Assembly (NCBI RefSeq): GCF_000702905.1
Contig: NZ_JNKR01000002.1
Span: forward strand, 124,001 to 188,000
From: Mitsuokella jalaludinii DSM 13811
Lineage (GTDB): Bacteria; Bacillota; Negativicutes; Selenomonadales; Selenomonadaceae
DNA: 64,000 nt
Direction: 5' to 3'
Program-made: the position numbers and the translations under genes
The notes under the pieces: model-generated
What the model was told of the DNA's origin: nothing
The model's database searches: none
Seen by the model: only the letters and a program-made list of their open reading frames with translations
In this document: in pieces, positions 1 through 64,000 of the stretch
Layout: each line of letters begins with the position of its first letter
Numbering within the stretch: the stretch's first letter is position 1

Positions 1-445
1 CGATGCGCTTATCCTTGTCGGCATTGTCCTTCTTGAGCTCGTCGGTCCCCTTCGACTGTGCGTCGATGACTTTGGCCATCTGCGTCTTCGTCAGAGCATG
101 GTGGTCCGAGCCGCCCGGGCCGAACTTGACGGTCACGCCCGCATTGAGGCCCACATCGCCATTGCCGAACGAAACGCCGAAGCAGAACAGGCTGTTCTCA
201 TCCGGCTGGTAGAACGCGCCAACCGCGCCTGCATTCGAATTGCGGTAATGGCCGTAGCCAAGCGCGAACTGCGCTTTGTCGTCCGGATCGAATTCCTGTA
301 TCGGATGCAGCGCCGCCAGGGCATTGCTGCCCGCCGCCGCACGGCTGATGTCGTTCTCGATGAGGCGGCTCGTCGTCTTGAGGCCAGTGTCCAGCGCGGA
401 CAAGTTCTGGCCGACGGTATTGTTTTCCTTGATTATGGATTCAAA
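1..445 (-). pseudogene. 5'-truncated trimeric autotransporter: YadA-like anchor fragment
   Basis: Read on the minus strand, this gives a short coiled coil (NTVGQNLSALDTGL...), then a YadA-type anchor with LAALHP, FDPDDK, FALGYGHYRNSNAGAVGAFY and VGLNAGVTVKFG, then a helical tail that runs off the window. It closely matches the anchor of the giant adhesin at 43112-52966, which has LAALHP, FDPDDK, FAVGYGNYRGANAAAVGAFY and NAGISFKFG. A stop (446-448) lies just upstream, and no start codon or ribosome binding site precedes the fragment. Signal peptide, head and stalk are therefore missing. It looks like the remnant of a second adhesin gene or a recombination reservoir. The identity is clear; its inactivity is inferred from the missing start. 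Confidence 0.8.
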
Positions 446-512
446 TCACATGCATCTAACCACGCCCAGAATGGCCAATTGAGTTAGAATTCACTGTCGA
501 CGGTTGGAGAGC

Positions 513-541
513 TTGCGCGTACCTTTCCGCCGTGCTATAAT
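513..541 (+). promoter_or_regulatory. Promoter of putative antitoxin RNA
   Basis: TTGCGC (513-518), a 17-base spacer and a perfect TATAAT (536-541). It faces the small toxin-like gene, so its transcript runs antisense to the 3' end of that gene. The predicted start is near 548. Confidence 0.6.
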
Positions 542-545
542 AGAC

Positions 546-632
546 ATAGAAAAAGAGGCCACCGTAGACGGTTGTCCTCAACTGTTGATCAAAAAGATGA
601 CCGTATAGTTGTGAGCTTGGCGGTCATTTTTT
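546..632 (+). ncRNA. Candidate type I antitoxin RNA (about 85 nt)
   Basis: The RNA would begin near 548 and end at the U-run of the 591-632 hairpin. Its 5' part folds into a hairpin (555-579, GAGG...CCTC with ACCGT/ACGGT inside). Its 3' half is complementary to the last codons and terminator of the small toxin-like gene. A similar element, inverted, lies at 834-860 in the toxin leader. Convergent RNAs that share a bidirectional terminator match the layout of par (Fst) and TxpA/RatA loci. Expression is inferred from promoter and terminator only. Confidence 0.5.
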
Positions 633-730
633 GTGCTTCTGTCTTTCCCGAGAGCGTAGCCCAGAGAAAAGCAAGCAATCGCAAATCCGAGGACATTCAT
701 GACAATGCCATAGAGCGTTCCTTCGTTCAT
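578..730 (-). CDS. Small hydrophobic peptide, candidate type I toxin (50 aa)
   Basis: The 50-residue peptide starts MNEGTLYGIVMN, has one hydrophobic segment at about residues 7-28 (YGIVMNVLGFAIACFSLGYA) and then a charged tail (KDRSTKNDR). The start at 730 is preferred because AAGGAGG lies about 8 bases upstream; an in-frame ATG at 736 sits too close to it. The last codons overlap a bidirectional terminator, and an antisense promoter faces the gene. Size, single transmembrane segment, basic tail and convergent architecture resemble Fst/TxpA/Hol-Tox-like type I toxins. No family motif is certain, and toxicity is inferred from layout. Confidence 0.5.
   Translation of the reverse strand: MNEGTLYGIVMNVLGFAIACFSLGYALGKDRSTKNDRQAHNYTVIFLINS
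591..632. terminator. Bidirectional terminator between toxin and antitoxin RNAs
   Basis: AAAAAGATGACCG (591-603) pairs with CGGTCATTTTTT (621-632), leaving a 17-base loop. There is a T-run at the 3' side on both strands, so it can end the plus-strand antitoxin RNA and the minus-strand toxin mRNA. Confidence 0.75.
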
Positions 731-860
731 GCGCATCCCCTCCTTCCAGTTGAGATCTGCCGCAAAGCAACAGTCCGCTGTGGAGGGCGTACAAAAATCC
801 CTCCATCGTCAAACATCAAAGTAATCTGATAGAGAGGACAACCGCCTACCGTTGGTGGCC

Positions 861-890
861 ATCGGGAGCAAGCATGCTCCCGATTCTTTT
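861..890 (+). terminator. Strong hairpin with T-rich tail; also 5' hairpin of toxin mRNA
   Basis: ATCGGGAGCA (861-870) pairs perfectly with TGCTCCCGAT (875-884), followed by TCTTTTATTAT on the plus strand. It would stop any read-through of the antitoxin RNA. On the minus strand it lies just after the predicted start of the toxin mRNA, where it could act as a stabilising 5' stem-loop. Confidence 0.6.
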
Positions 891-919
891 ATTATAGCAT
901 ACGATTTCGGCAAAGAGAA
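891..919 (-). promoter_or_regulatory. Promoter of putative toxin mRNA
   Basis: Minus strand: perfect TATAAT (896-891), 17-base spacer, weak -35 TTCTCT (919-914). It gives a leader of about 150 bases before the small hydrophobic ORF, containing the 861-884 stem-loop and the 834-860 repeat. Confidence 0.45.
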
Positions 920-1110
920 TGCATCATCAACAACATCAAGAGCTACAGCATCTTCGTCCAGAAGGTCCGCGATGGCCTGCAAAACGGGCTCGAACTCAGG
1001 ACGGCTATCCGTCAGGCCATCACTTACCTGTAAGCGTCATCACCGATTCTACCAGCCTCTCACTCGAAGAAGTCCGCAAGATTGCCAGGGATAACGGGCT
1101 GGCTTTCTGA
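902..1110 (+). pseudogene. Remnant of Rpn/PD-(D/E)XK nuclease family transposase (C-terminal end)
   Basis: Two fragments in different frames can be read. 902-1033 gives IINNIKSYSIFVQKVRDGLQ and ELRTAIRQAITYL before a stop. 1036-1110 gives VITDSTSLSLEEVRKIARDN and ends GLAF. The spacing and the SLEEV-type ending resemble the C-terminal part of Rpn-family recombination-promoting nucleases/putative transposases. The nuclease domain is absent. The assignment rests on weak pattern resemblance. Confidence 0.3.
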
Positions 1111-1138
1111 CAGAGCGCAACGGTGAACAACGAATGCA

Positions 1139-1183
1139 TAAAAAATCAAGAGGCATAGGAGCCGCAACTCCTATGCCTCTTGT
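1139..1183 (-). terminator. Terminator of the 138-aa hypothetical gene
   Basis: A 14-bp perfect stem (AAGAGGCATAGGAG at 1148-1161 with its complement at 1168-1181) is followed on the minus strand by GATTTTTTATG. It lies about 30 bases after the stop at 1212. Confidence 0.8.
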
Positions 1184-1211
1184 TGTACTTGTAACAAAAT
1201 CTCTTGCTGTG

Positions 1212-1628
1212 TCAGGGAATGGAGCGGAAATGAACGGAGATGACGTTTCCCATGGGGGGCTGCTCGTCCTGTTTCTTCCCGGTTGCCTGGATCCGGCGCA
1301 GATGTTTCACATTGTGTCCTATCTTGCCCGGACGCTCTTTTTTCTGCAGCAGTTCGAGCATGTTGAGCTGCTGCAGGACGCTCTTGAGTGTGCCGCTCTT
1401 CCTCGCCCGGCGGATTTTCTGCGCGAGCAGGATGAGGACGGCGTCTTCGACTTTGGCAAGGTTCGCATTGTGCTGCGGGCCAAGGCCGAGTTCTTCTGCC
1501 ATTCCGATTTTCCTGAGGTAATCTGCGAGGCTGCCGCGCGCAAAAGCGAACGCCATCCTCTCGTGAAGACGGACTGCTGCACGTACCATGATTCCGTCCA
1601 ACCTCACATCAAAATCAGTATGTCTCAT
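1212..1628 (-). CDS. Hypothetical basic protein, 138 aa
   Basis: I do not recognise this protein. From MRHTDFDVRLDGIMVRAAV it is rich in Arg/Lys and helix-forming residues (KIRRARKSGTLKSVLQQLNM, LLQKKERPGKIGHNVKHLRR), with no signal peptide or membrane segment. The start at 1628 has AAGGG about 10 bases upstream; longer in-frame starts lack a site. Support for a real gene comes from the ribosome binding site, a strong terminator after the stop and an inverted repeat in its leader. It is monocistronic. The basic C-terminal half would suit nucleic acid binding, but that is speculation. Confidence 0.5.
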   Translation of the reverse strand: MRHTDFDVRLDGIMVRAAVRLHERMAFAFARGSLADYLRKIGMAEELGLGPQHNANLAKVEDAVLILLAQKIRRARKSGTLKSVLQQLNMLELLQKKERPGKIGHNVKHLRRIQATGKKQDEQPPMGNVISVHFRSIP

Positions 1629-1675
1629 AGGAACACACCCTTTCTGATGAATCAGAATCATCGTTTTGCTTGTCC

Positions 1676-1700
1676 TGCCAGAAGGAGTTGCCTTCTGGCA
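1676..1700. promoter_or_regulatory. Perfect inverted repeat upstream of hypothetical gene
   Basis: TGCCAGAAGG (1676-1685) and CCTTCTGGCA (1691-1700) are separated by 5 bases and lie about 50 bases before the start at 1628. It could be an operator or an mRNA hairpin; there is no T-run. Confidence 0.4.
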
Positions 1701-1735
1701 ATTCTTTCCTACGCTCTTATTTCGCGGCAAACAAG

Positions 1736-1804
1736 AAAAATCCTGCCGGAATGCGGTGCTTTCGGCAGGATTTTTTATATAAGAAAGGACCCCTTGCGGG
1801 GCCC
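1736..1804 (-). terminator. Tandem terminators after amtB-glnK
   Basis: Read on the minus strand after glnK, the first hairpin (GGGCCCC/GGGGTCC, 1787-1804) is followed by TTTCTTATAT. A second long stem (TCCTGCCG/CGGCAGGA, within 1736-1776) has A/T runs on both sides, so it can also act on the plus strand. Confidence 0.75.
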
Positions 1805-1867
1805 TCCATTTGGGGATACATCAAATCTATGGGGTTATGAGGATTCGAGTTATATGTTCAGGATACC

Positions 1868-2224
1868 TTATTTGGTGTCCATGATGGCTTCCGGGCCGCG
1901 ATCGCCGGTGCGGATGCGGACGGCATCGGTGAGCTCGTAGACGAAGATCTTGCCATCGCCGATGTTGCCTGTGCGCACGGCTTTCTGTGCAACTTCGAGC
2001 ACGCGCTCGACCGGAATCTCACAGACGACGGTCTCGAGCTTGATCTTCGGGACGAGGTTGATGTCGTATTCCTTGCCGCGGTAGACTTCCGTGTGGCCTT
2101 TCGACAGGCCGCAGCCGAACACCTGGCTGACGGTCATGCCGAGCACGCCGATATCGTTGAGTGCCTGCTTGAGTTCTTCGAGCTTGCTGGCACGTGTGAT
2201 GATTTCTACTTTCGTGATCTTCAT
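1868..2224 (-). CDS. glnK: P-II family nitrogen regulatory protein GlnK/GlnB
   Basis: This 118-aa protein has the usual P-II length. It starts MKITKVEIITR and carries the T-loop sequence GHTEVYRGKEYDINLVPKIK, with the tyrosine (YRGKEY) that is uridylylated in proteobacterial P-II proteins. It also has the C-terminal IGDGKIFVYEL and VRIRTGDRG signatures. P-II trimers sense 2-oxoglutarate and ADP/ATP and block the AmtB channel by inserting T-loops. The gene follows amtB by 7 bases in the same operon, which favours GlnK as the name. Whether the tyrosine is modified in this lineage cannot be told here. Confidence 0.93.
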   Translation of the reverse strand: MKITKVEIITRASKLEELKQALNDIGVLGMTVSQVFGCGLSKGHTEVYRGKEYDINLVPKIKLETVVCEIPVERVLEVAQKAVRTGNIGDGKIFVYELTDAVRIRTGDRGPEAIMDTK

Positions 2225-2231
2225 AGCTGCC

Positions 2232-3533
2232 TCACTCTTTCTGCGTACTTAGAATCGTGTTTGCGAGCATCTCGCTGGAGTTCTCGAGGGATGCAATCGG
2301 GCTGCCGGCCATCATGGCGCTGGCATAGCCGCGCTCGCCGTGCTCGACGACATCGAGCCCTGCGATTTCTTCCGTCTCGTCTGCGCGGACCTTCATGAAG
2401 TGGCTGACAATCTTGAATAGGATGTACGTACCGACAATGGCAAGAGCATAAGCAACGATAACCGAAACGACCTGAGCGAAGAGCAGGTGCGTTTCGCCGT
2501 AGAAGAGGCCGTCAGCACCGGCCGGGTTGACTTCCGTCGTAGCCCAGAGGCCCGTTGCGATGGAGCCCCAGGTACCGCCGATGCCGTGAACACCAAAGGC
2601 ATCGAGCGAATCATCGTAGCCGAGCTTCTCTTTGAGGACAGCGACGGCGAGGTAGCAGACAATACCACCGATAAAACCAATGGCGAGCGCCGGCATCGGC
2701 TTTACAAAGCCGGCAGCTGGCGTGATGGCAACGAGGCCGGCGATGCAGCCGGAAGCCGCGCCGAGGATGGTTGGCTTGCCGTTGCGGTACCACTCAACGA
2801 GTACCCAGGAGACCGTTGCAGCAGCAGCTGCTGCCTGCGTCGTGACGAATGCGTTGGCGGCGAGGCCGTTTGCGCCGAGAGCCGAGCCGGCGTTGAAGCC
2901 GAACCAGCCGAACCAGAGGAGTGCTGCGCCGAGAACCGTCATCGGCAGGTTGTGCGGAATCATGGCGAACTGGCCGTAGCCGCGGCGCGTGCCGAGCAAG
3001 ATGCAGATCGTCAGGCCGGACACACCGGAAAGGATGTGGATGACGAGGCCGCCGGCGAAGTCAAGCGCGCCGAGCTCTGCGAGGAAGCCGCCGCCCCATA
3101 CCCAGTGAGCCATCGGGTTGTAGATGAAGATGGCCCAGAGCAGGATCAGGACAGCAAAGGCTGCGAAGCGCATGCGCTCTGCGAACGCGCCCGTGATGAG
3201 GGCCGGCGTGATGACGGCGAACATGCACTGGAAGGCGACGAAGGCGAGCTCCGGGATCGTGCCGTTCTCGAGGACGTTGAGGCCGACACCGGCAAGGCCG
3301 ACCTTGTCGAGGCTGCCGATGAAGCCGCCGATGTCCGTGCCGAACGTCATGGCATAGCCGAGGATGACCCACTCAACGGAGATCATCGCGATGATGAAGA
3401 AACTCTGCATGATGGTCGTCAGGACGTTCTTGCTGCGGACCATGCCGCCGTAGAAGAACGCGAGACCAGGTGTCATTACAAAGACCAGGGCTGCACTGAT
3501 GAGCACCCAGGCCGTATCGCCAGTGTCAATCAT
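2232..3533 (-). CDS. amtB: Ammonium transporter AmtB
   Basis: A 433-aa inner-membrane Amt/Rh channel. Visible marks are the N-terminal MTPGLAFFYGGMVRSKN, the DFAGGLVIHILSGVSGL segment with the first pore histidine, and LDAFGVHGIGGTWG with the second. About eleven hydrophobic segments follow one another. The start at 3533 has GGAAAGG upstream. There is no cleavable signal peptide of E. coli type; the protein begins almost directly with the first membrane helix. It is the first gene of an operon with glnK, behind a leader of about 280 bases with strong hairpins, so expression is probably controlled after transcription starts. Confidence 0.95.
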   Translation of the reverse strand: MIDTGDTAWVLISAALVFVMTPGLAFFYGGMVRSKNVLTTIMQSFFIIAMISVEWVILGYAMTFGTDIGGFIGSLDKVGLAGVGLNVLENGTIPELAFVAFQCMFAVITPALITGAFAERMRFAAFAVLILLWAIFIYNPMAHWVWGGGFLAELGALDFAGGLVIHILSGVSGLTICILLGTRRGYGQFAMIPHNLPMTVLGAALLWFGWFGFNAGSALGANGLAANAFVTTQAAAAAATVSWVLVEWYRNGKPTILGAASGCIAGLVAITPAAGFVKPMPALAIGFIGGIVCYLAVAVLKEKLGYDDSLDAFGVHGIGGTWGSIATGLWATTEVNPAGADGLFYGETHLLFAQVVSVIVAYALAIVGTYILFKIVSHFMKVRADETEEIAGLDVVEHGERGYASAMMAGSPIASLENSSEMLANTILSTQKE

Positions 3534-3812
3534 AAGAATCCATTCCTTTCCATTAGCTCAAAAAGATTGCAACGCTTGGAAAATATAATAGCTTTTTCCG
3601 TTCCATTCACCCGCCGCTGAATCAGGGCCAAATGCAAAAGGCGTCCAGCGGCATGAGCCTCGATGAGGTTTCTCATGCCCGCCGGACGCCTTTGTCCATT
3701 CCTGGCCGCTGTTTGTTTTGGGGATTTCAACGGAAAGTGTACCAGCCAGTGAACAGGAAAGCCCCGAAGAATCCGGTACCTGATTCTTCGGGGCTCCATT
3801 GCCTCTTGCTGA
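3534..3812 (-). promoter_or_regulatory. Long structured leader of amtB-glnK
   Basis: From the predicted start near 3812, the RNA first forms a perfect 13-bp hairpin (3761-3773 with 3782-3794). It then forms a long stem at 3636-3693 (AAAAGGCGTCC with GGACGCCTTT, continued inward by GCATGAG/CTCATGC), followed by TTTTGCATTTGG. The second hairpin could act as a conditional terminator. A second TATTAT at about 3583-3588 could be an additional start. I do not match it to a known riboswitch or a classical ANTAR target. Confidence 0.5.
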
Positions 3813-3819
3813 TGTCTCT

Positions 3820-3848
3820 ATAATAGCAGGGTCACCTGCATTCGTCAA
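3820..3848 (-). promoter_or_regulatory. Promoter of amtB-glnK
   Basis: Minus strand TTGACG (3848-3843), 17-base spacer, TATTAT (3825-3820). It is close to the sigma-A consensus. Confidence 0.75.
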
Positions 3849-3893
3849 CAACAAATTTACATGTATACAGTATTTCGTTCTGAGCCACCCTGC

Positions 3894-4151
3894 TCAGTCC
3901 GACAGAAGTCCATGCTTCTTGACGATGAGGTCGTACGTGCCGTCCTCGCGCTTCTTGACGGAGAGGACCTTGTGGTCCTCGTCCTTGAGGCTGCGCGGCA
4001 CATTCTGGATCGGCTCGCCGTCATTGAGGTGCACGGCAAGCGTCTGGCCGTCCTCGAGATCTTCGAGGGCTAGCTTGACTTTGACAAAGGTGATGGGGCA
4101 GACGACATCCGTGATGTCGATCGTGCCGTCGGTCTTCATTGCTTCACTCAT
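3894..4151 (-). CDS. TusA/SirA-like sulfur carrier protein
   Basis: An 85-aa protein of the TusA/YedF fold: DITDVVCPITFVKVKLALED holds the conserved cysteine-proline at the start of the first helix. The usual CPxP is CPIT here. Such proteins pass persulfide sulfur between enzymes. Its ATG overlaps the stop of the upstream siroheme protein gene (ATGA), so the two are translationally coupled. This suggests it takes part in handling the sulfide made there. The C-terminal half (DEDHKVLSVKKREDGTYDL) is typical in length. The exact partner is unknown. Confidence 0.8.
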   Translation of the reverse strand: MSEAMKTDGTIDITDVVCPITFVKVKLALEDLEDGQTLAVHLNDGEPIQNVPRSLKDEDHKVLSVKKREDGTYDLIVKKHGLLSD

Positions 4152-5008
4152 AATACTTTATTGACCTCCTCTTCCAGCTTGTCCCAGCCGACGCGGTCCA
4201 GGCAGTTGGCAAAGCGCTCGCTCGGCTTCGCGTACTTCTCAAAGAAAGCCAGCGTCGTGTCGACGAGTTCGTAGAGTTTCTCCTCTTCAAAGACGATCGG
4301 CAGGAAATGGCGGCCAATCGCGATGCGGTTGCCGTAGAGGCCGCCGAACGAGATGACGAAGCCGGCCTTGCCCTGCCAGGCGTCCGTCGGGCAGCTCTTG
4401 ATGCACTTGCCACAGTAGACGCACTTCGACTCGTCGAGCACGACCTTGCCCTCGTCTGCCTTGACCGTGATGGCCTTCTCGGGGCAAACAGCTTCGCAGA
4501 CGCCGCAGAACGTGCAGGAATCGGACGACCATTTCGGCTCGACGCCGCCCTTGACGCCGAAGTCGTTCTCCTCGGCCTTGAGGCAGTTGTTGTGGCAGCC
4601 AGTGAAGCCGAACTTGAACTTGTGCGGCAGCTCGCGGCCACCGTAGCGCTTGTCGAACTCCTGCGCGAGGTGCTGCGTGTCGATGAGGCCCGAGGCGCAG
4701 ACGGCGCAGCCCTGGCAGGCCGTGATCGTGCGCACGCGCGGCCCGCAGACGCCGACGGAGGCGCCGCCCTCGTGCAGGGCTTTCTTGACGGCGTCGATAT
4801 CCTCGAGGCGGATGAAGGGAATCTCGATGCCCTGGCGTGAGGTCAGGTGCACGTAGCCCTTGCCGTACTGCTCCGCGACTTTCTGCACGGTGCCGAGCTG
4901 GGCCGCGGTGAAGTGGCCGCCGACGGACTTCAGGCGCATCGAGAAATGGTCTTTCTGGCGCTGGCGCATGAAGCCGCCTTTTTTGAGCTCTTTATAATCA
5001 ACTGCCAT
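4148..5008 (-). CDS. AsrC-like siroheme sulfite reductase with two 4Fe-4S ferredoxin motifs
   Basis: A 286-aa cytosolic protein. The N-terminal part is a nitrite/sulfite reductase ferredoxin-like domain (GHFTAAQLGTVQKVAEQYG, HLTSRQGIEIPFI). The siroheme/4Fe-4S ligands follow as TACQGCAVC (C-x5-C) and TGCHNNC (C-x3-C). Two ferredoxin motifs come next: CTFCGVCEAVCP and CVYCGKCIKSCP. This order matches the small siroheme subunit AsrC and related stand-alone proteins that reduce sulfite to sulfide. The start at 5008 (MAVDYKELKKGG) has a strong AGGAGG; a further upstream ATG has none. It sits downstream of the carrier/E1/protease genes across a palindromic repeat and is coupled to the TusA-like gene. 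Nitrite as substrate is possible but less likely in this setting. Confidence 0.8.
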   Translation of the reverse strand: MAVDYKELKKGGFMRQRQKDHFSMRLKSVGGHFTAAQLGTVQKVAEQYGKGYVHLTSRQGIEIPFIRLEDIDAVKKALHEGGASVGVCGPRVRTITACQGCAVCASGLIDTQHLAQEFDKRYGGRELPHKFKFGFTGCHNNCLKAEENDFGVKGGVEPKWSSDSCTFCGVCEAVCPEKAITVKADEGKVVLDESKCVYCGKCIKSCPTDAWQGKAGFVISFGGLYGNRIAIGRHFLPIVFEEEKLYELVDTTLAFFEKYAKPSERFANCLDRVGWDKLEEEVNKVL

Positions 5009-5084
5009 GGGAATTCCTCCTAAGATATACATACATTATGATTGCTAGATGAGATAGATAGTAGATAGATGACGTTCTCATCAA

Positions 5085-5282
5085 TGAGGGAAGACGGGAG
5101 GGGCTGGCCCGGCGCTGCGCGTGACGGTCTGCTAAACCTGTTTTTTGCCTTTTATGGCAGCCTTGCCAAGGAGCTAAACGCGCTCCGCTTGGACGACGCT
5201 CCTTGGCAAGGATTCTGGTCGGCAAAAAACCGGTTCTTCACGCAGACCGTCAAAGCTCCGCTAAGGGCCAGCCCCTCCCTCA
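5085..5282. repeat. Palindromic repeat element A
   Basis: A near-200-bp nested inverted repeat in the gap between the protease and siroheme genes. Outer arms: GGGAGGGGCTGGCCC (5096-5110) with its complement (5265-5279). Then TGACGGTCTGC (5122-5132) with 5242-5252, a TTTTTTGCC arm with 5221-5230, and CCTTGCCAAGGAGC (5161-5174) with 5198-5211. It shares the GCTCCGCTAA...GGCCAGCCC wording with the other copies but is the most divergent. Confidence 0.75.
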
Positions 5283-5335
5283 CTTCCTGAGATGCTCGAG
5301 GCGTTCCTCTCAGCTCATCGCCGATGAAGAGAAAA

Positions 5336-5755
5336 TCAGCGGATGCGCAAGTCCTCTTTGCTCACGTCGGTCCGTTTCTCAATGTGGAAACTGTTCAAAA
5401 CGGGTTCGCCGCCGTTGAGGGAGAGGATGAAGTAGCTCGCGCGGCTGTCGTAGGCGAGGCGCTTGTCTTCTTCGCTCGGGCGGGAGGGGGATGCGGGGTG
5501 GCTGTGCCAGTTGCCGAGGAGCTCGAGTCCTTGGGCGCGCAGCTCCTTGACTGCGGCGAACTGCTCCTTCGGGTCGAGGGAGAAATGTTCTTCGCTGTGA
5601 TCGGTGTTCGTCAGGAAGAAGACTTTCTCCACGAATTTCTCGCCGGTCGCTTCGTCGATGCGGCCGCCAATCAGGCCGCAGTCCTCGACGGGCGCGGTCT
5701 TGCGCGCGTGCTGCACCATTGCGAGATAGTCCGCCAGTTTCAGATGAATGATCAT
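5336..5755 (-). CDS. JAMM/MPN metalloprotease (HcyD/QbsD-like)
   Basis: A 139-aa Mov34/MPN protein starting MIIHLKLADYLAMVQHARKT. The JAMM zinc site is complete: the glutamate in EDCGLIGG, then NWHSHPASPSRPSEEDKRLA with H-x-H-P, S and D. Small bacterial JAMM enzymes next to a ThiF-type E1 and a ubiquitin-like carrier (QbsD, Mec+, HcyD) cut residues off the carrier C-terminus to expose the diglycine, or release the product. The adjacent carrier ends GGGAR, which fits the first role. The start at 5755 was chosen because the frame upstream lies inside the E1 gene. The gene is in an operon with the E1, 11 bases apart. Confidence 0.88.
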   Translation of the reverse strand: MIIHLKLADYLAMVQHARKTAPVEDCGLIGGRIDEATGEKFVEKVFFLTNTDHSEEHFSLDPKEQFAAVKELRAQGLELLGNWHSHPASPSRPSEEDKRLAYDSRASYFILSLNGGEPVLNSFHIEKRTDVSKEDLRIR

Positions 5756-5766
5756 GCTCTCCCCCC

Positions 5767-6585
5767 TCAGTGATGACGCAGGTCGCAGGCCGGCTGCTCG
5801 TAGTCGATGAGCTCGGTGATTGTCGGGTGATCGCTGCAGATGCCGCAGTTCGGGTTGCGCGGGATCTTGATCTTGCGGAAGGTCATCGTCAGGGCGTCGT
5901 ACGTCAGGAGATAGCCCGTCAGGAGGTCGCCGATGCCGAGGATGTACTTGAGTGCTTCCGTCGCCTGCAGCGTGCCGATGACGCCGCCCATGACACCGAG
6001 CACACCGGCCTGACGGCAGGTTGGCACAGCGTCTTTCGGCGGCATTGTCGGGAAGACGCAGCGGTAGCACGGGCCCTTGCCCGGCACGTACGTCATGAGC
6101 TGGCCCTGGAAGCGGATGATACCTGCGTGCGAGAACGGCTTCTTCTCGAAGACGCACGCATCGTTGATCAGGAACTTCGCCGGGAAGTTATCGGTGCCGT
6201 CGATGATGAAGTCGTAGTCCTGGTCGCGGATGATGTCGCGGATGTTCTTCGACGTCACCATCTCGTTGTAGGTATGGACCTCGACGTCCGAGTTCATCGC
6301 CGCGATCGTCTCCTGACCCGACTGGACCTTGGCCTTGCCGACATCCTTCGTCTGGTGGATGATCTGGCGCTGCAGGTTCGAGAGGTCGACGACATCGAAG
6401 TCGACGAGGCCGATCGTGCCGACGCCGGCCGCTGCGAGGTACATCGCAGCCGGTGCGCCGAGGCCGCCCGTGCCGATCACGAGCACCTTGCCGCCGAGCA
6501 GTTTCTCCTGCCCCTTGCCGCCGACCTTGTCGAGGATGATGTGGCGCGAATAGCGTTCAATCTGTTCATTCGTCAAAGAGCTCAT
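5767..6585 (-). CDS. ThiF/MoeB/HesA-family adenylyltransferase (HcyF-like E1)
   Basis: A 272-aa E1-like enzyme that adenylates the C-terminal glycine of a sulfur carrier. Visible marks: ERYSRHIIL at the N-terminus, the nucleotide loop VIGTGGLGAPAAMYLAAAGVG, the acceptor region DFDVVDLSNLQRQI, and paired zinc cysteines CYRC and CGIC. The VPTCRQAGVLGVMGG segment holds the cysteine at the catalytic position. No rhodanese domain is present, as in MoeB/ThiF-short forms. The ATG overlaps the stop of the carrier gene (ATGA), which makes that protein the likely substrate. It could also serve ThiS, since no other thiF is in the nearby thiazole operon. Confidence 0.88.
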   Translation of the reverse strand: MSSLTNEQIERYSRHIILDKVGGKGQEKLLGGKVLVIGTGGLGAPAAMYLAAAGVGTIGLVDFDVVDLSNLQRQIIHQTKDVGKAKVQSGQETIAAMNSDVEVHTYNEMVTSKNIRDIIRDQDYDFIIDGTDNFPAKFLINDACVFEKKPFSHAGIIRFQGQLMTYVPGKGPCYRCVFPTMPPKDAVPTCRQAGVLGVMGGVIGTLQATEALKYILGIGDLLTGYLLTYDALTMTFRKIKIPRNPNCGICSDHPTITELIDYEQPACDLRHH

Positions 6586-6791
6586 CTTGCGCCGCCTCCC
6601 ATGAAATAGAGGAATTCCACCTTGTCGCCGTCCTTGACGAACGTCGACTCAAAGCCCGAGTGATCGACGAACTCACCGTTGAGCTCCACCGTCACGTAGT
6701 CCGGCTGCTCCGCCTTGGCGACGACGAGCAGGTCCTTGAGGTTGATGGACTTCTCGATGGTCAGTTCTTTGCCGTTTACTGTCAGTTTCAT
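6582..6791 (-). CDS. Ubiquitin-like sulfur carrier protein with C-terminal extension (HcyS/ThiS-like)
   Basis: A 69-aa beta-grasp protein: MKLTVNGKELTIEKSINLKD at the start and KDGDKVEFLYFMGGGAR at the end. ThiS and MoaD normally end in GG; here two residues (Ala-Arg) follow the glycines. A JAMM protease and an E1 lie in the same operon, so the extension is probably trimmed before adenylation, as known for HcyS, QbsE and CysO-type systems. The start at 6791 has GGAGGG at good spacing; the open frame further upstream runs through an attenuator hairpin and is not coding. The pathway served (homocysteine, cysteine or another thiol) is inferred. Confidence 0.85.
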   Translation of the reverse strand: MKLTVNGKELTIEKSINLKDLLVVAKAEQPDYVTVELNGEFVDHSGFESTFVKDGDKVEFLYFMGGGAR

Positions 6792-6812
6792 GTAAAATCC
6801 CTCCATAATACC

Positions 6813-6879
6813 AGAAAAAGCTCGCGATAAAGACACCCTGACAGAACAGACTCCTGCCACAGGCCTTATCGTGAGCTTT
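6813..6879 (-). promoter_or_regulatory. Terminator-like attenuator in the sulfur carrier leader
   Basis: A 14-position stem with one A-C mismatch (6866-6879 with 6817-6830) is followed by a U5 run. It lies between the promoter (TSS about 6939) and the start codon (6791). The 35-base loop contains a smaller CCTG/CAGG hairpin. A terminator placed inside the leader suggests premature termination as a control step; the signal is unknown. Confidence 0.6.
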
Positions 6880-6945
6880 CGTTGACGAATGACTCTCGTA
6901 TCTTGTTAATGCATACTTTGTTTATATGTTTAACAATTTATGGCT

Positions 6946-6994
6946 ATTATACAGCCGTCTGCGAGAAATGTCAACATGTAGTGATAAAAGTCAC
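6946..6994 (-). promoter_or_regulatory. Consensus promoter with CRP/FNR-type operator for the sulfur carrier operon
   Basis: Minus strand TTGACA (6974-6969), 17-base spacer, TATAAT (6951-6946): a perfect sigma-A promoter. Just upstream, 6981-6994 reads GTGATAAAAGTCAC, i.e. GTGA-N6-TCAC, centred near -49. This is the core of CRP/FNR/HcpR-family sites, and a better copy occurs at 11952-11967. Confidence 0.7.
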
Positions 6995-7626
6995 GGATTA
7001 TTTCGTGGCGCCAGCCAGAGGGGCCCTTGCATCAGGGAGCTCATCGCGCAGCCGCCCGCCGCGCCCGCCGCGAGGACTTCCGGCAGGCGCTCGGGCGTGA
7101 TGCCGCCGATGGCGTAGACGGGAAGCGCTGTCGAAGCGGCGGCTTCGCGCAGGAAGCGGAGGCCGCGCGGCGGCAGGCCCGGCTTGCAGGTGGTCTCATA
7201 GATGTGGCCCGCGATGAGATACGAGCAGCCGAGCTGTTCCGCTTCGCGCACGTCTTCGAGCGAATGGCACGAGGTGCCGAGCCGCCCAGGCAACGCCCTC
7301 CCTTCCTGACGCATGGTGCGCAGGAGGGGAAGTGGCAGGTGAAGGCCGTCGGCATGGAGCCGCTTCGCCGCACCAGCGAAGGTATGCGCGATAAAGGGCA
7401 CCTGATGGCGGCGGCAGAGGATCTGTACCTCCCGCGCCAGTACCTCATAGTCCCCCTCCTCCATATCCTTCTCGCGCAGGATGAGGGCGGCGGGATGTGC
7501 GGCGGCTACCTGTTCGAGGCGCGCGAGGAAGGCTGACTGCCCTCCTGCCTCATCAAAGAGATGGCGGTTGGTCACCGCGATGAGATGCTCCTGCTTCGCA
7601 GGAAGAACTTTCTTAGAGATACACAT
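6991..7626 (-). CDS. tenI: Thiazole tautomerase TenI (ThiE-like fold)
   Basis: A 211-aa TIM-barrel protein of the ThiE/TenI family. It has LHADGLHLPLPLLR, GTSCHSLEDVREAEQLG and AGHIYETTCKPGLPPRG. The ETTCKPGL..RG stretch resembles TenI (ETDCKKGLEGRG in Bacillus) rather than thiamine phosphate synthase. TenI aromatises the thiazole tautomer made by ThiG. It ends the thiS-thiG-thiH operon and starts inside thiH (14-base overlap), in line with the thiazole branch. A true ThiE is the main alternative. Confidence 0.78.
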   Translation of the reverse strand: MCISKKVLPAKQEHLIAVTNRHLFDEAGGQSAFLARLEQVAAAHPAALILREKDMEEGDYEVLAREVQILCRRHQVPFIAHTFAGAAKRLHADGLHLPLPLLRTMRQEGRALPGRLGTSCHSLEDVREAEQLGCSYLIAGHIYETTCKPGLPPRGLRFLREAAASTALPVYAIGGITPERLPEVLAAGAAGGCAMSSLMQGPLWLAPRNNP

Positions 7627-8875
7627 AGTCATTGAGCACTGGCTGCAGGCCCTCGCCGGCCATGTCCGCGTACATGCGGCGCAGGCTGCGGCTGTCGCAG
7701 ATCTCGAACTGCGCGTCGCCGGTCTCGCCCTCTCCCTTCCCCGTGTACTTCTCCTCGTGGTCGCCGATGCCCGTCGAGACGCCGGCGGAAATCTTCGTCG
7801 CAGCGATCTTGACGATGCCGTTGCGGAAGGCTGCGCTCTCGCGCGAAGAGACGGTGATGCCGACGTACGGCAGGAAGATGCGGTAGGCGCAGAGGATCTG
7901 GCAGAGCTGGCGCTCGCCGACATCCTGCGGGTTGATTTTCTCGTTGTTGATGATCGGGCGCAGGCGCGGGCACGAGAGCGAGAACTCGGCCTGCGGGTAC
8001 TTGCGCTGCAGGTAGTAGACGTGCAGCGCTGTCGCGAGGGCGTCCTTGCGGAAGTCGGCGAGGCCTAAGAGTGCCGAGAAACCGACGCCGCGCATGCCGC
8101 CCATCAGGGCGCGCTCCTGCGCCTCGAAGCGGTACGGCCAGACGCGCTTGTGGCCCATGAGGTGAAGCGTCTCGTATTTCTTGACATCGTATGTCTCCTG
8201 GAAGACGGTGACGTAGTCGGCGCCGCACTCGTGCAGGTAGCGGTAGTCGGCGACATTCATCGGGTAGACTTCGAGGCCGACGTTGCGGAAGTACTTGCGC
8301 GCGAGCTTACAGGCTTCGCCGATGTAAGCAACGCTACTCTTCTCCTTGCTCTCGCCCGTCAGCATGAGGATCTCCTCCATGCCGCTCTTGGCGATGACCT
8401 GCATCTCGTGCTCGATCTCGTCCTTGCTGAGCTGCAGGCGGTGGATGTCGTTGTAGCAGTTGAAGCCGCAGTAGACGCAGTAGTTCTCGCAGTAATTGGC
8501 GATGTAGAGCGGCGTGAAGAGGTAGACCGTGTTGCCGAAGTGACGGCTCGTCTCGCGGCTCGCGCGCTCCGCCATCTGCTCCAAGAGCGGCAGGGCGGCC
8601 GGCGAGAGCAGCGCCTTAAAGTCCTCGATCGTGCACGTCTCGTGGTCGAGGGCGCGCTTGGCGTCAAGGATCGTGTAGGCGCTCGGGTCGTAGTCGTTCA
8701 TGGCCGCGATGACCGTCTCGCGCACAGTCGGGTCGATCTGCTCCATGTCGGGCCAGTAGGCCATCGGGTCGGTACGGCTCGAGGGGTCCGTCTCCAGGCG
8801 GTGCTTCTTGGCGAGGGCTTTCTCGCTGAGCTTGTCCGAGTCGATGAAGAAATTATTTTTCTGATTCGTCATCAC
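7613..8875 (-). CDS. thiH: 2-iminoacetate synthase ThiH
   Basis: A 420-aa radical SAM enzyme that cleaves tyrosine to dehydroglycine for the thiazole ring. The cluster motif CENYCVYCGF (C-x3-C-x2-C) lies at about residues 130-140 after LFTPLYIANY. The C-terminal part has the ThiH/biotin synthase-associated domain (SLSCPRLRPI, GIVKIAATKISAGVSTGIGD). The anaerobic ThiH route rather than ThiO fits the organism. Two adjacent ATGs (8875, 8872) share an AAAGGAAG site. It lies in the operon between thiG and tenI. Confidence 0.93.
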   Translation of the reverse strand: MMTNQKNNFFIDSDKLSEKALAKKHRLETDPSSRTDPMAYWPDMEQIDPTVRETVIAAMNDYDPSAYTILDAKRALDHETCTIEDFKALLSPAALPLLEQMAERASRETSRHFGNTVYLFTPLYIANYCENYCVYCGFNCYNDIHRLQLSKDEIEHEMQVIAKSGMEEILMLTGESKEKSSVAYIGEACKLARKYFRNVGLEVYPMNVADYRYLHECGADYVTVFQETYDVKKYETLHLMGHKRVWPYRFEAQERALMGGMRGVGFSALLGLADFRKDALATALHVYYLQRKYPQAEFSLSCPRLRPIINNEKINPQDVGERQLCQILCAYRIFLPYVGITVSSRESAAFRNGIVKIAATKISAGVSTGIGDHEEKYTGKGEGETGDAQFEICDSRSLRRMYADMAGEGLQPVLNDYVYL

Positions 8876-8902
8876 AATGCGCTTCCTTTCTGTTCTCTAC
8901 GC

Positions 8903-9673
8903 TCAGTCATGCAGGAAGCCCGTCAGCGGGTCGGAAGCGGCGGCACCGCGCGTCAGCACGCGGCCGAGCCCCGAGAGATATGCCTTGCGGCCGGCGCGGA
9001 TCGCATCGCGCATCGCCGAGGCCATGAGCGGCACATCGCCGGCCGTCGCGAGAGCCGTGTTCGCCATGATGGCCGCGGCGCCCATCTCCATCGCCGCGCA
9101 GGCCTCCGACGGCTTGCCGATGCCGGCGTCGACGATGATCGGCAGGTCGATCTCGTCGATGAGGATCTGCAGGAATTCCTTCGTCGCGAGTCCCTTGTTC
9201 GAGCCGATTGGCGCGGCGAGCGGCATGACGGCCGCTGCACCGGCATCGACGAGCGCGCGGGCGGCGTAGAGGTCGGGGTACATGTAGGGCAGCACGACAA
9301 AGCCCTCCTTGGCGAGCATTTCGGTCGCGCGGATCGTCTCGTTGTTGTCGGGCAGCAGGTACTTCGAGTCGCGCATAATCTCGATCTTGATGAAGTCGCC
9401 GCAGCCGAGCGCCTTGGCGAGATGCGCGATGCGCACGGCCTCCTCCGCCGTGCGGGCGCCCGAGGTATTGGGCAGCAGGGTGACGGTCTTTGGCACGTAG
9501 TCGAGGATGTTCTCCTTCTCCTTGGTGTTCGCGCGGCGCACGGCCACCGTCACGAGCTCTGCTTCGGCGTAGCGCACGGCCGCGTCGATGAGTTCGAGCG
9601 AGTACTTGCCCGAGCCGAGAATGAAACGCGAGTGGAACGTGTGGCTGCCGAGCGTGAAGCTGTCCTCGGCCAT
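8903..9673 (-). CDS. thiG: Thiazole synthase ThiG
   Basis: A 256-aa TIM-barrel enzyme that joins 1-deoxyxylulose 5-phosphate, dehydroglycine and ThiS-thiocarboxylate sulfur into thiazole phosphate. Marks: [12 protein letters not shown], the Schiff-base lysine region [17 protein letters not shown], and [14 protein letters not shown]. The start at 9673 (MAEDSF) is preferred: it has GAGG five bases upstream and gives the family length. An upstream in-frame ATG at 9715 would add [13 protein letters not shown], encoded by short degenerate repeats, and has no good site. Confidence 0.93.
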
Positions 9674-9771
9674 CTTTTCCTCGATGGATTTCGTGGATTT
9701 TGTGGATTCTGTCATTTCTATCGTCTTCTTTCTCTATCTCTCTGTGCATATACGGCAGCTGCTGTGGGCCG

Positions 9772-9969
9772 TCAGGCACCGCCGCCCATGAAGCAGACGA
9801 TCTCGACGACATCGCCCGCCCTGAATGATGTCGTCTCGTACGCATCCTTCGCGAGGATCGCGCCGTTGTACTCGACAGCGATTGCCCGGCTGTCGTAGCC
9901 GGCTTCCTTCAGGAAGTCCAGGAGCATCGTGCCGTCTTTGGCCTGTGCTTCTCCATTGATCGTGACCAT
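9772..9969 (-). CDS. thiS: Sulfur carrier ThiS with one extra C-terminal residue
   Basis: A 65-aa beta-grasp protein, MVTINGEAQAKDGTMLLDFL at the start and VEIVCFMGGGA at the end. The sulfur-carrying ThiS tail should end exactly at Gly-Gly; here an alanine follows the glycines and the stop codon is clear (9772-9774). The second carrier in the window (6582-6791) also has an extension. No thiF lies in this operon. The upstream E1 and JAMM genes could therefore act on both carriers. The start has GGAGA at suitable distance and the gene is the first behind the TPP riboswitch. Confidence 0.9.
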   Translation of the reverse strand: MVTINGEAQAKDGTMLLDFLKEAGYDSRAIAVEYNGAILAKDAYETTSFRAGDVVEIVCFMGGGA

Positions 9970-9993
9970 AGGTTCATCTCCATCCTGTCTGCA

Positions 9994-10028
9994 TAAAAAA
10001 AGAAGGAAGACCTGCTTGGTCTTCCTTC
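9994..10028 (-). terminator. Terminator of the TPP riboswitch expression platform
   Basis: An 11-bp perfect stem (GAAGGAAGACC with GGTCTTCCTTC) is followed by TTTTTTT on the minus strand, between the TPP aptamer and thiS. Confidence 0.88.
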
Positions 10029-10067
10029 GCTCATCTCACGTCTGCGCCTGCCCTGCGGCGAAGCGCT

Positions 10068-10165
10068 CCATCTCCCTACGTTGGCATTATCCAAATCAGG
10101 TCAAGGGTCGGGACCACGAGTCCCCTCTCAGCCTGCTGTGCACGACGCCGCAAGCTCCCCCGTTA
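10068..10165 (-). promoter_or_regulatory. TPP riboswitch (THI element)
   Basis: The minus strand shows the conserved order GGGGGAGCT, GCTGAGAGG, then GACCCTTGACCTGATTTGGA and TAATGCCAACGTAGGGA. These are the hallmark thi-box sequences. An intrinsic terminator lies 40-70 bases downstream, so thiamine pyrophosphate should cause early termination ahead of thiS-thiG-thiH-tenI. Confidence 0.95.
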
Positions 10166-10181
10166 TGCAATTGCAACTCTT

Positions 10182-10210
10182 ATTATAGTCGGACTCTTTC
10201 ACATTGTCAA
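10182..10210 (-). promoter_or_regulatory. Consensus promoter of the thiazole operon
   Basis: TTGACA (10210-10205), 17-base spacer and TATAAT (10187-10182) on the minus strand, a perfect sigma-A match. It lies just after the stop of the upstream reductase gene. Confidence 0.88.
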
Positions 10211-10216
10211 CGTCTC

Positions 10217-11779
10217 TCAAGCAATTGTGTATTGGTTGGCGACAGACTGCCAAAGCTCGAGGCCCGTGCGCGCGACCGTCGCGTAGAACGGCTCGCCCGC
10301 CTCGCGCAGTGCGAGGTACTTCTGGACGAGGGCCTCCAGGAGGCCGAGGAGCTTGTCGTCGGCCACGCGGCCCTCGAGCGGCCGAGCAAAGGCAGATCCC
10401 TCGCCGAGATGTCCGCCGATCATCAACGTGTAGACGGGCACGACCGCCTCGCCGACGCGCGCGCGGCCGCCCGTCAGTCCGATGTCGGCGACCTGCGGCT
10501 GCGCGCAGGCGTGGAAGCAGCCCGTCAGGTTGATGCGCAGCGGCTGTCCGACCTCTGGGAAAGCTTCGTCGAGCGCGGCCGTGAGCTCGTGCAGGCGGTT
10601 CTTCGTCTCGATCGGTGCGAAGTTGCAGTAGGCATTGCCCGTGCACGAGGAGGCGTAGCCCGTGAAGAACCCCGGCGCCGTCGGGTAGGCCTTGAAGATT
10701 GCATCATGAAGCAGTGCCCCGGTCTCTCCCTCGGGGATGTCGAGCAGGATGAGGTTCTGCGAGTTCGTCGTGCGCAGGCGTCCCTGGCCGAAGCGCTCAG
10801 CAAGCTCGGCAAATGCCCGGAGGTCTTCGGCTCGGATGTGGCCGTTCTTCACGTGGACGCCGACGTAGCAGAGTCCCGGCTGCTTCTGCGCGTGGATGCC
10901 GTAAAAGCGGCCGTAGTTCCACGGGGCGGTGACTTCCTCGCCGCCGCGCAGCAGAGCGCCCGTCTGTGCCTCGATCTTCTCGGCGACACGCTCTGCGCCG
11001 AGGTCCGCCACGAGGTACTTGAGGCGGCAGTGATTGCGCTTCTCGCGGTAGCCCTCGTCGCGGAAGAGCGTTGCGACAGCCTCAGCGACGGCCTTGACCT
11101 CCGCCGGGCGGATGAAGAACGGCAGGCGTACCGCAAGATGCGGCTCTGCCGAAAGGCCGCCGCCGACGTAGGCGACGAAGCCCGCCTCCCCCTCGCGCCT
11201 TGCCGGCACAAAGGCAAGGTCATTGATGCGCGCAAAGCCGGCATCATGCGGGTTGGCCGAGATGGAGATCTTGAACTTGCGCGGCAGGTTCGAGAAATCG
11301 CGGTTGCCGAGGAAGAACCGGAAGACTTCCTCGACGAGCGGGCGCGTGTCGAGAAGTTCCTCTGCGTCGACACCGGCCAGCGGGTTGCCGAGGATCGTGC
11401 GCGGCACATCGCCGCAGGCCTCGACGGAGCTCAGGTCCGCGGCCTTGAGCCGCGGCAGGATGTCCACGGCATCGCGCAGGGTGATGTTGTGGATCTGCAC
11501 GGCCTGACGTATCGTGATCTGGATCTCGCCCTTGCCGTACGCGGCGGCAAAATCCGCGAGGACTTTGGCCTGCGCTGCCGTCAGCTGGCCCGAAGGCAGC
11601 TTGACGCGCACGAGGAAGTGGCCGTCGCGCGGCCGCTGCGCGTAGATCCCCGCCCACTTGAGGCGCTCGATGTCTCCGGGGTCGATCTCCTTGAATGCCT
11701 TTTCGGCGAGCGCGGGAAGCTCCTTGAGGATCTCGAGCCCGTCCTTCTCGTGTTTCCACTGTTCATTGCGGTTGGTCAT
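10217..11779 (-). CDS. Siroheme sulfite/nitrite reductase
   Basis: A 520-aa protein with the duplicated nitrite/sulfite reductase architecture: ferredoxin-like half domains (LVRVKLPSGQLTAAQAKVLA, GIHAQKQPGLCYVGVHVKNG) alternate with siroheme domains. Cluster ligands are SCTGNAYC (C-x5-C) and TGCFHAC (C-x3-C). The size fits ferredoxin-type assimilatory enzymes. Sulfite is favoured by the neighbouring sulfur genes and by the operator shared with the sulfur carrier operon. Nitrite cannot be excluded, since FNR/HcpR-type sites often control nitrite reductases. The start at 11779 has GGAGAG; an upstream ATG at 11821 lies inside a leader structure. Confidence 0.8.
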   Translation of the reverse strand: MTNRNEQWKHEKDGLEILKELPALAEKAFKEIDPGDIERLKWAGIYAQRPRDGHFLVRVKLPSGQLTAAQAKVLADFAAAYGKGEIQITIRQAVQIHNITLRDAVDILPRLKAADLSSVEACGDVPRTILGNPLAGVDAEELLDTRPLVEEVFRFFLGNRDFSNLPRKFKISISANPHDAGFARINDLAFVPARREGEAGFVAYVGGGLSAEPHLAVRLPFFIRPAEVKAVAEAVATLFRDEGYREKRNHCRLKYLVADLGAERVAEKIEAQTGALLRGGEEVTAPWNYGRFYGIHAQKQPGLCYVGVHVKNGHIRAEDLRAFAELAERFGQGRLRTTNSQNLILLDIPEGETGALLHDAIFKAYPTAPGFFTGYASSCTGNAYCNFAPIETKNRLHELTAALDEAFPEVGQPLRINLTGCFHACAQPQVADIGLTGGRARVGEAVVPVYTLMIGGHLGEGSAFARPLEGRVADDKLLGLLEALVQKYLALREAGEPFYATVARTGLELWQSVANQYTIA

Positions 11780-11799
11780 ACTATCTCTCCTGTCATGAA

Positions 11800-11878
11800 A
11801 AATGGAGGTCCCCGTACTCAACGAGCATCCATACGCAAAAGAGCATACATACTCGAAAGAATACAGGAACCTCCATTT
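11800..11878 (-). promoter_or_regulatory. Structured RNA leader of the siroheme reductase gene
   Basis: A perfect 10-bp closing stem, AAAUGGAGGU (11878-11869) with ACCUCCAUUU (11809-11800), encloses about 60 bases able to form two smaller hairpins (GUAUUC/GAGUAU and CGUA/UACG). The stem is followed by UU. Nine bases downstream is the ribosome binding site GGAGAG. The CUCC of the 3' arm could alternatively cover that site. This is a candidate riboswitch-like element; it does not match SAM, T-box or other families I know. Confidence 0.5.
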
Positions 11879-11903
11879 GCTGGTCAGTTACTGAATCGTA
11901 TTT

Positions 11904-11967
11904 ACGATACCATGGATAGTCGTTATCCGTCAACAGAAAATATCACAGATCTGTGATAAAAATCACA
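11904..11967 (-). promoter_or_regulatory. Promoter with overlapping CRP/FNR-type palindromes
   Basis: Minus strand TTGACG (11933-11928) with a weak -10 (GTATCG or TATCGT near 11904-11910). Upstream are two overlapping palindromes: TATCACAGATCTGTGATA (11941-11958, perfect) and TGTGATAAAAATCACA (11952-11967, TGTGA-N6-TCACA). Centres fall about 50 and 60 bases upstream of the predicted start, positions used by CRP/FNR activators. HcpR-like control is one possibility. Confidence 0.65.
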
Positions 11968-11988
11968 ATACCTCTTCTTCCCCACCGC

Positions 11989-12393
11989 TCAATGGCGGCC
12001 AAAGGCGAAGATCTTGACGCAGAGAAAGGTGATCGGCACGCCGAGGATGGCGGCGAGCAGGTAGCTCGCGAGCGACGGCAGGCCGAGCAGATTGTAGCAG
12101 ATGAAGACGATGGCGTTCTGGATGATGTAATTCGGCACGTACGAGAGGAAGAACTTCACGTAGCGCGCGGGCGTCATGCGCGTCGGGAAGACGAAGAAGC
12201 TGTTGAGCAGATACGCATTGCCATTGCTCAGCAGATAGCCGATGTTGAATGCGAGGTTCGCATTGTGGACGAGCGGCTCGAGAATCGTCGCGAGGAAGCT
12301 GCAGAGGAAGGTGTTGAGCGTGCCGATGATGAGGAAGAGCAGGAAGGCGCGCGTGAAGAAGTGGTGCTTGATGGTCTGCCAGTCAACTCTCAT
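11989..12393 (-). CDS. GtrA-like membrane protein
   Basis: A 134-aa protein with four hydrophobic segments and the GtrA-family pattern (FLLFLIIGTLNTFLCSFLAT, NIGYLLSNGNAYLLNSFFVF, YIIQNAIVFICYNLLG, LLAAILGVPITFLCVKIFAF). GtrA proteins are thought to help move polyprenyl-phosphate sugars across the inner membrane. It overlaps the end of the GT2 gene by 11 bases and is last in the operon, matching GtrA-GtrB-type systems. Confidence 0.85.
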   Translation of the reverse strand: MRVDWQTIKHHFFTRAFLLFLIIGTLNTFLCSFLATILEPLVHNANLAFNIGYLLSNGNAYLLNSFFVFPTRMTPARYVKFFLSYVPNYIIQNAIVFICYNLLGLPSLASYLLAAILGVPITFLCVKIFAFGRH

Positions 12394-13408
12394 GGGCAGG
12401 CTCCGGCTCTTCTACCGAATCATTGGCCATGGCGATGGCCGAAGCCGCCGCCTCGTCATCGAGGCCGTGCGCGAGGTCTTCGGGCTTGCCGCGCGCGAGG
12501 AGGTAGAGCGGACGGCGCTTCGTCTCCTCGTAGGTGCGGCCGAGATACTCGCCGATGATGCCGAGGATCAGGAGCTGCATGCCGCCGAAGAAGAGCAGGC
12601 AGGCCATGATCGTCGGCCAGCCCGCCGCCGTGTCCTCGCTGACGAAGGTCTCATAGAGCACGTGCAGGAAGAGGCAGATGCTCGCGAAGAGGCTCGCCAT
12701 GCCGAAGTAGAGGCCGAGGCGCAGCGGGAAGGTCGAGCACGTGAAGACGCCGTCGACGGCGAGGCGCCACATCTTGCGCGGCGAGAACTTCGAGCTGCCC
12801 GCAAAGCGCGGCGGCGCCGTGAAGTGCAGCTGCTTCTGCCGGAAGCCCATCGCGCCGATGAGCCCGCGGATGAAGCGCGCGTGCTCGCGGTAGCGCCGGA
12901 AGGCCAGCACGGCCTTGCGGTCCATCAGGCGGAAATCCGAGCCGCCCGGCTGCACGGGCACCTCCGAGATGAGGTTGAGGAACTTGTAGTACCCGGCGGA
13001 TGTCGTGCGCTTGAGCCACGAGGCATCGCGCGTCGCATCGCGTATCGTCTGCACGACATCGTATCCCTCGTGCCAGTACTTCAGCAGTTCGGGAATGAGC
13101 TCGGGCGGGTGCTGCATGTCGCCGTCCATCGTGATGACGACATCGCCGTCCGCGTGGTCGAGGCCGCAGGTCAGCGCGAGCTGGTGGCCGTAATTGCGTG
13201 CGAGCAGCATCGGCTGGACGCGTGCGTCTTCACGCTCGAGCTTCGCGAGGATGGCGCGGCTCTTGTCGCGCGATCCGTCGTCGACAAAGATGATTTCCCA
13301 GTCAAGGTCAAGACCTGCCATCGTCTGGCGGACGGCTTCGTAGAAATGATGCAGATTGTCCTCCTCGTTGTAGACGGGTACGACGATGGACAGTCTCTTT
13401 TTCTCCAT
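12383..13408 (-). CDS. GT2 polyprenyl-phosphate glycosyltransferase (GtrB/ArnC/DPM1-like)
   Basis: A 341-aa enzyme that would transfer a sugar to undecaprenyl phosphate on the cytoplasmic face. It has the GT-A start LSIVVPVYNEEDNLHHFYEA, EIIFVDDGSRD, the metal site VITMDGDMQHPPE and GGSDFRLMDRKAV. Two C-terminal membrane helices (LGLYFGMASLFASICLF, MACLLFFGGMQLLILGIIGE) are typical of this subfamily. The tail is Glu/Pro rich. It is followed by gtrA and preceded by a GT39-type transferase, so it supplies the lipid-linked sugar for the latter. Confidence 0.88.
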   Translation of the reverse strand: MEKKRLSIVVPVYNEEDNLHHFYEAVRQTMAGLDLDWEIIFVDDGSRDKSRAILAKLEREDARVQPMLLARNYGHQLALTCGLDHADGDVVITMDGDMQHPPELIPELLKYWHEGYDVVQTIRDATRDASWLKRTTSAGYYKFLNLISEVPVQPGGSDFRLMDRKAVLAFRRYREHARFIRGLIGAMGFRQKQLHFTAPPRFAGSSKFSPRKMWRLAVDGVFTCSTFPLRLGLYFGMASLFASICLFLHVLYETFVSEDTAAGWPTIMACLLFFGGMQLLILGIIGEYLGRTYEETKRRPLYLLARGKPEDLAHGLDDEAAASAIAMANDSVEEPEPAHES

Positions 13409-13464
13409 GGATATCTAGACTTCCCTTCTATCCTTCTGTGTTCCTTCGTGTTCCTTCTGTGTTT

Positions 13465-14988
13465 TTATTCCGCATCGCCGGGATTGGCGATGCGGCGGCG
13501 CGGCACGATGGCCTTGACGATCGTCGTGCCCTGTGACTCGTAGACGTTCTCGAGAGCGCTGTCGGCGAGGCGGCCGCGCAGGAAAGGCAGCCGCTCCGTC
13601 TCGCAGATGATGAGGATCGGCGTCTCGGACGGCAGGTCCTCATAGGCGAGGAACGGCATGACATTCTTGGCGTTCCAGCTCATGCCGCCGGGCCGGACGT
13701 CCTCCATCTCCTCGCGCCCGATAAGCTCGGGGATGTTCTCTCCGTAGTAGAAGACCGTCGAGGCCTTGTAGTGGATACGGTCATTATTATAGTCGCCGTA
13801 GTTAACGACGAGGTAATCACCGGGATTAAGATTCCTTAAAGCAGCGGCCGTCGTGCGCCCCGACTGCTGCTCGCAGAGCGGGATGGCGGCCACGAAGATC
13901 AGCACGGCGTAGAGCACGTACATGCAGGCGGCAGTCCGCTTGACGAGGCGCATCTTCGGCAGCAGAAAGCGGCCCGCGAGGATGGCCATCGGCAGGAAGG
14001 CCGGCTGCGTGTAGGTGACGTACTTCGTCGCCATGCACTGGAAGAAGAGGTTGACGAGCAGCGCCCAGACAAAGAGGAAGATGGCCGCATCGCTCACGCG
14101 CCGCTGCTTCACCCTCTCCCTGAGCTCTGCCCAGCACTTCTTGACCTGGTAGAGCACGACGAACGACCACGGCGCGAAGCCCACGAGGAAAATGAGCGTG
14201 TAGTAGTAGAAGACATCGTCGCGCGCATGCTCGGCCACGCGGGCGCGCAGGAAATTGTGCACGCCGAAGAACGTGTCGATGAAGTCCATGCCGTGCAGGC
14301 GGTACATGACGTAGTACCACGAGCCGCCGACGGCGAGGAAGACGGCCATGCCGGGCAGCCACTTCATGTGCAGGAGCTCCCCCGCCCGGCGCCGCACGCA
14401 GAGGAAGACGAGCAGGATGAAGCCCGGCAGCAGGAAGCCTATGGGCCCCTTCGTCAGGACGGTCAGCCCCGAAAAGAAAAAGGCCGCGAGGTAGAGCCAT
14501 CGCCTACCGCTGCGGTAAGCGAGGTAGAAGGCAATGAGCACGGCGTTGAAGAAAAAGACGAACGTCATGTCCGTGATGACGGCCTTCGAGAGGTAGAAGA
14601 AGGCGATCGTCGTGCCGAAGATGATGGCCGAGAGGAAGGCCGTAGCCCTGTCGTAGAGCTTGCGCGCGAAGTAGTACGTCTCAAGCACATTGAGCACCGA
14701 GAACACAGCCGGGAAAAAGCGCGCAGCAAACTCTCCCGTGCCGAAAATCTGGAAAGCCACGAGGAGTTCCCAGTAAAAGAAGATCGGTTTATCATACCAG
14801 TAATTCCCGTAGATGCGCGGCGAGGTGAAATCGCCAGCTGCCAGCATCTCCTTGGCGGTCAACGCGTAGTTCGATTCGACGGGGTCCGTGATGGCCAGCT
14901 GGCCGTTGCCGAGCAGGACGAGGACAATGACGGCGAGTAGTGCCAGCGCGCGCTCGTGCTGCTTCATCATGGCAAGGATCTTATTCAT
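13465..14988 (-). CDS. ArnT-like GT39 membrane glycosyltransferase
   Basis: A 507-aa integral membrane protein with about eleven hydrophobic segments. The first periplasmic loop has DPVESNYALTAKEMLAAGDF and GNYWYDKPIFFYW, a pattern seen in ArnT/PMT enzymes, where the acidic residue is catalytic. The soluble C-terminal part (from about residue 400) ends in a small periplasmic domain. It would move a sugar from a lipid carrier to an envelope target such as lipid A or a phospholipid; the acceptor is unknown. The gene starts 12 bases after the Rrf2 regulator. Confidence 0.82.
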   Translation of the reverse strand: MNKILAMMKQHERALALLAVIVLVLLGNGQLAITDPVESNYALTAKEMLAAGDFTSPRIYGNYWYDKPIFFYWELLVAFQIFGTGEFAARFFPAVFSVLNVLETYYFARKLYDRATAFLSAIIFGTTIAFFYLSKAVITDMTFVFFFNAVLIAFYLAYRSGRRWLYLAAFFFSGLTVLTKGPIGFLLPGFILLVFLCVRRRAGELLHMKWLPGMAVFLAVGGSWYYVMYRLHGMDFIDTFFGVHNFLRARVAEHARDDVFYYYTLIFLVGFAPWSFVVLYQVKKCWAELRERVKQRRVSDAAIFLFVWALLVNLFFQCMATKYVTYTQPAFLPMAILAGRFLLPKMRLVKRTAACMYVLYAVLIFVAAIPLCEQQSGRTTAAALRNLNPGDYLVVNYGDYNNDRIHYKASTVFYYGENIPELIGREEMEDVRPGGMSWNAKNVMPFLAYEDLPSETPILIICETERLPFLRGRLADSALENVYESQGTTIVKAIVPRRRIANPGDAE

Positions 14989-15000
14989 GCTTTGCCCCCA

Positions 15001-15459
15001 TCATCCCTGCTGATCTGCAGCAGCATCCTTTGCGAGGCAGGCCAGCGTCTCCTGCTGGATGTCGGCGAGCGTCGTCTTGGCGAGCTCCTGCTCGAGCGCG
15101 CGCTGGGCATCTTGCAGGTGGCCGTCGAGGATCTTGTGGATGTTGCGGCCGACCGGGCAGGCCGGATTCGGATTGTCGTGGAAGTGGAAGAGATGCTCGT
15201 GGTCGATGGACTCGACGGCCTCGAAGATGTCTAAGAGCGTGATCTCCTCGAGCGGACGCGTGATCCTGATGCCGCCCGTGCCGCGCGCGACCTTGATGAG
15301 CCCGGCCTTCTGGAGCTGGGACATCGTCTTGCGGATGATGACGGGGTTGACATTGACGCTGCCCGCGAGGAAATCGCTCGTGAGCTTGTACTGGTCCCCG
15401 AACGCCTCGATGCAGGCAAAGATGTGGACCGCAATGGTGAAACGGCTGGAAATCTGCAT
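15001..15459 (-). CDS. Rrf2-family transcriptional regulator
   Basis: A 152-aa winged-helix protein: MQISSRFTIAVHIFACIEAF, then the recognition region LAGSVNVNPVIIRKTMSQLQ and the wing IKVARGTGGIRITRPLEEIT. Only one cysteine lies in the usual cluster region (NPACPVGRNI), so an IscR/NsrR-type three-Cys Fe-S cluster is unlikely; it resembles the YwnA-like branch. The start at 15459 has AGAGGGG upstream; longer starts run into short repeats. It heads the glycosyltransferase operon and likely represses its own promoter. Confidence 0.88.
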   Translation of the reverse strand: MQISSRFTIAVHIFACIEAFGDQYKLTSDFLAGSVNVNPVIIRKTMSQLQKAGLIKVARGTGGIRITRPLEEITLLDIFEAVESIDHEHLFHFHDNPNPACPVGRNIHKILDGHLQDAQRALEQELAKTTLADIQQETLACLAKDAAADQQG

Positions 15460-15570
15460 AGTATCCCCTCTTTCCCGGCTCATATCGCATCCCATCGCAC
15501 CGTATATACTGTATATGCTGTATATGCTGTACATGGATCTTCATGGATCTTGAGCCGCATTCTCTCATCT

Positions 15571-15638
15571 ATCGTATTCTTGCAGATACGCTGTATTTAT
15601 TAATACCTTCAGTATAGCAGGAATCCAATGCCTGTCAA
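15571..15638 (-). promoter_or_regulatory. Promoter and candidate Rrf2 operator
   Basis: TTGACA (15638-15633), 16-base spacer, TATACT (15616-15611). From the -10 downstream the minus strand has two adjoining dyads, ATAC-N5-GTAT and ATAC-N3-GTAT, with GTATTAATAAATAC between them. Dyads covering the -10 and start suit autorepression by the gene product. Confidence 0.55.
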
Positions 15639-15665
15639 TTTCCCTGCTACATCGAGCGCTCTGCC

Positions 15666-16529
15666 TCATGGCTGTGCGCTCGCCTGCGCCGCGCTCTCGA
15701 ACGGGAAGCGGTCGAGCGCAAAGAAGCGGCCGCGGATGCCGCCCATGGCCTCGTGCAGCATGCGCAGGAAGAGCGGCCAGTCCGCCGGCATGTCCTGCGC
15801 ATCATAATGGCAAGTGAGCCCCGCCTCGAGGCGGTCGTGGCGCTGCCAGCGCACGATGAGCCGCGCCCCCGTATCCGAGCCATCGATGCAGCGCACGTGC
15901 AGGCGCTGCTCGAAGGCAGCCGGTTTGTCGAGCGCATCGAGCAGATTGCTCACCGCCTTCGGCAGATCGTAGGCATGGCGCTCCGTGCCGAAATCCTCCT
16001 TGTGGCGGTTGTAAAGGATCATGCGCTTGCGGCGGTCGAGGACGAGTTTCTCGCGCAGCTCCACGACCGTCCTCTTCCGCCCCGTGATGACGGGCACCTT
16101 CTCGACGAGCAGGAAGCGGATGTACTCGAGGTGGTTCTGCTGCTGGATGGCGACGTCCGGCAATTCATTGAGGCAGTCGACGAACGACGTCCAGTTCTCG
16201 GGGAACGCCCCGAGCCCTATGATGTGGCGCGCGTTCTTGCCCTGCTCCTTGTAGAAGAGCTGCCAGCGCGTGTCCGCCGAGAGCGGCGCCGACGCCGTGA
16301 AGCGCGAGCGCCAGCGCTGCGCGATGGCGAGCTTGTCGAGCTTGCGCAGCCAGCGGCGGCCATTCGGCAACTCTACAAGAGCGTCCGGAGCGAGTTCCTG
16401 CGGCAGCTCCTCGAGCGAATCCGCCCGGGCCGCGCCGACATAGACCTTGCGCTCGCGCACCGCCACCTCGACCCGCAGGCTGCCTGCCCGCAGAGGGCCG
16501 CCCATCGTGAATATCAATTGTTCGAGCAA
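15666..16529 (-). CDS. Conserved-looking hypothetical protein, 287 aa
   Basis: I do not recognise a family. It is a soluble protein with no signal peptide or membrane segment, rich in Arg and Leu (LVELPNGRRWLRKLDKLAIA, VVELREKLVLDRRKRMILYN), and long blocks suggest an alpha/beta fold. A TTG start at 16529 (LEQLIFTMGGPL) is chosen because AGGGGG lies 8 bases upstream; the next ATG (MGGPLRAG) has no site. It lies tail to head with the Rrf2 operon but separated by that operon's own promoter. Coding is supported by length and codon use like its neighbours. Confidence 0.6.
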   Translation of the reverse strand: MLEQLIFTMGGPLRAGSLRVEVAVRERKVYVGAARADSLEELPQELAPDALVELPNGRRWLRKLDKLAIAQRWRSRFTASAPLSADTRWQLFYKEQGKNARHIIGLGAFPENWTSFVDCLNELPDVAIQQQNHLEYIRFLLVEKVPVITGRKRTVVELREKLVLDRRKRMILYNRHKEDFGTERHAYDLPKAVSNLLDALDKPAAFEQRLHVRCIDGSDTGARLIVRWQRHDRLEAGLTCHYDAQDMPADWPLFLRMLHEAMGGIRGRFFALDRFPFESAAQASAQP

Positions 16530-16622
16530 AATGTAACCCCCTAGATACCTAAGATACAGAATAGAAGATAAAACACACTGCAATGCAGGCTCCCGGCCAG
16601 CGCGGACATCCGCAAGAATCGC

Positions 16623-16652
16623 TTTACAGGAAAGATAGAAATGCGGTACAAT
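16623..16652 (+). promoter_or_regulatory. Promoter of the secreted DUF3887-like gene
   Basis: TTTACA (16623-16628), 18-base spacer, TACAAT (16647-16652). The predicted start is directly ahead of AGGAGG at 16660-16665. Confidence 0.55.
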
Positions 16653-16677
16653 GGCTGTCAGGAGGTGTATTGTTTTT

Positions 16678-17133
16678 ATGAAGAAAATCTATTTACTCGC
16701 GATGATGCTCTGCCTGCTCATCCTGCCGGCAACGGCCATGGCTGCTCCGTCCGCGAACGCCAAGGCATTCGAGAGCGAAGAGACGATCTCGAACGAGTGG
16801 ATCGACGCCATGCTCGTCAAGCAGGACTCGGCCTCTGCCCTCGCCGTCATGAGCGCCGAGGCCAAGAAGAACGTCAAGGCATCTGAAATGCTCAAGGCAC
16901 AGCAGCGCATGGCCAAGGAACTCGGCACGCTCAAGGAGAGCCGCTTCGTCTCGTGGACGCGCTTCGACAAGACGGACCAGTTCATCTACCTCATGAGCTT
17001 CGACAAAGCCAAGGTCGTCCGCTGCGAATTCATCTTCAACAGCAAAGGCGAGCTCGACTACTTCGCCCTGACGCCATTCGCACCGCAGGAGAATGCAAAG
17101 AACGCAAAGGCAAGCAACAAGGCAAAGAAATAA
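16678..17133 (+). CDS. Secreted DUF3887-like protein, 151 aa
   Basis: It starts MKKIYLLAMMLCLLILPATA with a clear signal peptide, cleaved near AMA-APS. The mature part (LKAQQRMAKELGTLKESRFV, TDQFIYLMSFDKAKVVRCEF, FNSKGELDYFALTPF) resembles DUF3887 domains of exported proteins of unknown role. The tail is Lys/Ala/Asn rich. The start at 16678 follows AGGAGG by 12 bases, a long spacing, but an ATG at 16651 lies upstream of the predicted transcript start. Monocistronic, with its own promoter and terminator. Confidence 0.7.
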   Translation: MKKIYLLAMMLCLLILPATAMAAPSANAKAFESEETISNEWIDAMLVKQDSASALAVMSAEAKKNVKASEMLKAQQRMAKELGTLKESRFVSWTRFDKTDQFIYLMSFDKAKVVRCEFIFNSKGELDYFALTPFAPQENAKNAKASNKAKK

Positions 17134-17152
17134 GCTATGGGATGACGCCTGC

Positions 17153-17189
17153 AAAAAGAGCTGTCGCGAAAGCGGCAGCCCTTTTTTTG
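17153..17189 (+). terminator. Terminator after the DUF3887-like gene
   Basis: GCTGTCGC and GCGGCAGC pair around GAAA, followed by CCTTTTTTTG. A-rich sequence on the other side makes it usable on both strands. Confidence 0.8.
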
Positions 17190-17200
17190 TATAACATCGT

Positions 17201-17392
17201 AGGGGGCGGGGTGGAGACTATTTCGGTTTCGTCACTTCGTTAAATGCCCCGCAAGGTATATCTTCAGTACTGAGGAACTGCGCCGCATACAGCGACGCTT
17301 TTACATTGCAAACAAAGCCAAGCTCGTTTGCGGGGCAGCCCTGCGGGCAGTCACTCCGTTCCTGCAAGCGAAATAGTCTCCACCCCGCCTAG
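17201..17392. repeat. Palindromic repeat element B
   Basis: Perfect 21-bp terminal arms: 17205-17225 and 17369-17389 (core GGGGTGGAGACTATTTC). Inside are the family words GTTTCGTCACTTCGTTAAATG near the left arm and GGGGCAGCCCTGCGGGCAG with TCACTCCGTTCCTGC near the right arm. The middle differs from the other copies. There is no open reading frame of note. Confidence 0.8.
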
Positions 17393-17456
17393 TCAGGCCA
17401 TCGCATATGAGCCCACCGTAGAAGTCGAGTTGTGGCAGTAAAAAGGTACTGCCTAA

Positions 17457-17643
17457 GGGTGGGGGAATATATTTCGCCTGCAGGCGGCGCAGTACGTGCC
17501 CGAAGGGTGTGCCCCACCCAGAGGCTATCTTCGCTACGCGATGTCAAAGCGCCGCGGCAGGCGGCGAAGCGGCTTCCGTCCGCAACCTCACTTGGGGCAC
17601 ATTTACGGAGCCGCCGAAGCCGAAATATGTTTCACCGCCCCCT
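17457..17643 (-). repeat. Palindromic repeat element C (inverted orientation)
   Basis: Read on the minus strand it begins GGCGGTGAAACATATTTCGG, contains GGCTCCGTAAATGTGCC, the core CCGCCTGCCGCGGCG and ends CGCCTGCAGGCGAAATATAT. The imperfect arms lie at 17457-17476 and 17621-17642. It lies beside copy B in the gap between the DUF3887-like gene and coaBC. Confidence 0.7.
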
Positions 17644-17729
17644 TGCCAAACCTCCCTCGATGGCCCTTTGCAAACCGAGCATAGGCCCCATTTCGCGGAG
17701 CTTCTGAAGCCGGAATACACCCCCCGCCC
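17643..17729 (-). repeat. Partial palindromic repeat D
   Basis: The minus strand reads GGGGCGGGGGGTGTATTCCG, then GCTTC...GCTCCGCGAAATGGGGCC, i.e. the left arm and left core of the family, and stops about 85 bases in. The right half is missing. Confidence 0.5.
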
Positions 17730-17767
17730 CGTACAGATGTCAACAAGAACTGACCTCTTTTGCCGGC

Positions 17768-18994
17768 TCAAAGACTGAGCTTCTCCTGCACATGGTCGAG
17801 TATGATCCCGCCAATCGCGCTCTTGCTCATGAGCGGGTAGTCCCACATGCGGCCGTCCCGCGCGAAGATCTTGACGCGGTTTGTCTCGGTGCCAAAGCCC
17901 GCGTCCTTCTCGGAGACGTCATTGGCGACGATGAAGTCGAGGTTCTTCTTGGCGAGCTTGGCCTTGGCGTAGTCCTCGACGTGCTGCGTCTCTGCGGCGA
18001 AGCCGACGAGGATCTGGTGCGCCTTCTTCTGGCCGAGCTCGTAGAGGATGTCGGGGTTGCGCTCGAGCACGAGCGTGAACTCCCCGTCCTGCTTCTTGAT
18101 CTTGTCAGCCGCTACGACCTTGGGCCGGTAATCGGCGACGGCGGCCGCCTTGATGACGACATCCGTGGCCGGGAACTCCCGGAGCACGGCTTCGCGCATC
18201 TGCCGCGCCGTCTCGACGCGCACGATGCGCACGCCCTCCGGCACGGGCAGAGCGCTTGGCGCCGACACCAGCACGACATCGGCGCCGCGGCTCTTTGCCT
18301 GCTGCGCGATGGCATAGCCCATGCGGCCCGTCGAGCGGTTGCCAAGGTAGCGCACGGGGTCGAGCGGCTCGATGGTGCCGCCGGCCGTCACGAGTACCTT
18401 CTTGCCCGCGAGCTCCTTCCCCTTGGCGAAGAAGGCAGCGAGCTCCTCTACGATGGCGGCTGGCTCCGGCAGGCGCCCCTTGCCGCGGACGCCGCAGGCG
18501 AGCATGCCGCTCGCTGGCTCGATGATGTGATATCCCCTTGCGGCGAGGTCGCGCAGGTTGCGCTGCGTCACGGGATTCTCGTACATGTTCGTGTTCATCG
18601 CCGGCGCGGCAAAGACAGGTGCCTTTGTCGCGAGCAAGGTCGTCGTCAGCATGTCGTCGGCGATGCCGGCCGCTGCCTTGGCAAGGACGTTGGCCGTCGC
18701 AGGTGCGATCAGCACAGCATCGGCGAGACGCGCGAGCGCGATGTGCTCGACATGGTAGTGCGGCACCTTGGCCCACATGTCCGTCGTCACCGGTTGGCCG
18801 CTGATCTCGCGGAAGGTCAGCTCCGTGACGAAGTTCTCGGCGCCGCGCGTCATGATGACATGGACCTCCGCGCCGGCTTTCTTCAGGCGGCTCGCGATCT
18901 CGACGGCCTTGTAGGCGGCGATGCCGCCCGTCACACCGAGCACGATTTTCTTGCCCGAGAGGGCGCCTGCGTTCTCCTGTTCCATCGGCTGCAT
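17768..18994 (-). CDS. coaBC: Phosphopantothenoylcysteine decarboxylase/synthetase CoaBC
   Basis: A 408-aa bifunctional enzyme of coenzyme A synthesis. N-terminal flavin decarboxylase (CoaC): KKIVLGVTGGIAAYKAVEIA, the PAMNTNMYENP loop, and the active-site region GMLACGVRGKGRLPEP. The C-terminal CTP-dependent ligase (CoaB) starts near residue 190: KVLVTAGGTIEPLDPVRYLG, RSTGRMGYAIA, IKAAAVADYRP, NDVSEKDAGFGTETNRVKI. Two ATGs (18994 and 18985) follow GGGGAGG; the second has the better distance. It is the last gene of the remA-gmk-rpoZ-coaBC run, an order common in Firmicutes. Confidence 0.95.
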   Translation of the reverse strand: MQPMEQENAGALSGKKIVLGVTGGIAAYKAVEIASRLKKAGAEVHVIMTRGAENFVTELTFREISGQPVTTDMWAKVPHYHVEHIALARLADAVLIAPATANVLAKAAAGIADDMLTTTLLATKAPVFAAPAMNTNMYENPVTQRNLRDLAARGYHIIEPASGMLACGVRGKGRLPEPAAIVEELAAFFAKGKELAGKKVLVTAGGTIEPLDPVRYLGNRSTGRMGYAIAQQAKSRGADVVLVSAPSALPVPEGVRIVRVETARQMREAVLREFPATDVVIKAAAVADYRPKVVAADKIKKQDGEFTLVLERNPDILYELGQKKAHQILVGFAAETQHVEDYAKAKLAKKNLDFIVANDVSEKDAGFGTETNRVKIFARDGRMWDYPLMSKSAIGGIILDHVQEKLSL

Positions 18995-19023
18995 CTCCTC
19001 CCCTGCTGTTTCCTCAAGGAATC

Positions 19024-19254
19024 TTACTGGTCGATATCGAGCTCGTAAGAGATCTTGCCCTCGGCAATCTCCTCGAGCGCATTCGTCACGTTCTTCGTCG
19101 AGCGGGCCTTCGTCGCCTTGAGCTCAGCGCCGTCTAAGAGCTGGCGTGCGCGCTTGGCGGCGAGCACGACGAGGCCGTAGCGGCTGTCGACTTTCTTCAT
19201 CAGCGTATCCGTGGACGGATTGACCATGCTCATCTCAACAGTATTCGTTCTCAT
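19024..19254 (-). CDS. rpoZ: RNA polymerase omega subunit
   Basis: A 76-aa protein with the omega signature: MVNPSTDTLMKKVDSRYGLV, LAAKRARQLLDG, STKNVTNALEEIAEGKI. It supports assembly of the beta-prime subunit. The start overlaps the stop of gmk by 4 bases (ATGA), and coaBC follows. Confidence 0.95.
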   Translation of the reverse strand: MRTNTVEMSMVNPSTDTLMKKVDSRYGLVVLAAKRARQLLDGAELKATKARSTKNVTNALEEIAEGKISYELDIDQ

Positions 19255-19853
19255 TGTTCCAACACCTCATTGATCATATCTTCTTTATCACGACGGCAGT
19301 GCTCTGCGACCATGATGGCCTGGATGCGCTTCACAGCCTGGCGCACTGTGTCATTGATGACGACAAACGTGTAATTGCGGCCAATCTCGATCTCCTTCTC
19401 GGCGGAGCCGAGACGGCGCGCGAGCGACTCCTCTGTCTCCGAGCCGCGGCCGCGGATGCGGCGCTCGAGCTCCGGCAAGGACGGCGGCAAGAGGAAGATG
19501 AAGAGCCCGTCGGGGCAGCGCTTCATGACATTCAGCGCGCCCTGCGTATCGATTTCGAGCAGGATGTCCTGCCCTGCCTCGCGGCGCTCCTCGATCTTGC
19601 CGAGCGGCGTGCCGTAGTAGTTGCCGTAGACATTGGCGTACTCGAGGAAGCCGCCCTCCCCGATCATCTTCTCGAACTGCTCCTTCGTCAGGAAGTAGTA
19701 GTTCTTGCCGTCGACCTCACCGTCGCGCGGCTGGCGCGTCGTCGCGGAGATCGAGTAGGCAAGCTCCGGCGTCTTCGAGAGGAGCTCTCCGCAGACCGTT
19801 CCCTTGCCCGTGCCCGAAGGCCCCGAAATCACAATCAATAACCCTTTGCTCAT
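19251..19853 (-). CDS. gmk: Guanylate kinase
   Basis: A 200-aa enzyme that phosphorylates GMP. P-loop [18 protein letters not shown], the GMP-binding [20 protein letters not shown], and the lid region [15 protein letters not shown]. Family length. It overlaps remA upstream and rpoZ downstream by four bases each. Confidence 0.96.
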
Positions 19854-20167
19854 TCTACCTCATCTTTTCCTTTAGTATTCCGATTCATCTCCGCTCTGCT
19901 GGCCCTCGCCATCTCCTTCGGGTCATCCTCGACGAGGATGCGGTGCGTGATCGTCTCCGGCTGCACGGAGGACAGCACGACGTGGTCGCTGTCCATGACG
20001 AGGACAGCGCGCGTGCGGCGGCCATACGTCGCATCGATCAGGCGCTCATTGTCGCGCGCCTCCTGGACGATGCGCTTGATGGGCGCCGACTCTGGGCTCA
20101 CGATCGCGACGATGCGGCTCGCAGATATGATGTTGCCAAAACCGATGTTGATTAAGCTGATATCCAT
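19850..20167 (-). CDS. RemA-like (DUF370) regulatory protein
   Basis: A 105-aa protein starting [20 protein letters not shown] with the conserved [40 protein letters not shown] and [15 protein letters not shown]370/RemA is a DNA-binding regulator of biofilm matrix genes in Bacillus, but is also found conserved beside gmk in many Firmicutes, where its role is less clear. The C-terminal 20 residues are charged and not conserved. First or second in the operon, after yicC. Confidence 0.88.
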
Positions 20168-20203
20168 TTCGTCTTTCCTCCCTATCGTGAATCGTGAGCT
20201 GTC

Positions 20204-21082
20204 TCACTCGATGTTCTGGACCTGCTCGCGGAGCTTCTCAATCTCGCTCTTCATGTCGACGACGAGCTGCGCGGCCTCGGCCGAGCTCGCCTTCGAGGCG
20301 ATCGTGTTCGTCTCGCGGTTCATCTCTTGGATCAGGAAGTCGAGCTTGCGGCCGATGGGACCGTCCGCCGACGCGAGGATGGCGCGGAACTGCTGGAAAT
20401 GGCTGCCGAGCCGCACGACTTCCTCCGTGTAGTTGACCTTGTCGGCGTAGAGCGCCGTCTCCTGGATGATGCGCGTCTCGTCGATTCCCTGCTCAGAGAG
20501 CAGCTCCCCGAGCGTCTTCTCGAGGCGCTCGCGGTAGGCCTGCACGATCGTCGGCGCGAGGGCCTTGAGGCGCTCGACGGATGCTTCGAGCTCGCCGAGG
20601 CGCACGAAGAAGTCGCGGCCGATGTTCTCGCCCTCGGCCTGGCGCATCGCATCGAAGCTCCGCAGGGCCTCACTGGCAGCCGCGCGCAGCACGGGCTCGA
20701 AGCCCGCGAGCTCTTCGTCCTTCTCGACCTGCAGGACATCGGGGTACGAGGCGACCTGCATGACGTCGTCGGGGCGCGCGAGGTGCAGGAAGTCGCTGAG
20801 CTCGTCGAGCGCCGCGTGGTACGAGGCGGCGAGCTGCTTGTCGACGCGGATGGAGGCGGCGTGCTCGCGCTTGTCGAGATAGTTGACGAAGATGTCGACC
20901 TTGCCGCGCGCAGCCGTCTGGCGCACGAGGCGGCGCAAATTGTCCTCGAACGGCGAGAGCGCCCTCCCCATGTGGAAGGACATCTCGAGGAAGCGCTGGT
21001 TGACGGCCTTGACCTCGACCGATACCTTGTATTCCTCATTCTCGACGACGGCAGAGCCGAAGCCGGTCATGCTCCTGATCAT
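20204..21082 (-). CDS. YicC-family endoribonuclease
   Basis: A 292-aa protein with both family ends: MIRSMTGFGSAVVENEEYKV at the N-terminus, and QETALYADKVNYTEEVVRLG with DFLIQEMNRETNTIASKASS at the C-terminus. YicC proteins are manganese-dependent endoribonucleases linked to RNA turnover. The start at 21082 (ATG ATC AGG AGC) has GGTGAGG; the frame upstream runs into dapF. It starts 13 bases after dapF ends. Confidence 0.92.
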   Translation of the reverse strand: MIRSMTGFGSAVVENEEYKVSVEVKAVNQRFLEMSFHMGRALSPFEDNLRRLVRQTAARGKVDIFVNYLDKREHAASIRVDKQLAASYHAALDELSDFLHLARPDDVMQVASYPDVLQVEKDEELAGFEPVLRAAASEALRSFDAMRQAEGENIGRDFFVRLGELEASVERLKALAPTIVQAYRERLEKTLGELLSEQGIDETRIIQETALYADKVNYTEEVVRLGSHFQQFRAILASADGPIGRKLDFLIQEMNRETNTIASKASSAEAAQLVVDMKSEIEKLREQVQNIE

Positions 21083-21095
21083 AGCCTCACCCCCG

Positions 21096-21932
21096 TCAGT
21101 ACGCGATCTCACCCGTGAAGACGAGCTCCGCCGGGCCCGTCATGAAGACATGGTTCGTGGCCTCATCCCACTCGACCATGAGCTTGCCGCCGTCGAGCTC
21201 GACCTCGACCTTACGGTCCGTGCGGCCCGTAAGCACACCGGCGACGCCCGTCGCACACGAGCCCGTGCCGCAGGCGAGCGTCACAGCAGCGCCGCGCTCC
21301 CAGACGCGCATGCGCACGTGCTGGCGGTCGCGCACCTCGACGAATTCCGTGTTCGTCTTGCGCGGGAAGGCCGGATGCGACTCAAACGAGGCACCAAGTT
21401 CGTGGATTGGGAACGCCTCAGCATCATCGACGAAGATGACGCAGTGCGGGTTGCCCATCGAGACGCAGGTCATCTTGTAGTTCTGGCCCTTGACCGTGAT
21501 ATCCTCCTCGATGACGCGGTCCATGCCGAAGCCCTTGACGGGGATCTTCTCGCCCTCGAGCACCGGCTCGCCCATGTCAACGCGCACACCCGTGACCTTG
21601 CCCGCCTCGAGCTGCAGGCGCGGCACGAGGATGCCTGCGCCCGTCTCGACCGTGAACGCTTCCTTCGCGGTCAGGCCGAAGTCGTGGAGATAACGCGCGA
21701 AGCAGCGGATGCCGTTGCCGCACATCTCGGCCTCACTGCCGTCTGTATTGAAGATGCGCATGCGGAAGTCCGCCTTATCGGACGGCAGCACGTAGAGCAC
21801 GCCGTCGCCGCCGATGCCGTAGTGGCGGTCACAGACCTGCTTCGCGAATGCAGCGAAATCATCGACGTTTTCCTTGAAGCAGTCGACCAGGACAAAGTCA
21901 TTGCCACAGCCCTGCCATTTTGAAAAATGCAT
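21096..21932 (-). CDS. dapF: Diaminopimelate epimerase
   Basis: A 278-aa cofactor-free racemase turning LL- to meso-diaminopimelate for peptidoglycan and lysine. N-terminal MHFSKWQGCGNDFVLVDCF, the first active-site cysteine in EAEMCGNGIRCFARYL, the second in VTLACGTGSCATGVAGVL. A strong AAAGGAGG precedes the ATG. It heads the dapF-yicC-remA-gmk-rpoZ-coaBC run and is divergent from the NFACT gene. Confidence 0.96.
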   Translation of the reverse strand: MHFSKWQGCGNDFVLVDCFKENVDDFAAFAKQVCDRHYGIGGDGVLYVLPSDKADFRMRIFNTDGSEAEMCGNGIRCFARYLHDFGLTAKEAFTVETGAGILVPRLQLEAGKVTGVRVDMGEPVLEGEKIPVKGFGMDRVIEEDITVKGQNYKMTCVSMGNPHCVIFVDDAEAFPIHELGASFESHPAFPRKTNTEFVEVRDRQHVRMRVWERGAAVTLACGTGSCATGVAGVLTGRTDRKVEVELDGGKLMVEWDEATNHVFMTGPAELVFTGEIAY

Positions 21933-22012
21933 GAGGAATACCTCCTTTTACCTTATCCTTATATTCTACTGGTTTTGGCCGCCACTTGCAACCCCTTTCC
22001 GTACATCTGTAC

Positions 22013-22041
22013 TTGAGTTCCCCCTGCACAGATGGTACAAT
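22013..22041 (+). promoter_or_regulatory. Promoter of the NFACT gene
   Basis: TTGAGT (22013-22018), 17-base spacer, TACAAT (22036-22041). A short inverted repeat (CATCTGT...ACAGATG) brackets the -35 region. Confidence 0.6.
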
Positions 22042-22080
22042 ATTCCCGATACTATTATATAGAAGGAATGAGGAATCCAT

Positions 22081-23847
22081 ATGAGTCTTGACGGCTTTTC
22101 GATGCGCCCGCTGACGCGCGAGCTTGACGCAGCGCTCGCGGGCGGCCGCATCGACAAGATCACACAGCCCAATAAGCAATCCATCATCCTGTCCGTGCGT
22201 CAGCCCGGGCAGAATTTCCTGCTGCACATCTCCATCAACTCGCAGAACCCGTCGGCCCACCTGCTCGAGAAGAACCTCGAAAACCCGCCTGAACCGCCCG
22301 TCTTCTGCATGGTCCTGCGCAAGCAGATCGAGACGGGCCGCATTGCCCAGATCCGCCAGCACGGACTCGACCGCCTGCTGCTCATCGACATCGACTCGCT
22401 GGCCGCGGGCGGCCGCATCGTGACGAAGACGCTCGTGCTCGAGCTCATGGGCAAGTACAGCAACATCATCCTCGTGCAGGACGGCATCATCATCGACGCG
22501 CTGCGCAAGATTGGCGCGAACAGCAGCCGCGTGCGCACCGTCCTGCCCGGCCAGGCCTACGAGTTGCCGCCCGGACAGGAGAAGAAAGACCTCTTCACAG
22601 ATGATATCGAGACCATCATGGCCATCGTGAAGGCAGACCCAACGCTTCGCCTTGACAAGGCACTCTTAGCCGCCTGCATGGGCTTCGGCCCTGTCTCCGC
22701 GAAGGAAGTCTGCTTCTCGGCAGGGCTCGCGCCCTCCATCCGCATCGAAGCGCTCGATGCGGCCGACTTCCAGGCTGTCAAAGGCGCCCTTGAGGAAATC
22801 CGCGAGGCGGCTGCGCACGGCGGCGAGGACGGCGATAAAGCCGTGCTCTTGCTCGGCGAGAACCAGAAGGTGCTCGCCATGGCCGCCTTCCCGCTCCACT
22901 ACCTGCCAGAGGCCGCCGCGCTCTCCTTCCCGACGATCAGCGCCATGCTCGAGAAGGCCGACAACCTGCTCGGCTCCTACGTGCTGCCCGACAAGGACCG
23001 CTTCCGCAAGCTCGTCAAGAATGAGAAGAACCGTGCCGAGAACAAGCTCACGAAGCTCGATGAGGAGATCGCAGCGGCGGAGAACGCGGAGGAATTCAAG
23101 GTGCGCGGCGACAACCTCATGACGTACCAGTACCAGTTCAAGGACCGCGAGGACGCGAGCGTGACCGTGCCGAACATCTACAGTGAGACGGGCGAAACTA
23201 TCACGATCCCACTCGACCAGCGCCTGACGCTCGTCGAGAACATGCAGGCCTGCTACAAGAAGTATGACAAGCTCAAGCGCGCACAGGAACTGCTGCAGGT
23301 CCAGCGCCGCGAGTGCGAGACAAATATCGCCTACCTCGAGAGCATCGAGGCGTCGCTGCTCGCCTCCTCGAATCTCGCGGAGATCGCCGAAATCCACAAC
23401 GAGCTCATCGCCGCCGGCTACCTGCGCGAGAAGCCCAAGAAGAAGAATAACGACAAGCCCGCCCGCCCCTTCCACTTCCAGGCGCCAGACGGCACAGAGA
23501 TCCTCGTCGGCAAGAACAACTACCAGAACGACAAGCTGACGTTCAAGACGGCGCGCTTCAACGACACCTGGTTCCACACGAAGGACATCCCGGGCTCCCA
23601 CGTCGTCCTGCAGAACGGCGGCACAGAGCCGAGCGAAGAGGACATCCTGCTCGCCGCGAGCCTCGCCGCGCACTTCAGCAAGGCGCGCGGCTCCTCGAAG
23701 ATCCCCGTCGACTACACAGAGATCCGCTACGTCAAGAAGCCGTCCGGCAGCAAGCCCGGCTTCGTCATCTTCACGAACCAGAAGACGCTCTACATTACGC
23801 CCGACGAGGCAAAGCTCGCCAAGGTACTCGCGCAGGACCCGAGCTGA
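22081..23847 (+). CDS. rqcH: NFACT protein RqcH (Rqc2/FbpA family)
   Basis: A 588-aa protein that binds stalled 50S subunits and recruits tRNA-Ala for alanine tailing. The NFACT-N start is MSLDGFSMRPLTRELDAALA with GGRIDKITQPNKQSIILSVR. A long coiled-coil middle follows (KLVKNEKNRAENKLTKLDEE, ETNIAYLESIEASLL). The C-terminal NFACT-R domain has TEILVGKNNYQNDKLTFKTA, DTWFHTKDIPGSHVVL and ARGSSKIPVDYTEIRYVKKP. Length is typical. Monocistronic, with promoter and strong terminator. An older name for the family is fibronectin-binding protein A. Confidence 0.94.
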   Translation: MSLDGFSMRPLTRELDAALAGGRIDKITQPNKQSIILSVRQPGQNFLLHISINSQNPSAHLLEKNLENPPEPPVFCMVLRKQIETGRIAQIRQHGLDRLLLIDIDSLAAGGRIVTKTLVLELMGKYSNIILVQDGIIIDALRKIGANSSRVRTVLPGQAYELPPGQEKKDLFTDDIETIMAIVKADPTLRLDKALLAACMGFGPVSAKEVCFSAGLAPSIRIEALDAADFQAVKGALEEIREAAAHGGEDGDKAVLLLGENQKVLAMAAFPLHYLPEAAALSFPTISAMLEKADNLLGSYVLPDKDRFRKLVKNEKNRAENKLTKLDEEIAAAENAEEFKVRGDNLMTYQYQFKDREDASVTVPNIYSETGETITIPLDQRLTLVENMQACYKKYDKLKRAQELLQVQRRECETNIAYLESIEASLLASSNLAEIAEIHNELIAAGYLREKPKKKNNDKPARPFHFQAPDGTEILVGKNNYQNDKLTFKTARFNDTWFHTKDIPGSHVVLQNGGTEPSEEDILLAASLAAHFSKARGSSKIPVDYTEIRYVKKPSGSKPGFVIFTNQKTLYITPDEAKLAKVLAQDPS

Positions 23848-23887
23848 GCTTAAAGGAAGCCCTGCCAATATAAAATCGTATAGAAGC

Positions 23888-23932
23888 GAAAAAAACGGCC
23901 GCACCGAGGGGGACTCGGTGCGGCCACTTTTT
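23888..23932. terminator. Bidirectional terminator between NFACT and MFS genes
   Basis: A 12-bp GC-rich perfect stem (GGCCGCACCGAG with CTCGGTGCGGCC) is flanked by a run of A on the left and ACTTTTTAT on the right. It serves two convergent genes. Confidence 0.9.
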
Positions 23933-23958
23933 ATGGGGTATATGTGATAGAGGTTGTA

Positions 23959-25209
23959 TCAGATCTTTTCCATCTCAGCTTCGAGCTCTGCCTCAAGCTC
24001 AGCTTCCGTCAGCTGGCCTTCCGCAGCAGCGCGGCGTGCCTCGCGGCGGCGAGCGTAGAGCAGGTAGTAGAGAGCAGCGCAGCCGATAGCGCCGAGGCCG
24101 ACAGCGAAGTAGATGCCCTGGAAGCCGAGGGATTCCTTGAAGGCGCCGAGCAGGTACGGGCCGACGCCGAGGCCGAGGTCAAGGGCGATGAAGTACGTCG
24201 AGACGGCAACGCCGATGCGGACTTCCTTGACGAGCTTGACACAGATGGCCTGGCCGTTCGACATGAACGTGCCGTAGCCGAGGCCGACGAAGACACCAGC
24301 GACGAGCATCATCCAGCTCTGCGTCGTGATGGAGAGGAGCAGCAGGCCGATGGCCAGGCAGGCGTACGTCGGATACATGACGAAGTCCTCACCCTTGCGG
24401 TCGAACATGACACCGGCAACCGGGCGGGCAACCGTGACGGCGAGTGCGTAGACGACGAAGAACAGCGTGCCGGCCGTCATGAGCTGGAGCTCACCGGCAT
24501 ACGAGGCGAGGAAGCTCAGGACGCTCGAGTAGCAGACAGCGACGCAGAAGGCGACAATCGAGATGGCCGTGACTTTCGGCTCGAGGAAGTTCGCGATGTG
24601 GATCTCCTTGAGTGCGGCGCGGTGCTCTTCCGTGAGCTCCATCTCCTCGACGTGCATGACAGACGCAGCACCGAGGCAGACGACGATCATAGCGATGCAG
24701 AAGTAGATGATGTCTTCGAACGGGAAGATCTGCTGCATGAGCATGCCGATGAAGGGGCCGATGGCAGCTGCGAGGCTCATCGAGAGCGCATAGTAATTGA
24801 TGCCCTCGCCGCGGCGCTCTGCCGGGATCATCGTCGAGACGATCGTGCTCGTCGCCGTCGAGGCGATACCGTAGCCGATACCGTTGAGGCAGCGGACGAG
24901 GAAGAGCATGGCCATCGAGTGGATGCCGAAGTACATGAACGTCGTCGCGAGGTAGAAGATGATACCGGCGAACAGCATCTTCCTGCGGCCGTAGAGCTCG
25001 ACCGAGCGGCCCGCGAAGAGGCGCGCGACGAGCGTGCCGAGGATGAAGATGCCGGAAGCGAGGCCAGCCTCACTCATCGAGGCATTCAGCGAGTGGATGG
25101 CCTCCGATGCGATGATGACCATCAGCATATAGTAGATGATGTAAATCAGGAAATTGACAAGCGTATCAAGGATGAACCCTTTCGTCCATAACCGTGGTTT
25201 GGAAGACAT
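23959..25209 (-). CDS. MFS transporter
   Basis: About 416 aa with twelve hydrophobic segments. Major facilitator marks: the A-motif-like LVARLFAGRSVELYGRRKML between helices 2 and 3, and a repeat of it in the second half (ALAVTVARPVAGVMFDRKGE). Between the halves is a charged loop (VEEMELTEEHRAALKEIHIA). The C-terminus is Glu-rich. Substrate unknown; drug or small-molecule export is a guess. A TTG at 25221 with AAAGG close by would add four residues; the ATG at 25209 is listed. A LysR regulator lies upstream on the same strand and may control it. Confidence 0.85.
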   Translation of the reverse strand: MSSKPRLWTKGFILDTLVNFLIYIIYYMLMVIIASEAIHSLNASMSEAGLASGIFILGTLVARLFAGRSVELYGRRKMLFAGIIFYLATTFMYFGIHSMAMLFLVRCLNGIGYGIASTATSTIVSTMIPAERRGEGINYYALSMSLAAAIGPFIGMLMQQIFPFEDIIYFCIAMIVVCLGAASVMHVEEMELTEEHRAALKEIHIANFLEPKVTAISIVAFCVAVCYSSVLSFLASYAGELQLMTAGTLFFVVYALAVTVARPVAGVMFDRKGEDFVMYPTYACLAIGLLLLSITTQSWMMLVAGVFVGLGYGTFMSNGQAICVKLVKEVRIGVAVSTYFIALDLGLGVGPYLLGAFKESLGFQGIYFAVGLGAIGCAALYYLLYARRREARRAAAEGQLTEAELEAELEAEMEKI

Positions 25210-25300
25210 AAATAAAATCAACGACCTTTCTCACAAAGAATAAATCAAATGTATGACAGTTATTGATTATAGGGGGTCGACCTGATTTTGTGTAGCGCAT

Positions 25301-25340
25301 AAAAAAGATGCTTGTCATCATAAAAACAGATGACAAGCAC
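25301..25340 (-). terminator. Terminator of the LysR gene
   Basis: GTGCTTGTCATC pairs with GATGACAAGCATC, followed by TTTTTTATG on the minus strand. The 165 bases between this and the LysR stop hold nothing I can identify. Confidence 0.82.
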
Positions 25341-25505
25341 CATTCTCTACGGGTTCTGTCGATATGACCTTCAGTCGCGTTTCCTGTGCATGGCACGCAT
25401 AACAGCGTCCGCCCCATCTGGATGTTTTCGCGTTTTTAGGATGAGTCACGAAGAGGCGCTGCTAAAAAACTTCCTGTTTCTTCTGCTTTTGCGCGGGGGC
25501 CGTGC

Positions 25506-26447
25506 TCATCGCTTCTCGCGATGAATAGAGTCCTGCCCCTCGTCAAAGCTCTGCAAGACGTGGCTGACGTAGTCGCGAATCAGGTCGATCTTGGGGCTGT
25601 TCTTCTTGTAGATGAGGCAGGCGTCGACGCGCAGCGGCTGCGCGAGCTCGTACCAGCCGTCGCGGCAACCGAGTGCGCGCAGCAGGCGCTCCGGCAAGAG
25701 CGCTCCCGCCCCATTCTGCTGGCAGTAGTAGACCATCGCGTAAGGCGTCGAGAGGCGCGCCGAGATGACGGGCGTTTCCTTCTCGAGAACGGGCGCGAAG
25801 TACGCGTGGAACGTCTTGTTCATGAAGTAATTCTTCGGGTAGATGACGATGGGCAGGCGCGCAATCGCCTCGCGCGTGACAGGCACAACACGAGGCTGCA
25901 GGAGCGGCGCGTAGTAGACGAGATTGTCCCAGCAGAAGTGCGCCGTCTCGTACTCGGCCGCGCCGCCCGCCGGCAGCGAATCGGCGACGTAGTACGTCGA
26001 GGCGACGTCGAGGCGGTCATCCTGCAGCGCGCGGCAGATCTGGTCCGTCTCGAGATCGAATACGTTGAAGCGCAGGTTCTTGTTGGTCTGGCGGAAGTGC
26101 GCGATGTGGCGGTTCACCTGGATGTCGCCGAGCGTCCGCAGGATGCCGACATTGAGCTCAGCGGGCTGCGCGGCATTGGCCGACTGCAGGTCGTAGACGA
26201 TCTTGTGCAGGCCATCCATCCAGTCCGTGATGCGCGCGAGGAAGACCTTCCCCGCCTCCGTCAGGTGGCTGCCGCGCTTCGAGCGTTGGATGAGCGTGAC
26301 GCCGAGCGCGCTCTCGAGGTTCTTCATCTGCGCGCTGAAGGCCGACTGCGTGATGTTCGCCTCCTTGGCCGCTCGCGTGAAGTTCTGCACACGCCCGTAG
26401 ATAATGAAGCATTCCAGCTGCTGGATGCTTGGCAAATCTCCCATCAT
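25506..26447 (-). CDS. LysR-family transcriptional regulator
   Basis: A 313-aa protein. The N-terminal winged helix-turn-helix reads LECFIIYGRVQNFTRAAKEA, ITQSAFSAQMKNLESALGVT and LIQRSKRGSHLTEAGKVFL. The rest is a periplasmic-binding-protein-like effector domain. GGGAGG precedes the ATG pair at 26447. It has its own promoter and terminator; the next gene on the strand is the MFS transporter, a possible target. Confidence 0.9.
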   Translation of the reverse strand: MMGDLPSIQQLECFIIYGRVQNFTRAAKEANITQSAFSAQMKNLESALGVTLIQRSKRGSHLTEAGKVFLARITDWMDGLHKIVYDLQSANAAQPAELNVGILRTLGDIQVNRHIAHFRQTNKNLRFNVFDLETDQICRALQDDRLDVASTYYVADSLPAGGAAEYETAHFCWDNLVYYAPLLQPRVVPVTREAIARLPIVIYPKNYFMNKTFHAYFAPVLEKETPVISARLSTPYAMVYYCQQNGAGALLPERLLRALGCRDGWYELAQPLRVDACLIYKKNSPKIDLIRDYVSHVLQSFDEGQDSIHREKR

Positions 26448-26520
26448 AAAAGCCTCCCAATCGATCCGCGAGGATCATCCGACACGATATAAATACGATT
26501 TATCGAAACGATTGACTACC

Positions 26521-26549
26521 ATTCTAACAGAGGCCATGTGATTTTGCAA
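26521..26549 (-). promoter_or_regulatory. Promoter of the LysR gene
   Basis: Minus strand TTGCAA (26549-26544), 17-base spacer, TAGAAT (26526-26521). It lies just after the terminator of the upstream RNA, so lysR need not be read from that RNA's promoter. Confidence 0.6.
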
Positions 26550-26557
26550 TACAGCCC

Positions 26558-26715
26558 ACGAAAAAGAGGCCGCCGCATCGCTGCGACAGCCTCTGTTCTT
26601 TTCGGTCGAAGGGCGCCGGCTCCCATCACGTTGACTTGTGGTTGGCGTTCAAATCAATGGACTTGACTGGAGCCGGCAAGATAAAGCCTTTCGGCTTGCC
26701 AACCTACCCCCTTCA
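26558..26715 (-). ncRNA. Free-standing structured RNA with a pseudoknot (about 158 nt), unidentified
   Basis: Between a TATAAT at 26727-26722 and a strong terminator (AGAGGC...GCCTCT then TTTTT, 26561-26594), the minus strand encodes a highly structured RNA. Seen directly: closing stem GAAGGG/CCCUUC; a hairpin AAGCC-GAAA-GGCUU inside GGCAAG/CUUGCC; a 9-bp stem GCCGGCUCC/GGAGCCGGC enclosing about 45 bases; and a perfect 7-bp pseudoknot in which GGUUGGC near the 5' end pairs with GCCAACC in that enclosed loop. There is no open reading frame. I cannot match it to 6S, tmRNA, SRP RNA, RNase P or a known riboswitch. Confidence 0.6.
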
Positions 26716-26721
26716 TCTATT

Positions 26722-26750
26722 ATTATAACGGAATACAAGGTCCAAAAAAG
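26722..26750 (-). promoter_or_regulatory. Putative promoter of the structured RNA
   Basis: Perfect TATAAT (26727-26722) on the minus strand with only a T-rich -35 region (CTTTTT/TTTTTT, 16-17 bases upstream). The weak -35 suggests help from an activator or an UP-like element. Confidence 0.45.
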
Positions 26751-26758
26751 GCGATTCC

Positions 26759-26798
26759 ATTGTAGGAACTCATGAAAATATTTGTGAGTTCCTACAAT
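26759..26798. repeat. Perfect 14-bp inverted repeat
   Basis: ATTGTAGGAACTCA (26759-26772) and TGAGTTCCTACAAT (26785-26798) are separated by 12 bases. It lies after the exonuclease stop and just upstream of the structured RNA promoter. A T-run follows nine bases later on the minus strand. It may be a terminator of the exonuclease gene or an operator for the RNA. Confidence 0.55.
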
Positions 26799-26837
26799 AG
26801 AAAGCACTGGACAAGTGCTTTTTGCGCAATCTCCGCC

Positions 26838-27590
26838 TCATCCGTCCTCATTTTCGTCCGTTTCTCCCGCTTCTTCGGCTTCGCAGTCGAGGTACTGACA
26901 GACGAGCGAGCGGCCGCCCTCCCGCGCGAGAAGGTCGGGAAGCCAGTCCGGCTTCTCCTCATTGTCCTTGAGCAGGCATTCGAGCAGCACGTACGAGGCC
27001 AGCGCGTCCTCGAAGGCGCGGTGCTTCTTCTTCGTGTGCCAGCCAAACGACTCCAGGAGGGCGACGAGGTTGTACTTCTTGCGTTTCGGCAGGAGCTGCT
27101 GTGCGAGGCGCACGGTGTCGAGATAGCGCGGGCAGAAGCGGATGTTCGTGTCGTTCTTGTGGTTCATGCGCATGAGCGCGAGGTTGATGCTCAGGATGTC
27201 GTTGTCACCGATGGCGTGGCCGACGACGAGGTCCTCCGGGTCGACGAAGTCGAGGAACTCCGGCAGGATAACGTCGAGCGGCGACTTGTCCCTGAGGTCC
27301 TCCTTCGTGAGGCCCGTCATGTTGCGCACCGTGCGGTTGATGAAGGTCCGCGGGCGGATGAGCCGGCGGAAGACCTCAATCTTGTCCGAGGCGATCGGCA
27401 TGCGGATGGCCCCAATCTCGATGATGTCGTCGGGGAACGCCCCGGCCATCTCGAGGTCGAACGAGACGACGCCCCTCGGATGGAGCTCCGCGAGCCCCTC
27501 GAGGCTGACGGACTGCGCGTGGATGGCCCGCTCGAGCTGTTTCTTGCGCCGTCTCTGGCGGCGCTTGTTTTCCTGTTCCTTACTCCGCAT
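26838..27590 (-). CDS. DEDDh 3'-5' exonuclease (DnaQ-like)
   Basis: A 250-aa protein. After a very basic N-terminus (RRQRRRKKQ) comes the exonuclease fold: VVSFDLEMAGAFPDDIIEIG (DxE motif), VVGHAIGDNDILSINLALMR, and KHRAFEDALAS (H-x4-D of the DEDDh type). The acidic tail is short. It resembles DnaQ/PolC-type exonuclease domain proteins that act on DNA or RNA. The start at 27590 (MRSKEQEN) has CAGGAGAG. The basic extension suggests nucleic acid binding. No operon partner. Confidence 0.85.
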   Translation of the reverse strand: MRSKEQENKRRQRRRKKQLERAIHAQSVSLEGLAELHPRGVVSFDLEMAGAFPDDIIEIGAIRMPIASDKIEVFRRLIRPRTFINRTVRNMTGLTKEDLRDKSPLDVILPEFLDFVDPEDLVVGHAIGDNDILSINLALMRMNHKNDTNIRFCPRYLDTVRLAQQLLPKRKKYNLVALLESFGWHTKKKHRAFEDALASYVLLECLLKDNEEKPDWLPDLLAREGGRSLVCQYLDCEAEEAGETDENEDG

Positions 27591-27696
27591 GATACTCTCC
27601 TGTTCTACTCGCCTGCCCGCGCCAGGAGGCGCACGGCAGCATCTGCGATATCGGTGCATAATGGCCGCTATCTTTCGTCATCGCCTTGTCTGCCCA

Positions 27697-27725
27697 TTGC
27701 ACGGAAAGACGGTCCGGCGTATAAT
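27697..27725 (+). promoter_or_regulatory. Promoter of crcB
   Basis: TTGCAC (27697-27702), 17-base spacer, TATAAT (27720-27725). The short leader has no fluoride riboswitch. Confidence 0.72.
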
Positions 27726-27766
27726 GGGCCTACAGCTTGCGCTGACAACAAAAAAAGGAGGATATT

Positions 27767-28165
27767 ATGCAAAGTCTTCTACTCGTCTTCATCGGCGGCG
27801 GTCTTGGCGCCGCCTGCCGCTACTTCAGCACCACGCACATCGGGGCGCTCTTCGGCACGTACTTCCCGTTCGGCACGCTGTTCGTCAACACGCTCGGCAG
27901 CCTGCTCATGGGCTTCATCATGGGCTCGCTCGTCTTCCTGATGGAAAAGACCGGCTTCACGCTTGCAGAGCCCGTCCGGCTGCTCCTGACCGTCGGCTTC
28001 CTCGGCGGCTTCACGACCTTCTCATCGTTCAGCCTCGAGACGGTCACGCTCATCGAGGGCGGCAGCCTCTTCTACGCCGCCATGAACATCGCCGCCAATC
28101 TCGGCCTGTGCTTCCTCACGACGTTCCTGGGCCTCGGCGCGTCCAGAGCGCTCAGCGCGCTCTAA
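27767..28165 (+). CDS. crcB: Fluoride channel CrcB/Fluc
   Basis: A 132-aa inner-membrane protein with four hydrophobic segments. Family marks: IGGGLGAACRYFSTTHIG, FPFGTLFVNTLGSLLMGFIM and the core LTVGFLGGFTTFSSFSLETV. Fluc channels act as dual-topology dimers exporting fluoride. AAAGGAGG precedes the ATG. Its stop overlaps by four bases the stop of the convergent GH84 gene. Confidence 0.95.
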   Translation: MQSLLLVFIGGGLGAACRYFSTTHIGALFGTYFPFGTLFVNTLGSLLMGFIMGSLVFLMEKTGFTLAEPVRLLLTVGFLGGFTTFSSFSLETVTLIEGGSLFYAAMNIAANLGLCFLTTFLGLGASRALSAL

Positions 28166-29592
28166 CGCCTCCTGGCCACATTCCGGACGAAGGCGCCCAT
28201 CGCCTTCTCGCTGACCTCTGCCTCTGCTTCATGCTGATTGATGGCCGTAAGCTCTCGCTGTAGCTTGTCGCGGAGGCTTCTTTCGTGCCGGCCGCCATCT
28301 TTCGCGACGGCCTGCTGTACCTGAAGGAGCATGAGAGCCGTCCTGCTGGCCGAAGCCAGGCGAACCGTCTGCTCAAGCTGCGGCCGGCACGCCTTGAGCT
28401 GCTCGGGCGGCAGCTCCTTCAAGAGGCGCCCTGCAGCCTTGGCGCGCGCGTCGGCCATGGCGAGAAGCGCCGCATGCGCTTCCTTGGCCCCTGCCCCATC
28501 CGGCCAGCTCTCCAGCAGGCGCTCAGCCGTTGCGGCAAAATCCGGGTCATCCGCGAGGCCAATTGATGCCCAGTCATTCTCGAGGTGGCGCGAGCCCACG
28601 GCAAAGAGCGCCATGTCGTTTGCGAGCGGCCCGTACTGGCGCTTGATGGCCTCCTGCCACGACTTCTCGGGATCGTAGTGCTCGGGGTCTTCGGCGTAGT
28701 CAGCCCCCGTCGCCAAGGCGATTTTCGACAGGGCCTCGACCTTCATCGGGTTGAAGAAGATGGCGGGCAGATTCCCCTTCGGCAGGGGATCTACAGGGCC
28801 GAGCGCGAGCTTCGCCTCCATGTAGTCGTTGACGGGGTAATTCCACCAGAGGCCAAGCGCCCGCCCGTAGAGCGCATCAGCTTTCGCGAGCGCCTCATCC
28901 GTCAGCGGCCCCTTCGCCACGCCGTCACCCGTGTAGAGCACCAGGATGTCGTGCGAAAGCCCCTCGGCGAACGCATCCGTGTAGGGCTTGCGCGCGCCGC
29001 CTTCCTGCATGTCTGCGTAGAAGTACTCCGTCGGCACCGTCAGGAAGGCGCCGATGTCCGCGTGGCGCCGCCGCAGCTCGCGCGAGACGTCGCTCAAAAA
29101 GGCCGCCTGGCCTGCGCCGTCCTTGTCCTTGATGTCATCAAAGAAGATGGCGAAGTCGCGCACACCGAGCGCGTAGAGCGTCTCGAATTTCGCGAGCATC
29201 TTCTGGCGGTCGGCATAGCCCTTGTAACCGTGCAGCGAGACATCGAGCCCCGGCGAGACGGCAAAGATGAAGCGCACGTCCTGCGCCTTGGCCGCCTTCA
29301 CGAGCGCGCCGAGTTCCCGGAGTTTGTCCTCCGGGTAAGGTTCGCGCCATTTCTCGCGGTGGTATGGGTCATCCTTCGGCGCGTAGAGATAGGCGTTGAA
29401 GCCCTCAGCCCGGCAGAACGCGAGAATGTCGAGCCGCTCTTCCTGCTGCCACGGCGTGCCGTAGAAGCCCTCGATGACACCGCGCAGAGGCACGGGTGAC
29501 GCCGAGACAGGCTGCATCGTCACGCCGCCCGCCAGGATGGCACCGGACACACCAAGGCACACCGCCATCTTTCTCACTTGTCGAAATCGCAT
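28162..29592 (-). CDS. Secreted GH84-like beta-N-acetylglucosaminidase
   Basis: A 476-aa exported protein: signal peptide MRFRQVRKMAVCLGVSGAIL with cleavage near VSASP. The catalytic domain starts at about residue 36 with LRGVIEGFYGTPWQQEERLD, then FNAYLYAPKDDPYHREKWRE and the double aspartate FAIFFDDIKD expected for substrate-assisted catalysis in GH84/NagJ enzymes. An helical C-terminal region (about 330-476) follows. Likely substrates are GlcNAc glycoconjugates such as mucin glycans or peptidoglycan fragments. No carbohydrate-binding module is seen. In a diderm cell it would sit in the periplasm or be surface-exposed; which is not visible. Confidence 0.85.
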   Translation of the reverse strand: MRFRQVRKMAVCLGVSGAILAGGVTMQPVSASPVPLRGVIEGFYGTPWQQEERLDILAFCRAEGFNAYLYAPKDDPYHREKWREPYPEDKLRELGALVKAAKAQDVRFIFAVSPGLDVSLHGYKGYADRQKMLAKFETLYALGVRDFAIFFDDIKDKDGAGQAAFLSDVSRELRRRHADIGAFLTVPTEYFYADMQEGGARKPYTDAFAEGLSHDILVLYTGDGVAKGPLTDEALAKADALYGRALGLWWNYPVNDYMEAKLALGPVDPLPKGNLPAIFFNPMKVEALSKIALATGADYAEDPEHYDPEKSWQEAIKRQYGPLANDMALFAVGSRHLENDWASIGLADDPDFAATAERLLESWPDGAGAKEAHAALLAMADARAKAAGRLLKELPPEQLKACRPQLEQTVRLASASRTALMLLQVQQAVAKDGGRHERSLRDKLQRELTAINQHEAEAEVSEKAMGAFVRNVARRR

Positions 29593-29775
29593 CCAAACAT
29601 CTTCCTTTCTGTTATCTATATCATATCACATTACGGCGAGAAAGTATCTCATCAGCAGAAAATTTTCACAGATTCTCCGCGCTTTTCTGCTCCTGTCTTC
29701 TAAAAGCGATGCGTCCATGATACAATAAAAAGATGAAAAAATGCAAGAGAACAGAACAGAAAGGAGGGGGCGCCC

Positions 29776-31233
29776 ATGTCATGGTTTCATCTGCCGTCCT
29801 GCAGTGAGGGGCGACGCGCGTTCGGCAAGAAATGCCTGAAGCGCCTGGGGCTCGCTCTGCTCGTCGTCTGCCTCCTCATCCTCCTCGCACTCGAGATCAT
29901 CAGCCGCGGCGCAGCGCAGATCTTCAACTACGCGATGGCAAACCAGGACATGCTGCGCGGCACGATCACGGTCGAGCGGCTGATCTCCGACATCACGGGC
30001 CACGTCTACTTCACAGGCCTCGAGTGGAAGGACCGCGAGGGCAATCCCATCCTCGAGATCCCGAGCGGCGACTTCCGCGTCAACGTCTGGGACGTCCTAA
30101 CGCGCGACTTCAAGTCGACGACGATACGCGAGCTCACCGTCAATCAGCCCTCCGTATCCGTCCACCTCTCCGACGACATGAAGGTCGACTTCGTGCGCCC
30201 CTCGCCCGACATGGACCGCCTCAAGAAGGAGTCTGAGGACTGGCGCGAGAAGGTCAACCTCGCGACGCTCGACGCGCGCGAGCGCCGGGCCGTCGGCCAG
30301 TGGCGCCGCGAGCACCACCAGCAGAAAGTCCAGCGCGACTGGCACAACTTCAATGCGGCGGGCAAGCATCTGAAACTGCGCCTGAACGTCCACGACGGCG
30401 GCGTCGAGGTTTTCTACCGCGAGCGCCACTACGTCATGAGCCACGTGCAGATGGCCGTCGACCTCGACACCGCGAAGCAGATGAGCCTCGACATGTCGAT
30501 TGGCGGCTTCGGCGGCACGATGATCGGCGATGCCATCGCGCTCAACGGCACGGTGGACTTCACAACGGACCCGGAGCCCGTCTGCAACACGGCGCTCGTG
30601 CTCTACCAGATTGATCCCTCCTCACTCGGCTTCGGCATGAACATCCACGACAAGATGACGCTCTCGACGTACTTCACGGGTCCCGTCTCCCACCCTATTG
30701 GCACGGGCAAGGTCGAGATGGACGAGCTCCACATCCCGGGCCTCGACTTCGCGAATGTCGAAGGCAAGGTCTACTACGAGAACTCCCTGCTGCAGTTCAC
30801 CGATGTCACGGCTGATGTCTACAAGGGCCGCCTTTCGGCCTACGGCGACTACGACCTTGACACGCGCTTCTACAACCTCTACGGCCATGGCGAAGCCATG
30901 CAGACCGAGGCGGCCCTCCCCAAGAGCGGCCTGCACACGCGCGTTGACCTCGACCTCGAGATCCACTCGGAGGGCTCGGCCAAGAGCACAGTGTCGGCCG
31001 GCTCCTTTGTCTCAGGGCCCGGCCGCTACCACCTGCTGCCCTTTGACCGCCTCTCCGGCAAGGTGACAGACGCGGGCGGCGACCTCCACTTCTACGATGC
31101 CGTCATCAATCTGCCGGGCTTCACCGTCTCGACAGACGCCTTCCACATCCAGCACGGCAAGCTCAGCCTGAACCCCATCAAACTGACCGACAAGGAAGGG
31201 AAGCCGCTCTACACCTTTGTGCCGGACAAGTGA
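29776..31233 (+). CDS. AsmA/TamB-like periplasmic protein with one N-terminal membrane helix
   Basis: A 485-aa protein. One membrane helix at about residues 24-44 (LGLALLVVCLLILLALEIIS) is followed by a long beta-rich region with AsmA/DUF748-type wording (ITGHVYFTGLEWKDREGNPI, LEIPSGDFRVNVWDVL, ADVYKGRLSAYGDYDLDTRF, GDLHFYDAVINLPGFTVST). Such proteins bridge inner and outer membranes and move lipids. At 485 residues it is short for TamB or YhdP and lacks a DUF490-type end, so it is nearer to AsmA. AAAGGAGGGGG precedes the ATG. It is followed by an EamA transporter with a 37-base gap. Confidence 0.68.
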   Translation: MSWFHLPSCSEGRRAFGKKCLKRLGLALLVVCLLILLALEIISRGAAQIFNYAMANQDMLRGTITVERLISDITGHVYFTGLEWKDREGNPILEIPSGDFRVNVWDVLTRDFKSTTIRELTVNQPSVSVHLSDDMKVDFVRPSPDMDRLKKESEDWREKVNLATLDARERRAVGQWRREHHQQKVQRDWHNFNAAGKHLKLRLNVHDGGVEVFYRERHYVMSHVQMAVDLDTAKQMSLDMSIGGFGGTMIGDAIALNGTVDFTTDPEPVCNTALVLYQIDPSSLGFGMNIHDKMTLSTYFTGPVSHPIGTGKVEMDELHIPGLDFANVEGKVYYENSLLQFTDVTADVYKGRLSAYGDYDLDTRFYNLYGHGEAMQTEAALPKSGLHTRVDLDLEIHSEGSAKSTVSAGSFVSGPGRYHLLPFDRLSGKVTDAGGDLHFYDAVINLPGFTVSTDAFHIQHGKLSLNPIKLTDKEGKPLYTFVPDK

Positions 31234-31270
31234 TCATCCCCCACCTCTATCAACGGAAAGGAACAGCCAA

Positions 31271-32194
31271 ATGCCAACTGCCAAGAATCCTGCATCACCC
31301 ACGCCGCCCGCGCGCACAGTGCGCCGCCGCGGCATAGCGCTCGCGCTGACGGGTGCCGTCCTCTGGGGCGGCTCAGGCGTCGCGGGGCAGTACATCCTGC
31401 AGAACTGCGCCTTCTCGACGGAATGGCTCGTCGGCGTGCGCCTCATTCTCTCAGGCGCAATGCTGCTGCTCATCGACCTCGCCTTCTACCGCCAGGATCT
31501 CTTCGCCGTCTTTCGCGAACGGCGTGACGCCGTCGAGACCGTCGCCTTTGCCGTCCTCGGCATGCTCGGCGTCCAATACACCTACTTCGCCGCCATCAAG
31601 TACAGCAACGCCGCGACCGGCACGATCCTCCAGTACCTCATGCCGGTCGTCATCGTCGCCTGGGCAGCGCTGCGCACGCGCAGGCTGCCGCCCTTTGGCG
31701 AACTCCTCTGCGTCGCGCTCGCCGTCCTCGGCACCTTCCTGCTCGTGACGCACGGCAGCCTGACCAGCCTCGCCATCTCGCCGCCCGCCCTCTTCTGGGG
31801 ACTGCTCTCGGCCTTTGCCGCCGCCTTCTACACCGTCCAGCCGAAGCGCCTGATCTGCAAGTACCGCCCGACACTCATCATCGGCTGGGGCATGCTCGTG
31901 GGCGGCCTGCTCTTCCTGCCCGTCTCGCGCCCATGGGACTTCACGGGCCTCTTCAACGCGACAGCCGCCCTGCTCTTTTCCTACATCATCGTCTTCGGCA
32001 CCGTCATCGCCTTCGCCTGCTACCTCGGCAGCCTCCAGTACCTCCAGCCCGCCGAGACGAGCATCCTCGGCTCCGCCGAACCCCTCGCCGCCATCCTCCT
32101 CTCCGTCACTCTGCTCCACATCGCCTTCACCCCCTTCGACCTGCTCGGCGCCCTGAGCATCCTCGCTGCCGTCATCCTCTTGACGCGGAAATAA
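31271..32194 (+). CDS. EamA/DMT-family transporter
   Basis: A 307-aa membrane protein with ten hydrophobic segments in two EamA repeats. The first starts RRRGIALALTGAVLWGGSGV; the second starts near LFWGLLSAFAAAFYTVQPKR. The ending AETSILGSAEPLAAILLSVT is characteristic of the family. Substrate unknown; amino acids or nucleobases are common. The start at 31271 (MPTAKNPA) has AAAGGAA. It is probably cotranscribed with the AsmA-like gene. Confidence 0.88.
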   Translation: MPTAKNPASPTPPARTVRRRGIALALTGAVLWGGSGVAGQYILQNCAFSTEWLVGVRLILSGAMLLLIDLAFYRQDLFAVFRERRDAVETVAFAVLGMLGVQYTYFAAIKYSNAATGTILQYLMPVVIVAWAALRTRRLPPFGELLCVALAVLGTFLLVTHGSLTSLAISPPALFWGLLSAFAAAFYTVQPKRLICKYRPTLIIGWGMLVGGLLFLPVSRPWDFTGLFNATAALLFSYIIVFGTVIAFACYLGSLQYLQPAETSILGSAEPLAAILLSVTLLHIAFTPFDLLGALSILAAVILLTRK

Positions 32195-32207
32195 GCAAAA
32201 TACGCGC

Positions 32208-32250
32208 AAAAAGAAAGCGTCTCTGCTGCATCATGCAACAGAGACGCTTT
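32208..32250. terminator. Bidirectional terminator between EamA and polyamine operons
   Basis: A 12-bp perfect stem (AAAGCGTCTCTG with CAGAGACGCTTT) is flanked by A and T runs, serving two convergent operons. Confidence 0.88.
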
Positions 32251-32276
32251 TTGATTCTGTATCGATGCTCAGCTTC

Positions 32277-33422
32277 TCAGAGCCTCATCTTGAAGTCTTC
32301 GTAGCCGAACTGGCGGACGGGCTGCCAGCTGCCGTCCTCGTCGCTGGCGATGATGGCGGGCAGGGGCATGCCGTTGAAGGTGTTGTTCTTGACCATGGTG
32401 TAGATGGCCATGTCACCAAAGACGATGCGGTCGCCGACGGCGAGGGGCTCGTCGAAGGAGTATGTGCCGATCGTGTCGCCGGCGAGGCAGGTCGGGCCGG
32501 CGAAGGTGTAGGTGTGGGCCTTCTCCCCCGGTTCGCCGCTGCCGAGGACGGGCGGGCGGTACGGCATCTCGATGACGTCGGGCATATGGCAGGCAGCCGA
32601 TGTGTCGAGGATGGCGATGGCGTTCTCCTGCTGGATGTCGAGCACCTCGGCGACGAGGAAGCCCGCGTTGAGCGCGACGGCCTCGCCTGGCTCGACGTAG
32701 ACCGTCAGGCCGTACTTTTCCTGCATGCGGCGGATGCACTTCTTCAAGAGGGCGATGTCGTAGCCTGCCTTCGTGATGTGGTGGCCGCCGCCGAAGTTGA
32801 TCCACTTCATCTGCGGCAGGTACTTGCCGAATTTCGCCTCGACCGCTTCGAGCGTGACGGCGAGCGCATCGGCTCCCTGCTCGCAGAGCGTGTGGAAGTG
32901 CAGGCCCTCAAGGCCCCCGATGGCGCTCTCATCAAAGTCGCGCAGGCGCACGCCGAGGCGCGAGCCCTCCGCGCACGGGTCGTAGATGGCGTGGTCCTGC
33001 GTCGAGCGCTCGGGGTTGATGCGCAGGCCGCACGAGGCGCCGGCTGCGAGTGCCTCCGGGCCGAACTTCTTCCACTGGGCAAAGGAGTTGAAGATGATGT
33101 GGTCACAGATCTTGGTGAGCTCCGCAAATTCCGACTCCTTGTAGGCGGGCGAAAAGACATGGTTCTCTTTGCCCATCTCCTCATGGCCGAGCTTGGCCTC
33201 GTAGAGGCCGCTGGCCGTCGTGCCCGAGAGGTACTGAGCGATCAGCGGGTAGTAGTGGTACATGGAGAAGCACTTCTGGGCGAGCAGCACATGCGCGCCC
33301 GTGCTCTCCTCCACCTCGTGCAGGATGCGCAGGTTGTGCTCCAAGAGGTCTTTGGCGATGACGTACGAGGGCGTCGGCACCTCGAAGAACTCTTTGCGGT
33401 AATGTGATGCCAATTTCCCCAT
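32277..33422 (-). CDS. nspC: Carboxynorspermidine/carboxyspermidine decarboxylase
   Basis: A 381-aa PLP enzyme of the fold-III decarboxylase group. The PLP lysine is in AHVLLAQKCFSMYHYYPLIA; further marks are GLRINPERSTQDHAIYDPC, LHFHTLCEQGADAL, NFGGGHHITK and the C-terminal ILDTSAACHMPDVIEMPYRP. It decarboxylates carboxynorspermidine or carboxyspermidine. Its ATG overlaps the stop of the partner dehydrogenase by one base. It is last in the polyamine operon. Whether the native product is norspermidine or spermidine cannot be read from sequence. Confidence 0.93.
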   Translation of the reverse strand: MGKLASHYRKEFFEVPTPSYVIAKDLLEHNLRILHEVEESTGAHVLLAQKCFSMYHYYPLIAQYLSGTTASGLYEAKLGHEEMGKENHVFSPAYKESEFAELTKICDHIIFNSFAQWKKFGPEALAAGASCGLRINPERSTQDHAIYDPCAEGSRLGVRLRDFDESAIGGLEGLHFHTLCEQGADALAVTLEAVEAKFGKYLPQMKWINFGGGHHITKAGYDIALLKKCIRRMQEKYGLTVYVEPGEAVALNAGFLVAEVLDIQQENAIAILDTSAACHMPDVIEMPYRPPVLGSGEPGEKAHTYTFAGPTCLAGDTIGTYSFDEPLAVGDRIVFGDMAIYTMVKNNTFNGMPLPAIIASDEDGSWQPVRQFGYEDFKMRL

Positions 33423-34624
33423 CAGTCGACGAGCTCCGGGTCAAAGCTCTCCTTCCACGGCAGGCCCCACTTGTTGAGGGCGTCCATGAACGGATCCGGG
33501 TCGAACTCCTCGATGTTCTTGACGCCCGGGCCTTTCCAGGTGCCGTTCATGATGAGCATCGCGCCGATCATGGCCGGCACGCCCGTCGTGTAGGAGACGG
33601 CCTGCGAGCCGACTTCCTTGTAGCATTCCTGATGGTCGCAGATGTTGTAGAGGTAGTACGTCTTGTCCTTGCCGTCCTTCTTGCCGCGGAAGATGCAACC
33701 GATGTTCGTCTTGCCCTTCGTGCGCGGGCCGAGGCTTGCCGGATCCGGCAGCACAGCCTTGAGGAACTGCAGTGGCACGATCTTCTTGCCCTCGAACTCG
33801 ATCGGCTCAATGGAGGTCATGCCGACATCCTCGAGGCAGCGGAGGTGATTGAGGTAGCTCTCGCCGAACGTCATGAAGAAGCGGATGCGCTTGATGCCCG
33901 GGATGTTGAGGCCGAGGCTCTCGAGCTCCTCATGGTGCAGGAGGTACATGTCCTTCGGGCCGACTTCCGGGAAGTTGTAGACGCGCTTGATCTCCATCGG
34001 CTTCGTCTCGACCCAGTGGCCGTCCTCCCAGTAGCTGCCGTTGGCCGAGACTTCGCGGATGTTGATCTCCGGGTTGAAGTTCGTCGCGAACGGATAGCCG
34101 TGGTCGCCGGCGTTGCAGTCGAGGATATCGATGTAGTTGATCTCGTCGAAGTGGTGCTTGAGCGCGTAGGCGGCAAAGACGCCCGTGACGCCCGGGTCGA
34201 AGCCGGAGCCGAGGAGCGCCGTGATGCCGGCCTTCTCGTAGCGCTCGCGGTAGGCCCACTGCCACTTGTACTCGAACTTCGCCGTGTCCTCCGGCTCATA
34301 GTTGGCCGTGTCGACGTAGTTCGTCTTCGTCGCGAGGCAGGCATCCATGATGTGCAGGTCCTGGTACGGCAGCGCGAGGTTCAGCACGACGTCTGGCTGG
34401 AAGTCCTCGATGAGCGCGACGAGCGCATCGACATTGTCGGCATCGACCTGCGCCGTGCGGATCTTCGTCTTCGTCGTGCCCTCGAGCTTCTCCTTGAGCG
34501 CGTCGCACTTCGACTTCGTGCGCGAGGCAATCATGATCTCACTGAATTCGTCCGAGTTCTGGCAGCACTTGTGGATGGCGACACTCGCGACGCCGCCGCA
34601 GCCGATGATCAAAGCTTTTCCCAT
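33422..34624 (-). CDS. Carboxy(nor)spermidine synthase (saccharopine dehydrogenase-like)
   Basis: A 400-aa enzyme that condenses a diamine with aspartate semialdehyde using NADPH. The Rossmann start is KALIIGCGGVASVAIHKCCQ, followed by IASRTKSKCDALKEKL, VDADNVDALVALIEDF, NLALPYQDLHIMDACL and LLGSGFDPGVTGVFAAYALK. The short saccharopine dehydrogenase-like length and direct coupling to nspC identify it as CANSDH/CASDH. The start at 34624 has a perfect AGGAGG; a much longer open frame upstream is not coding. Confidence 0.93.
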   Translation of the reverse strand: MGKALIIGCGGVASVAIHKCCQNSDEFSEIMIASRTKSKCDALKEKLEGTTKTKIRTAQVDADNVDALVALIEDFQPDVVLNLALPYQDLHIMDACLATKTNYVDTANYEPEDTAKFEYKWQWAYRERYEKAGITALLGSGFDPGVTGVFAAYALKHHFDEINYIDILDCNAGDHGYPFATNFNPEINIREVSANGSYWEDGHWVETKPMEIKRVYNFPEVGPKDMYLLHHEELESLGLNIPGIKRIRFFMTFGESYLNHLRCLEDVGMTSIEPIEFEGKKIVPLQFLKAVLPDPASLGPRTKGKTNIGCIFRGKKDGKDKTYYLYNICDHQECYKEVGSQAVSYTTGVPAMIGAMLIMNGTWKGPGVKNIEEFDPDPFMDALNKWGLPWKESFDPELVD

Positions 34625-34661
34625 GGTAATACCTCCTGAGATATAGAATGTAGAACAAGTT

Positions 34662-35540
34662 TTATTCCTGGATGTAAGGCTTCTCGAGCGCGAGCAGCAT
34701 CTCGCGCAGGAGCTTGAGGGCCGTGGCCGTCGAGGCACCGCTCGGGTCAAGAGGCGGTGAGAGCTCGACCATGTCACAGCCGACGATGCGGCAGCCGCGG
34801 ATGGTGCGCAGCGCGGCGGACAAGAGGTCCGTGAAGCGCACGCCGCCCGCCTCCGGCGTCCCCGTGCCGGGGAAGCACGAGGGGTCGAGCACATCGAGGT
34901 CGATGGTCAGGTAGACCGGGCGGCCCGCCAGCGACTCAATCGCCTCGTCGAGGCCAGCAAAGCTGAACTTCTGGATCTTCGTGTGGCCTTCGGCCGACCA
35001 GTACCACTCCGCGCGCTCGCCGCTGCGGATGCCGAACTGGAAGATGCGGCCGTCGCCGATGATCTCCCAGATGCGGCGGATGACTGTCGCGTGCGAGAGG
35101 CGGTTACCGAGGTACTCCTCGCGCAGGTCCGTGTGCGCGTCAAAGTGGATGACGGCGACATCCTGGTACTTTGCCTGCACGGCGCGGAAGGCCGGCAGTG
35201 TCACGAGGTGCTCGCCGCCGATGAGGAACGGCAGCTTGCCATCCGCGACGATATCGCGCGCACACGCCTCGATGTCGCCGAGCGCCATCTCCGTGTCGCC
35301 GAAGCAGAGCTCGAGGTCGCCGCCGTCAAATACCTTCGCGTCTTCGAGGTCGAGGTCCTGGTACGGGCTGTACGTCTCGAGCCCATACGACTCCGCGCGC
35401 ATCGTGCGGCTCGCGAAGCGCGTGCCCGGGCGGTACGACGTCGTCGAGTCAAACGGCGCGCCGTAGAGCACAATGCGGCTCTCCTCGTAGGTGTTTTCAC
35501 AGCCGAGGAACGTCTCGACATTACGATTCCGGTTCAACAT
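34662..35540 (-). CDS. speB: Agmatinase
   Basis: A 292-aa ureohydrolase converting agmatine to putrescine and urea. The binuclear manganese motifs are complete: GGEHLVTLP, IHFDAHTDLREEY and LTIDLDVLDPSCFPGTG. The start at 35540 overlaps the end of speE by about 20 bases, with GGAG inside speE. It acts between the arginine decarboxylase and the aminopropyl-transfer steps encoded by its neighbours. Confidence 0.95.
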   Translation of the reverse strand: MLNRNRNVETFLGCENTYEESRIVLYGAPFDSTTSYRPGTRFASRTMRAESYGLETYSPYQDLDLEDAKVFDGGDLELCFGDTEMALGDIEACARDIVADGKLPFLIGGEHLVTLPAFRAVQAKYQDVAVIHFDAHTDLREEYLGNRLSHATVIRRIWEIIGDGRIFQFGIRSGERAEWYWSAEGHTKIQKFSFAGLDEAIESLAGRPVYLTIDLDVLDPSCFPGTGTPEAGGVRFTDLLSAALRTIRGCRIVGCDMVELSPPLDPSGASTATALKLLREMLLALEKPYIQE

Positions 35541-36381
35541 CTCTTAGCATCTCCTCCACATAGTTCGGCAGGGCAAAGGCGCCCACGTGCAGCTGCGTGT
35601 TGTAGTAGCGCGTCTTGAGGCCAAGGGCATTCCAGCGCACCCAGTTGACGTCCTTGACGGGATGGCGCTTCTTTGAGGCAAAGCCGAAGAGCCAGTGGCC
35701 GGACGGGTACGTCGGGATGTGCGCCTGATAGACGCGGCTGATCGGGAAGGAATCGACGATGCGCTTGTGGGCGCGCTGCATCGCGTAGGCGTCCTGCTGG
35801 TAGAACGGGCTCTCGTGCTGGTTGACCATGATGCCGTCCTCGCGCAGCGCCTTGTAGCAGTTGCCGTAGAACTCCTTTGTGAAGAGCCCCTCGCCCGGCC
35901 CGAACGGGTCCGTCGAATCGACGATGATGAGGTCGTAGGCGTCCTCCGCGTGGCGCACGTACTTGAGGCCATCTTCGTAGTGGATGGAGATGCGCGGGTC
36001 AGAAAGGCAGCCCGCCGTCTGCGGCAGGTACTTCTTGCAGACCTCGACGACGAGCTCATCGATCTCAACGAGGTCGATGTGGCGCACCGTCGGGTAGCGC
36101 AAGAGCTCGCGCACCGTGCCACCGTCGCCGCCGCCGATGACGAGGATGTCGTGCGCATCCGGATTGACGCACATCGGCACGTGCGTGATCATCTCGTGGT
36201 AGATGAACTCATCCATCTCCGTCAGCATCATGTAGCCGTCGAGCGTCAGGAAGCGGCCGAACTCCTTCGAATCGAAGATGTCGATGCGCTGAAATTCGCT
36301 GCGGCCCGAGTAGAGCTGGCGGTCCACCTTGATGGAAAAGCGGACATTCGGCGTGTGGTGTTCGGTAAACCAGAGTTCCAT
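35521..36381 (-). CDS. speE: Spermidine synthase
   Basis: A 286-aa aminopropyltransferase: MELWFTEHHTPNVRFSIKVD, FQRIDIFDSKEFGRFLTLDG, EFIYHEMITHVPM, the dcAdoMet-binding ILVIGGGDGGTVRELLRYP and DLIIVDSTDPFGPGEGLF. It moves an aminopropyl group from decarboxylated AdoMet to putrescine. It uses the product of speD in the same operon. GAGGGGGG precedes the ATG. Confidence 0.96.
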   Translation of the reverse strand: MELWFTEHHTPNVRFSIKVDRQLYSGRSEFQRIDIFDSKEFGRFLTLDGYMMLTEMDEFIYHEMITHVPMCVNPDAHDILVIGGGDGGTVRELLRYPTVRHIDLVEIDELVVEVCKKYLPQTAGCLSDPRISIHYEDGLKYVRHAEDAYDLIIVDSTDPFGPGEGLFTKEFYGNCYKALREDGIMVNQHESPFYQQDAYAMQRAHKRIVDSFPISRVYQAHIPTYPSGHWLFGFASKKRHPVKDVNWVRWNALGLKTRYYNTQLHVGAFALPNYVEEMLRDVEPES

Positions 36382-36421
36382 GAAATCCCCCCTCTTAATT
36401 TTTATCGGTATCCTTTCACGA

Positions 36422-37873
36422 TCACTTCACGACATTGAGCCGTGCGATCGTCATGTCTTCAGGGCCCGTCATCTGACAGCCCTTCTTGCGCGCGTAGCGG
36501 ATGTAGGTCAGGATCTCGTCCGTGATGCGCTCGCCCGGCGCGAGAATCGGGATGCCCGGCGGATAGCACATGACGAACTCGCTGCAGACGCGGCCGACCG
36601 TATCCTCGAGCGGCAGCGACTCCTTCTCGGCGTAGAATGCCTCCTGCGGCCCGTAGACGACTTCCGGCTCGATGTACTCGGCCTTGAGCATCTTCGAGGA
36701 ATCCTTGCGGTAGTTGCGCCGGATCTCCGCGAGCGCCGCGACGAGGCGCTCGATGTCCTTCGGGCGGTCGCCGACTGAGACGTAGGCCAGGAGGTTCGCG
36801 ATGTCGCCGAACTCCGTCTGGATGTCGTACTCGTCGCGCAGCAGGTCATAGACCTCGATGCCCGCAAGGCCCGTCGGGCGTGTGAAGATGGAGAGTTTCG
36901 TCGTGTCGAAGTCGTAGACGGAGTCGCCGTTGATGAGCTCGCGGCTGTAGGCGTAGTAGTCGCCGATGGCGTTGATCTCGTCGCGCGCGTACTCGACAAG
37001 ACGGATGACCTTGTCGAAGATCTCCTGGCCGTGCAAGGCGAGGTTGCGGCGGCTGATGTCGAGGCTCGAGAGCAGGAGGTACGAGCCTGAGGTCGTCTGC
37101 GTAATGTTGATGACCTGATGCACGTAGCCCGCATTGACGTTCGGGCCGCAGAGCAGCATCGAGCTCTGCGTCAGCGAGCCGCCCGACTTGTGCATGCTGA
37201 TCGACGCCATGTCAGCGCCCGCCGCCATGGCCGAGACGGGCAGCTTGTCGTTGAAGTAGAAATGCGTGCCGTGCGCCTCGTCGGCGAGCACCATCATGCC
37301 GTGCTCGTGTGCGAGGCGAACGATCTCGCGCAAGTTCGAGCAGATGCCGTAGTACGTCGGATTGTTGACGAGCACGGCCTTCGCGTCGGGATGGCGCCTG
37401 ATGGCGTCCTTGACTTCCTCGACGCGCATGCCGAGCGAGATGCCGAGCGTGTGGTCCATCTGCGGGTTGACGTAGACCGGCACTGCGCCGCAGAGGATCA
37501 GCGCGTTGATAGCGCTGCGGTGCACATTGCGCGGCATGATGATCTTGTCGCCGCGGCCGACGGCCGTCAGCACCATCGCCTGCACGGCCGACGTCGTGCC
37601 GCCAACCATGAAGAACGCATGTGCCGCGCCAAAGGCCTCCGCCGCGAGCTTCTCCGCATCGCGGATGACCGAGACGGGATGGCAGAGATTGTCGAGCATC
37701 TTCATCGAGTTGACATCGACGTCGAGGCACTTCTCCCCGAGGAAGTCCCGGAGCTCCGGATTGCCGCGGCCGCGCTTGTGGCCCGGCACATCAAACGGCA
37801 CGAGGCGCGCGCGCTTCATGCGCTCGAGCGCCTCGAGGATCGGCGCGCGGTCCTGAGTCAGATATCCTCCCAT
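36422..37873 (-). CDS. Aminotransferase-fold arginine decarboxylase (Orn/Lys/Arg decarboxylase family)
   Basis: A 483-aa PLP enzyme: VPFDVPGHKRGRGNPELRDF, HAFFMVGGTTSAVQAMVLTA, VLADEAHGTHFYFNDKLPVS, and the PLP lysine in ASISMHKSGGSLTQSSMLL. The family includes arginine, lysine and ornithine decarboxylases. An agmatinase in the same operon argues for arginine as substrate. It lacks the N-terminal wing domain of the large inducible enzymes. The start at 37873 has GAAGTGAAGGAA. Lysine or ornithine activity cannot be excluded, which matters because diamines decorate peptidoglycan in Selenomonas. Confidence 0.9.
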   Translation of the reverse strand: MGGYLTQDRAPILEALERMKRARLVPFDVPGHKRGRGNPELRDFLGEKCLDVDVNSMKMLDNLCHPVSVIRDAEKLAAEAFGAAHAFFMVGGTTSAVQAMVLTAVGRGDKIIMPRNVHRSAINALILCGAVPVYVNPQMDHTLGISLGMRVEEVKDAIRRHPDAKAVLVNNPTYYGICSNLREIVRLAHEHGMMVLADEAHGTHFYFNDKLPVSAMAAGADMASISMHKSGGSLTQSSMLLCGPNVNAGYVHQVINITQTTSGSYLLLSSLDISRRNLALHGQEIFDKVIRLVEYARDEINAIGDYYAYSRELINGDSVYDFDTTKLSIFTRPTGLAGIEVYDLLRDEYDIQTEFGDIANLLAYVSVGDRPKDIERLVAALAEIRRNYRKDSSKMLKAEYIEPEVVYGPQEAFYAEKESLPLEDTVGRVCSEFVMCYPPGIPILAPGERITDEILTYIRYARKKGCQMTGPEDMTIARLNVVK

Positions 37874-37921
37874 TTCCTTCACTTCCTTATCGTGTGTAGT
37901 ATATGCGCAGAGCACGTCACC

Positions 37922-38713
37922 TCAGTAGAGGTTGCGCCCACTGTAGATCTCGATCATCTCGCGGCGCAGGCTGTTGCTGATGGCCAGGCGGTCCTTCGGC
38001 GGGATCTCGTAGATATCCGTATTGAAGAGGTAGTTCTGCAGCTGCGGCTCCTTGATGAGCATGCGCGTGTGGTAGAGATTCGCCTGATAGAGGTTGATGT
38101 CGACGGCATCGTAGCGGTCGAGCGTCTCCTTGGCAATGAACTCCTGGATGGACCGCATCTTCGAGTCCATGAAGAGCTTGCGGCCGTTGAGGTCGCGCGT
38201 GAAGCCGCGCACGCGGTAGTCCATCGTGATGATGTCCGAGTCGAACTGCGCGATCATGTAGTCGAGCGTCTTCAAGGGCGTGATCTCGCCGCACGTCGCG
38301 ACATCGATGTCGACGCGGAACGTCGCAATGCTCGTGCCCGGGTGGAACTCCGGGTACGTGTGCACCGTCACATGGCTCTTGTCGAGATGCGCGAGGATCG
38401 TGTCGCCGAGGATGGCCGACTCGACCGGCTTCTTGCGCCCCGATGTCACCGCGTCTTCTTCCGCGATCAGCATCGTCACGCTCGCTCCCTGCGGGTCGTA
38501 ATCCTGCTTCGCAATGTTGAGGATGCGCGCGCCGATCATCTCCGTGACCGTCGACAGGATGTTCGTCAAGCGCTCCGAGTTGTACTGCTCGTCGATGTAC
38601 TTGATGTAGTCCTGCTGCTCCCGCTCCGACTTCGCATAACAGATATCATAGATGTTGAAGCTCAATGCCTTCGTCAGGTTATTGAAGCCGTACAGCTTCA
38701 GCTTTTCCTCCAA
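37922..38713 (-). CDS. speD: S-adenosylmethionine decarboxylase proenzyme (E. coli type)
   Basis: A 263-aa pyruvoyl enzyme, colinear with the long proteobacterial SpeD: LKLYGFNNLTKALSFNIYDI, ILNIAKQDYDPQGASVTMLI, the self-cleavage site LDKSHVTVHTYPE with the serine that becomes pyruvate, ATFRVDIDVATCGEITPLK and DYRVRGFTRDLNG. A TTG start at 38713 is needed to keep the family N-terminus; AGGGG lies 8-10 bases upstream. It is the first gene of the polyamine operon. Confidence 0.94.
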   Translation of the reverse strand: MEEKLKLYGFNNLTKALSFNIYDICYAKSEREQQDYIKYIDEQYNSERLTNILSTVTEMIGARILNIAKQDYDPQGASVTMLIAEEDAVTSGRKKPVESAILGDTILAHLDKSHVTVHTYPEFHPGTSIATFRVDIDVATCGEITPLKTLDYMIAQFDSDIITMDYRVRGFTRDLNGRKLFMDSKMRSIQEFIAKETLDRYDAVDINLYQANLYHTRMLIKEPQLQNYLFNTDIYEIPPKDRLAISNSLRREMIEIYSGRNLY

Positions 38714-38734
38714 TCCACAAACCCCTGCCTTTCA

Positions 38735-38766
38735 CCAAAAAGGCCACGGCTCCAGAAGCCGTGGCC
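38735..38766 (-). terminator. Terminator-like hairpin in the speD leader
   Basis: GGCCACGGCT pairs with its complement (38742-38766), followed by TTTTT on the minus strand. It lies downstream of a good promoter and upstream of speD, so it may attenuate the polyamine operon, or simply end the trmD operon. Confidence 0.65.
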
Positions 38767-38786
38767 TGTCTGCTATCGTTAGCTTT

Positions 38787-38815
38787 ATTGTAGCAGATTC
38801 AACTCGTTGAAACAA
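38787..38815 (-). promoter_or_regulatory. Promoter of the polyamine operon
   Basis: Minus strand TTGTTT (38815-38810), 17-base spacer, TACAAT (38792-38787). The predicted start lies about ten bases before the 38742-38766 hairpin. Confidence 0.6.
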
Positions 38816-38862
38816 GAAGAATCTTGCGCCCGGAGCCCTCTCTTGAGCAGGTGTCCCCGCCG

Positions 38863-39603
38863 TCAGCCGGGCTGCTCGAAGCGGCGCAGGATCTCGCGGT
38901 CCTCGTCGCTGAGCGCCTTCTTCGCGAGCAGGTCCGGGCGCTTCTCCTTCGTCAGGCGCAGGGACTGCTCATGGCGCCACTGGCGGATCTTCGCGTGGTC
39001 GCCCGACAGCAGCACCTCCGGCACCTCCATGCCCTCGAAGTCGCGCGGCCGCGTGTACTGCGGAAAGCCCAGGAGCCCGTCGTAGAACGAGTCCGTCGGC
39101 GCCGACTCTGCATCGCCGAGCACGCCCGGCAGCATGCGCGAGACGGCATCCGTGATGACCATCGCGGGTAGCTCGCCGCCCGTCAGCACGAAGTCGCCGA
39201 TGGAGATGGCCTCGTCAGCCAGCGGGTAGATGCGCGCGTCGAAACCCTCGTAGTGGCCGCAGATGAAGACGAGCTGCTCGTAGCTCGCGAGCTCCTTCGC
39301 CTTTGCCTGCGTGAAGACGGGCCCCGCCGGGTCCATGATCAGCACGCGGCGGCTCGCCGCATGCATGGCTGTCTCCTCAAGCACCGCGCGCACAGCGCGG
39401 TACATCGGCTCCGGCTTCAGCACCATCCCCGCGCCGCCGCCGAACGGCGAATCATCGACATGCCTGTGCTTGTCAAACGAGTAGTCGCGGAAATTCGTGA
39501 AGTGGATGTCGAGGATGCCCTTCTCCACGGCGCGCTTCGTGATGCTCGCGCCGAACGGCCCCGCAAACATCTCCGGGAACAGCGTGATCATGTCAATGCG
39601 CAT
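38863..39603 (-). CDS. trmD: tRNA (guanine-N1)-methyltransferase TrmD
   Basis: A 246-aa SPOUT enzyme modifying G37. MRIDMITLFPEMFAGPFGAS, DDSPFGGGAGMVLKPEP, the knot motifs LVFICGHYEGFD and ISIGDFVLTGGELPAMVITD. The start at 39603 gives the family N-terminus; a longer open frame upstream lies inside rimM. Overlaps rimM by 11 bases and ends the operon. Confidence 0.96.
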   Translation of the reverse strand: MRIDMITLFPEMFAGPFGASITKRAVEKGILDIHFTNFRDYSFDKHRHVDDSPFGGGAGMVLKPEPMYRAVRAVLEETAMHAASRRVLIMDPAGPVFTQAKAKELASYEQLVFICGHYEGFDARIYPLADEAISIGDFVLTGGELPAMVITDAVSRMLPGVLGDAESAPTDSFYDGLLGFPQYTRPRDFEGMEVPEVLLSGDHAKIRQWRHEQSLRLTKEKRPDLLAKKALSDEDREILRRFEQPG

Positions 39604-40129
39604 CGTCCGTCTCCTCCGGCAGATCGACGACCATGCGGCCGCCCGCGATGTCGATCTCGTGCACGACCGCCTTGAGCGCCGGTATGAGCAGTTCGCGCCC
39701 GTCCGGGCGGCGCGCCTGGTAGACATCATTGCTGCCCGTGCGCAGGACGTTCTCGACCGTGCCGAGCTCCGTGCCCGCCATATCATAGACCGTCAGCCCG
39801 ATGATGTCGAAGGTGTAGAACTCACCCTCTTCAAGCGGCACAGCCTCGTCGCGCGCGACCGTCAGCAGCTGGCCCGTCAGGCGCATGGCCTGCTCGCGCA
39901 CCGGGTACTCGCGGAACTTCAGCAGCACGAACTGCTTGTGGAACTTGCAGCTCTCGATGTGCAGCATCTCATCGCCGACCATGACTTCCTTCATGCCAGC
40001 AAAGCGCTCGACGAAGTCCGTCAGCGGGATGATGCGCAGCTCGCCGTGGATGCCGTGCACCGCGCCAACCTTGCCGATCGTCACGCGGTCTTTTTTCTTA
40101 TTAGCCGCGGATGGCGATAATCTTGTCAT
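39593..40129 (-). CDS. rimM: Ribosome maturation factor RimM
   Basis: A 178-aa 16S processing factor: VTIGKVGAVHGIHGELRIIP, FVERFAGM, then the PRC-barrel half with FYTFDIIGLTVYDMAGTELG, TGSNDVYQARRPDGRELLIP and DIAGGRMVVDLPEE. Start is uncertain: ATG at 40129 overlaps ylqD by 29 bases and lacks a spaced site, while a GTG at 40084 starts exactly at the conserved region (163 aa). Confidence 0.93.
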   Translation of the reverse strand: MTRLSPSAANKKKDRVTIGKVGAVHGIHGELRIIPLTDFVERFAGMKEVMVGDEMLHIESCKFHKQFVLLKFREYPVREQAMRLTGQLLTVARDEAVPLEEGEFYTFDIIGLTVYDMAGTELGTVENVLRTGSNDVYQARRPDGRELLIPALKAVVHEIDIAGGRMVVDLPEETDDAH

Positions 40130-40532
40130 CTTCCACCAGCACTTCCACATTCATGAGCTCACGCATATCGTCGCCGACCTTGACCTCGACCTGGCGCTCG
40201 AGCGTGCCCTGCACGATCTCCGAACCGATCTTGAGCTTCTCCGTCTGCTCCTTCTGCGCGAGAGCCTGCGCGCGGTACTCCGCACGCTTCTGGCGCTCCT
40301 GGCCGAAGTGCTGCTGGATGGCGTTGAGGCGCTGGATCTCCTGCGGCGTCGGCTCCTGCGGGTTCGCCGGGCCGTTTTCCTGCATGACGCGCTTCTCCTG
40401 GATGTCGAGCTGCTGCAGCTCGAGCTCTGCGCGCTGGATGCCCTCTGCGAGCTCCTTCGTCATCTTCTCCTTGAGCTTCTCCGTGACCTTAGCCTTGACC
40501 GTCACCGGCATCTTGAGCGAAATCGTATCCAT
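40101..40532 (-). CDS. YlqD-family protein
   Basis: A 143-aa protein of the YlqD family (function unknown) always found near rimM/trmD in Firmicutes. MDTISLKMPVTVKAKVTEKL at the start, a central coiled-coil region rich in Glu/Gln (ELELQQLDIQEKRVMQENGP, RLNAIQQHFGQERQKRAEYR), and a small beta end (ERQVEVKVGDDMRELMNVEV). Cytosolic. GAGGAAT precedes the ATG. Confidence 0.85.
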   Translation of the reverse strand: MDTISLKMPVTVKAKVTEKLKEKMTKELAEGIQRAELELQQLDIQEKRVMQENGPANPQEPTPQEIQRLNAIQQHFGQERQKRAEYRAQALAQKEQTEKLKIGSEIVQGTLERQVEVKVGDDMRELMNVEVLVEDDKIIAIRG

Positions 40533-40573
40533 GGTATTCCTCTTTTCTGCTTCTCTGCTTCTTGTTCAAGATA

Positions 40574-40626
40574 CAAAAACAGCGGCAATGCCCATACCAT
40601 GCAGATGCATGTGGGGCGATGCCGCT
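40574..40626 (-). terminator. Terminator-like hairpin between khpA and ylqD
   Basis: A long imperfect stem (GCGGCAT...ATGCA with TGCAT...ATTGCCGC, 40582-40625) is followed by TGTTTTTG on the minus strand. Located inside the ffh-trmD gene run, it would reduce expression of ylqD-rimM-trmD. Confidence 0.65.
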
Positions 40627-40630
40627 CTTT

Positions 40631-40858
40631 TCAAATGATATCAACCGAGACTTTCTTGTTCTCCCGGGTGGCTGCGGCCTTGACAACCGTGCGCATGGCT
40701 TTCGCGATGCGGCCCTGGCGGCCAATGACCTTGCCCATGTCATCCTCATCCACGTGAAGCTTCAGCGTGACCTGACGGTCTTCCTGCTCCTCCTCAACGC
40801 GGACATCTTCCGGATGATCCACTAAGGACTTCGCGATGACTTCAACAAGTTCTTTCAT
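40631..40858 (-). CDS. khpA: KH-domain RNA-binding protein KhpA
   Basis: A 75-aa single KH domain: MKELVEVIAKSLVDHPEDVR, VDEDDMGKVIGRQGRIAKAM with the GxxG-type loop IGRQGR. It forms RNA-binding complexes with KhpB in Firmicutes. Sits 17 bases after rpsP. Confidence 0.94.
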   Translation of the reverse strand: MKELVEVIAKSLVDHPEDVRVEEEQEDRQVTLKLHVDEDDMGKVIGRQGRIAKAMRTVVKAAATRENKKVSVDII

Positions 40859-40875
40859 GCTGTAGCCTCACTCAA

Positions 40876-41151
40876 TCAGTTCTTAGCGTTCTTTGCCTCA
40901 GCAAACTTAGCCATGAGGCCCTTCTTGCTGAAGAGATTCTTAACGGTGTCCGTCGGTTGAGCACCCTTGCCCATCCAGTCGAGAACCTTCTCCTCGTCAA
41001 CATTGACGACTGCCGGGTTCTGGGACGGATCGTAGTTACCGAGGACCTCGATGAAACGACCATCGCGCGGTGCGCGGGAGTCCGCGACAACAATGCGATA
41101 GAACGGATTCTTCTTTGCACCCATACGGTTCAGACGAATCTTTACTGCCAT
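40876..41151 (-). CDS. rpsP: 30S ribosomal protein S16
   Basis: A 91-aa protein: [60 protein letters not shown]. Family length. AAAGGTGG precedes the ATG. Between ffh and khpA in the conserved order. Confidence 0.97.
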
Positions 41152-41190
41152 GTGAATTCACCACCTTTCAAATTGGGTTTGGGAAATATC

Positions 41191-42564
41191 TCAATGCATG
41201 AACGGCAATTTGGGAAGTCCCAGGCCGCCGAGATTCGGCAGGCCCTTCTTGCCCTTCTGCATCTTCTTCATTTTCTTCATCATCTTCTTCATCTCGCCGA
41301 ACTGCTTCAAGAGCTTGTTGACGTCCTGCACGCGCGTGCCGGAGCCCATCGCGATGCGCTTGCGGCGGCTGCCGTTGATGATCGTGATGTTGGCGCGCTC
41401 CTTCGGCGTCATCGACTTGATGATTGCCTCGATCTGGCGCATCTCCTTGCCGTCGAGGTCGATGTCCTGTCCGGCGAGCTGCTTCTTGAGGCCGCCCATG
41501 CCCGGAATCAGGCCTAAGATGTTGTCGAGCGAGCCGAGTTTCTTGACCTGCTGCATCTGCGCGAGGAAATCATCGAGCGTGAACTCGTCCTTGCGCAGCT
41601 TCTTCTCCATCTTCTTGGCTTCTTCCATGTCGAAAGTCGCCTGTGCCTTCTCGACGAGCGAGAGCACATCGCCCATGCCGAGGATGCGCGAGGCCATGCG
41701 GTCCGGATGGAACGGCTCGAGCGGCTCGAGCTTCTCGCCAAGACCGATGAACTTGATGGGCACGCCCGTGACCGCCTTGACGGAGAGCGCCGCGCCGCCG
41801 CGGGCATCGCCGTCGAGCTTCGTCATGACGACACCGTCGAGGCCGAGCGCGTCGTTGAACGCCTGCGCGACATTGACCGATTCCTGGCCCGTCATCGCAT
41901 CGACGACGAGCAGTATCTCATGCGGATGGACCTCCGACTTGATGTCGCGAAGCTCCTGCATGAGCTTCTCATCGATCTGCAGGCGGCCCGCCGTATCGAT
42001 GATGACGACATCGCAGGCATGCGACTGCGAGTAGCCGATCGAGCTCTTCGCGATCGTCACAGCGTCCGTCCCCTGCTCCATCGAGAACACAGGGATGTCG
42101 AGCTGCTTGCCGAGGACCTGCAGCTGCGTGATGGCCGCCGGGCGGTAGATATCCGCCGCGACGAGCAGGGGGCGCTTGCCCTGCTTCTTGAGCGCAAGGC
42201 CGAGCTTGCCGGCAGACGTCGTCTTACCGGCGCCCTGCAAACCGACCATCATGATGACCGTCGGCGGCTTCGGGCTGATGTTGAGACGGCTCTGCGTGCC
42301 GCCCATGAGCTTCGTGAGCTCCTCATCGACGATCTTGATGACGACCTGAGCCGGCGTCAGCGTCTCGAGGATGTCCTGGCCGATGGCGCGTTCCTTGACC
42401 GTCTTGATGAACTGCTTGACTACCTTGAAGTTGACGTCGGCTTCGAGAAGTGCCATGCGCACCTCGCGCATCGCCTCATTGACGTCGTCCTCCGTCAGCT
42501 TGCCGTGGCCGCGGAGCTTCTTGAAGGTTGCCTGGAGTCGGTCCGATAAACTTTCAAAAATCAA
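41191..42564 (-). CDS. ffh: Signal recognition particle protein Ffh
   Basis: A 457-aa SRP54 GTPase. N domain FESLSDRLQATFKKLRGHGK; G domain with MMVGLQGAGKTTSAGKLGLA, VAADIYRPAAITQL, VIIDTAGRL, MTKLDGDARGGAALS; M domain with DFLAQMQQVKKLGSLDNILG, GSGTRVQDVNKLLKQFGEM and a Met/Lys-rich end. It targets nascent membrane proteins with 4.5S RNA. Starts four bases before the stop of ylxM. Confidence 0.97.
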   Translation of the reverse strand: MIFESLSDRLQATFKKLRGHGKLTEDDVNEAMREVRMALLEADVNFKVVKQFIKTVKERAIGQDILETLTPAQVVIKIVDEELTKLMGGTQSRLNISPKPPTVIMMVGLQGAGKTTSAGKLGLALKKQGKRPLLVAADIYRPAAITQLQVLGKQLDIPVFSMEQGTDAVTIAKSSIGYSQSHACDVVIIDTAGRLQIDEKLMQELRDIKSEVHPHEILLVVDAMTGQESVNVAQAFNDALGLDGVVMTKLDGDARGGAALSVKAVTGVPIKFIGLGEKLEPLEPFHPDRMASRILGMGDVLSLVEKAQATFDMEEAKKMEKKLRKDEFTLDDFLAQMQQVKKLGSLDNILGLIPGMGGLKKQLAGQDIDLDGKEMRQIEAIIKSMTPKERANITIINGSRRKRIAMGSGTRVQDVNKLLKQFGEMKKMMKKMKKMQKGKKGLPNLGGLGLPKLPFMH

Positions 42565-42567
42565 AAA

Positions 42568-42930
42568 TCATACCTCCCGGCCATATTCACTGCTACCAAG
42601 GAGAGGCACGAGCCGCGCGAGGATGTCGCCGACCGCAGCGCTGTTGGCATCCGTTCGCAGGGCCTTGACCGAGCGGCAGATGTCCGCGAGCACCGCGCGC
42701 TCCTTCTGGTAACGCGCCACGAGCCCAAGCTTCTCTTCGTACGATTCCATGGCCTTTTCAGAGCGATGGATGTTGTCGTAGACCGCCTGCCGGGAAATCC
42801 CGAGCTCCTCGCCGATCTCCGACAGGGAAAAATCCTCAAAGAGATGCATCTTGAGGCATTCCTGCTGCTTCTCTGTCAAAAGCGCCCCATAAAAATCAAA
42901 CAGCGCCGACAAATACAAAAGCTGCTCCAT
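42568..42930 (-). CDS. ylxM: YlxM-family helix-turn-helix protein (SRP accessory)
   Basis: A 120-aa protein with a sigma-70 region 4-like HTH: TEKQQECLKMHLFEDFSLSE, IGEELGISRQAVYDNIHRSE. YlxM binds the SRP in streptococci and Bacillus. The start at 42930 follows AGGTGGGG and gives the usual N-terminus (MEQLLYLSALFDFYGALLTE). Directly ahead of ffh. Confidence 0.93.
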   Translation of the reverse strand: MEQLLYLSALFDFYGALLTEKQQECLKMHLFEDFSLSEIGEELGISRQAVYDNIHRSEKAMESYEEKLGLVARYQKERAVLADICRSVKALRTDANSAAVGDILARLVPLLGSSEYGREV

Positions 42931-42984
42931 CCTGCCCCACCTTAATCCTGATATCGTGCCAAGGCGTTTTGCTTGACATAGGCT

Positions 42985-43013
42985 ATTATAGCGGCTCTCC
43001 GCCACTGTGTCAA
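42985..43013 (-). promoter_or_regulatory. Consensus promoter of the ylxM-ffh operon
   Basis: TTGACA (43013-43008), 17-base spacer, TATAAT (42990-42985) on the minus strand, a perfect sigma-A match. The sequence TATGTCAAGC next to it repeats the -35 region in inverted form. Confidence 0.88.
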
Positions 43014-43054
43014 GCATTTTTCCTTGTCAGGCCTAAAAAAATGAGACATGAACG

Positions 43055-43097
43055 AAGGCATCCAGCAATTTTTTGCTGGATGCCTTCTCTTTTTCTG
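43055..43097. terminator. Hairpin after the giant adhesin gene
   Basis: A 14-bp perfect stem (AAGGCATCCAGCAA with TTGCTGGATGCCTT). On the plus strand CTCTTTTTC follows directly; on the minus strand, the direction of the adhesin gene, a T7 run comes about 15 bases later. Confidence 0.65.
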
Positions 43098-43111
43098 TTT
43101 GCCTATTGACT

Positions 43112-46100
43112 TTACTTCACAGCGTCAGATGGCGCGTCTTTCTCGATCACGCTGCCGTAGACATCGCGGTAGCGCTTCTTCTGCTCGCCGTTCTTCTGCT
43201 TGACCAGTTCATCGCGGTCGTTGACGCGGACGCGCTCGATCTTATGGCGGTCGTTGTCATCGCCCTCGACGCGGTCGACGCGGAAACGGGTCAGGGAGAG
43301 CTCGCGGATCTCCGGCTCGAATTCTTCCGACATGCGCTCCATGTCGCCGTCGACGCTGGCACCGTTCTCGAGTGCCCGCGAGAAGATGGCGGCGAACTCA
43401 TAGCGCGTGATCGTGCGCGTGCCCTTGAACTCGCCATCCGGATAGCCCTCGAGCAGGCCGCGGTCGGCCAGCTTCTTGACGTAGACATACGCCCAGTGGT
43501 TCTCCGGCACATCCGGGAACAGGATGGAACGGCGCTTCGGCGCGTTTGCCGTGCCCTGCTGGCCGACGAGCGCTTCGAGCTTCTCGATCTTCTCGTCCTG
43601 CTTCTGGACGTAGTCCTTGAGCGCGAGGATCTCCTTTGCCATCGCGACGCGGCTGTTCGTCACATGGTTGCCCTGGCCGAACTTGAAGCTGATGCCAGCG
43701 TTGACCATGTTCTCGCCGCCGCCGACCGTACCGCCGACCGACAGCGTCGTGTCCTCATTCGGACGGTAGAACGCACCGACTGCCGCCGCATTCGCACCGC
43801 GGTAATTGCCGTAGCCCACCGCGAAATCCCACTTGTCATCCGGGTCGAAGTTCTGCGGATGAAGTGCCGCGAGAGCCGCAGCACCAGCACCGACGCGGTC
43901 GACACGGCGGTCGAGACTGCTGACCTCACCACCGAGCTTGCCGATCGCCTGGTCGCGCTGCGCGAGCTGGCTGCCGTTGACCGCATCCGTCGAATCCGGC
44001 GCAATGCGGCCCGGCGCGACGTTCTCGACCTTGTTGCCGCCCATATTGACCGCGCCCTGCTGGACCGTGATGTCCTTGTGCTTGTCATCGCCCTTGACCG
44101 TCAGACCGCCGTTGTTGATGGTCGTATTGCCCGTCGTGACTGTCTTGGCATCGATGCTGTCAATGCCCTTGAGGTCCTTGGCCAACTTGACCTGCATCTT
44201 AGCGTTATCGCCATCCTGCGAAACAACGACGCCGATGTTGTCGCCAGCCGCGTATTCCTTCGCACCGCCGTAGAGCTGGACATTATTGTTCAGCTTCACC
44301 GCCACGCTGCCAGAATCACCGCTGTACTTCATGCCATCGTCCATCGTGGCGACCTCATGGGAGACTATCTTTTCACCATCTTTCGTCGCGGCCGTCGTCT
44401 CGTAGTGGATGCGGGATGCCTTTTCGTCCTTGGCGTCGCCATCCTTCCCCTTCACATTCTTCGCGTAATCCAGCGTAGCCTGTCCGAGGATCGTGGAAAG
44501 GTCCGTGAAAGCACCATCCTTGCCATCTGCGCCCTTCGGGCCCGTCAGGCCGATATGGCCGACACCATCCCTGCCAGCAATCGAGACCGCATCTCTGCCG
44601 TCCTTGCCAGCGATGCCGACTTTGCCGTCGACACCATCCCTGCCAGCAACGCCGTTCGGACCGGTGATGGAAACGCCAGACTTGCCGTTCTTGCCATCCT
44701 TACCGGTGACGAAGAGGCCATCCCTGCCGTCTTTTCCATCCTTGCCATCATGGCCGATGACGACAGTCGTGCCGCCCTTTGTCTCGACCGTGACGTTGCC
44801 GTCCTTACCAGCCTTGCCAGCGTCGCCCTTCTGGCCGACCTTGAGCTGGTCGTTGAGCTTCAGGTCATAGACCTTCTGCCCATCCTCGCCAGTCGTCTGC
44901 TTCAGCTGGAGATTGCCATCCGTGTAGGAGCCGTCCGCTTTCGCAGCCGTGCCGCCATTGACGGTGACTTCCGTATGGTGCTTGTCGACCTCGTCGATCT
45001 TCGTGTTCACATCAGCAATCTGCTTGTTGACATTCGACTCGACCTGATGGAGCTGATCCTCTGTAGCAGCACGGCCGCTGACATAGGAACCATCCTTGTT
45101 CCAGGTCTTGTTGCCCAAGTTGGTGACATACTTGCCAGCCTTGTCAGTCTGGTTCGTAGCATTGCCATCCTTATCGTAGATGGTCAGGCTTCTGTCACCC
45201 CCTGCGATATTGCCGATCTTGACGCCATTGTCACCGCCAGCGATAATCTGGCCTTTCGAGCCATCGACAGTGACCTTGTTGTTGCCATCGCCGGCCGTGA
45301 TCTTTGCGCCATTGCCGTCGATATCCACCTGTTTAGCCTTATTCGCAGCATCGCCCAAAGTGATATGGTCGTTCAAGTTGACCTTATTGTTGTCGTCCAC
45401 TGTGATGTTCTTGCCACTCTTGGCCTGGACACCATCCGCGGCCGACTTCGCGATATTCGTGACATCACCGATGTTGGCGGCATTGTTCCAGTTCTCCTGG
45501 CCTTCAACCGTTGTGTCATACATCTTCCCATCTTTGCCGCTGGCCACGTTGGTAATCTGATGCTTGCCACCATCGATGCCCGTATTGGTGATGCTCGGGC
45601 CATTATCAATCTTGAGCCCCGTGCCATCCACTACGGTCTTCGAGGTTACATCCTTACCATCGACTCTGGTCGTCGTCGCATAGGAAGAACTGTTGAGCCC
45701 CGTCAGGTCTTTGTTCAGCTTGAGCAACAGTTCACCGTCTTCGCCATTCTTATTAGCTACAACAGCGATATTGCCGTCGACAAAATCATCTTTCGTCTTA
45801 CCTGCTGCAACATTACCCTTGATAGTAACTGTCTTGTTCAGCTTGACCGAAGCACCATCGCCGAAATCACCGGCATACTTCTGGCCGTCATCCATCGTGG
45901 CGACTTCATGGGTAACACCATTGTGGTCTTCATAGACCACACGGTCCATACCATCCTTGCCGCCATGACCGTCCGTGCCATCGACACCGACCTGGCCATT
46001 CTTGACGTGGATATCAGCCGATGCGTTCTGACCATCTTTGCCGTCAGCGCCTTTCGGCCCCTTCGGGCCGGTCAAGCCGATATGGCCTTCACCATCCTGG

Positions 46101-49100
46101 CCGGAAATGGAAACTGCATCTTTGCCCGGCTGGCCGTCCTTGCCCGGCGTACCGATGGCGATCTTGCCATCGATGCCGTCCTTACCATTGAGGCCGTTCG
46201 AGCCCGTGATGCTGACGCCATTCTGGCCATCCTTGCCAATAACAGAGATGCCATCCTTGCCGTTGAGGCCGATGCTGGATTTGCCATCTGCACCCTTGAG
46301 ACCAACGGAGCCATCTGTACCTTTCGCACCATCTTTGCCAACCGTGCCGAGGTTCAGATTATCGTTGAGTTTCAGGTCATACGTCTTCTGACCATTTGTA
46401 TCCGTGACTTTCAGCTTCAGGTTTTCACCGCTATAGTCTGACGTCCCGGCAGGCTTTCCGCCTTCTACAGTCACGGCTGTATGTTTGCCAGCCGTAGTTG
46501 CAGCTTCTTTGACCGCGTCACTGATTGTCTTGAGCTGGTCTTCGGTAGCCGCACGGCCGCTGACGTATTCCGGCTTGTCGACATTCCAGTCCTTGTTATC
46601 AAGGCCCGTGACATAGTCGCCAGCTTTGTTTGCCTTGGCGGTAGTCGTATTGCCATCCTTATCGACAACTGTAATCACATCAAGAGTATTCTCGTCAAAG
46701 TGCTTAATGAGAATCGGGTCGTTTCCATCAGCAGCATCACCATTCTTGTTACCGCCGACGGTCAAGGAACCATCCTGATGCAAGTTGATCTTGTCATTCA
46801 GAGCAACCTTGATTGTTCCACCTTCGACAGAAGTCTGGATGTTGCCATTGCTCTTCTTAGTCTTTTCATCATACGTGCCATCGCCGCGAATCTGCAACGT
46901 ATCGTTGAGTTTCTTGGCAACCGGTTTAGCCTTGCTATCATCACCGACGAAGTTCAGGCCATCGTCCAGTGTTGCGACGACGTGCTTGCCGCCCTGGCCG
47001 TTTTCACCATCCTGTCCATTCTTATAGACAATACGGGTGATGTCCTTGCCATCGACGCCCGGAGCACCCTGCTTGCCGACTTCACCGTCTTTACCATTCT
47101 GGCCCTTTTCGGTCGTGATGATGGTCGTCGTGATGCCCTGTTTGCCATCCTTACCATTGATGCCGTTCTTACCGGCGATGCCGATAGAACCTTCCTGCCC
47201 ATCATAGCCATCCTTACCAGCTTCACCATCTTTGCTGTCTTTACCGACGGTAACACTATTGCCAGTGATGTCCTTATCCATGAGGACCTTGACCGTCGTG
47301 TTTCCATCAACGTCCTGTTCCACTGTCGTGGTCAGGTTGTCGTCAGTATAAGTATGGTTGGCTTTAGCATCTGAACCTTTGATATTGATGGTACTGTTCA
47401 GCTTATTGCTGACCGGATTAGCAGCGTTTTCCTTAGCTGCGGCATTGGCACCGATTTGCAGGCCGTCATCCATGGTGGCGACTTCATGGGTAATATGGTT
47501 GTGGTCTTCATAGACAATGCGATCCATGCCGTCTTTGCCGTTGTTTCCATCAGTGCCATCTACGCCGTTCTGACCATTCTTGACATGGATGTCTGCACTA
47601 GCATCCTTGCCATCTTTGCTGACAGGGCCGGTGAGGCCGATATGGCCTTCACTGCCGTCCTTGCCATCCTTACCATTGGTAACGCCGATGGTAACGCCAT
47701 CCTTGCCGTCGTTGCCTTTCACGGAAATACCGTCTTTACCGTCCTTACCGTCATGGCCGATGACCACAGTGGTGCCCTTGCTGGTTTCGACAGTGAATTT
47801 GCCATCCGTACCATCTTTGCCGTCCTGGCCAGGCGTGCCTTTCTTACCGATGGCCAGCTGGTCGTTGAGCTTGATGTTGTAGGTTGTCTTGCCATTTTCA
47901 TCCTTAGATGCGATAAGCAGGTTTCCTTTGGTAGAATCGCTATAGGCACCATATTTTCCGTTGGTTCCAACAGTAGCTGTTGTTTCACTACTATCTTTAT
48001 CGTTGACCGTAACGACTGTATGCTTACCAGCTGTCGATGCAGCCTTATTGACCGCGTCACTGATTGTCTTGAGCTGGTCTTCTGTAGCCGCGCGACCGCT
48101 AACATAGGTCGGATTGCTTACATCCCAAGCCTTATTATCAAGGCCCGTGACATAGTCACCAGCCTTACCTTCCTTAGCGGTAATCAACTTGCCATTCTCG
48201 TCGACGCCTGTGATTACATCGAGCGTCTTATCGTCAAAGTGCTTGATGACAATCGGATCATCCACCGTTTTAGAACCATCCTTCTTATCGCCGCCGACGG
48301 TCAAGGAACCAGCCTGATGCAGGTTGATCGTGTCGCTCAGCGAAACCTTGACAGCACCATTGTCGACAGACGTCTTGATGTTGCCATCATCAGCTACAGT
48401 ATTCTGTTTCTCATCATAACTACCGTCGCCGCGAATCTGCAGGGTTTCGTTGAGTTTCTTGTCAACTGTCTTAGAAATGTCATCACCAGCAAACTTCAGG
48501 CCATCACTCAGAGTAGCCACGGTCTGAGGATTGCTGCCATCCTTATCGGTATAGACAATGCGGTTGATGTCCGTGCCGCCAAGATTTTCCTTGCCGGTCT
48601 TCCCATCTTTGCCTGCCTGTCCTTTTTCCGTCTTGATAATGGTAGTGCTATATCCCTGCTTGCCATCAGTGCCCGGAAGACCATCTTTACCGGTGAGGCC
48701 AATGGTGCCTTCCTGGCCATCTTTGCCGTCAGAGGTATCCTTGCCAAGAATGACATTATCATTGAGTTTCAGGTCATAGGTAATCTTGCCGGTAGTAGTA
48801 TCTTTCTTCTGTGCCAGGAGCAGGTTGCCTTTTTCTTTATCCGTATAGTTCCCAAGTTTTCCATCAGCAGCGACAGCAGGAGCTTCCACGCTACCATTGA
48901 CGGTAACAGCCGTATGGGCAGAAGTGACGGCATTCTGTACGTTTTTCAGGTCTCCTACATTGACTGCATTGTTCAGCACATCACCGGTAGCATTTTTCAG
49001 TTCAACCTCATGGCCAGCTGCATCTTTCAAGCCGCTATCAACATGGGTAATCTGATTGCCGCCGTTGCTGAGGCCATTGTCTGTCAGCGATACAGTCGTC

Positions 49101-52100
49101 TTTCCAGCGCCCAACGTAGACGGAATGATTGTGATGCCCTTGCCATTCTGAACCGTCTCGCTCGTCTTATTCCCCTTGGCATCCTTTGTTACCGTGGTGA
49201 CGCTGGTCAAGTCAGTGAGTTCTTTAGCGAGGCGAATGGTCAACGTATCTGTACCATTTGAAACAACGCCGACGTTATTTCCTGTCGACAGAGCATCCAG
49301 CTTTGTGACTCCACCGACAATATTGGTCTGTTCATTGAGCTTGCGGCTGAATGCATTCGCCTTTGCATCGATGGCCTGTACATCACCGGCATACTTCTGA
49401 CCGTCATCCATCGTGGCGACTTCATAGGTAGTGTTGCCGTTCTTGTACTGGATGCGCGGAGCTTGGGTCGTGGTTGTCTGCTGTTCCCCTTCACCACTGG
49501 TCGTTTTGGTATTCTTACTATCATCCAGTGTAGGATCAGACATGATTGTCGACATCTGGATGGACGTGCTCGTGCCATCTGTCCCCTTCGGACCGGTCAG
49601 GCCGATGGAACCATCCTGGCCGTTGATGGCAACGGAAGAACCGTTCTTGCCATTGACCGTAATAGAACCATTAGTGCCCGGCACATCCTGCTGCTTATCA
49701 TCTTTGCTATCAGCAGACCCCAAGTTGAGGTTGTCCTTCGTGGCGATCGAGATCTTGCCTTTATCCTGGGTCAAGGAAATATTCTTGCCGGCATCGATTG
49801 TCACGGTATCGCCCGGATGGATTAAGGTCTCTTTGTTGCCAGTCACCGCACCTTCGGACGATGATGCGGTCAGCTTGAAGCCGGAGTTGTTGATGGCATC
49901 TGCCACGCTATTGCCTGTTACATAGGCATTCTCGTTTGTAACAGGTTTTCTGTCACTGCCTGTATATGTCGGATTGGTAACGGTAACCTTACCAGTTGCC
50001 ACAGCACTGTTTCCCGAGCCATTCGTTTCCGGCGACAAGGTGGCCGTGGCAATCTTCAAGTCATAGTTCTTGTGATAGTCTGTTAAATCAGTGGATGTAG
50101 CAATGGTCACAGAGTGGTCATTCGACGTGACAGTCGGCTGAGCGGCTTTGAGCTGGGCGACATTGACGGCGTCAGTATCATCGGAACCGGCTGCTACGTT
50201 GGTAATCTGACGGGTGAGCAGCTTCGTTTTCTTAACAAGGTTTCCATTGTCGTCATATTCTTTATATGTGGCCTGACCGCCAACCGACACAGCACCTGTG
50301 GTCGATTCCCAGGTACTTATCTTGTCCGTGGAGAGAGTATCCGGTTTCAGATAAGCCTTCTTTTCATCACCATAGGTTATGGTTGTCTTACCTGTATTAA
50401 TATCGGTGGAGACGATGCTTTCCTTATTTCCTGCACCTCTCGTTGCAATGGATCCGGCACCGATGGCCACACTGCCTTCAGCCTGAGCTGTCGTAGAATC
50501 ACCAACGGCAGTAGTGAACTGCGAATCTGCTGCTGTTGCACCGGTACCGATGGCAATACTGCGGGAGGCTTCAGCTGAAGCAGCATAACCTATGGCTACG
50601 CTACCGCCGCCATCCAGCGGATTTTTCTCATCATTTGTTTCCGTGCCGGCAATCGAACTCAGGCCCAGAGCTACCGAGTAGCGGCCAGCTGCCTTTGTAC
50701 CACTGCCGATGGCCACAGACGAATCTTCGACGGCATGCGTGTCAAAGCCAATGGCCACCGACGAGTCTTTGGCTGCATCGGTATGAGAGCCCATGGCTAT
50801 AGAATGTTCCCCTTTAGCGCCGGTATTGATACCAATAGCAATGGCCCCTTTGGCAGCAGCCTGTGTTGCGCTGACAGGATATGGCGTGTTTCCGGACTGA
50901 TTGGTCTCAGACACATTGCCAAAACCGATGGCCAAGGATTGTGCACCGGAAGCCTCTGCATTCTGTCCAATGGCTACGGAGACTGCACTATCTGCATTAT
51001 CAGCCTTGGTATCCTTACCGAGTGCAATCGAGTTCTCGTTACTTGCGGTGCCGCCCAGACCGGCGAGAGAATTGTTACCCGAAGCGGTGGAATCGATGCC
51101 GAAGGCGGTTGCGGCTTCGCCGGAGGCAGTGCTGTTTTCGCCGAAGGCGGTGGCGTTGTCACCGGAGGCAGTTGTCGAACTGCCGAAAGCCGTGGTCTGT
51201 TTGCCGGAAGCTGTAGTGCTGAGACCGAAGGCCGTGGCATTGTCGCCCGAAGCCGTCGTTGTCTTACCAAAGGCCGTAGCAGCTGCCGCCTTGGCCTTAG
51301 TGTCGTTGCCGAAGGCCGTGGCGTTGTTGCCGGAAGCTTCAGTGGAATAGCCGAAGGCGGTGGCATTCTTGAAACCGTTCAGCGTATAGCCATTGCTGCC
51401 CGGTGTTGCTTTGTCCAGGGTGACGGGAATGCTCTTCATATCCGCAGACGCCGTTACCACAGGAATTCCCTTTGCATTTCTTACTAATTTTTCATTTTCG
51501 TCATACTGGTACCAACCGCCATATTTACCGCTATAGAGATCCTTGACCTTGGTGACAGTTCCATCGGCATTGACCTTGACTTCCGCAATGCCGCCCTGAT
51601 AGTCCTCTACGTAGGTCCCAGTCGTACGATCGGCCTTGGTGCCGGTCACTACCACATAATCATGGATATCGCCGCCACTGGGGATGCCCATGCCTTTGAT
51701 GGAGTAAGTAGTCGTTTTTCCTTCTGCACTGGTTGTCGTATACGCCTTGTTGCCGTAAGAATCCATGCGCGAGCCATCGGTCAGCTCAAGGGCTCCATTA
51801 TCGTCCAATGCCGCACCGGCTATGTTATCTGTGCCAAAGGCAAAGGACATGGAGCCGGCTGATACTGAATTGTCACCGAATGAAGTAGCGTACTGCGACA
51901 GCGCCCGTGAACGATTGCCAAAGGCCGTAGCGCCGCTGGAAAAAGCAGCAGCTCCATTGCCAAAGGCCACAGAATCATTATAGTTAGCTGTTGTGTTTTC
52001 ACCAAAAGCCAGAGAACGTCCGCCAAGCGCCTTGGTTCCGTTACCAAAAGCCACGGCATTCTGGCCGGTATACTTGCCATTTTTATCTGTTATCGTATTG

Positions 52101-52966
52101 CCTGCCTGGGTGCCATAGCCAAAAGCAACGGATCCCTCAGACACTGCCCACGAACCTTCGCCAAAAGCAACTGATGCTGTGCTGCTGGCTTTGTTCCCTT
52201 TGTTCGCATCATTATAGCCGCCGCCAAAAGCCAGCGAGTTCTGGCCTTCCGCAGTATTATACTGGCCAATGACCATCGCTCCCTGTCCAGTTGCGACAGC
52301 ATTCGTGCCAATGGCAATAGAGTCTACCCCTTGTGCCTTCGCACCATTACCAACAGCTACAGAGCGCACCCCAGTTGCCTTGGCGCTGACACCGGCTGCA
52401 AGGGCATTGCTGCCGGTATCGGCATCGTAATTATAGTTGGTATCGGTCGTGGTGTTAGTAGAGTTGACGCTGTAATCGTGGATGGTGCCGGTGCCGGTCT
52501 GTCTCAATGCGGCTTTGAGCTGGGCCACGTTGACGGCATCCGTATCCTCCGTACCAGCGGCAATGGAGTTGCTGGCAGCCTGATAGAGGGTGACGGAATA
52601 GAGTTCGTCCGTGTTGTCCTCTTTCTTGTAATTGTATACCAGATTTCCCGCACTGTCCTTGTCGGCCTTTGTGGCATCGCTGGTGGCGACAGTTTCCTCG
52701 TTGCCAATGACAAGATCGCCCTTTCCATCATATGATGTGGAACCGTCGTTGCCGAGGTCGATGGTCGTATCCTCTGCTGCCTGGGCGGCCTGGCTGGACG
52801 ACGGCAGGCCGAAGTTCAGGGCCAGGGCCAGCGGCAGTATGTACACACCTCCCGGCATCTTTTTGGCATGTCTGGAGTGCTCCTTGCCGCCATTTCTGGC
52901 AATCTCGGAGACGACGACGTAGCAGTTCTTGACTTTGCTCCATACGACTTTGTAAATGTGGTTCAT
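43112..52966 (-). CDS. Giant trimeric autotransporter adhesin with C-terminal SLH domain, 3,284 aa
   Basis: Surface adhesin of the YadA/type Vc kind. An extended signal peptide (MNHIYKVVWSKVKNCYVVVS, cleavage near residue 64) is followed by YadA-like head repeats at about 185-840 (units such as NATAFGLSTTASG and SIAIGTNAVATG). Then come more than 2,000 residues of stalk built of large near-identical modules. Each mixes collagen-like Gly-X-Y runs (GKDGKDGRDG), coiled coil and neck motifs (VSGRAATEDQL). The anchor lies at about 3000-3100 (FAVGYGNYRGANAAAVGAFY). An unusual tail follows: coiled coil, an SLH domain (about 3150-3199) and a charged end. The start at 52966 has GGGGGAAG; the longer open frame has no signal. 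GC content is lower than in neighbours. Confidence 0.93.
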   Translation of the reverse strand: MNHIYKVVWSKVKNCYVVVSEIARNGGKEHSRHAKKMPGGVYILPLALALNFGLPSSSQAAQAAEDTTIDLGNDGSTSYDGKGDLVIGNEETVATSDATKADKDSAGNLVYNYKKEDNTDELYSVTLYQAASNSIAAGTEDTDAVNVAQLKAALRQTGTGTIHDYSVNSTNTTTDTNYNYDADTGSNALAAGVSAKATGVRSVAVGNGAKAQGVDSIAIGTNAVATGQGAMVIGQYNTAEGQNSLAFGGGYNDANKGNKASSTASVAFGEGSWAVSEGSVAFGYGTQAGNTITDKNGKYTGQNAVAFGNGTKALGGRSLAFGENTTANYNDSVAFGNGAAAFSSGATAFGNRSRALSQYATSFGDNSVSAGSMSFAFGTDNIAGAALDDNGALELTDGSRMDSYGNKAYTTTSAEGKTTTYSIKGMGIPSGGDIHDYVVVTGTKADRTTGTYVEDYQGGIAEVKVNADGTVTKVKDLYSGKYGGWYQYDENEKLVRNAKGIPVVTASADMKSIPVTLDKATPGSNGYTLNGFKNATAFGYSTEASGNNATAFGNDTKAKAAAATAFGKTTTASGDNATAFGLSTTASGKQTTAFGSSTTASGDNATAFGENSTASGEAATAFGIDSTASGNNSLAGLGGTASNENSIALGKDTKADNADSAVSVAIGQNAEASGAQSLAIGFGNVSETNQSGNTPYPVSATQAAAKGAIAIGINTGAKGEHSIAMGSHTDAAKDSSVAIGFDTHAVEDSSVAIGSGTKAAGRYSVALGLSSIAGTETNDEKNPLDGGGSVAIGYAASAEASRSIAIGTGATAADSQFTTAVGDSTTAQAEGSVAIGAGSIATRGAGNKESIVSTDINTGKTTITYGDEKKAYLKPDTLSTDKISTWESTTGAVSVGGQATYKEYDDNGNLVKKTKLLTRQITNVAAGSDDTDAVNVAQLKAAQPTVTSNDHSVTIATSTDLTDYHKNYDLKIATATLSPETNGSGNSAVATGKVTVTNPTYTGSDRKPVTNENAYVTGNSVADAINNSGFKLTASSSEGAVTGNKETLIHPGDTVTIDAGKNISLTQDKGKISIATKDNLNLGSADSKDDKQQDVPGTNGSITVNGKNGSSVAINGQDGSIGLTGPKGTDGTSTSIQMSTIMSDPTLDDSKNTKTTSGEGEQQTTTTQAPRIQYKNGNTTYEVATMDDGQKYAGDVQAIDAKANAFSRKLNEQTNIVGGVTKLDALSTGNNVGVVSNGTDTLTIRLAKELTDLTSVTTVTKDAKGNKTSETVQNGKGITIIPSTLGAGKTTVSLTDNGLSNGGNQITHVDSGLKDAAGHEVELKNATGDVLNNAVNVGDLKNVQNAVTSAHTAVTVNGSVEAPAVAADGKLGNYTDKEKGNLLLAQKKDTTTGKITYDLKLNDNVILGKDTSDGKDGQEGTIGLTGKDGLPGTDGKQGYSTTIIKTEKGQAGKDGKTGKENLGGTDINRIVYTDKDGSNPQTVATLSDGLKFAGDDISKTVDKKLNETLQIRGDGSYDEKQNTVADDGNIKTSVDNGAVKVSLSDTINLHQAGSLTVGGDKKDGSKTVDDPIVIKHFDDKTLDVITGVDENGKLITAKEGKAGDYVTGLDNKAWDVSNPTYVSGRAATEDQLKTISDAVNKAASTAGKHTVVTVNDKDSSETTATVGTNGKYGAYSDSTKGNLLIASKDENGKTTYNIKLNDQLAIGKKGTPGQDGKDGTDGKFTVETSKGTTVVIGHDGKDGKDGISVKGNDGKDGVTIGVTNGKDGKDGSEGHIGLTGPVSKDGKDASADIHVKNGQNGVDGTDGNNGKDGMDRIVYEDHNHITHEVATMDDGLQIGANAAAKENAANPVSNKLNSTINIKGSDAKANHTYTDDNLTTTVEQDVDGNTTVKVLMDKDITGNSVTVGKDSKDGEAGKDGYDGQEGSIGIAGKNGINGKDGKQGITTTIITTEKGQNGKDGEVGKQGAPGVDGKDITRIVYKNGQDGENGQGGKHVVATLDDGLNFVGDDSKAKPVAKKLNDTLQIRGDGTYDEKTKKSNGNIQTSVEGGTIKVALNDKINLHQDGSLTVGGNKNGDAADGNDPILIKHFDENTLDVITVVDKDGNTTTAKANKAGDYVTGLDNKDWNVDKPEYVSGRAATEDQLKTISDAVKEAATTAGKHTAVTVEGGKPAGTSDYSGENLKLKVTDTNGQKTYDLKLNDNLNLGTVGKDGAKGTDGSVGLKGADGKSSIGLNGKDGISVIGKDGQNGVSITGSNGLNGKDGIDGKIAIGTPGKDGQPGKDAVSISGQDGEGHIGLTGPKGPKGADGKDGQNASADIHVKNGQVGVDGTDGHGGKDGMDRVVYEDHNGVTHEVATMDDGQKYAGDFGDGASVKLNKTVTIKGNVAAGKTKDDFVDGNIAVVANKNGEDGELLLKLNKDLTGLNSSSYATTTRVDGKDVTSKTVVDGTGLKIDNGPSITNTGIDGGKHQITNVASGKDGKMYDTTVEGQENWNNAANIGDVTNIAKSAADGVQAKSGKNITVDDNNKVNLNDHITLGDAANKAKQVDIDGNGAKITAGDGNNKVTVDGSKGQIIAGGDNGVKIGNIAGGDRSLTIYDKDGNATNQTDKAGKYVTNLGNKTWNKDGSYVSGRAATEDQLHQVESNVNKQIADVNTKIDEVDKHHTEVTVNGGTAAKADGSYTDGNLQLKQTTGEDGQKVYDLKLNDQLKVGQKGDAGKAGKDGNVTVETKGGTTVVIGHDGKDGKDGRDGLFVTGKDGKNGKSGVSITGPNGVAGRDGVDGKVGIAGKDGRDAVSIAGRDGVGHIGLTGPKGADGKDGAFTDLSTILGQATLDYAKNVKGKDGDAKDEKASRIHYETTAATKDGEKIVSHEVATMDDGMKYSGDSGSVAVKLNNNVQLYGGAKEYAAGDNIGVVVSQDGDNAKMQVKLAKDLKGIDSIDAKTVTTGNTTINNGGLTVKGDDKHKDITVQQGAVNMGGNKVENVAPGRIAPDSTDAVNGSQLAQRDQAIGKLGGEVSSLDRRVDRVGAGAAALAALHPQNFDPDDKWDFAVGYGNYRGANAAAVGAFYRPNEDTTLSVGGTVGGGENMVNAGISFKFGQGNHVTNSRVAMAKEILALKDYVQKQDEKIEKLEALVGQQGTANAPKRRSILFPDVPENHWAYVYVKKLADRGLLEGYPDGEFKGTRTITRYEFAAIFSRALENGASVDGDMERMSEEFEPEIRELSLTRFRVDRVEGDDNDRHKIERVRVNDRDELVKQKNGEQKKRYRDVYGSVIEKDAPSDAVK
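43370..43519 (-). other. SLH domain located after the YadA anchor
   Basis: Protein reads FPDVPENHWAYVYVKKLADR, GLLEGYPDGEFKGTRTITRY and EFAAIFSRAL, a full S-layer homology repeat. It follows the beta-barrel anchor, so it should face the periplasm and hold the barrel to peptidoglycan. Confidence 0.88.
44300..49420 (-). repeat. Large degenerate tandem modules in the adhesin stalk
   Basis: The motif HEVATMDDG.KYAGD or a close variant recurs near 44340, 45890, 47470 and 49410. VSGRAATEDQL recurs near 45070, 46550 and 48090. This shows a module of about 1.55 kb repeated at least three times. The 46.5 and 48.1 kb modules share long blocks (KHFD, LDVIT, AGDYVTGLDNK). Some modules carry collagen-like runs of different length. 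Confidence 0.82.
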
Positions 52967-53082
52967 CTTGCTTCCCCCATCCGACATATTTTTAGTTCTT
53001 CTCGTGTTGATTTCCCTTGTGTCGCCGGATGTGGAGCGTGTCCTCCATGACTGGCCTATGCCGTGCTCAACAAACCGGTTCC

Positions 53083-53112
53083 ATTGTAAAGTTGCAATCC
53101 ATCTTGTTACAA
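53083..53112 (-). promoter_or_regulatory. Putative promoter of the giant adhesin
   Basis: Minus strand TTGTAA (53112-53107), 18-base spacer, TACAAT (53088-53083), giving a leader of about 110 bases. Confidence 0.5.
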
Positions 53113-53211
53113 ACTTTATGTTTTTATTATTATCATACATCATTTTAAAATAAAAGTCACGTGTACCCTTAATGAAGCAATGCGATTTCGACATATATAC
53201 CTTATCTTCTT

Positions 53212-53224
53212 TGACTTTTATCAC
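53212..53224. promoter_or_regulatory. CRP/FNR-like half-palindrome between adhesin and cfa
   Basis: The minus strand reads GTGATAAAAGTCA, identical over 13 bases to the operator at 6981-6994 except that the last C is missing. AAAAGTCACGTG occurs again near 53152-53163. It could affect either divergent gene. Confidence 0.35.
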
Positions 53225-53428
53225 GTTCGATTAACATTGCTCCAAACAAGCGGTCTATTCGGAGTCTTTCTCGCGTCTTTCGCTGTTGCAGGAACAGAAT
53301 GCAGCATGAGGGTCCTTCTTCCCGCTCTTTTTACTCAAAAGAGGATTTTGCTTGCACGATGTCGAAGATTCCTGAAACACTTGAGAGAGCCACATGAGGT
53401 GGCTCCCAGCAGAAGGGAGATTTTTTTG

Positions 53429-54604
53429 ATGCATTTCCAGAAACTCATGGATGATTTCCTGCTTCACTATCTCAATCACTTCGACAAGCACTGCTTCAAT
53501 GTGAAGCTGCACGACCGGGAGTACACGATCGGTCAGGGTGAGCCGGAGTTCACGGTAATCGTGCACAAGGATGTCCCGAAGAAGGAGCTCCTGGAATCGA
53601 CGGAGCTGGCGCTCGGCGAGGCCTACATGCGCGGCGACATCGAGATCGAGGGCGACCTCTTCCACATGCTCTGCACGTTCCTCGAGCAGGCGGACCGCTT
53701 CTCGCTCGACCGCAAGGGACTGCGCAACATCCTCTACATGTCGGAGAAGAAGAAGGACCAGGCCAAGGAGGTCTCGTCCCATTACGATTTGGGCAATGAA
53801 TTCTACAAGCTCTGGCTCGACCCGACGATGAGCTATTCGTGCGCGTACTTCAAGCACGAGGACGACACGCTCGAGCAGGCGCAGCGCAACAAGGTGGACT
53901 ACATCCTCGAGAAGCTCTACCTCAAGAAGGGCATGACGCTCTTAGACATCGGCTGCGGCTGGGGCTTTTTGCTCATCGAGGCGGCGAAGAAGTACGGCGT
54001 CAAGGGCTACGGCTGCACGCTCAGCAAGGAGCAGTGGAAGAAGGGCCAGGAGCGCATCAAGGCGGAGGGGCTCGAGGGCCAGGTGCAGATCGAGCTCGTG
54101 GACTACCGCGACCTTGAGGACAAGGGGCTGATCTTCGACCGCATCGTCAGTGTCGGCATGATGGAGCATGTGGGCCGGTCGAACTACGCGACGTACATGG
54201 AGACGGCAAACCACCTGCTGAAGGACGGCGGCATCTTCCTCCTGCACACGATCACGGGCCACGATGAGGTGGTATCGGAGCCGTGGATCCGCAAGTACAT
54301 CTTCCCGGGCGGGACGCTGCCGTCGCTGCGCGAGCTCATCTCGCACGCCTACGATGCGGACTTCCGCGTGCTCGATGTGGAGAGCCTGCGGCGCCACTAC
54401 TATCGGACGCTGATGTGCTGGTACCACAATTTCCTCAAGGTCCACGATGTGGTCGCGGGCTGGAAGGACGAGTCGTTCGTGCGGATGTGGGATCTCTATC
54501 TCGCGGGGTGTGCGGCGGCGTTCTACATCGGGTACATCGATATCCACCAGGTGCTGATGACGAAGGGCAACAACAATGAGCTGCCGATGACACGCTGGTA
54601 TTAA
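53429..54604 (+). CDS. cfa: Cyclopropane-fatty-acyl-phospholipid synthase
   Basis: A 391-aa AdoMet-dependent enzyme that adds a methylene bridge to unsaturated phospholipid chains. N-terminal lipid-binding part (HCFNVKLHDREYTIGQGEPE, ALGEAYMRGDIEIEGDLFHM). Then SSHYDLGNEFYKLWLDPTMS, the AdoMet site TLLDIGCGWGFLLIEAAKKY, DRIVSVGMMEHVGRSNYATY and the C-terminal FLKVHDVVAGW. The start at 53429 has AGAAGGGAG; the longer open frame upstream is leader, containing a GAGCCAC/GTGGCTC hairpin (53383-53406). Divergent from the adhesin gene. Confidence 0.95.
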   Translation: MHFQKLMDDFLLHYLNHFDKHCFNVKLHDREYTIGQGEPEFTVIVHKDVPKKELLESTELALGEAYMRGDIEIEGDLFHMLCTFLEQADRFSLDRKGLRNILYMSEKKKDQAKEVSSHYDLGNEFYKLWLDPTMSYSCAYFKHEDDTLEQAQRNKVDYILEKLYLKKGMTLLDIGCGWGFLLIEAAKKYGVKGYGCTLSKEQWKKGQERIKAEGLEGQVQIELVDYRDLEDKGLIFDRIVSVGMMEHVGRSNYATYMETANHLLKDGGIFLLHTITGHDEVVSEPWIRKYIFPGGTLPSLRELISHAYDADFRVLDVESLRRHYYRTLMCWYHNFLKVHDVVAGWKDESFVRMWDLYLAGCAAAFYIGYIDIHQVLMTKGNNNELPMTRWY

Positions 54605-54616
54605 GGAGCGGTTCCG

Positions 54617-54805
54617 GTGGCGCGCAGGGATGGATTCCGGCTTCGTCGCTCCGTTGAAATGGCCCTCATCTCGGCTGTGTGCATGGAGGCGGTGCGCCGC
54701 CTGCCGCGGCGGACTTTCATCGACTGCTCTTGCGCATGCGACTGAGGGCCAGCCCTGCGGGCGGTCACTTCGCTTCTGCAGGCGGAATCCATCCCTGCGC
54801 TGAAG
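54617..54805. repeat. Palindromic repeat element E
   Basis: Perfect 18-bp arms GCGCAGGGATGGATTCCG (54622-54639) and complement (54783-54800). Inside: GGCTTCGTCGCTCCGTTGAA, ATGGCCCTCA, the core GCCGCCTGCCGCGGCGG, TTTCATCGACTGC and GAGGGCCAGCCCTGCGGGCG. Located between cfa and the PFOR terminator. Confidence 0.82.
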
Positions 54806-54892
54806 GTACGCTACTGCAAACGAGGGCGCTCGGGGCCCCCCCCTGCCCCATTGCGCGATTGCCTTGACTTGGTTCGCGAAACATTGGCAAAT

Positions 54893-54925
54893 AAAAAAGG
54901 CCTGTCCAAATGGACAGGTCTTTTT
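54893..54925. terminator. Bidirectional terminator between cfa and PFOR
   Basis: A perfect GACCTGTCC-type stem (AGGCCTGTCC with GGACAGGTCT) around AAAT, with A6 on one side and T5 on the other. Confidence 0.85.
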
Positions 54926-54942
54926 CTATGCCCTGCTGGCGA

Positions 54943-57900
54943 TTATTTGCCGGCGAGGGTCTTGTAGTTGTTGTAGCGGATTTCGGCGTCGCGCTGGGTT
55001 TTCTCGAAGAGGGCTTCGGCTGCTTCTGGGAAGGTGCGCTTGAGGTTGATGTAGCGGTTCTCGCCCATGAGGAAGTCCTGGAACTTGGAGAAGTCTGGCT
55101 CTTTGGAGTCGAGGCTGAACGGGTTCTTGTCGGTGCCGACGAGCTGCGGGTTGTAGCGGTAGTTTGCCCAGTAGCCGCACTCTACGGCGAGTTTCTCCTC
55201 GAGCTGGCTGCAGCCCATGCCCTTGCGGATGCCGTGGTTGATGCACGGTGCGTAGGCGATGATGAGGGACGGGCCCGGATAAGCCTCGGCCTCGGTGATG
55301 GCCTTGAGCAGCTGGTTCTGGTCTGCGCCCATGGCGACCTGGGCGACGTAGACGTAGCCGTAGGTCTTGGCCATGAGGCCGAGATCCTTCTTGCGGGTCT
55401 TCTTGCCCGTGGCGGCGAACTGTGCAATCGCTGCTGCCGGCGTTGCCTTGGATGCCTGGCCGCCGGTGTTGGAGTAAACTTCGGTGTCGAAGACGAAGAC
55501 GTTGACGTCTGCGCCGGAGGCGAGGACGTGGTCGACGCCGCCGTAGCCGATGTCGTAAGCCCAGCCGTCGCCGCCGAAGATCCACTGGGAACGCTTGACG
55601 AAGTAGTCGCGGTTCTCGTAGAGCTTATTGAGGAGTTCATCCTCACCCTTCTCGGCTGCGAGCAGGGCTTCGAGGCGGTCGGCGCGGTCGCGCGTGCCGT
55701 TGCCGTTGTCGAGGTTCTCTACCCAGTCCTTGAGGGCTGCCTGGAGGTCTTCGCTGCCAAGGCCTTCTTCGATGGCCTTCTTGGCGTCATCGGCGAGGCC
55801 GTTGCGGACGGACTGCGTGCCGAGGAACATGCCGAGGCCGAACTCTGCGTTGTCCTCGAACAGGGAGTTGTCCCAAGCCGGGCCGTGGCCCTTGGCGTTC
55901 GTCGTGTACGGCATGGCCGGTGCGCTGCCGCCCCAGATGGAGGTGCAGCCCGTGGCATTGGCAATCATCATGCGGTCGCCGAAGAGCTGCGTGATGAGCT
56001 TGGCGTACGGCGTCTCGCCGCAGCCGGCGCAGGCGCCGGAGAACTCGATGAGCGGCTGCTCGAACTGGCTGCCGATGACGGTCTCTTTCTTCATCGGGTT
56101 CTTCTTCGGCGCGACTTTCTCCGTGTCGACGCCGTAGTCGAAGTAAGCCTGCTTTGCCTTGAGGTCGTCGTCAAGCGGCGTCATGTCGAGCGCCTTGACC
56201 GGGCAGACCTGCGCGCAGTTGCCGCAGCCGAGGCAGTCCATCGTGGAGACAGCCACCGTGAAGTGGTAATCCTTGACGGCGCGGACTTCCTTGGACGGGA
56301 AGCCATCCGGTGCTGCAGCGAGCTCTTCGTCCGTCGTGAGGACCGGGCGGATGGAGGCGTGCGGGCAGACGTAGGAGCACTTGTTGCAGCCGATGCACTT
56401 CTGGGCGTTCCAGACTGGCACGTTGATGGCCGTGCCGCGCTTCTCGTAGGCGGCACCGCCGAGCGGGTACGTGCCGTCGGCGCGGTCGCCGGCGAACTTC
56501 GAGACCGGCAGCTTGTCGCCTTCCTGGCGGTTCATGACCTCCTGGACCTCGGTGATGAACTCCGGCAGGTCGCGCTTCTCCTGCGGCTCGTCTTCGGCAT
56601 CAGCCCACGAGCTCGGCACTTCGACCTTGTGCAGGGCCTCGATGCCCTGGTCGATGGCGCCGTTGTTCATGTCGACGATGTTCTGGCCCTTGCGGCCGTA
56701 CGAGGTCACGACGGCTTCCTTGAGGTAGGTCACGGCCGTCTCGATCGGGATGATGTTCGCAAGTTTGAAGAACGCGGACTGCATGACCATGTTGAAGCGG
56801 CCGCCGAGGCCGAGGCCCTTGGCAATCGACACAGCGTTGACCGTGTAGAACTGGATCTCGTTCTTGGCGATGTAGCGCTTCATGGCCGCCGGCAGGTGCT
56901 TCGTGAGCTCCTCGTCGCTCCAGACCGTGTTGAGGAGGAACGTGCCGCCCTTCTTGAGGCCGGCGAGCAGGTCGTACTTGTAGACGTACGACTGCTGCGA
57001 GCAGGAGATAAAGTCGGCCTTGTTGATGAGGTACGGGCTCGTGATTGGGGACTTGCCGAAGCGCAGGTGCGACATCGTGATGCCGCCCGACTTCTTGGAG
57101 TCATAGGCGAAGTACGCCTGGGCGTACATGTCCGTCTTGTCGCCGATGATCTTGATCGCGCTCTTGTTGGCGCCGACCGTGCCGTCGGAGCCGAGGCCCC
57201 AGAACTTGCAGGCCGTCGTGCCCTCTGGAGTGAGGTCGACATCCGTCAGCGCCGGCGTCAGGCTCGTGTGCGTGACATCGTCGTCGATGCCGATCGTGAA
57301 GCCGTCCTTCGGCGCGTCTTTCTTGAGTTCTTCAAAGACGGCGAAGATCTGGTCCGGCGTCGTGTCCTTGCCGCCGAGGCCGAAGCGGCCGCCGATGATC
57401 GTCGGGTGCATGTCAGAATGGTAGAAGGCTGCCTTAACATCGAGGTAGAGCGGCTCGCCGAGCGAACCCGGCTCCTTCGTGTGGTCGAGGACGGCGACTT
57501 TCTCGATCGTCTTCGGCAGGAACTTGAAGAAGTGCTCGATGGAGAACGGACGGTAGAGGTGTACGTTCAAGAGACCGACCTTCTCCCCCTTCGCGTTGAG
57601 GTAGTCGACCGTCTCCTGGACCGTCTGGCAGACGGAGCCCATGGCGATGATGATGCGGTCGGCATCCTTCGCGCCGTAGTAGTCGAAGAGATGATGCTCG
57701 CGGCCCGTGACCTTTGCGAGGTCAGCCATGGCCTCCTCGACGAGCTGCGGCAGCGCGTCGTAGAAGCTGTTGGCCGCTTCACGCGACTGGAAGTAGATGT
57801 CCGGGTTCGTCGCGGAGCCGCGCAGGACCGGGTGGTCCGGGTTCAGCGCGCGGCGGCGGAAGGCCTTGACGGCATCCCAGTCGAGAAGCTTTGCAAGGTC

Positions 57901-58467
57901 TTCGTAGTCGATCGTCTCGATCTTCTGGATCTCGTGCGACGTGCGGAAGCCGTCGAAGAAGTTGATGAACGGCACGCGGCCCTTGATGGCGACGAGATGC
58001 GCGACGGCCGAGAGGTCCATGACCTCCTGGACGCTCGCCTCGGCGAGCATGGCGCAGCCCGTCTGGCGTGCGGCCATGACATCCTGGTGGTCGCCGAAGA
58101 TGTTCAGGGAGTTGGCAGCGAGTGCGCGCGCGGAGACGTGGAAGACGCCCGGCAGCAACTCGCCGGCTACCTTGTAGAGATTCGGGATCATCAGCAAGAA
58201 GCCCTGGGAAGCCGTGTACGTCGTCGTCAGTGCACCGGCCTGCAGCGAGCCGTGCACAGCGCCGGCAGCGCCGGCCTCGGACTGCAGCTCGATGACCTTG
58301 ACCTTCTGGCCGAAGAGATTCTTCGCTCCCTTGGCAGCCATTTCATCTACATGCTCAGCCATCGGCGAGGACGGCGTGATCGGGTAGATCGCCGCGACGT
58401 CGGTGAAAGCATAGGAGATGTAGGCGGCAGCTGTGTTGCCGTCCATGGTTTTCATCTTTTTGCTCAT
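54943..58467 (-). CDS. nifJ: Pyruvate:ferredoxin (flavodoxin) oxidoreductase
   Basis: A 1,174-aa single-chain PFOR oxidising pyruvate to acetyl-CoA with ferredoxin as acceptor. Domain order: pyrimidine-binding ([40 protein letters not shown]), transketolase-like middle ([20 protein letters not shown]), gamma-type domain ([40 protein letters not shown]). Two 4Fe-4S motifs ([24 protein letters not shown]) follow, then the TPP-binding end ([40 protein letters not shown]). The start at 58467 ([10 protein letters not shown]) has AGGGGAG. Monocistronic; a central enzyme of anaerobic metabolism. Confidence 0.97.
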   Translation of the reverse strand: [1174 protein letters not shown]

Positions 58468-58674
58468 GTGTTTTGTTACTCCCCTCTGATATTGGATTTG
58501 ACAGATGGGGCCTGTCCCCCATCGCATAGTCAGGAATAAATAGAAAAACCTGATGGCAAGATTGAAGTGCCATCAGATTTCATTATACGTGCTATGCAAA
58601 AAAATGTAAAGATATATTCCTCACACCCACTTCCCTGCCGTCATCTGTACAGGCAGACTGCACACCAGGCGGGA

Positions 58675-60063
58675 TCAGGCCTCGCCCTGCTTGTTCTCGC
58701 GGCTGTGGCGGTAGCCGTAGAGGAAGTAGACGAGGATGCCGAGGGCGCTCCAGATCCAGAAGCGCTCCCAGGTCATCGAGGAGAGGTTGTACATGATGTA
58801 GCCGCAGCTCACGATGGCCAGCGTGCCGACGACGTAGATGGCCGGGCAGCGGAACGGGCGCGCAAGGTCCGGGTACTTCTTGCGCATGATCATGACGCCG
58901 ACGGACGAGACGATGAAGGCAAAGAGCGTGCCGACGCTGCACATCTCGGCGATGACGTTGATCGGCGTGAAACCGCTGATGACAGCGACGGCGAGGCCGA
59001 CGATGATCGTGATGCGGTGCGGCGTCGCGAAGTGCGGGTGGACCTTGCAGATGGACTGCGGGATGAGGCCGTCGCGGCTCATGGCGAAGAAGGCGCGCGT
59101 CTGCGCGTACATCATGACGAGCAGCACCGTCGTGAGGCCCGCGATGGCGCCCGTGCCGACGAGCGCGGAGCCGAAGCGGTAGCCGAGCTGGCGCAGCACG
59201 AAAGCGACCGGCTCGGCGTTGTCGAGCTCGGTATAGGGCACATTGCCCGTCATGACGGCCGTCACGGCGATGTAGAGCACCGTGCATATGAGCAGCGACG
59301 CGATGATGCCCGTCGGCATGTCGTGCGCCGGGTTCTTCGTCTCCTCTGCCGCCGTCGCGATGGAGTCGACGCCGAGGTAGGCAAAGACGATGACAGCGGC
59401 GCCTGCCGAGACGCCGGAGAAGCCGAACGGCATGAAGGGCTCCCAGTTCGTCGGGTCGACGGACGGCGCGGCGAGGAACAAGAACAGGAAGATGGCGGCG
59501 AGCTTGACGCCGACGAGCACTTTGTTGACCGTGACGCTCTCGCGCACGCCGCGCACGAGCAGGAAGGTCAGGAAGAGCGTGATCAGCACGGCCGGCAGGT
59601 TGACGATGCCGCCGTCGGCCGGCACGCTCGTCCAGGCGGCCGGCAGCTCGATGCCGGCGGTCTTGAGGAGGCCGACGACGTAGGCGGACCAGCCGCCCGC
59701 GACGGCACTGGCGCCGACAGAGTACTCGAGCACGAGGTTCCAGCCGACGAGCCAGGCGAAGAACTCGCCGACGGAGGTGTAGGCGTAGGCGTAGGCGCTG
59801 CCGGCGACGGGCACCATGCTGGCGAGCTCGGAGTACGCCATGCTGACGAAGCCGCAGGCAATGCTGGCGAGTAGGAAGGACAGCATAAGCGCCGGGCCGG
59901 CGTACTTGGCGGCAGCGACGCCGGTCAGGACGAAGATGCCAGTGCCGACGATGACGCCGATGCCGAGCAAGGTGACGTCAAGGGAGCCCATGGCGCGCTT
60001 GAGGTGGGACTGGTGGGCATCGGCCTTGTACTCGGCGATGCTCTTGGTCCGGAAGATATTCAC
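58675..60063 (-). CDS. APC-family amino acid permease
   Basis: A 462-aa membrane protein with twelve to thirteen hydrophobic segments. Family marks: LKRAMGSLDVTLLGIGVIVG, TGIFVLTGVAAAKYAGPALM, FAYLGVDSIATAAEETKNPA and the end domain MIMRKKYPDLARPFRCPAIY. It resembles the YfnA/cationic amino acid transporter branch. A GTG start at 60063 is chosen since AAGGAG lies upstream at normal spacing; ATGs further up have none. Substrate not visible. Confidence 0.88.
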   Translation of the reverse strand: MNIFRTKSIAEYKADAHQSHLKRAMGSLDVTLLGIGVIVGTGIFVLTGVAAAKYAGPALMLSFLLASIACGFVSMAYSELASMVPVAGSAYAYAYTSVGEFFAWLVGWNLVLEYSVGASAVAGGWSAYVVGLLKTAGIELPAAWTSVPADGGIVNLPAVLITLFLTFLLVRGVRESVTVNKVLVGVKLAAIFLFLFLAAPSVDPTNWEPFMPFGFSGVSAGAAVIVFAYLGVDSIATAAEETKNPAHDMPTGIIASLLICTVLYIAVTAVMTGNVPYTELDNAEPVAFVLRQLGYRFGSALVGTGAIAGLTTVLLVMMYAQTRAFFAMSRDGLIPQSICKVHPHFATPHRITIIVGLAVAVISGFTPINVIAEMCSVGTLFAFIVSSVGVMIMRKKYPDLARPFRCPAIYVVGTLAIVSCGYIMYNLSSMTWERFWIWSALGILVYFLYGYRHSRENKQGEA

Positions 60064-60130
60064 GATACAACAACTCCTTCTATTGGGCATTACAGGTATA
60101 CATTTTATCATCAATGATGGATTAGGGCAA

Positions 60131-60161
60131 CAAAAAAGACCAGCCCGCTTGGACTGGTCTC
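60131..60161 (-). terminator. Terminator of tRNA-Pro
   Basis: GACCAG/CTGGTC stem extended by CC-GG pairs, then TTTTTTG on the minus strand, about 15 bases after the tRNA. Confidence 0.82.
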
Positions 60162-60176
60162 TGCTCTCTTGTAAAT

Positions 60177-60254
60177 GGTCGGGATGACAGGATTCGAACC
60201 TGCGGCCTCATCGTCCCGAACGATGCGCGCTACCAAACTGTGCCACATCCCGAC
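60177..60254 (-). tRNA. tRNA-Pro (anticodon CGG)
   Basis: Minus strand cloverleaf: acceptor GTCGGGA/TCCCGAC, D arm GGCACAGTTTGGTAGCGC, anticodon stem CATCG/CGATG with loop TTCGGGA (anticodon CGG), and T arm CAGGTTCGAATCCTG. CCA is not encoded. It has its own promoter and terminator. Confidence 0.95.
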
Positions 60255-60264
60255 AACGTAGATT

Positions 60265-60293
60265 AGTATAGCGTAAATCGCGGGGTTTGGCAA
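60265..60293 (-). promoter_or_regulatory. Promoter of tRNA-Pro
   Basis: Minus strand TTGCCA (60293-60288), 17-base spacer, TATACT (60270-60265), ten bases before the tRNA 5' end. Confidence 0.75.
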
Positions 60294-60322
60294 GGGGGAA
60301 TTTGAAAAAAGTTTTGGTTGCG

Positions 60323-60507
60323 GGGGCGGGGGGACCTGTTTCGGCTTCGTCGCTCCGCTAAATGGCCCTCATTTTGCAGAGTGCATGGAGGCAGGTTCGC
60401 CGCCTGCCGCGGCGGTTTTCATCGACTGCTTTTGCGAGGTGCCGTTTGAGGGCCAGCCCTGCGGGCGGTCACTCCGCTCCTGCAGGCGAAACAGGTCCCC
60501 CCGCCCC
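60323..60507. repeat. Palindromic repeat element F
   Basis: Perfect 21-bp arms (60323-60343 and 60487-60507; core GGGGGGACCTGTTTC). Inside: GGCTTCGTCGCTCCGCTAAA, TGGCCCTCA, core GCCGCCTGCCGCGGCGG, TTTTCATCGACTGC and TGAGGGCCAGCCCTGCGGGC. First of two tandem copies between tRNA-Pro and the RND gene. Confidence 0.85.
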
Positions 60508-60529
60508 TAGCTGCGTCCGTTCGACTTGC

Positions 60530-60702
60530 CGCTCCGCTAAATGGCCCTCATTTTGCGGAGTGCATGGAGGCGGGTTCGCCTCCTGCCGCGGCGGTTTTCA
60601 TCGACTGCCTTTGCGAGGTACCGTTTGAGGGCCAGCCCTGCGGGCGGTCACTCCGCTCCTGCAGGCGGAACAGGTCCCCCCGCCCCTAGCTGCGTCCGTT
60701 TT
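60530..60702. repeat. Palindromic repeat element G, tandem copy of F
   Basis: A near-exact copy of 60351-60523 with a period of 179 bases and only a handful of substitutions. The left arm is missing, so it cannot close on its own; it does keep the right arm ACAGGTCCCCCCGCCCC. Confidence 0.85.
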
Positions 60703-60725
60703 TTCGGTTGGAAGCTAGGCTTGTG

Positions 60726-60757
60726 GTCGGGGACGGACGCTGCGCTGCGTCCCCGAC
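60726..60757. terminator. GC-rich hairpin after the RND gene
   Basis: GTCGGGGACG (60726-60735) pairs perfectly with CGTCCCCGAC (60748-60757). No T-run follows on either strand, so its role as terminator of the minus-strand pump gene is uncertain. Confidence 0.4.
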
Positions 60758-60786
60758 TCGGCTCGTCTTTGATTACCTTCTCTTCC

Positions 60787-63700
60787 CTACTTTACCTGTC
60801 TCGCCTTTTTATGGTTGGCGAAGAACAGGAAGATGATCGGGATGACGATCAGGGTGAAGACGGTGGAGGTCAGGAGGCCGCCGATGATGACCCAGGCCAT
60901 GGAGACGCGGGATTCGGAGCCGGGGGTCATGGCGAGGGCCATGGGTGTCATGCCGACCATCATGGTGATGGTGGTCATGAAGATCGGCTTGAGGCGGACG
61001 CGGCCGGCTTCGATGACAGCTTCCAGCGGGCTCTTGCCCCGATCCATGAGGGTCAGGGTGTAGTCGATGAGCAGGGTGCCGTTCTTGGCGACGATGCCGT
61101 CCATGACGAGGATGCCGATCATGGAGAAGAGATTGAGGGTGTTGTGCGTGAGGAAGAGCATGAGGATGGAGCCGATGAGGCCGAGCGGCAGGGAGAACAT
61201 GCGGATGAAGGGGGTGATGGTGGATTCGTAGAGGACGGCGAGCAGCATGTAGATGAGGATAAGGGCGAGGAAGAGCGCTGAGAGCAGCTCGCTGAAGGTC
61301 TCGTCCATGCGGGTGGCCTGTCCTTTGAACTGGTAGGTGACGTTATCGCCGAGGTCGGCTTTGGCGAAGGCTTTCTTGACATCGCGGGTGACATCGCCCA
61401 TGGGGCGGCCGCTGAGGTTGGCGCCGATGGCGACGGAGCGCTGCTTGTTGACGCGGCGGATGGTGACGGGTCCCCTGCCGTTCTGGATGGCGGCGACGTC
61501 GCCGAGGTAGATGAGCTTGCCGGAGGCGGAAAGCGGCACGCGGGCGATGTCGGAGGCCTTGTAGCTGTCGGCATCCTTGAAGCGGACTTTGATCGCGGTG
61601 TCCTGGCCGCCGTTCCTGGGGTCGCTCTTGAGCTCGCCGGCAGAGAGGCCAGAGATGGCGCTCGCAAAGGCTGTGTCGACGTCCTGCAGGGAGGTGCCGT
61701 AGGCCTTGAGCTTCTCGCGGTCGACGGTCAGGCGCAGTTCTGGCATGCCCTCGACATAGGAGGAGTTGACGTCCGTCACGCCGTCGATGGCGCGCAGGGT
61801 GTCCATGGCTTTCTCGGCGGCCGCGTCAAGCGCCGCACCGTCGTTGCTGCGCAGCTCGACCTGCAGGGCGCCGCCGCCGTTCTTCGCTCCCCCGCCGCCC
61901 GCGATGCCGGCGACATTCGTCTGTGTCTCGGCGACGCGCACGTCGGCCGTCTTGATGCCGGCGGCGAACGCGCGCACATCGTTGGCGACCTGCCAGACGG
62001 TGCGGCTGCGCTCACGGCGGTCCACGAGCTGGACCTTGATGCGGCCTTCATAGGCCGTGCTGCCGCCCGCCTGCGTCATGTAGTACTTGACTTCAGGGAT
62101 CTCGGCGAGCCTGCCCTCGATGCGCTCGGCGACGCGGTTCGTCTCGGCCGACGAAGAGCCGACGGACGCCTGGATGTTGACGGTGAAGCTCGACTCATCC
62201 GTCTGCGGCATGTACTCCATGCCGACGAGGCCGAGCGGCACCAGGGCGACGACAGCAGCAAAGACGGCCAGGATGGAAAGGAGCAGCTTTTTCGTATGGC
62301 GCAGGCTCCAATTGAGCACCTCGACGTAGAGGCGCTCGGCCCGCGCCTCCACGCGGTCCATGAAGGCAAAGGCGCGGTTCTTCGCGGGGTGGTAGCCCTT
62401 GCGGAAGAAGCGCGAGGCGAGCATCGGCGTCAGGGTGAAGGAAACGAAGAGCGAGAAGGCGCCGGCGAAGACGATCGTCAAGCCGAACTGGCGGAAGTAC
62501 TGGCCCGTCATGCCCTGCATGAAGGCGATCGGCATGAAGACGGCGGCGTCGCAGAGCGTGATGGCGATGGCCGCCATGCCTATCTCCGTCCGCCCCTTCT
62601 CGGCCGCCGTATCGGGCGCCTCTCCGAGCTTCAGGTGGCGCACGATGTTCTCGAGCACGACAATCGAGTCGTCGACGAGGATGCCGACACAGAGTGTCAT
62701 GCCCATCAGCGACATCATGTTGAAGGTGAAGCCCGCGAGGTACATGACGAAGAACGTCGCGATGAGCGAGGTCGGAATCGCGATCATGACAGCTGCCGTC
62801 GAGCGCCAGCCGCGCAGGAAGAAGAAGAGCACAAGGCCCGTCGTGATGAGCCCTTCTATGAGCGTGTTCATCGTGCTGTGCAGCGAGTCGCGGACGTAGT
62901 CGGCGTCATTCGAGACGACGACGAACTGGTAATCGGGATACGTCTTGCGCAGCTTCTCGACGCTCTTCATGATGTTGGCCGCCGTCTCGACGACGTTGGC
63001 GTCGCTGTTCTTGTAGATGAGGACATTGATGGCATCCTCGCCGTTGAGCCGGCCGTAGCGCTCCGTGCGGGCCTCGCGCTCGCGGACAGTCGCGACGGCC
63101 GTCAGCGGGATCATCTTGCCCGCCGTGTTCTCCACCTGCACCTTCTCGATATCGCTGGGCTTCTGGAACTGCGCGACGACGCGCACGTCCGACTTCGTCG
63201 TCTCCGTGTAGACAGAGCCCGACGGCACGAGCTGGTTCTCATCCTTGATGGCCGCGGCGATCTTGGCGAGCGTCAGCTTGTAGGCCGCCATTTTCTCGCG
63301 GTCGACATCGATGGCGACTTCCCTGTCGCGGCCGCCGTGCAGCTCGACCTCCGAGACGCCGCCCGCCTGCTGGATGACCTCCGAGAAGACGTTGTCCGTC
63401 TCCGTGTAGGTGTCGGCTAGGCTGTGATTCGAGAGCACGGCGAGCTCCACGATTGGCTTCGCGTTCATGTCGCGCTTGATGACGACGGGCGAGTCGGCCT
63501 CGTCGGGCAGCTTGTTGGCGATGGCCTCGACCTTCTTGCTCGCGTCGATGGCCGCCGTGTCGGCATTCGCCGCGAAGTCGAGCTCGAGCGTCACGCGCGC
63601 CCGCTCATAGCTCGCCGTCGAGGTGATCTTCTTGACACCCGACACCGAGGACAGCGCGTCCTCGACCGGCTTGACGACCTCCTGCTCCACCGACTCCGCG

Positions 63701-63864
63701 CTCGCGCCCGGGTACTTGACCGATACCGTCACGTACGGCGTGTTGAGCGCCGGCAGGAGCTCTACGCCGATGCGGTAATAGCTGTAGAGGCCGAGCACGA
63801 CAAAGAAGGCGACGATCATCGAGATGCCGACCGGCCGCTTGATGGAAAGGCGTGTCATGTTCAT
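60787..63864 (-). CDS. RND multidrug efflux transporter (AcrB/HAE1-like)
   Basis: A 1,025-aa inner-membrane pump. N-terminal SIKRPVGISMIVAFFVVLGL and YVTVSVKYPGASAESVEQEV; porter domains; FMYLA-type helices MSLMGMTLCVGILVDDSIVV and LENIVRHLKLG with the proton-relay aspartates (VDDSIV). The second half has RMFSLPLGLIGSILMLFLTH, FSMIGILVMDGIVAKNGTLL and an end in short basic residues. It uses proton flow to export drugs or lipophilic compounds through an adaptor and an outer membrane channel. Its ATG overlaps the stop of the adaptor gene (ATGA). Substrates unknown. Confidence 0.95.
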   Translation of the reverse strand: MNMTRLSIKRPVGISMIVAFFVVLGLYSYYRIGVELLPALNTPYVTVSVKYPGASAESVEQEVVKPVEDALSSVSGVKKITSTASYERARVTLELDFAANADTAAIDASKKVEAIANKLPDEADSPVVIKRDMNAKPIVELAVLSNHSLADTYTETDNVFSEVIQQAGGVSEVELHGGRDREVAIDVDREKMAAYKLTLAKIAAAIKDENQLVPSGSVYTETTKSDVRVVAQFQKPSDIEKVQVENTAGKMIPLTAVATVREREARTERYGRLNGEDAINVLIYKNSDANVVETAANIMKSVEKLRKTYPDYQFVVVSNDADYVRDSLHSTMNTLIEGLITTGLVLFFFLRGWRSTAAVMIAIPTSLIATFFVMYLAGFTFNMMSLMGMTLCVGILVDDSIVVLENIVRHLKLGEAPDTAAEKGRTEIGMAAIAITLCDAAVFMPIAFMQGMTGQYFRQFGLTIVFAGAFSLFVSFTLTPMLASRFFRKGYHPAKNRAFAFMDRVEARAERLYVEVLNWSLRHTKKLLLSILAVFAAVVALVPLGLVGMEYMPQTDESSFTVNIQASVGSSSAETNRVAERIEGRLAEIPEVKYYMTQAGGSTAYEGRIKVQLVDRRERSRTVWQVANDVRAFAAGIKTADVRVAETQTNVAGIAGGGGAKNGGGALQVELRSNDGAALDAAAEKAMDTLRAIDGVTDVNSSYVEGMPELRLTVDREKLKAYGTSLQDVDTAFASAISGLSAGELKSDPRNGGQDTAIKVRFKDADSYKASDIARVPLSASGKLIYLGDVAAIQNGRGPVTIRRVNKQRSVAIGANLSGRPMGDVTRDVKKAFAKADLGDNVTYQFKGQATRMDETFSELLSALFLALILIYMLLAVLYESTITPFIRMFSLPLGLIGSILMLFLTHNTLNLFSMIGILVMDGIVAKNGTLLIDYTLTLMDRGKSPLEAVIEAGRVRLKPIFMTTITMMVGMTPMALAMTPGSESRVSMAWVIIGGLLTSTVFTLIVIPIIFLFFANHKKARQVK

Positions 63865-64000
63865 GATGCACTCGCCTCGTCATCGCTGCTGTCCTCGCCC
63901 TCATACGGCTCCATCTCGACCTTCTTGCCGTCCTGCAGCTTGTCCTGATTCGTCACGACGACCGTATCGCCTGGTTCAAGGCCATCGAGGATCTCGACCT
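63861..64000 (-). CDS. RND periplasmic adaptor (MFP) subunit, C-terminal end
   Basis: Only the last 45 codons are in the window: VEILDGLEPGDTVVVTNQDK, LQDGKKVEMEPYEGEDSSDD and a short Ser/Ala end. The GL.PGD.VV....KL.DG..V pattern is typical of the membrane-proximal domain of HlyD/AcrA-type adaptors. Translationally coupled to the RND pump. Confidence 0.85.
   Translation of the reverse strand, partial: VEILDGLEPGDTVVVTNQDKLQDGKKVEMEPYEGEDSSDDEASAS

Follow-up and report, generated by a model that had tools for sequence, protein, structure and literature searches.

A structured RNA family of Mitsuokella and related genera with an invariant loop and, in two of its three forms, a 5′ complement of that loop

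What does the interval between an exonuclease gene and a LysR-family regulator gene of Mitsuokella jalaludinii DSM 13811 encode, and how might its product act? The window analysed here, a 64,000-nt stretch of contig NZ_JNKR01000002.1 (assembly GCF_000702905.1, forward-strand positions 124,001–188,000), had been read in the original prediction as holding there an unidentified free-standing RNA with a promoter, a terminator, no reading frame and a pseudoknotted fold. Judged by its sequence, the locus encodes a free-standing RNA on the minus strand, from window position 26714 to approximately 26561.

The RNA gene and its fold

The presumed 5′ end of the RNA is the GAAGG at approximately 26714, which opens a structured core (GAAGG…CCUUC, 26608–26714, minus strand) that ends at 26608 and is defined by homologues and covariation. 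Seven nt before this 5′ end lies a good −10 element, TATAAT (26722–26727, minus strand), from which transcription would start at GAAGG; TATAAT stands 6–7 nt ahead of GAAGG in 5/6 copies of the Mitsuokella group, the remaining one (G001) having TATACT. No −35 could be recognised, and for lack of one the consensus scan lists no promoter based on TATAAT. The promoter that had been predicted is therefore retained as a putative one, read from its −10 element, and the predicted terminator was borne out by a terminator scan of the window (13-bp stem followed by a U-run, 26561–26594, minus strand). For the remaining copies, inspection by eye showed a hairpin and, after it, a U-rich run, in G018 at 59–92 nt downstream of the core. 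As predicted, the RNA appears to be non-coding: its three forms have no reading frame in common, the longest frame of each copy ranges from 24 to 54 codons, several of these frames read on past the terminator, and resemblance between frames is confined to close relatives.

The best conserved 6-mer upstream of the RNA is a TACAAT box (26759–26764, minus strand) that begins 50 nt ahead of the 5′ end. TACAA or TACGA begins at −50 to −52 in all six Mitsuokella-group copies (0/300 shuffles were as good, the shuffles ignoring relatedness), and YACAA is found at −72 or −73 in four of the six. The consensus scan lists a weak promoter-like site, CTCACA-18-TACAAT at 26788–26759, upstream of TATAAT; the box may be either a site for an activator or the −10 belonging to a second promoter upstream. 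A perfect 14-bp inverted repeat (26759–26798, arms 26798–26785 and 26772–26759) also lies upstream of the −10 of the RNA gene, taking in the TACAAT box and the CACAA at −72; the repeat may mark where the exonuclease transcript ends, or may be an operator.

The fold outlined in the original prediction was recovered in all its parts, all on the minus strand. The closing stem P1, GAAGG/CCUUC (26710–26714 with 26608–26612), is invariant in the six Mitsuokella-group copies; P3 is a GAAA-capped hairpin, AGCC-GAAA-GGCU (26685–26696), recognised from sequence and folding; and P4–P6 is a long hairpin (26615–26677) comprising the 9-bp stem P4 (GCCGGCUCC/GGAGCCGGC, 26677–26669 with 26623–26615) and P6 (26655–26650 with 26638–26633), with covariation for the hairpin and for both stems. 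Its loop, of 10–11 nt on a GC-rich stem, consists of 2–3 nt, the presumed seed GCCAACC (26640–26646, minus strand) and an A. The 5′ pseudoknot arm GGUUGGC (26704–26698) is a perfect 7-bp complement of GCCAACC (26646–26640), a pseudoknot read from the sequence, as the folding tool handles nested pairs and not pseudoknots. Around the arm there is an extra 4-bp helix, GGUA/UAUC in the window and GAUA/UAUC in relatives.

The 155-nt segment 26558–26712 folds at −70.5 kcal/mol (z −4.6, 0/200 shuffles as stable), and the 107-nt core is also unusually stable by itself (z −3.4, 0/200 shuffles as stable). Three further cores from the Mitsuokella group gave z values of −5.2, −2.7 (1/200 shuffles as stable) and −3.9.

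Homologues, covariation and three forms

Thirteen copies were accepted on their sequence, from three genera of one family: six in the Mitsuokella group and seven in genus g16. A DNA search matched 9/150 related genomes, six of which (the window's own included) hold the RNA at the matched place; the matches in G014, G041 and G059 were dropped as short stretches, those in G059 and G014 spanning the terminator only, and the place in G059 is not that of its real copy. With stricter filters, under which divergent copies may be missed, a full-length model (R1) matched 7/189 genomes of the family, namely the six and, weakly, G242, and the same seven out of 350 genomes of the class; a model of the long hairpin (R2) matched 15/189 family genomes, of which 13 were accepted, and 5/348 genomes of the phylum, of which three were accepted, all previously found; and a third model (R3), made with 12 of the 13 accepted copies, matched 14/380 genomes of the class, being the same 13 and one rejected (G076). 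Searched within g16 at E up to 1, R2 matched 9/22 genomes, seven of them accepted. The R2 matches dropped were G043 and G005 (family), G043 and G582 (phylum), and G043 and G240 (g16), the grounds for dropping a match being an incomplete loop or fold, or apparent coding sequence. Phage and plasmid collections gave no match to the RNA. A loose pattern picked out 16 loci in genome contigs, five of them true copies and the other 11 rejected on score (best 14.1 bits), and at least 120 stretches in viral contigs, where 67 of the 80 loci listed were scored with R1, the best at 15.5 bits; the sole clear match on R1 scoring of pattern loci was the G242 copy.

Compensatory changes among homologues, which the original prediction had called for, were found. 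In the six Mitsuokella-group copies (five distinct), 98.9% of cells pair and eight are both-sided, neither value being reached by any of 500 shuffles, and the number of both-sided pairs was reached by 5/500. For P4 and P6, examined over 12 copies (11 distinct), the paired fraction is 97.7% of cells and 18 cells are both-sided (0/500 shuffles), while the number of both-sided pairs was reached by 6/500; in both alignments the shuffles ignore relatedness of the copies. The count of further pair types was no higher than in shuffles, 420/500 (Mitsuokella group) and 315/500 (12 copies) reaching it. Sliding the partner strand cut pairing to 19–48%, a control biased towards any structure drawn from the sequences it is applied to. 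The pseudoknot arms showed no covariation (6/7 pairs are invariant and the remaining one has a C-G to U-G change), so support for the pseudoknot comes from finding the 5′ arm again in a second lineage.

The copies fall into three forms: form A, the Mitsuokella group (six genomes), and, within g16, form B (G059, G241 and G231) and form C (G242, G246, G079 and G243). GCCAACC is identical in 13/13 copies. Forms A and B carry its 5′ complement (9/13 copies: eight GGUUGGC and one, in G044, GGUUGGU). In form C (4/13) the loop is kept, and no complement of at least 5 bases was found within 60 nt on either side of the hairpin. G044 and G001 have an additional complement of the loop on the 3′ side, lying in G001 inside P4. 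GGUUGGC apart, the 5′ domain differs between lineages; in form B an alternative closing stem, AGGGA/UCCCU, can be read, and GGGA(U/C)A/UGUCCC competes for the same bases. Simple arithmetic puts the chance of finding a given 7-base complement in approximately 45 nt near 0.3%, and finding it in A as well as in B is therefore taken as meaningful. Moreover, the identity of the loop in every copy, with its cis partner gone in four, shows that the pseudoknot is dispensable and that something besides it maintains the loop.

A scan of the whole window against the 4227 families of Rfam 15, proposed in the original prediction as a check, gave no match to the RNA at or above gathering threshold; the best match overlapping it was sroE (15.7 bits versus a threshold of 51), and a permissive scan of 26000–27300 returned 13 matches, none near its family threshold. 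The size class of 6S or raiA, suggested earlier, did not turn out to be an identity. 6S RNA is likewise free-standing and of similar size, and differs in that RF00013 was not matched here, while the genome's own 6S lies on another contig (G000:C4:12204–12376, 55.6 bits); raiA, an Rfam family, was not matched at the locus in the Rfam scans. A literature search on small RNAs in Selenomonas/Mitsuokella, Negativicutes and Selenomonadales gave no report of the RNA. The evidence indicates that the family is real, new and narrow, and of a known kind; well supported as it is, it is absent from Rfam 15.

Role of the conserved loop

The best explanation, whose chances we put near even, is that the locus produces an independently transcribed structured sRNA, a trans-acting riboregulator pairing through its conserved loop. 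The GC-rich rod P4–P6 would present the loop for pairing with a target RNA, in a complex of the kissing or loop-linear type. Kissing loops such as that of the HIV-1 DIS have 2–3 nt before the paired bases and 1 nt after them; the layout of the present loop resembles these, a likeness that favours RNA–RNA pairing. As to accessibility of the seed, the loop is invariant in 13/13 copies and can be paired in cis in nine. In form A and one g16 branch, the RNA's own 5′ GGUUGGC would close the loop as a pseudoknot, and this 5′ arm would lock or stabilise the loop until a target, Hfq or processing opened it; in the other g16 branch (form C) the lock would be missing. The more specific proposal of a built-in lock, in which the 5′ end imitates the target, keeping the seed loop in a kissing-type pseudoknot, and the opening of this lock is the regulated step, is tentative, and we think it a good deal less likely than trans pairing as such. 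If it were true, the two locked forms and the one unlocked would constitute a natural experiment on gain and loss of the lock. The presence of the arm in one branch and its absence in another, with an identical loop, offers a ready test, and the conserved loop is a defined bait for capturing a target or protein.

Known RNAs offer partial parallels. RydC is an Hfq-dependent enterobacterial sRNA whose pseudoknot fold is needed for stability, and it shares with the Mitsuokella RNA its small, free-standing nature, a pseudoknot and a U-rich 3′ end; the RydC fold exposes a 5′ seed, whereas the 5′ arm here would pair with the presumed seed loop (PMC4337610). The sequences of the two were compared by way of the Rfam scans. 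The odc1 motif has a long hairpin, a large loop and a pseudoknot between 5′ end and loop in common with the present RNA, and is itself an alpha-proteobacterial cis element with a uORF (PMC8632094). Unlike odc1, the Mitsuokella RNA lacks a reading frame common to its forms, and the gene downstream of it is not conserved.

An exact search with GTGGTTGGCG, a 10-mer, gave 83 matches in 12 genomes, 11 of which are the RNA's own antisense; all of the other 72 were inspected, and no target common to all lineages was found among these genomes. Two sites recur near a start codon, neither of them found in a Mitsuokella-group genome. The first lies 60 nt inside a gene which, by its sequence, we take to be sugar-kinase-like, in G231 and G241 (form B) and G242 (form C) (loci L213, L229 and L266), and may be a coincidence of the conserved VVGD protein motif. 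The second, 72 nt before a presumably Nfo-like gene (again by its sequence) in G231 and G241, overlaps a likely −35 (of a TTGGCG-17-TAGAAT element). In the whole window GGTTGGC occurs 15 times against 7.3 expected (2/100 shuffles as high); none of these 15, two of which are in the RNA locus, is near the start of a frame of at least 90 codons with a ribosome-binding site. An Hfq gene was found in 12/13 RNA-bearing genomes (G018 has the RNA and gave no Hfq match) and also in all three of the other genomes searched, which have no accepted copy, so Hfq permits the trans-acting model and does not single it out.

That a convincing RNA target was not found in the exact 10-mer search is one point in favour of a protein-binding RNA, in which the hairpin loop would be a protein recognition site, for titration or as a scaffold, and the pseudoknot would tune access to it; the invariance of the loop while the surrounding helices covary is another. 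However, this reading comes with no candidate protein, the occurrence in two lineages of GGUUGGC, complementary to the loop in cis, speaks for base pairing, and we regard protein binding as rather unlikely.

The original prediction saw in the elaborate fold a hint of ligand binding or catalysis. In an RNA of that sort the pseudoknot would belong to the pocket, and the stability of the fold would suit it too. This was not supported: four of the 13 homologues keep the loop exactly with no cis partner, hard to reconcile with a pocket that depends on the pseudoknot, the 5′ domain is lineage-specific except for GGUUGGC, and there is no conserved downstream gene to regulate. A ligand-binding or catalytic role is improbable on these grounds. 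The Rfam scans gave no match at the locus to a known catalytic (ribozyme) core. Slightly more doubtful than a ligand-binding or catalytic role is a dimerising RNA, in which loop and GGUUGGC would pair between two molecules and control the stability or activity of the RNA: the two arms are complementary in 9/13 copies, but one of them is missing in the other four.

Genomic context

Directly upstream of the RNA lies the gene for an RNase_T (DnaQ-type) exonuclease (26838–27659, minus strand; Pfam RNase_T). A homologue (48–100% identity, the window's gene included) on the same strand ends 109–163 nt before the RNA in 6/6 Mitsuokella-group copies, and none was detected in the 5–13 kb around the seven g16 copies. 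Downstream, the LysR-family regulator gene (25506–26447, minus strand; Pfam HTH_1 and LysR_substrate) comes next in 3/6 Mitsuokella-group copies (the window genome, G001 and G002), which are 3/13 overall, and is preceded in the window by a promoter-like site of its own (26521–26549, minus strand, a 9-of-12 consensus match), downstream of the RNA terminator. The next protein gene downstream is convergent in 9/13 genomes, being ftsY directly next to the RNA in G242 and G079 (by homology) and in the others genes read from open frames. In G018 the RNA is followed by tRNA-Leu and then a 975-residue frame.

No same-strand downstream gene, such as a riboswitch or cis-acting leader would have, is conserved among the 13 genomes. 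Since contexts differ and the downstream gene faces the RNA in nine of them, the RNA does not appear to be the leader of LysR or of another conserved gene, in keeping with the earlier view of it as free-standing. A cis-acting leader or attenuator of LysR, suggested by the window, G001 and G002, in which LysR lies downstream of the RNA and in the same orientation, is accordingly the least probable reading and a very unlikely one, given the terminator and separate LysR promoter-like site in between and the convergent genes elsewhere. The gltD and ldh2 motifs, like the present RNA, are structured RNAs of Negativicutes orders; they differ in being reported as cis elements, each lying ahead of genes of one fixed type (PMC8632094).

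All seven g16 copies (L153 and L176–L181) are divergent from pflB and share the intergenic region with it, a possible case of co-regulation. The g1 genomes have a pflB match that is not next to the RNA, and in the three g17 genomes, all of which carry the RNA, pflB gave no match at E 1e-30; adjacency to pflB is absent from these genomes and was taken as context.

A hairpin resembling a tRNA T-arm, GATAGGGGTTCAATTCCTATC, was seen by eye 22–42 nt downstream of the core in G018 (L005), where ARAGORN reported only the tRNA-Leu, approximately 450 nt downstream of the core. Elsewhere in the window there are a tRNA gene (60179–60252, minus strand) and a TPP riboswitch above its gathering score (10056–10171, minus strand).
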